DNA of 15,655 bases from Bryobacterales bacterium. GTDB lineage: Bacteria > Acidobacteriota > Terriglobia > Bryobacterales > Bryobacteraceae. The notes below the pieces were generated by a model. It ran no database searches. It worked only from the letters and a program-made list of their open reading frames with translations, and was not told the DNA's origin. The stretch spans positions 1-15,655 of the forward strand of contig PLRZ01000178.1 of NCBI GenBank assembly GCA_003164075.1. The letters are read 5' to 3'. The translations under genes and the position numbers were made by a program. Below, in pieces: positions 1 to 15,655 of the stretch (positions are counted from its first letter, which is position 1; the number at the start of each line of letters is the position of its first letter).

Positions 1-1124
1 ACTAACACTTCGACGCTCGGAAGCGAGGTCCCATTGTTCAACTGGTTCGGTACCACCACCGAAAGATACGCCATGCTGCCATAGGGGTCGCCGGCCGGCG
101 CTCCGCTTGCGTTTGTGAAGTTGGGATCTAAGCAGCCATCTCGCGTCCCTAACGTCAGAACGTTGTACCAGCCGGTGCCTGTCATGTTGGTGCCGTTCAC
201 ACCCAGCGGAAGTTCTACGTCGTTCACCAGCACCGTCAAGACGCCCTGGATTTGCCCAATTCCTAGGAGTACCTCCATCCGCGTCAGGTTGCCGTCGTTA
301 CGCGCAAATGTTACGGTCGGCGACTGCCAAACCGTGCCGTAAATCATCGGGACATAGTCGTTGTAAAGTGCTTGGTTCACCGAGACCGCCGAGGTGGACC
401 AGCCCTTTCCGTAGGCGCGAACGGAGATTGCCGGGGGGACAAACTCCAACCCCCCAAAGCGGTTGAACATTCCTCGCGCCTGGCAATCCGTCCGGGTGTA
501 CCCGCACGAGGTGTATGGCTCCGTCCCGTTTAGATTGCCCGTGCCGCCTGGGATTCCGGCCGAATAGCCGCAGCGGTAATACAGAGAGTACTTGCCGTTG
601 ATGCCACCGTCCACTGCTTCCGTCTGCTGGTCTGGCGTAGATGGAAACTGCCAGGGACACCGGCGCTCGATTCGCACTTGCGGCAGGAACACCCTCTGCA
701 GGCTCATGCGATTGATGGCCGTAAGGCGAAATGTGGATTCGTCGCTCCGGTCCGGCGGATTGCAGATTCCCTGAAACACTACCGTGGTATCGGTCAGAGC
801 AGCGTTGTTCGGCAGATCGTAAAACAGGACCCCCACGGTGAGCTGCGCGCCCTTCCAGCCGACTGCCCGCTCGAGTTCCGAGAAGTGCGAGTCCGCATTG
901 GCCAGCAAGATCGAGATTTGCGGGCTGCCGTCGATTCCTTGGTCGGAGGCTGTCTGAATGTCGAAAGCGCTGTGCTGGATCACGCGCGCAAGATACGCTT
1001 TCCCTCCAGCCGTGACACGATGTGTGCACCAGTGTTCCTCCACCCCGTTCGACAGGACACAGTCGAATACGATCAGCGGTGTGTCGGTGACGGACTGTTC
1101 TTTTAAATCAGAGATTGCTTGCAT
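1..1124 (-). CDS. Lambda gpL-like minor tail / tail-tip protein, 3' end beyond the window
   Basis: The frame is open from an ATG at 1124 to the left edge, giving about 374 residues with no stop, so the C-terminus is missing. The start (MQAISDLKEQ...) lies inside the end of the previous gene, a 17-nt overlap, with a GGTGA-like site 9 nt upstream. The N-terminal third (FDCVLSNGVEEHW..., then ISILLANADSHFSELE and VVFQGICNPPD) looks like the beta-rich start of phage tail hub proteins. A cysteine cluster follows: RRCPWQF, YYRCGYSAG, then SCGYTRTDC and RFGGLEFVPP. This resembles the C...CGY...C...C...RFGGFP arrangement of the lambda gpL family, known to bind an iron-sulfur cluster, and also the cysteines of DUF2163-type proteins. 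The product probably sits at the tail tip. The family call is by pattern and position only; cluster binding is inferred. Confidence 0.75.
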   Translation of the reverse strand, partial: MQAISDLKEQSVTDTPLIVFDCVLSNGVEEHWCTHRVTAGGKAYLARVIQHSAFDIQTASDQGIDGSPQISILLANADSHFSELERAVGWKGAQLTVGVLFYDLPNNAALTDTTVVFQGICNPPDRSDESTFRLTAINRMSLQRVFLPQVRIERRCPWQFPSTPDQQTEAVDGGINGKYSLYYRCGYSAGIPGGTGNLNGTEPYTSCGYTRTDCQARGMFNRFGGLEFVPPAISVRAYGKGWSTSAVSVNQALYNDYVPMIYGTVWQSPTVTFARNDGNLTRMEVLLGIGQIQGVLTVLVNDVELPLGVNGTNMTGTGWYNVLTLGTRDGCLDPNFTNASGAPAGDPYGSMAYLSVVVPNQLNNGTSLPSVEVL

Positions 1125-1890
1125 GAATAATATTCACCGTTGCCGAATGGCGATTCACGTCCGTCGTCGTAAAGGAGAGCGTGTCTTCGCGCAGACGTGC
1201 GTTCTCGTAGCATCCGCCGCTGGTGGTCGCCTTGTAGAGGGAGGGGCTGGCTTGTGGTTCCGCCTGCAAGCCGTACAAGTCCACGACGGCGCCGGGTCCC
1301 AACTCGACTCCGAAAGTCACCGACGCCGCTGTCGGATCCGTCGTCCCTGCACAAACAAACCTTTGCCAGGCGGGGCCGAGATTCTGAGCGTAGCGGTTAC
1401 TGCCGAGCAACAACGTCAACGTTGCGGGATTGGCCGACTTTGCGTACACGCTGAAACAGTACAGGTACCCCCCAGGCGCTGTCACCGTCTGCGACAAGTC
1501 CTGCGCGCCCGCGCCGGAGTTCACCACCTGCCACGCATTGTTCCCACCGGCTGGATCGGCGTTTGCCCCGGCGCTGGAAAGGAGTGGCCCTGTGTCCCAA
1601 ACCGCGTTGCTGAGGTCGTTGGTCCACGCCAACAGATTTGCCGTGGGATCCACGAATGTGAAATTGTTGAGCGTGCCTTCGGCAGCCGAGAAGAACTGCA
1701 GCAATGCCGCCAATTCCGCGTCGCTGAGTGCGGCGTACTTGAGTTGCCACTCCACCGTTTCCGCCCCCGAATCAGCCAGTTTCACTACCGTGCCGTCCGC
1801 CGCCGTGTTGACTAAGGTTCGCATCAGGTGGCGACGTTGAACCGGAAACTGGCTCAACGCGCCCGTCGCAAGTTGTGGATACACGAGCAT
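1108..1890 (-). CDS. DUF2460-like tail protein with C-terminal jelly-roll / carbohydrate-binding-like domain
   Basis: 260 aa. The ATG is 2 nt after the stop of the upstream gene, with GGAG 7 nt before it. Residues 1-90 (YPQLATGALSQFP near the start; WQLKYAALSDAELAALLQFF; FTFVDP) align by eye with the neighbouring 119-aa protein and match the general form of DUF2460 distal-tail proteins. From about residue 85 the sequence changes to a region beginning LLAWTNDLSNAVW and continuing with FSVYAKSANPATLTLLLG and YGLQAE. Beta-sandwich modules of this form are common in phage tail proteins and resemble carbohydrate-binding modules. The protein is probably a distal-tail component that may contact the cell surface. 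The tail role rests on position and domain pattern; ligand binding is inferred. Confidence 0.75.
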   Translation of the reverse strand: MLVYPQLATGALSQFPVQRRHLMRTLVNTAADGTVVKLADSGAETVEWQLKYAALSDAELAALLQFFSAAEGTLNNFTFVDPTANLLAWTNDLSNAVWDTGPLLSSAGANADPAGGNNAWQVVNSGAGAQDLSQTVTAPGGYLYCFSVYAKSANPATLTLLLGSNRYAQNLGPAWQRFVCAGTTDPTAASVTFGVELGPGAVVDLYGLQAEPQASPSLYKATTSGGCYENARLREDTLSFTTTDVNRHSATVNIIHASNL

Positions 1891-1892
1891 TG

Positions 1893-2252
1893 CTAACTCC
1901 GATTCTCAATCACTGTCAGAGACGTCTTTCTTCTCATTTCCGCCAGCGAACTCACCGCCAGCTCGTCGCTGGCAAGGCTGCAATTGGAGTACAGGCTTCC
2001 ATCCCACGGGTCCGTGAACGCAAAGCTTCCCAGGCGCCCCTGGTTGTCCTGGAAGAACTGTTCAAACGCCGCCATCTCGCTCTCGTCCAGTTCGCTCAGT
2101 TGGATTACCCATTGATGCAAGGGGCCGGCCGCATCGCGATACCGTTGCTCGCTGCCGTCCAGGAATCGCACCGTCTGGTTCTGAAACCGCAGCGATTTTG
2201 TCGCGGGGTACTGCGCTATTGCGCCAGTCTTAAGCCGAGGAAAGGTCGCCAT
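1893..2252 (-). CDS. DUF2460-like distal tail protein
   Basis: 119 aa, starting at ATG 2252. It has FPRLKTGAIAQYP at the N-terminus, VRFLDGSEQRYRD, WVIQLSELDESEMAAFEQFF, FAFTDPWDG and an EMRRKTSLTVIENRS end. This is the layout I associate with DUF2460-type phage tail proteins, which occupy the distal tail in lambdoid phages and GTAs. The next gene carries a diverged second copy of the same domain. An in-frame TAA shortly upstream of the ATG limits the start, yet no convincing Shine-Dalgarno precedes it. The preceding 89 nt (2253-2341) are non-coding, which is unusual in this tightly packed operon. Confidence 0.75.
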   Translation of the reverse strand: MATFPRLKTGAIAQYPATKSLRFQNQTVRFLDGSEQRYRDAAGPLHQWVIQLSELDESEMAAFEQFFQDNQGRLGSFAFTDPWDGSLYSNCSLASDELAVSSLAEMRRKTSLTVIENRS

Positions 2253-2341
2253 GTCAGAGGCCGTTTACCACGTCGTTGATCGAGCGTGGACTGAGACTCA
2301 ATCTCCAAGTTCCGGATTTGATCCGATTGCCTTTCAGTCGA

Positions 2342-2707
2342 TCAGCTTCCGGCAGGTCCAGTAGCGTGTCTTGCATTATGTCGGCCATCATTCGTCTCAA
2401 CTGCGAGTTCCTTTCCCAGAATCACGAACGCTTCTACTTGGCGAGCGCTCAGCTCCTCGCCTCCAAACGCGCCCAAGTGCCGCCACACGAAGAACTCCTC
2501 AACCAGCGATTGGCTCTCTGCGGTGATATAAGACGTTGGACACAGTTCGAGGGAGACATTCTTCCACGCCCAGACCAGACGTGCAGGTGTGACGGTGTCC
2601 GTCGGTAGCCATCCGCAACGCCGCTTTTGTTCCAGGCCGGACTTCCGGCAGATGTCGCACTTCCAACCGGCCTGGTTGGAGAAGTGAAAGTGGAAGGCGA
2701 CAATCAG
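2342..2707 (-). CDS. GT extension of the tail assembly chaperone, read by -1 frameshift
   Basis: This open frame lies -1 relative to the G-like gene and continues 121 codons past the G stop, beginning Leu-Ile-Val-Ala at the exit of the slippery heptamer. No ATG, GTG or TTG with a ribosome site opens it near the junction, so it is best read as the C-terminal half of a G-GT fusion of about 242 residues. The extension carries HFHFSNQ, then WKCDICRKSGLEQKRRCGW (a possible CxxC...C metal site), ELCPTSYITAESQSLVEEFF and GGEELSARQVEAFVILGKEL. The CPxSxI...ES...LSA...A...L pattern resembles small tail chaperone proteins of other siphovirus-type prophages. In lambda, gpG and gpGT are both required and their ratio is set by frameshifting; GT helps load tail-tube subunits on the tape measure. 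Confidence 0.72.
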   Translation of the reverse strand: MIVAFHFHFSNQAGWKCDICRKSGLEQKRRCGWLPTDTVTPARLVWAWKNVSLELCPTSYITAESQSLVEEFFVWRHLGAFGGEELSARQVEAFVILGKELAVETNDGRHNARHATGPAGS

Positions 2708-2713
2708 TTTTTT
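2632..2713 (-). promoter_or_regulatory. Programmed -1 frameshift element: slippery heptamer plus H-type pseudoknot
   Basis: Read on the minus strand, A AAA AAC occupies 2713-2707 in the G reading frame, directly before TGA at 2706-2704. After a 4-nt spacer, 2702-2691 (TGTCGCCTTCCA) pairs with 2665-2653 (TGGAAG T GCGACA): 12 base pairs with one bulged base at 2659. The loop contains CCAGGCCGG (2675-2667), perfectly complementary over 9 bases to CCGGCCTGG at 2640-2632 downstream. Connecting loops are about 15, 1 and 12 nt, which fits an H-type pseudoknot. A competing local hairpin (CCGG AAGT CCGG, 2648-2637) could form instead. The pairings are read from the sequence; their activity is inferred. 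Confidence 0.8.
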
Positions 2714-3069
2714 CGTTCGGCCGCGCTCAACCCGGTCTGCGCGCGCACTACCACGACCGCCTCGCGAAACAGTTCCTCCGGCCCAGTCTGTGCCAACGAC
2801 TCCGGTGTGGCCACAGCCCCATCCAGTTCCAGACCCGAGATCGCCCGCAAACCCCACTTCACGTAAAGACGGTCGAGTTCGACCCGCAGCAGCGCGGCAT
2901 CCATCTTCTGTCCGGGGTCCTGGCCTGCTTCCAGAAATTCCATCTTTCGCGCCAGTTCCCGCACTTGCCGCATCAGCTCCGCCCGTCTTCCGAAGGACAT
3001 CTTTGCCACCGTAAACTTCACGCCGCTGGTGACCTGCGACTCCACTACGGCCACACTCTCATAGATCAT
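2704..3069 (-). CDS. Tail assembly chaperone, gpG-like
   Basis: 121 aa from ATG 3069, chosen because GAGGAG lies 9 nt upstream. A longer form from ATG 3096 (130 aa) is possible but lacks a ribosome site. The protein is small and largely helical, with MSFGRRAELMRQVRELARKMEFL, KMDAALLRVELDRLYVKWGL, and an end of GPEELFREAVVVVRAQTGLS followed by AAERKN. Its place directly after the tail tube gene, and the -1 extension at its 3' end, are the defining context of lambda gpG-type chaperones. It ends CGA AAA AAC TGA, which places the heptamer A AAA AAC in frame immediately before the stop. Sequence similarity to lambda gpG is not expected to be strong, so the call rests on synteny and the frameshift architecture. 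Confidence 0.75.
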   Translation of the reverse strand: MIYESVAVVESQVTSGVKFTVAKMSFGRRAELMRQVRELARKMEFLEAGQDPGQKMDAALLRVELDRLYVKWGLRAISGLELDGAVATPESLAQTGPEELFREAVVVVRAQTGLSAAERKN

Positions 3070-3106
3070 CGGAACGCGCTCCTCGCTGACTGCCATGCTG
3101 GTCGTT

Positions 3107-4288
3107 TCAGGCGAACGCCACCGCGATTTCGTCGTCCACCGTTCCCTGCGCCCTGGACGAGCGGAATTTCCACTGCAACCGATTCTTACTGTCGTCGAAT
3201 TCCGGCACCACCGGGATCACGCTTTGCAGGTAAACGCCCACCAACTGTCCTTGCGACTCGCCCATTTGGAACATTACGCTGATCGGTGATTGCTGCCGCG
3301 CCGCCTGGTACAGCGACTGCGTGCTGGCGTCATCCCTGCTGTAGAATTCGAATGCCGCACTCACGGATCGCTCACCCGGAGAAATCGCCATTGGAACGCT
3401 CGACCCGAATTCCTTCGATCGCGTATCCAGTCCGTTCTTGAGCGTCACTGAAGCCGACGTAATAGTGAAGAACTGCGTTGCCGAGGTTCCCAGCCATGCT
3501 TGGCCCAGGTTGCCGGGCACAATCGTATAGTCGAAACCGCTCAACGCCGGCTCCGCTGGAAAGCTCTGAAGCTGTGCCGCGCCTCCAGCGCTGCTGCTAA
3601 AGCTGCTGCTGTCCACCACGTCTTGCGCCTGTCCACTGAATCGGAATTCATGGAAGTCGCCGTTCAAGTCGATCTCCATTTGATCCACGGCCCCTCCGCA
3701 CAGCAATCGCTGCACTGCCGTAGCCGGGCTCCAGTAATCGAAGATCCCCACGCTCGGCAGTTCTGTCGCGGGTGAGTAAGTTAGCGCCGCTCCAACCGGC
3801 GCACCCGCCGCCGGGGGCACCGTGAACGGTACGTTGAGTTGGACCGTGTCGGCGTCTACGATGGCCGCCACGAATCGGATTTCTCCACCGCTACTCACTG
3901 CCTGGCCCGCCGAGAGCCCGTGTGCCGCGGCAAACGCCAGTCTGCCGTTCCCCGTAGTGGACGCCGCCGTCCCCCCGGCGAAATGCGCCGGCGCAGCTCC
4001 CAGCGCTGCCTGGAACAGTGGACCGTAACTAGGGCTGCTGGCCCCCTGCTGCCAGTTCGTCAAAAACGTCCGCAATTCGAAACTGGTTTGCCGCCTGCCT
4101 CCGGCCGGCAGTCCTGTAAATGTCCGGCTTCCCGTCTTGTCCTTCCGATCCGTCACTTCCAGTTGTTGCCGGATTGTCAGCTTCACTGCCGGAATCCGGT
4201 TGGCCGCCGTGATCGAGGCGACCTGCCCATAAGCGCTTTCCAGCGCTGTGTAGAACCGGTTTGCGTTCGAGGAAATATATGAGGCCAT
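3107..4288 (-). CDS. Phage tail tube protein (major tail protein)
   Basis: 393 aa; the ATG follows the stop of the upstream gene by 1 nt. The start (MASYISSNANRFYTALESAYG) and RKDKTGSRTFTGLPAGGRRQTSFELRTFL, followed by a beta-rich body and an end in VVPEFDDSKNRLQWKFRSSRAQGTVDDEIAVAFA, fit long tail-tube proteins of siphovirus-type prophages. Residues about 100-165 (HGLSAGQAV..., IRFVAAIVDADTVQLNVPF) look like an inserted beta domain, and a second half (DQMEIDLNGDFHEFRFSGQA; SASVTLKNGLDTRSKEFGS) resembles another tube-type fold. At 393 residues it is longer than simple tube proteins of roughly 150-250. It is followed by the G/GT chaperones, the standard order. Function is inferred from position and general sequence character. 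Confidence 0.72.
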   Translation of the reverse strand: MASYISSNANRFYTALESAYGQVASITAANRIPAVKLTIRQQLEVTDRKDKTGSRTFTGLPAGGRRQTSFELRTFLTNWQQGASSPSYGPLFQAALGAAPAHFAGGTAASTTGNGRLAFAAAHGLSAGQAVSSGGEIRFVAAIVDADTVQLNVPFTVPPAAGAPVGAALTYSPATELPSVGIFDYWSPATAVQRLLCGGAVDQMEIDLNGDFHEFRFSGQAQDVVDSSSFSSSAGGAAQLQSFPAEPALSGFDYTIVPGNLGQAWLGTSATQFFTITSASVTLKNGLDTRSKEFGSSVPMAISPGERSVSAAFEFYSRDDASTQSLYQAARQQSPISVMFQMGESQGQLVGVYLQSVIPVVPEFDDSKNRLQWKFRSSRAQGTVDDEIAVAFA

Positions 4289-4289
4289 A

Positions 4290-4790
4290 TTAGCTTCTAC
4301 TCACTCCAATCTCGAAAGTGATCTTCGCCACCTGCATGAAGTTCTTTCCGCCGTGCTTCACGGCTCCGAATACCGCTTGGTATTCGCCGCAATAGAACAT
4401 GCCGTTGCCCCAGTCTCCGCGGTTTGCGTTCAGCACCTGCATGATCGCGTCCGCGTAATTCTCGAGCCCGTCTTGAAGTCCGTCAAGGCGATCCTGCGAG
4501 TGTCGCAGTTCCACCGTCGTTTGCACCGTGCCGGAGAACCTCCGGAACTTCTCCACCAGGCTGTTGACGATCTTTTCGCAATACACATTTACCGCCGGAA
4601 ACTGCATGGTCGTACTTTGATCGGCGATATCGGGTGCGACGTTCTGCGCTCGCACCTGCGCCGCGCTCAGGGGGGCGATAGGCTGCCCGCCGCCTTGTGT
4701 CGTTTCGGCCAAGTAGGAATTGACGCCGTTTGTGGCAGTGATAAGCTGTACTACTTGGCTCGTGATCAGACTCCCAATAGTGGTCGTCAT
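4290..4790 (-). CDS. Tail-completion / neck-type protein, putative
   Basis: 166 aa. The start ATG at 4790 overlaps the upstream stop by one base (TAATG), with GAGGGG just before it, indicating translational coupling. A longer in-frame extension exists but lies within the previous gene. The protein has IGSLITSQVVQLITATNG near the N-terminus, MQFPAVNVYCEKIVNSLVEKF, TVELRHSQDRLDGLQDGLENYADAI and an end in QVAKITFEIGVSRS. It sits between a connector-like gene and the tail tube gene, where tail terminator or head-tail completion proteins are normally encoded, and its size fits that class. I do not recognise a specific family, so the role is by synteny. Confidence 0.6.
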   Translation of the reverse strand: MTTTIGSLITSQVVQLITATNGVNSYLAETTQGGGQPIAPLSAAQVRAQNVAPDIADQSTTMQFPAVNVYCEKIVNSLVEKFRRFSGTVQTTVELRHSQDRLDGLQDGLENYADAIMQVLNANRGDWGNGMFYCGEYQAVFGAVKHGGKNFMQVAKITFEIGVSRS

Positions 4791-5551
4791 TAGCCCCTCA
4801 AAATCATGCGCGGCACGGCCATCAGGTAATCGGGCGACTGCCCCCAGCCTGGCGCAATTCCCCCGGTCGCGATTGCACTTGCCTGCCACGTTTGCCCCGT
4901 CGCGAGCGGCGATCCGTTCTGCCGCGACAAGGCCCCGGGATCCGCTCCCGCGTAAACGTTCCAGCCTGTTGCGCAGACCGGCGGTGTCGGAGGTCGCACT
5001 TGGATCGTGCTTCCTGACGTCGTGATCGCAGCCGCCGACGAGGGTGCGCCTTCCGTACCCTTGCTGTTAGTCCACGTCATCGTCACATAATAAGGGCCGT
5101 CGACCAAACTGCCCGGCGCATTGATTACTTGCGGCTCTCTCGCTCGTGGAACTGGAGACCAGGCGATCCCTATTCCCAGCAGCAACAGTTTCTCATACGC
5201 CCAGTTTGCCCTCTCCTGGAACTGGTCGCGTTTCGCCGCGTAACGATCGTTCAACTGGCTCGAGTATGCGTCCGCGTACATCATCTGCAGAGTCCGGAAT
5301 GTGTGCCAGAGTTTCAGTGGTGGCGTCACCACCACATTGGCGATCTGAGGTTGCGCCGACAGCCAGAATGCCTGTTCGGCGCGCCTCGAGCCGTTCAGTA
5401 GCGTCGTGATTTCTAGCGCCAGTTCTTCCTGCGCCAGAACCAGCTTCTGCGTCACGTCGATCCCCTCGACGCTTGCCACGTTCGGTAACTGGGTGTCCTG
5501 CGCCGTCAGGTCTTCCAGACCCGAAACAGGACCGTCCGTGAACAGAGCCAT
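4790..5551 (-). CDS. Putative head-tail connector protein with Ig/Fn3-like C-terminal domain
   Basis: 253 aa from ATG 5551, which is 9 nt after the previous stop; AAGGAG lies about 12 nt upstream and overlaps that stop. The N-terminal half (about residues 1-130) is mainly helical, with VTQKLVLAQEELALEITTLL, LKLWHTFRTLQMMYADAYSS and RYAAKRDQFQERANWAYEKLL, as expected for an adaptor-type protein. Residues about 145-225 (GPYYVTMTWTNSKGTEGAPSS, TTSGSTIQVRPP, TGWNVYAGADP) look like an immunoglobulin or fibronectin type III-like sandwich. The end is rich in Gly and Pro. The gene lies between the coat region and tail genes. The connector role is inferred from position; the Ig/Fn3 assignment is by pattern. 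Confidence 0.6.
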   Translation of the reverse strand: MALFTDGPVSGLEDLTAQDTQLPNVASVEGIDVTQKLVLAQEELALEITTLLNGSRRAEQAFWLSAQPQIANVVVTPPLKLWHTFRTLQMMYADAYSSQLNDRYAAKRDQFQERANWAYEKLLLLGIGIAWSPVPRAREPQVINAPGSLVDGPYYVTMTWTNSKGTEGAPSSAAAITTSGSTIQVRPPTPPVCATGWNVYAGADPGALSRQNGSPLATGQTWQASAIATGGIAPGWGQSPDYLMAVPRMILRG

Positions 5552-5560
5552 ATCGTTCGC

Positions 5561-5908
5561 CTACTCCTTCGCGGATTTGGATCCGCCCTTCAGCTTTTTC
5601 ACGTCCTCCGTCAACTTCTTCAAGTCGTCCGAGGACACCATCGTGACTTCCACCTTGGCCACCGACGCGGCTTCCTCAGCAGCCTTAATCGCTGCTGCCT
5701 GCTGCTGCTGGAACGCCGCGGTCTGTTCCGCCGTCGCCACTTCCGCCGATCCTTCCACGACCATTTTGGCAGCCAACCGCCGCGCCACTTCTACCAACAC
5801 GCCACTCTTCCCGCCGTCATCCGTTCGCTGGCTAACCACCACCGCAAACGGAGTGGGAATCGTTGCTTCTGTGTCCCGAATTCGTTTGTAATACGTCTTC
5901 ACGTCCAT
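5561..5908 (-). CDS. Hypothetical phage protein, 115 aa
   Basis: The start at ATG 5908 is fixed by GAGGAGG a few bases upstream. The frame stays open upstream, but nothing there suggests an earlier start. The first half (MDVKTYYKRIRDTEATIP, PFAVVVSQRTDDGGKSGVLVEVARRLAAKMVVEG) looks folded. The second half is Ala- and Gln-rich (AAFQQQQAAAIKAAEEAA) and ends with a Lys-rich tail (KKLTEDVKKLKGGSKSAKE), probably a helix or coiled coil. It lies in the head-to-tail part of the operon. I do not recognise the family; a small head accessory or decoration role is possible but unproven. Confidence 0.6.
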   Translation of the reverse strand: MDVKTYYKRIRDTEATIPTPFAVVVSQRTDDGGKSGVLVEVARRLAAKMVVEGSAEVATAEQTAAFQQQQAAAIKAAEEAASVAKVEVTMVSSDDLKKLTEDVKKLKGGSKSAKE

Positions 5909-6156
5909 TCGATCCTCCTCGTCGGTTTGCCCGTCCGGCTCCTCCGCCGGCGCCTGGGGCGAGACACTGCGCGTGCCTCGCCCCGTTCCTGGATTTGTTT
6001 CGCAAAAGCTTCTAGCGGCCCGTGGCGGAAGTTGCCGGTCGGCTGATTCGGAGACGGGCGACGAAAACTTCCCCACCGGAAGCCCCTGAAAATAGGGAGG
6101 CGCGCACTGAGGAATCTCGCCTGTTCCCGAATTAGTCGCGGTACGACTTGCACCAC
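5899..6156 (-). CDS. Small Arg-rich hypothetical ORF, doubtful
   Basis: This 85-codon frame fills most of the 254-nt space between the coat gene and the 115-aa gene. It would start at one of two tandem GTG codons (6156 or 6153); the coat stop is part of TAGGAG, which puts AGGAG 3 or 6 nt before them. Its stop overlaps the next start by 10 nt (ATGGACGTGA), a coupling-like junction. The product is strongly basic, with RPRRRRRSRTGKPTRRIEW near the end and no recognisable domain. The tight junctions support a gene; the composition, non-ATG start and lack of any family argue against it. Confidence 0.35.
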   Translation of the reverse strand: MVQVVPRLIREQARFLSARLPIFRGFRWGSFRRPSPNQPTGNFRHGPLEAFAKQIQERGEARAVSRPRRRRRSRTGKPTRRIEWT

Positions 6157-6162
6157 GGACTC

Positions 6163-7074
6163 CTAGGTATTCACCTGTACGCCCGCCGAATTCCGCAAGA
6201 TGCCGCAGCCGTATAGAATGTCCACCGTGAACTGCTGAGCCAGCGTATCCGGCTGATAGCTCATCACCACCCGCATCCCGAAGTTGCCAAGCTCGGCATA
6301 CTCCGCGATGGCTCCGGTCCCGGGCAGTGGTTGCGGCAGTCGCCGGATCACCAGTCCGAGCGCATCCTTCGTGAAAGCCAGGTTGTGCGTCGTCACGGGG
6401 CTGGTCCCGGTGTACGGAACGAACTGCGAACGGAACACGAAGAAGTCTTTGATCTTCCCAATGGTCCCGTCCACCAGCGCGTGCAATCCCGCATCGCCCG
6501 CGGTCTGAAATTCGCTGAATCGCGGAATCTGTCGCCACGCCGAATAAGTCGCCGCATCCACCACGATGAACTTCTGCTCGCTCGGCGGAACCTTCGACAG
6601 GAACAACGCCGTCTCCGCCGCGTCAATCACACTTTCTGTGATTGCTGTCCCCGGCGTGCCCACCGGGCTGTTGGCCGTGAATCCGGCGTACAGGTTGAGA
6701 AGGTCGCTTTCCACCTTCTGTGCGATTGCAGCCACCGCCGGCTGCATGTAGATCTTTAACAGGTCCGGCACCGCCAGCACTTTGGTTACATCCGGAATCT
6801 GGAAGGTCGCTTCTGCGTGCGTGTTCAGTACGATCTGGGCGTTCCCCAGATTCGGGTTTTGCGTCTGTACCGTTCCACCCTCGAGGATGTTGTTCGCCTG
6901 CATCACTGGGGGAATCGGCACGTTGATCGTGTCGCCGGCTTGCGCCAGAGCTGGCTCATAATCGCGATTCACCAGGTTCCCCATCACTAGGTTCCCTACC
7001 AGCACCGGCAATGCGTCTGCCGCCACCAGCTTCACAATCGCGTTGGCGACATTAGCTGAAGTAATTGCTGCCAT
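6163..7074 (-). CDS. Major capsid protein, P22 coat-like (HK97 fold)
   Basis: 303 aa; AAGGAG lies 5 nt before ATG 7074. The sequence shows the P22-type coat layout: VANAIVKLVAADALPVLVGNLVMGNLVNRDYE at the N-terminus, GDTINVPIPP, LNTHAEATFQIPDVTKVLAV, then YMQPAVAAIAQKVESDLLNLYAG (the long spine-type helix), KFIVVDAATYSAWRQIPRF, a GKIKDFFVFRSQFVPYTG strand region and a beta-rich end (FGMRVVMSYQPDTLAQQFTVDILYG). It would form the icosahedral head shell. It directly follows a scaffold-like gene, and no maturation protease is visible, as expected for coat proteins that use a separate scaffold. Confidence in the coat role is high; the P22 subfamily is by memory of the pattern. Confidence 0.85.
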   Translation of the reverse strand: MAAITSANVANAIVKLVAADALPVLVGNLVMGNLVNRDYEPALAQAGDTINVPIPPVMQANNILEGGTVQTQNPNLGNAQIVLNTHAEATFQIPDVTKVLAVPDLLKIYMQPAVAAIAQKVESDLLNLYAGFTANSPVGTPGTAITESVIDAAETALFLSKVPPSEQKFIVVDAATYSAWRQIPRFSEFQTAGDAGLHALVDGTIGKIKDFFVFRSQFVPYTGTSPVTTHNLAFTKDALGLVIRRLPQPLPGTGAIAEYAELGNFGMRVVMSYQPDTLAQQFTVDILYGCGILRNSAGVQVNT

Positions 7075-7143
7075 TTGTTCTCCTTCTTCCTTTCTTCTTG
7101 CCGGCCACTGCGACTCGCTTCCGCTCGTCTAGCCGGTACTTCC

Positions 7144-7695
7144 CTACAGTCCCCGAAGGGTCTGCGACGCTACGCGCACGATTTCCTCTCGTACCCGTTG
7201 CATCTCCTCCGCGCTCATGCCCGGGCGGATCTGTTCAATGCTCACCGTGTCCCTACCCACGCCCGGGGCTTTCAGAGTCGCCGTCATCCCCGTGCCCCCG
7301 GCAATCCGCGCCGGCAGAAATTCCGGGTTTTCGTTGACGAAGCTCGTGAGGTATTCTTTCACCGTCACGTCGCCGCTGTCGCCGCGAGCTACCAGTCGCC
7401 CATCCTCGGTGCGCACAATCCCGTCTTGCACCGCTTTGAACGCCAGGTCGATCTTGGCCACACCTAGCCGCTGCAATTCCGCCCTCACCGCCGAACTGCG
7501 CTCCGCCTCTTCCGCCGTTTTGCGGCTGCGTTGGTTTTCAGCCACCAGTTCGTTCATCCGGCGTTCCAGTTGCTCCCGGCGCCTCCGTTCTTCCACCAGT
7601 TCCGCTTTGTAGGCCGGTTCGCTCTTCGCCTTTTCGGTATTTGCGAACTCCTGGACCGCCTGCCGAACGATCGCTTGTATGTCGATTCCTTCCAT
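7144..7695 (-). CDS. Scaffolding-like coiled-coil protein
   Basis: 183 aa from ATG 7695, chosen for AAGGAG 4 nt upstream; the frame is open further upstream but only as an overlap with the portal gene. Residues 1-75 are highly charged and helical (VRQAVQEFANTEKAK; ELVEERRRREQLERRMNELVAE), a probable coiled coil. The C-terminal half (LVARGDSGDVTVKEYLTSFVNENPEF, SIEQIRPGMSAEEMQRVREEI) is shorter and mixed. Its position between portal and coat genes is where phages of this kind encode their capsid scaffold. No protease motif is seen. The role is inferred from synteny and composition. Confidence 0.65.
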   Translation of the reverse strand: MEGIDIQAIVRQAVQEFANTEKAKSEPAYKAELVEERRRREQLERRMNELVAENQRSRKTAEEAERSSAVRAELQRLGVAKIDLAFKAVQDGIVRTEDGRLVARGDSGDVTVKEYLTSFVNENPEFLPARIAGGTGMTATLKAPGVGRDTVSIEQIRPGMSAEEMQRVREEIVRVASQTLRGL

Positions 7696-7712
7696 AAATC
7701 TCCTTGAGAACC

Positions 7713-9083
7713 TTAATTGCCGCTTTCGATCTCCTCCGCTACCTTGTTCTTGACGTCCTGTCCCGCGTCGCTCAGATACTTGAACGCCAGCCTCTTGAAG
7801 ACTTCTTTCTTCAATGTCTTCGACTCGATCCCCAGGCTCAGCAACTTCTGGGCATCGTCCAACTCGGTGCCTAGATCGTTTATGTCGAATTCGTCCATCC
7901 CCGAAACGCCGATCGTGACTCCGTCCTGCCGCGCCGCCGCGATCGCCCACAGAGTCTGTTTCATTGCTTCCTTTACGGTGTCGCCATATGCCCGCAACAC
8001 CTCCTCCGTGGTAGCAAAATCCAACTGCTTGCTTACCGCCGACTGGTGTGATCCCGTGCCAGCCTCGCCCGCCTGGATCATCAGATAGCTAACCCTGTAA
8101 ATCTCGTCTCGCAGATTCACCAGGTTATCCGCGGCGATCTGGTAGACCTTCCCTTCCGGCTCCGTCCAGCCGAACCGGTCGTCCTTTCCCAGTTGGATGT
8201 AATAGGATTCGCCCACTACCTGTTTCCACTCCCGGTCCGAGTACACCACCGGCGAAGCGAATAGTCCCATCGTCAATGCCCATGAGAGCGCATTCGACTT
8301 ATTGAAATGCTCCAGTTGCAGCGATGCTGCCTTACTCATCAGCCACAACCCGTCCGAAACCTTCATCTCGAACACCGGAACCCGCCCAAGTGACGCCAGC
8401 CCGTGCCGCCCTTCGTCGATCAACTCGATCGCGCTCGAGTCCCCTGTCTTCCGGTAGATCTGGTAGTTCTCGCGGTCGTAATAAACCCACCGCGTCTCCT
8501 TCTCCCACTTCGCGTCCGTCACTTTCGACTGCTGCAGGCAGGATGTCCGCAGTACCACCCATTCCAAACCGCCCAGCCGGTCGTGATTCCAGTTGATAAC
8601 CTCGTCGGCGCTGTAATCCATCAGGTAGGCCCGCGATCGCCCGCACGCATCCTCCTCCGCGCGCGATCGTGCTTCACCGTTGGCCCTGGGAAAGTCCACT
8701 ACCGTGTAGCTGCTTCCGCAAACCAGAGCCTCGACGAACCGCTGCCGGAAGAACTCGCTGAGTCTGGTCCCCTTGAAGTCGCAGTCGTCGGAGAGGATGC
8801 TGTAAAAATCTCTTGCCGCCGGGTCGCTGCCTCCGAACAGTAGCGCCGGTGCGCACCGCATCAGCGTCGCTGCGTACCAGTCGATAACCGATCCGATATA
8901 GTTCTCGTAAAACACCCGGCCGAGACGTTCCATGTAGATCTCGCCCGGTTCTTTGTGCCGCCGTACTAGGTATTGAGAGGCGTTCGTGCGTAACTGCTCG
9001 CCGCCTGCATAGAGATCTTTGTACTGCTTCCATATCGCCTTGCGCGCGATGTATTCTGGATGTTCCCGGTTGATGGTTTCCAT
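7713..9083 (-). CDS. Phage portal protein
   Basis: 456 aa if it starts at ATG 9083, 2 nt after the terminase stop (TAGCCATG), a coupling-type junction. An ATG at 9134 would add 17 residues overlapping terminase, but its AGGA abuts the codon. The protein has HPEYIARKAIWKQYKDLYAGG, a region with RVFYENYIGSVIDWYAATLM, FFRQRFVEALVCGSSYTVVDFP, a YLMDYSADEVINW strand typical of the portal wing, VFEMKVSDGLWLMSKAASLQLEHFN, and a long C-terminal helix region (EIYRVSYLMIQAGE...TTEEVLRAYGDTVKEAM). It resembles DUF4055-type portals. It would form the dodecameric DNA entry ring. Position right after the large terminase supports this. Confidence 0.82.
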   Translation of the reverse strand: METINREHPEYIARKAIWKQYKDLYAGGEQLRTNASQYLVRRHKEPGEIYMERLGRVFYENYIGSVIDWYAATLMRCAPALLFGGSDPAARDFYSILSDDCDFKGTRLSEFFRQRFVEALVCGSSYTVVDFPRANGEARSRAEEDACGRSRAYLMDYSADEVINWNHDRLGGLEWVVLRTSCLQQSKVTDAKWEKETRWVYYDRENYQIYRKTGDSSAIELIDEGRHGLASLGRVPVFEMKVSDGLWLMSKAASLQLEHFNKSNALSWALTMGLFASPVVYSDREWKQVVGESYYIQLGKDDRFGWTEPEGKVYQIAADNLVNLRDEIYRVSYLMIQAGEAGTGSHQSAVSKQLDFATTEEVLRAYGDTVKEAMKQTLWAIAAARQDGVTIGVSGMDEFDINDLGTELDDAQKLLSLGIESKTLKKEVFKRLAFKYLSDAGQDVKNKVAEEIESGN

Positions 9084-9085
9084 GG

Positions 9086-10387
9086 CTATATCATTCTCAA
9101 TGACCGCTCCCCAATCGGCGGCAGCCTGCGGCATTCCTGCCAGATCAGGTACCCCAGTGCATCCGATACGTGGGTTCGCAGCCGATCACGGTCCTTGTCG
9201 ATCTGTCCGGTGTCGCCCTTGAAACAAACCTGCTCGAAGTCCTGGATCAGTTCCTTGCATTTCTTGTCCACCAGGAGGCCGATATCGCACCCTGCGGATC
9301 GAAGCTTCGTGTTGGTCAGGTTAATTCGCTCCCGTACACTGGGGTTCGCTTTCGGTACCTTGTAATCCACCTTCATCGACGAGTAGATCGCAAAATGTTC
9401 CTTCACCATTTCGTAATCCGACATCCCCGACGTCTGTTGAGCGCTCCCCGATGCGTCCCCGAATATCGTGACGCCCGGTTCGTGCTTCGGGTACCGTTCC
9501 AGAAATGCCTCGCATGCCTGCCGCGTCGTGCCGTGCCGGATCACAATTTCATCCAGCACCACTATTCGCCCGTTGGCGATCTGTGCGATCACCGAACTCA
9601 TCGGGTCCACGTTGAAATCCAGAGCCCATAAGATCGGCCTGCGCGGGTCGACGCTCAGGTCGGTCACATGAACGCCCTGTTCAAACGAGCTGTACACCCG
9701 GCTGCCGTCCAGGTTGAGATACGACCCCAGTACCTCCTGCGCGTAAAACTTTTCGTCGTAGCTTTCTCTCAGCCGTTTGTAGAAGTCCGGATCTCGTCCC
9801 AGCAGGTGACGGTTCTCGCTGGGTTTGGCATATATCGTGTGATAAGTCTCCGACGGCTTCGCGACGAATTTGCGATAAACCCAGTCGTACCCTTTAGGCG
9901 TCCACGCGGCAAAACCACAAAGCCGCTGCGCCTTCGGATCTCGCAGCCGCCCTTCCAGCCGCAGCCACGCCTCCTCCTGCGTGTAAGTCAGTTCGTCCAG
10001 CCCGAACCACGCCAGGTTCGTGCCGCGCAGCCTCTCGAAATCGTCCACTGGCCGAAACAGGATCCGCGACTTTGTGTCGCTCATTACCAGCGCGTTTTCG
10101 GCCTTGTTATACTCGTACGGAAGTTTGTTGGCTCCCAGAATCTCGAACAGCGTGGCCTGGGTCGCATCCCGCAACATGGGATAAGTCGGAGCGCCAAGCA
10201 GTCCTGTGCGCCCCGGATTTAAGTAAGTCAGGCGAATCGTTTCCTGGCAGAGCGCCTGACTCTTACCGCTGCCAATCGGTCCCGAATACCCTTTGTATCG
10301 TGCCGTGCTATCGTGAAATGCCCTTTGCGAGTCCAGCGGATCGTAGATTATTTCGCGGATTCTAACGTCGCGTTCGGGCCCACCCAT
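9086..10387 (-). CDS. terL: Terminase large subunit
   Basis: 433 aa, ATG at 10387, with AAGGAG 11 nt upstream; it overlaps the preceding gene by 40 nt. The ATPase half shows a Walker A motif in GPIGSGKS (about residues 36-43) and a Walker B LDE in AWFGLDELTYTQEEAW; WTPKGYDWVYRKF fits the coupling region. The nuclease half shows conserved acidic residues: ALDFNVDP, VTIFGDASGS and RTHVSDALGYLIW. This is the ATP-driven DNA packaging motor and headful or site-specific nuclease, which docks on the portal encoded next. All key catalytic motifs appear intact, so packaging function is probably not degraded. Confidence 0.93.
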   Translation of the reverse strand: MGGPERDVRIREIIYDPLDSQRAFHDSTARYKGYSGPIGSGKSQALCQETIRLTYLNPGRTGLLGAPTYPMLRDATQATLFEILGANKLPYEYNKAENALVMSDTKSRILFRPVDDFERLRGTNLAWFGLDELTYTQEEAWLRLEGRLRDPKAQRLCGFAAWTPKGYDWVYRKFVAKPSETYHTIYAKPSENRHLLGRDPDFYKRLRESYDEKFYAQEVLGSYLNLDGSRVYSSFEQGVHVTDLSVDPRRPILWALDFNVDPMSSVIAQIANGRIVVLDEIVIRHGTTRQACEAFLERYPKHEPGVTIFGDASGSAQQTSGMSDYEMVKEHFAIYSSMKVDYKVPKANPSVRERINLTNTKLRSAGCDIGLLVDKKCKELIQDFEQVCFKGDTGQIDKDRDRLRTHVSDALGYLIWQECRRLPPIGERSLRMI

Positions 10388-10623
10388 GTAACTATGATCT
10401 CCTTAGGATCGTCTTCCTGCCCCATCTCCCGCCCGAGTTGCAGCAGTTTGACGTATTCCGCTACCGTTGGCTCGTACTCCGCTTTCGCAATCTTCGTCTC
10501 GAACCGTCCAATCGTCCGCTCCAGCAGTTCGTGAACCCGGACCTTCTCGCTCACCCGTTCCCAATGCTTACATTCCCTGCAGGTCTTGGGAGCCTTCTCA
10601 TTTGACCCACCCTTTTTTGTCAT
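10348..10623 (-). CDS. Small CxxC protein, probable terminase small subunit
   Basis: 91 aa. ATG 10623 is preceded by GAGGAG with a 4-nt gap, which sets the start. The N-terminus is basic (MTKKGGSNEKAPK), then TCRECKHWE gives a CxxC pair, followed by a helical stretch (VHELLERTIGRFETKIAKAE; YVKLLQLGREMGQED). Its 3' end overlaps the large terminase start by 40 nt. It is the first gene of the phage operon and occupies the small-terminase slot, whose members are short helical DNA-binding proteins. The family is not recognised by sequence; the assignment is by synteny. Confidence 0.6.
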   Translation of the reverse strand: MTKKGGSNEKAPKTCRECKHWERVSEKVRVHELLERTIGRFETKIAKAEYEPTVAEYVKLLQLGREMGQEDDPKEIIVTWVGPNATLESAK

Positions 10624-10636
10624 CGTGCTCCTCAAA

Positions 10637-10667
10637 ATGAAAACGGCCCCGCATTTCTGCGGAGCCG
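10637..10667 (-). terminator. Rho-independent-type hairpin just upstream of the phage operon
   Basis: On the minus strand, CGGCTCCGC (10667-10659), a 6-nt loop and GCGGGGCCG (10652-10644) form a 9-bp stem with one U-G wobble, followed by TTTTCATTTT (10643-10634). On the plus strand the same position is a C-A mismatch, so the minus strand is the better fold. The hairpin ends about 20 nt before the first phage start codon, leaving no room for a promoter in between. It would stop minus-strand transcripts arriving from the right, or act as an attenuator at the head of the operon. Confidence 0.6.
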
Positions 10668-10763
10668 CTCAAACCTTCTGTCTGCCCTGAGAGTAGCATT
10701 CACCCGTCGAAACGCCAGAGACGCTGCGCTTCTAAAGAGCTGATAATAAATGAAATATAGTTC

Positions 10764-10955
10764 TTACTGATTTGTGAACAGGATTTCACCCCCGGAATCC
10801 CTCACCGTGACCAGCCTGCCGCCGGCCAACTTCGCGATTCGCGAGGCCTTCGACCCGTCCGCCACCAGGTAGTGCGGCTCCGGCTGTGCCAGTTTTTGAG
10901 GTTCTTCTCTGTGTCTCTGTAGTGAGGTTTCGCTTTCCTGCTTGGTTCGGGCCAT
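10764..10955 (-). CDS. Small hypothetical ORF, 63 aa, doubtful
   Basis: The frame runs from ATG 10955 to TAA. The C-terminal half (HYLVADGSKASRIAKLAGGRLVTVRDSGGEILFTNQ, positions about 28-63) looks protein-like, while the N-terminal half is charged and runs through a low-complexity intergenic motif at 10902-10927. No ribosome binding site precedes the ATG. It could be a real small gene, a gene fragment, or chance. It points toward the phage block, and the hairpin at 10637-10667 could be its terminator. I do not recognise a family. Confidence 0.35.
   Translation of the reverse strand: MARTKQESETSLQRHREEPQKLAQPEPHYLVADGSKASRIAKLAGGRLVTVRDSGGEILFTNQ
10902..10927. repeat. CTACAGAGACACAGAGAAG-type intergenic motif, single copy
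   Basis: The minus-strand reading, CCTCACTACAGAGACACAG followed by AGAAGAAC, resembles the ACCACAGAGACACAGAG motif that I recall as a dispersed intergenic repeat in several environmental bacterial genomes. Only one copy is in this window, so its status as a repeat cannot be shown here. Its presence suggests that this strip is non-coding host DNA rather than part of the 63-aa ORF. Confidence 0.35.
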
Positions 10956-11063
10956 ACCCGGTCAGCGGGTGATTGCAACGCCTGTGCCGCCAATTCACAA
11001 ATCTTTCGTCCAATTTTCTATCAACCATTCCGCCCCTTGTGGCGTCTAACCTGCCAGTACACT

Positions 11064-12101
11064 ATGTGGCGATGCTTGTGTCTGCTCACAACCGCGAGTT
11101 TACTGCTGCTCCTCAGCTCCTGCGGCCGTTCCGCTCCGCCGGTTCAGGCCGCTTCTCCCTCGCTTCCGCCGCCCGAACGCCAGCGTGAAGTCCGCGTCAC
11201 TGGAATTGTGCAGGCCGTCCACTCTTCCAAGGTGCTCGTGCCCCAGATTGCCGGCAACTACAGCCGCATGACCCTTACCCATATCATTGCCGGCGGGACT
11301 CAGGTCCAAGCCGGCGACCCCATCGCCAGCTTCGATGCCACCGCCCAAATGGACGCTGCCCGTGACGCGCAAGCCAAATTCGACGATCTCGGCCACCAGG
11401 CCGACCAGAAACGTGCCCAGAATCGCGCCGATCGCGAGAAGCGCGCCACCGACTTACAACAGGCCCAGGCCGACTTGGCCAAGGCCGAGATCGATCTCGG
11501 CAAGGGCCCCGTACTCGGCGAAATCGAAAAGCTTCAGGACGAAGAAAAGGCCCGCATTGCTCGCCTCCACGTGGAAAGCCTCAAAAAGTCCAACGCACTC
11601 CAAGACCAGTCCGATGACGCCAACCTCCGCTATATGGAATTGCAACGCGACCGTCAGAAAGTGGCCATGGAACGCGCCCAGGCCAACATCGATAAGTTGG
11701 AGGTCAAGGCGCCCCTCGCCGGCATGACCGCTCAGGAGAACCTCTCCCGCGGCGGCAATTCCTTCGGACATGCCCAGGAGGGTGACCAGCTCTGGCGCGG
11801 ACAGCCCCTGGTGAGCATCTTCGACCCCACCGAGATGCTGGTCCGTTGCAATATCGGTGAGCCCGACATTGCCGCCGTCGTTCCCGGCGGCAAAGCCAAG
11901 GTCTATCTCGACGCCTATCCCGACCTGGTCTTTCCCGCCCACGTCGAATTCGTCAGCCCCGTGGCCGCCGCCGGCCTCGGCACCCCCATTAAGACCTTCG
12001 TCGCCGTCTTCCGCATCGATAAGACCGACCCCCGCCTGCTTCCCGATCTTTCAGCCGCGATCCTGATGGAGCCCACGTCTGCGGCGGGAGGCGCCAAATG
12101 A
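11064..12101 (+). CDS. HlyD/MacA-like membrane fusion adaptor, predicted lipoprotein
   Basis: 345 aa from ATG 11064. An in-frame TTG at 11037 is possible, but the signal peptide fits the ATG: MWRCLCLLTTASLLLLLSSC, with lipobox LSSC giving a lipidated Cys20. No strong Shine-Dalgarno is seen. The mature protein has a half biotinyl-lipoyl motif (VPQIAGNYSRMTLTHIIAGG...VQAGDPIASFD, about 59-91), a long charged coiled-coil hairpin (about 95-210; QADQKRAQNRADREKRATDL, IEKLQDEEKARIARLHVESL), the second lipoyl half (LEVKAPLAGMT), and a beta-barrel domain. Adaptors of this fold join inner-membrane transporters to outer-membrane channels. First gene of a four-gene operon; its stop overlaps the next start (ATGA). 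Confidence 0.85.
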   Translation: MWRCLCLLTTASLLLLLSSCGRSAPPVQAASPSLPPPERQREVRVTGIVQAVHSSKVLVPQIAGNYSRMTLTHIIAGGTQVQAGDPIASFDATAQMDAARDAQAKFDDLGHQADQKRAQNRADREKRATDLQQAQADLAKAEIDLGKGPVLGEIEKLQDEEKARIARLHVESLKKSNALQDQSDDANLRYMELQRDRQKVAMERAQANIDKLEVKAPLAGMTAQENLSRGGNSFGHAQEGDQLWRGQPLVSIFDPTEMLVRCNIGEPDIAAVVPGGKAKVYLDAYPDLVFPAHVEFVSPVAAAGLGTPIKTFVAVFRIDKTDPRLLPDLSAAILMEPTSAAGGAK

Positions 12102-13354
12102 GTAAGCGCGGACAACGGGTACGTTTCTGGATCGTTCTGCTTCTCGCACTCGTCGTGATCGTTGGCGCAGCCGCCGGTGTCAACCATCTCCGCAAGGTGC
12201 AGGCCAGCGCCACATTCCCTGTCGCCCGCGCCCGCCAGGGGGAATTCCTGGTGATCGTCCGCTGTCGTGGCGAACTGCGGCCGCGCCGCTCCGTCCAGAT
12301 CTACGCCCCCAAGGTGCCCTCGCTGCGCATCGCCTGGCTCGCCCCTTCCGGCCAGAACGTCAACCAGGGCGACACCGTTATCCGCTTCGATTCCAGCTCG
12401 TCCCAGCAGGAGCTGGCAAAAAGGGAAGCCGCCTACCGCCAGGCGCAGGCCGCCTTGGACCAGTGGGTGGCTCAGAGCCAGATCACCGTCGAGCAGGACA
12501 AGAGTGACTTAGCCGACGCCGGCTTCGCCGTCCAGAACGCCCAATTGGAGGCCGACCTGCAAAGTATCAAGAGCAAGATCGAGGGCGCAAAATCCAAAAT
12601 CGACCTCGGTATATCCCAACAAAAGCTGAAAGTGGAAGAGGCCACCGTGGCCCTCCATGCCGCCGCCGACCAGTCCAAACTGGCGTCGCTCACGCGTCTT
12701 CGCGACCAAGCCCAGGCCGACGTGGAACTCCAGAAATCTCGCATCTCCCAGATGGAGGTCAAAGCCCCCATGAGTGGTTTCCTCAGTCTCAGCCTGAACT
12801 ACCAGAACGCCATCACTTCCACCGACGCGGTCCCCTACAAAGTCGGCGATAGCGTCTATTCCGGCATGAATCTCGGGGACATTCCCGACCTCGACAGCCT
12901 GGAACTGGCCGGCCGCATCGAAGAGACCGAACGCGGACGCATCTCCGCATCGCAAGACGTGGTAGTCCGCGTCGACGCCCTGCCGGAACTGTCGTTCAAG
13001 GCCAATGTCAGCCAAATCTCCCCGCTGGCCGAAACCAGTCTGAACGAGTTTCCCCCCGTCCGCAGTTTCCTGGCCTTGGCCAGCATTCAACATCCCGACC
13101 CGCGCCTGCGCCCCGGTATGAACGGCGGCATGGATATCGTGGTCAATCGCGTTCCGCACGCCATCAGCATCCCTACCAAGTCCCTGTTCACCCGTGGCGG
13201 CAAGCCCATCGTCTACCTGGCCAACGGCGACCGTTACCGCGCCGTCGAGGTGAAGGTAGAGGCCCGCAATCCCGACGAGGTAGCCGTCTCCGGCATCCCC
13301 CCTAATGCAACCGTTGCCCTGGTCGACGTGGAAAAGAAGGAGCCCAGGAAATGA
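12098..13354 (+). CDS. HlyD-family membrane fusion protein
   Basis: 418 aa, starting inside an ATGA overlap with the previous stop. One N-terminal membrane segment (FWIVLLLALVVIVGAAAGV, about residues 10-28) anchors it in the inner membrane. It then shows the lipoyl half (VQIYAPKVPSLRIAWLAPSG, QNVNQGDTVIRFD), a coiled-coil hairpin (about 100-225; QQELAKREAAYRQAQAALDQ, QQKLKVEEATVALHAAADQS), the second lipoyl half (MEVKAPMSGFLSL), a beta-barrel (LAGRIEETERGRISASQDVV) and a membrane-proximal domain (SIPTKSLFTRGGKPIVYLAN). This is a full-length periplasmic adaptor for an ABC exporter. It is distinct in sequence from the adaptors on both sides, so it is not a recent duplicate. Confidence 0.88.
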   Translation: MSKRGQRVRFWIVLLLALVVIVGAAAGVNHLRKVQASATFPVARARQGEFLVIVRCRGELRPRRSVQIYAPKVPSLRIAWLAPSGQNVNQGDTVIRFDSSSSQQELAKREAAYRQAQAALDQWVAQSQITVEQDKSDLADAGFAVQNAQLEADLQSIKSKIEGAKSKIDLGISQQKLKVEEATVALHAAADQSKLASLTRLRDQAQADVELQKSRISQMEVKAPMSGFLSLSLNYQNAITSTDAVPYKVGDSVYSGMNLGDIPDLDSLELAGRIEETERGRISASQDVVVRVDALPELSFKANVSQISPLAETSLNEFPPVRSFLALASIQHPDPRLRPGMNGGMDIVVNRVPHAISIPTKSLFTRGGKPIVYLANGDRYRAVEVKVEARNPDEVAVSGIPPNATVALVDVEKKEPRK

Positions 13355-14634
13355 GAACCCGCATTCTGGGAATCGCCATCTCTCTGGGAATCCTAGCGGC
13401 CCTCACATGGGGAGCCCTGCGCCTGGTCCGGACCATGGCCGCTCCTTCCACCTCCGAGCTGCCTACCACCCGCGTTCGGCGCGGCGCCGTCGTCGTGGCC
13501 GTATCGGCCCGCGGCCAGTTGCAGGGCGGCAACTCCGAGACCATCGAAGTGCCCATGACCGGGGTCGACTCTACCGGAATCAGCTACCTGCGCGAACCCG
13601 GCGAGTTGGTCAAGGAAGGCGATATCGTCGCCCAGTTCGATATCACCCAGCAGGAATTCAATCTCCGCGAGGCCCAGGCCGATCTCGCCGAAGCCGAGCA
13701 GCAGGTCATTCAGGCGAAAGCCACCAGCGATGCCACCGACGAAGAGAATCGCTACGCCCTCCTCTCCGCCCAATCCGACGTCACCCTCGCCGAACTGGCC
13801 ATTCGCAGCAACCCCGTGTCGGCCACCATGAAGGCCCGCCAGAACGATATCGCCCTGGAAGCGGCGCGCGGACGTCTCCGCCAGGCCCAACACAACATGG
13901 CCAACAAGAACGCCAACTCGGTGGCCACCGTGGCCATTCAGGAAGCCAACCTCAACAAGGCCAAGGTGCAGGCCGAAATGGCCGCGAAAATCATCGAGAG
14001 CATGACCATCAAGGCCAAAACTAACGGCTATGTCAGTATCGAACCCAATACCAACGTCAACATCTGGTATACCGGCATGACTTTCCAGCCCCTGCAAATC
14101 GGCGACACGGTCTACTCCGGCCAAGCCGTGGCGCGCATCCCCGATTTCAAGAACTGGGAGGTCAGTGCCCGTGTGGGCGAGCTTGACCGGGGCCACCTCG
14201 CCGTCGGCCAGAAGGTCACCGTCTCCGTCGTCGCTCTTCCCGGCAAGTCTTTCACCGGAAACGTGAAGGTGCTCGGCGGCACTTCCGGCCCCCCCTGGGA
14301 CCGCCGCTTCGATTGCCGCATTGGGCTCGACGCACCAGTCCCCGAAATGCGCCCCGGCATGACCTCCAACCTGACTATCACCGCCGAAGTGCTGGACAAT
14401 GTCATCTGGATCCCCTCCCAGGCCCTCTATGAGAGCGACGGCAAGAGCTTCGCCTATCTGCGCACTCCGCAAGGCTTCATGCCTCACGATGTGACCCTCG
14501 TGAACCGTAGCGAAAGTCAGGCCGTCATCAAAGGTCTCAACGAAGGCGATGTGGTCGCCATGTCCAACCCCGAGCAGCGTAATAAGCCCGCTTCCGGCCC
14601 CGATACCGGCGCCATGAAGGCCCTGCAGAAATGA
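13351..14634 (+). CDS. HlyD-family membrane fusion protein
   Basis: 427 aa, again starting in an ATGA overlap. The N-terminal segment ILGIAISLGILAALTWGALRLV is a single membrane anchor. A lipoyl half (STGISYLREPGELVKEGDIV...FDITQ), a coiled-coil hairpin (about 105-215; REAQADLAEAEQQVIQAKAT, GRLRQAQHNMANKNAN), the second lipoyl half (SMTIKAKTNGYVSI), the barrel (WEVSARVGELDRGHLAVGQK) and a membrane-proximal domain (VIWIPSQALYESDGKSFAYL) are all present. It shows MacA-like features in the last domain and is translated next to the permease, so it is the best candidate for the permease's direct partner. Substrate is not evident from the sequence. Confidence 0.88.
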   Translation: MRTRILGIAISLGILAALTWGALRLVRTMAAPSTSELPTTRVRRGAVVVAVSARGQLQGGNSETIEVPMTGVDSTGISYLREPGELVKEGDIVAQFDITQQEFNLREAQADLAEAEQQVIQAKATSDATDEENRYALLSAQSDVTLAELAIRSNPVSATMKARQNDIALEAARGRLRQAQHNMANKNANSVATVAIQEANLNKAKVQAEMAAKIIESMTIKAKTNGYVSIEPNTNVNIWYTGMTFQPLQIGDTVYSGQAVARIPDFKNWEVSARVGELDRGHLAVGQKVTVSVVALPGKSFTGNVKVLGGTSGPPWDRRFDCRIGLDAPVPEMRPGMTSNLTITAEVLDNVIWIPSQALYESDGKSFAYLRTPQGFMPHDVTLVNRSESQAVIKGLNEGDVVAMSNPEQRNKPASGPDTGAMKALQK

Positions 14635-15655
14635 TCTTCTCCTTCAGCGACATCACCCAGGCGCTGGCCAACCTGCGCGCCCAGAAAACCCGCACCCTGC
14701 TCACCGCCCTGGGCATTGTTTTCGGCGTGGGCTCGGTCATCGGCATGCTCTCCATCGGCGCCGGCGCCAGGGAGGAATCGCTCCGTTTCATCGAACAACT
14801 GGGAGTCCGCAACGTTCTCGTCGATACCCGGCCCACCAGCAGCCGCGAAGAATTCCAGCAGCGCCGCCGCTCTTCCCCCGGCCTCTCCCAGCGCGATGCC
14901 CGCATTCTGCGCGCCAATATCGATTCCCTCGAACTGCTTTCGGGCCGCCGCACCATGCACCCCGCGCGCGTCCTCCCCAAGCCCTCGCACGACCTCCCCG
15001 AGCTTTACGGCGTAAACCCCTCCTACAGCGCCATCCACAGTCTCCGCCTGGCCGAAGGCGCATTCTTCACCCAGGGCGACGACGACGCCAGCGCCAACGT
15101 CTGTGTCCTCGGCGAAGGCGCCAAAGTCAGCCTGCTCGGCTACGACACCGCCATCGGCAAGTCCGTCAAAGTGAACGATACCTGGCTGCAAGTCGTCGGT
15201 GTCCTCAACGAACAGCTCATGGCCGGTTCCACCAATTCCGGCGGTGCCATGCAGGACGTGAATAACATTGTCTACATCCCCCTGAATACCTTCGAGTACC
15301 GTTTCTGGGATACCAGCGCTTCCATGAAGGACGATCTTGACGGCATCGAGATTCGTCTTCGACAGGATGCCGATAGCATTGAAGTCGCCAAGGTGGTTAC
15401 CGCGGTCCTCAATTCCACCCACCACAACGTCCAGGATTTCTCCGTTACCATTCCCGCCGCTCTTCTGGCCCAGCAGCAGCGCACTCAGACCATCTTCACT
15501 TACGTGATGGTAGCCATCGCCGCCATTTCCCTCTTAGTGGGCGGCATCGGCATCATGAATATCGTGCTCGCTACGGTAATGGAGCGCACCCGCGAAATCG
15601 GCATCCGCCGTTCCATTGGCGCCCGCCGTTTCGACATCGTGCGCCAGTTCCTCAC
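14631..15655 (+). CDS. MacB-like ABC transporter permease (FtsX fold), 3' end beyond the window
   Basis: Open from ATG 14631 (ATGA overlap) to the right edge, about 341 codons without a stop. The N-terminus is MIFSFSDITQALANLRAQK, then the first membrane helix TLLTALGIVFGVGSVIGMLS. A large periplasmic MacB-type core follows (about 50-280; VLGEGAKVSLLGYDTAIGKS, WLQVVGVLNEQL). The second helix TIFTYVMVAIAAISLLVGGI and the signature GGIGIMNIVLATVMERTREI, followed by GIRRSIGARRFDIVRQFL, are clear. No nucleotide-binding domain precedes it, so the ATPase must be a separate gene, presumably downstream. Such permeases use a mechanotransmission cycle to drive lipid or peptide export through the adaptor. 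Confidence 0.9.
   Translation, partial: MIFSFSDITQALANLRAQKTRTLLTALGIVFGVGSVIGMLSIGAGAREESLRFIEQLGVRNVLVDTRPTSSREEFQQRRRSSPGLSQRDARILRANIDSLELLSGRRTMHPARVLPKPSHDLPELYGVNPSYSAIHSLRLAEGAFFTQGDDDASANVCVLGEGAKVSLLGYDTAIGKSVKVNDTWLQVVGVLNEQLMAGSTNSGGAMQDVNNIVYIPLNTFEYRFWDTSASMKDDLDGIEIRLRQDADSIEVAKVVTAVLNSTHHNVQDFSVTIPAALLAQQQRTQTIFTYVMVAIAAISLLVGGIGIMNIVLATVMERTREIGIRRSIGARRFDIVRQFL

Follow-up and report, generated by a model that had tools for sequence, protein, structure and literature searches.

The head-tail cluster and the junction between G and T

The window analysed here, that is, the whole stretch of 15,655 nucleotides, comprises positions 1-15,655 of contig PLRZ01000178.1 from a Bryobacterales bacterium (assembly GCA_003164075.1), and its minus strand carries a phage-derived head-tail cluster. 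On this strand the terminase (10387-9086) and the portal (9134-7713) are followed by a coat protein of the P22 type, recognised by a profile match (7074-6163), and by a tail protein that holds the position of the major tail protein (3107..4288; phrog_290 minor tail protein, 1.4e-12). Downstream of it lie G, an ORF of 130 amino acids resembling a tail assembly chaperone (2704..3096, 0 frame), and the T part in the -1 frame (2342..2707), then a 45-codon ORF (2254..2391), a DUF2460 protein (1893..2252; PF09343, 1.1e-10), a second DUF2460-like protein below the Pfam cut-off (1890-1108) and a further ORF reaching the window edge. The short G frame is placed behind the tail tube gene and ahead of the tape-measure-like and distal tail genes, as in G/GT systems. 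Gene order and strand were identical in all 46 genome loci holding the 11 scored genes, out of 67 loci examined, and from the match to the terminase up to the final tail gene the cluster spanned 14.4-16.8 kb in 33 genome loci.

Several other features were observed along the locus. The two tandem DUF2460-like proteins (1893-2252 and 1108-1890) share about 30% identity across their first 82 residues. Directly before the terminase, a minus-strand ORF of 95 amino acids with a CxxC motif (10348-10635) could encode a small terminase, and the plus-strand ORFs at 11037-15655, which by eye resemble efflux membrane fusion proteins and an ABC permease, are probably host genes. In a related locus, L162, the last gene of the cluster (16056-18809, 918 amino acids) matches PF23845, the TIM barrel of a non-contractile tail sheath protein (1.7e-16).

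The junction itself, on the minus strand, reads CGA AAA AAC TGA at the end of the G frame. The slippery heptamer A AAA AAC (2713-2707) and the 0-frame stop TGA directly 3' of it (2706-2704) lie exactly where the original prediction had placed them, and the -1 frame remains open for 121 codons up to a stop codon at 2344-2342, also as predicted. Beyond the heptamer, a spacer (2702..2706) leads to the 5' arm of stem 1 (2691..2701), which pairs with 2665-2654; the 3' arm (2654..2665) contains a bulged U2659. Loop 1 takes up 15 nt (2676..2690) and is followed by the 5' arm of stem 2 (2667..2675), inside the loop of stem 1, and by a single nucleotide (2666) that separates this arm from the 3' arm of stem 1. 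A loop 3 of 13 nt, which would cross stem 1 (2641..2653), leads to the 3' arm of stem 2 (2632..2640), and the perfect complementarity claimed for the loop was found over nine bases, 2675-2667 with 2640-2632. The stem had been predicted as 12 bp with a single bulge, starting four bases after the heptamer; such a stem can form in the window, but only 116 of 197 distinct junctions have a standard pair at its first position, U2702-A2653, so that the conserved stem 1 has 11 bp and the spacer 5 nt rather than 4 nt. This spacer lies within the range of about 5-9 nt expected for an H-type stimulator, the range on which many frameshifting studies have focused (PMC5009743, in the text available).

Taken by itself, the window does not set this arrangement apart from its background. 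By shuffling, AAAAAAC is expected 1.45 times in the window, so the heptamer alone is not beyond chance; hairpin-only folding of the 121-nt region in the window gave an average stability (z 0.01), and an Rfam scan of 2500-2850 matched no family. The more-than-chance status of the cassette consequently derives from conservation among homologues, which constitute an independent test, since the pseudoknot had been proposed from the window alone.

Conservation of the heptamer and of the two stems

Protein-similarity scans yielded 448 loci, those from virus collections being the best 80 per scan, a selection by protein similarity in which close relatives are over-represented. The usable loci amounted to 439, after leaving out six without a T match, two at an edge and one containing N, and they were reduced to 304 distinct junctions because several loci fell on the same contig; the first 197 of these form an earlier subset used for some of the counts. 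A AAA AAC/U was present in 302 of the 304 junctions (AAAAAAC in 297, AAAAAAT in 5). The 0-frame stop was adjacent to the heptamer in 269 junctions, one codon further on in 33 and absent nearby in two. The sole junctions lacking the heptamer, L320 (GAGAAAC) and L415 (AACAAAC), still have the 0-frame stop directly behind. A far group of homologues was drawn from whole genomes, with T matches from E 5e-32 to 4.5e-10, omitting L464, which is truncated, and L482-L483, which are without a T start. Its junctions were located by searching for AAAAAA[CT] no more than 40 nt from where the site was expected; the heptamer occurred in 24 of the 24 loci holding the T start (AAAAAAC 19, AAAAAAT 5), followed immediately by the stop in 22 and after one intervening codon in two. 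Heptamer, spacer and pairings, whose lack of conservation would have spoken against the original prediction, are kept in homologues.

Codon choice at the end of G is equally constrained. The Lys before the last G codon is AAA in 302/302 cases, and the Arg preceding it ends in A in all 273 (CGA 177, AGA 96). A conserved A6 run extended in this manner could also serve RNA polymerase, whose slippage on the run would yield transcripts in the -1 frame. Nevertheless, the base after the run is C or T in 302/304 junctions, polymerase slippage usually requires a run longer than A6, and such a model gives no role to a conserved downstream fold lying at ribosomal spacer distance, all of which makes transcriptional slippage very improbable.

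Support for the two stems was sought by covariation in 300 sequences, after dropping the four of the 304 rows with a one-codon insertion. Three proposed pairs, 2696-2660 in stem 1 and 2672-2635 and 2667-2640 in stem 2, ranked 1, 2 and 6 among 2628 column pairs (1, 2 and 3 in the first 197 sequences), and their scores were reached in 1, 0 and 0 of 200 simulations under a tree-based null for each pair. However, the pooled tree-based null, which is heavy-tailed, assigned the three pairs E values of 1.7, 3.3 and 7.1, and the pairs ranked 3 to 5, none of them part of the proposed structure, performed about as well against their own nulls (0, 1 and 2 of 200), so that the ranking alone is not conclusive. 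Most of the remaining proposed pairs barely vary, or vary on one side.

The nature of the exchanges is more informative. With G at 2660, position 2696 is C in 210 of 251 sequences; in the 49 sequences where 2660 is not G, 2696 is C in two, a purine in 44 and T in three. A purine at 2696 is able to pair with U2659, and the bulge would thereby change sides. Pair 2672-2635 appears among the 300 sequences as G-C in 207, A-U in 48, A-C in 31 and G-U in 11, the G-C and A-U forms corresponding to the synonymous combinations CAG..CTG and CAA..TTG. In the far loci the outermost conserved pair of stem 1 is standard in 16/24 (G-C 10, C-G 3, A-U 2, G-U 1) and broken in eight, and the next pair is standard in 20/24 (U-A 12, C-G 8) and broken in four; among the near loci the outermost pair is broken in 49/304. 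Overall, stem 1 retains a mean of 10.64 of its 11 pairs in 302 near sequences and 10.42 in 24 far ones. The compensatory changes that had been proposed as a check are thus seen as covariation in both stems, with exchanges in stem 1 added by the far group.

Stem 2 deserves separate consideration, as the hairpin of stem 1 might stimulate frameshifting on its own, with stem 2 arising as a by-product of conserved protein sequence. The arms of stem 2 do encode conserved residues, and the far loci keep stem 1 better than stem 2: the best duplex between loop and downstream segment had a mean energy of -19.2 in the 24 far loci, versus -14.6 after shuffling, and beat 95% of shuffles in 10, while in the 302 near loci the corresponding values were -19.0 versus -11.8, with 216 beating 95% of shuffles. 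Against a by-product stand the covariation of stem 2 at ranks 2 and 6, located partly at synonymous sites, and the pairing of its 3' arm, which averages 8.177 of 9 pairs and was never equalled in 500 permutations (maximum 7.877), a comparison that ignores kinship. Moreover, in 24 loci with Pro at T12 stem 2 is shifted by one base in 12 (run of at least five pairs), and L480 and L481 hold a long stem 2 built from other sequences. Stem 2 is nonetheless weak in part, since only 15 of the 24 Pro loci show a run in either register. We regard stimulation by the hairpin alone as unlikely, though less so than the slippage of RNA polymerase, and favour an H-type pseudoknot formed by two crossing stems, which the covariation backs even though the pooled null is weak.

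Several codons in the stems of the predicted pseudoknot point in the same direction: Val T3 is GTC in 295/296, Cys T17 is TGC in 300/300 and Ala T13 is GCC in 273/287. Against this, the synonymous choice at stem codons T6 and T14 is not frozen, and that at Cys T20, which lies in loop 3, is (TGC in 294/300). Across 28 conserved G codons, taken as background, observed codon entropy was 0.96 of that expected.

Expression of T and identity of the two parts

The -1 frame behaves as a coding sequence. Against the window, dN/dS in 17 chosen loci ranged over 0.14-0.27 for T and 0.08-0.20 for G, and T is, by these ratios, under purifying selection, in keeping with the protein-like content originally ascribed to it. 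The slippery site closing G consequently opens into a selected -1 frame, as at G/GT sites.

The frame might equally be translated independently, by initiation of its own or by termination-reinitiation at the G stop, the heptamer being incidental. In 131 of 197 distinct loci the T frame does contain an ATG, GTG or TTG downstream of the last stop preceding T (39 with ATG), and in the window it stays open as far back as a GTG at 2857. Yet 66 of the 197 loci, a third, have none of these codons between the last upstream stop and T (rarer starts such as CTG and ATT lie outside the count), upstream stops come as near as 12 nt, T codon 1 or 2 is one of the three in only 7/304 junctions, and the heptamer is retained where T has diverged to about E 1e-10. 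A start codon proper to the -1 frame, which would have undermined the original prediction, is hence not conserved, and we give independent translation of T very little credence. Independent starts, reinitiation, transcriptional slippage and stimulation by the hairpin alone all rank below pseudoknot-stimulated frameshifting.

With heptamer and stems conserved and a conserved T start lacking, the comparative data agree with the original interpretation, and the junction is very probably a programmed -1 frameshift cassette in a chaperone gene of the G/GT type, with an H-type pseudoknot and a selected T domain. Most ribosomes would stop after A AAA AAC and release G; the IBV-like pseudoknot 5 nt downstream would hold back a minority of them, which would slip by one base and continue into T, producing GT, a fusion that carries the conserved and selected T domain. 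We infer the slippage and its rate, as well as a joint action of G and GT as chaperones of the tail, as in lambda.

The identity of G was approached through families and structure models. At E ≤ 0.01 we collected 853 homologues of G and 288 of T; Pfam and PHROG scans found no family matching either, and G members scanned against both collections at E up to 1 gave weak unrelated matches only. The AlphaFold model of G (pLDDT 82) had one match in BFVD at E ≤ 0.001, an unnamed phage protein (E 1.4e-8); among the 50 BFVD matches listed, 13 bear the name of a tail assembly or tape measure chaperone (E 0.02-0.68), and in the PDB the HK97 chaperone 2ob9 appeared at E 3.2 only. The resemblance of this model, together with the position of G after the tail gene, favours a G/GT-type tail assembly chaperone, short of proof. 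The case for the frameshift does not rest on this likeness, nor on the integrase results given below. As for T, four cysteines are invariant in 22/22 aligned members and possibly constitute a putative metal site; since the model of T is poor (pLDDT 59.7), no metal site is claimed from structure. A tblastn search with T against 50,697 phage records gave no match at E 0.01. The names of its homologues suggest that the T half, not sharing the frame of G, is often annotated as a hypothetical protein in its own right.

The region behind T is where a tape measure gene would be expected. T and the first DUF2460 gene lie 401-800 nt apart in 311 of 397 loci, and in 172 distinct loci, chosen by an end motif and a gap >150 nt, the interval holds a tape-measure-like open frame with a median of 225 codons, stop to stop. 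In L162, this gene shows a weak match at its end to the tape measure profile phrog_3779 (E 0.0028, 30 residues). The gap is ≤150 nt in 26/272 distinct loci, through some seven changes on the tree, and the 45-codon ORF of the window (2391-2254) looks by eye like both ends of the tape-measure-like gene of its relatives. In the window, then, the frameshift site is intact and the tape-measure-like gene is not.

Inheritance of the cluster and relation to known systems

Of 257 genomes from the order to which G002 belongs, the Bryobacterales genome that contains L162, 197 have T, and except in three of them it gave a single match; the weakest two matches, in G133 and G186, show no T start in the stretch examined. 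Among 297 genomes drawn from the phylum it was found in two, both within the order set, and as the best 15 candidates per genome were scored, divergent copies of T could be missed there. To compare the cluster with its hosts, RecA was dropped as marker because of its two copies in many genomes, and an rpoB domain was used instead; it was found in 38/46 genomes, of which 35 with a full-length domain were taken and 34 used, G141 having no tail gene in the stretch taken. The duplicated full-length RecA matches sometimes lie side by side on one contig (e.g. G214, G213, G123 and G217).

In these 34 genomes, the tail gene and rpoB correlated with a Spearman coefficient of 0.46, a value that none of 999 permutations reached (highest 0.44); the two shared 11 of 31 splits, where shuffling predicts 0.2, and 7 of 11 strong splits, and the nearest neighbour was identical in 14/34 genomes. 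This partial tracking makes the cluster look largely, not strictly, vertically inherited, maintained and domesticated in a manner reminiscent of gene transfer agents (GTAs), for which a single-copy, vertically inherited head-tail cluster is expected. In 8/8 genomes no integrase matched within 50 kb on the same contig, some contigs ending sooner, and the nearest match was 50.4 kb away (G102). The neighbourhood is partly shared, with a mannosyltransferase like that of L162 upstream in 12/43 loci and a comparable O-antigen ligase downstream in 10/38.

The cluster of about 16 kb (L160-L226; genomes G002-G258) is a GTA candidate, and the cassette would now serve a largely vertical, GTA-like head-tail cluster instead of a conventional infectious phage. 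We also put forward, as a tentative idea more likely to prove wrong than right, that it is a working GTA common to the order Bryobacterales with a very short tail, in which a strong pseudoknot would raise the GT:G ratio above that of long-tailed phages, few G copies being needed for a tape measure of some 200 residues, and in which some lineages without a tape measure keep the frameshift. If this is true, loss of the tape measure with retention of the frameshift, as in the window, would imply either a tail built without a tape measure or a second role for G/GT.

We found no work joining Bryobacterales with gene transfer agents, and in the available text of PMC5900883, retrieved for Solibacter, the phrase is used in a general sense. 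Clusters of this kind have been reported as Bryobacterales proviruses, group (i), in 2025 (PMC11924767). The element listed there as IMGVR_UViG_639633060_000001 (Ca. Solibacter usitatus) is the same as our locus L150; the terms 'frameshift', 'tail assembly' and 'gene transfer agent' are absent from the main text of that paper.

Comparison among homologues argues strongly that an H-type pseudoknot is conserved at this phage-type G/GT site, whose heptamer is weak in E. coli; no earlier instance of such a conserved pseudoknot was recognised in the literature available to us. The cassette seems to have persisted while a bacterial order radiated, which turns the relation between stimulator and tape measure length, and the existence of a Bryobacterales GTA, into testable questions.

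Among known systems, the cluster resembles GTAs of the RcGTA type in being a head-tail cluster with largely vertical inheritance, no integrase matched nearby in the eight genomes checked and a DUF2460 protein; the match to a P22-type coat protein counts as a difference. With lambda G/GT it shares a chaperone-like ORF with a putative -1 shift near its 3' end followed by a T domain. The heptamer of lambda is G GGA AAG, unlike the A AAA AAC of the window, and the short tape-measure-like gene (median 225 codons) is a further difference. In lambda and other tailed phages, a low-level -1 shift near the 3' end of the chaperone ORF fuses the T domain to it (PMC5009743). The GeneTack survey includes an HK97-like tail chaperone cluster with measured frameshifting of 6-7% and has A_AAA_AAC among its A-rich consensus heptamers; in its available text we saw no mention of Solibacter, nor of a pseudoknot at a site of this type (PMC3711429). 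The Listeria phage PSA also combines a phage structural gene with a stimulatory pseudoknot, but its shift is +1, on a proline codon of the capsid gene, and not of the G/GT kind (PMC5009743). An anatomical parallel is offered by pseudoknots of the coronavirus IBV type at X XXY YYZ sites: although the present site is bacterial, belongs to a structural gene and has a bulged stem 1 and a loop 1 of 15 nt, so that the resemblance is one of anatomy only, it shares with them an H-type fold, a 5-nt spacer and a stem 1 of 11 bp, the length below which stem 1 of IBV is not functionally reducible (PMC5009743).
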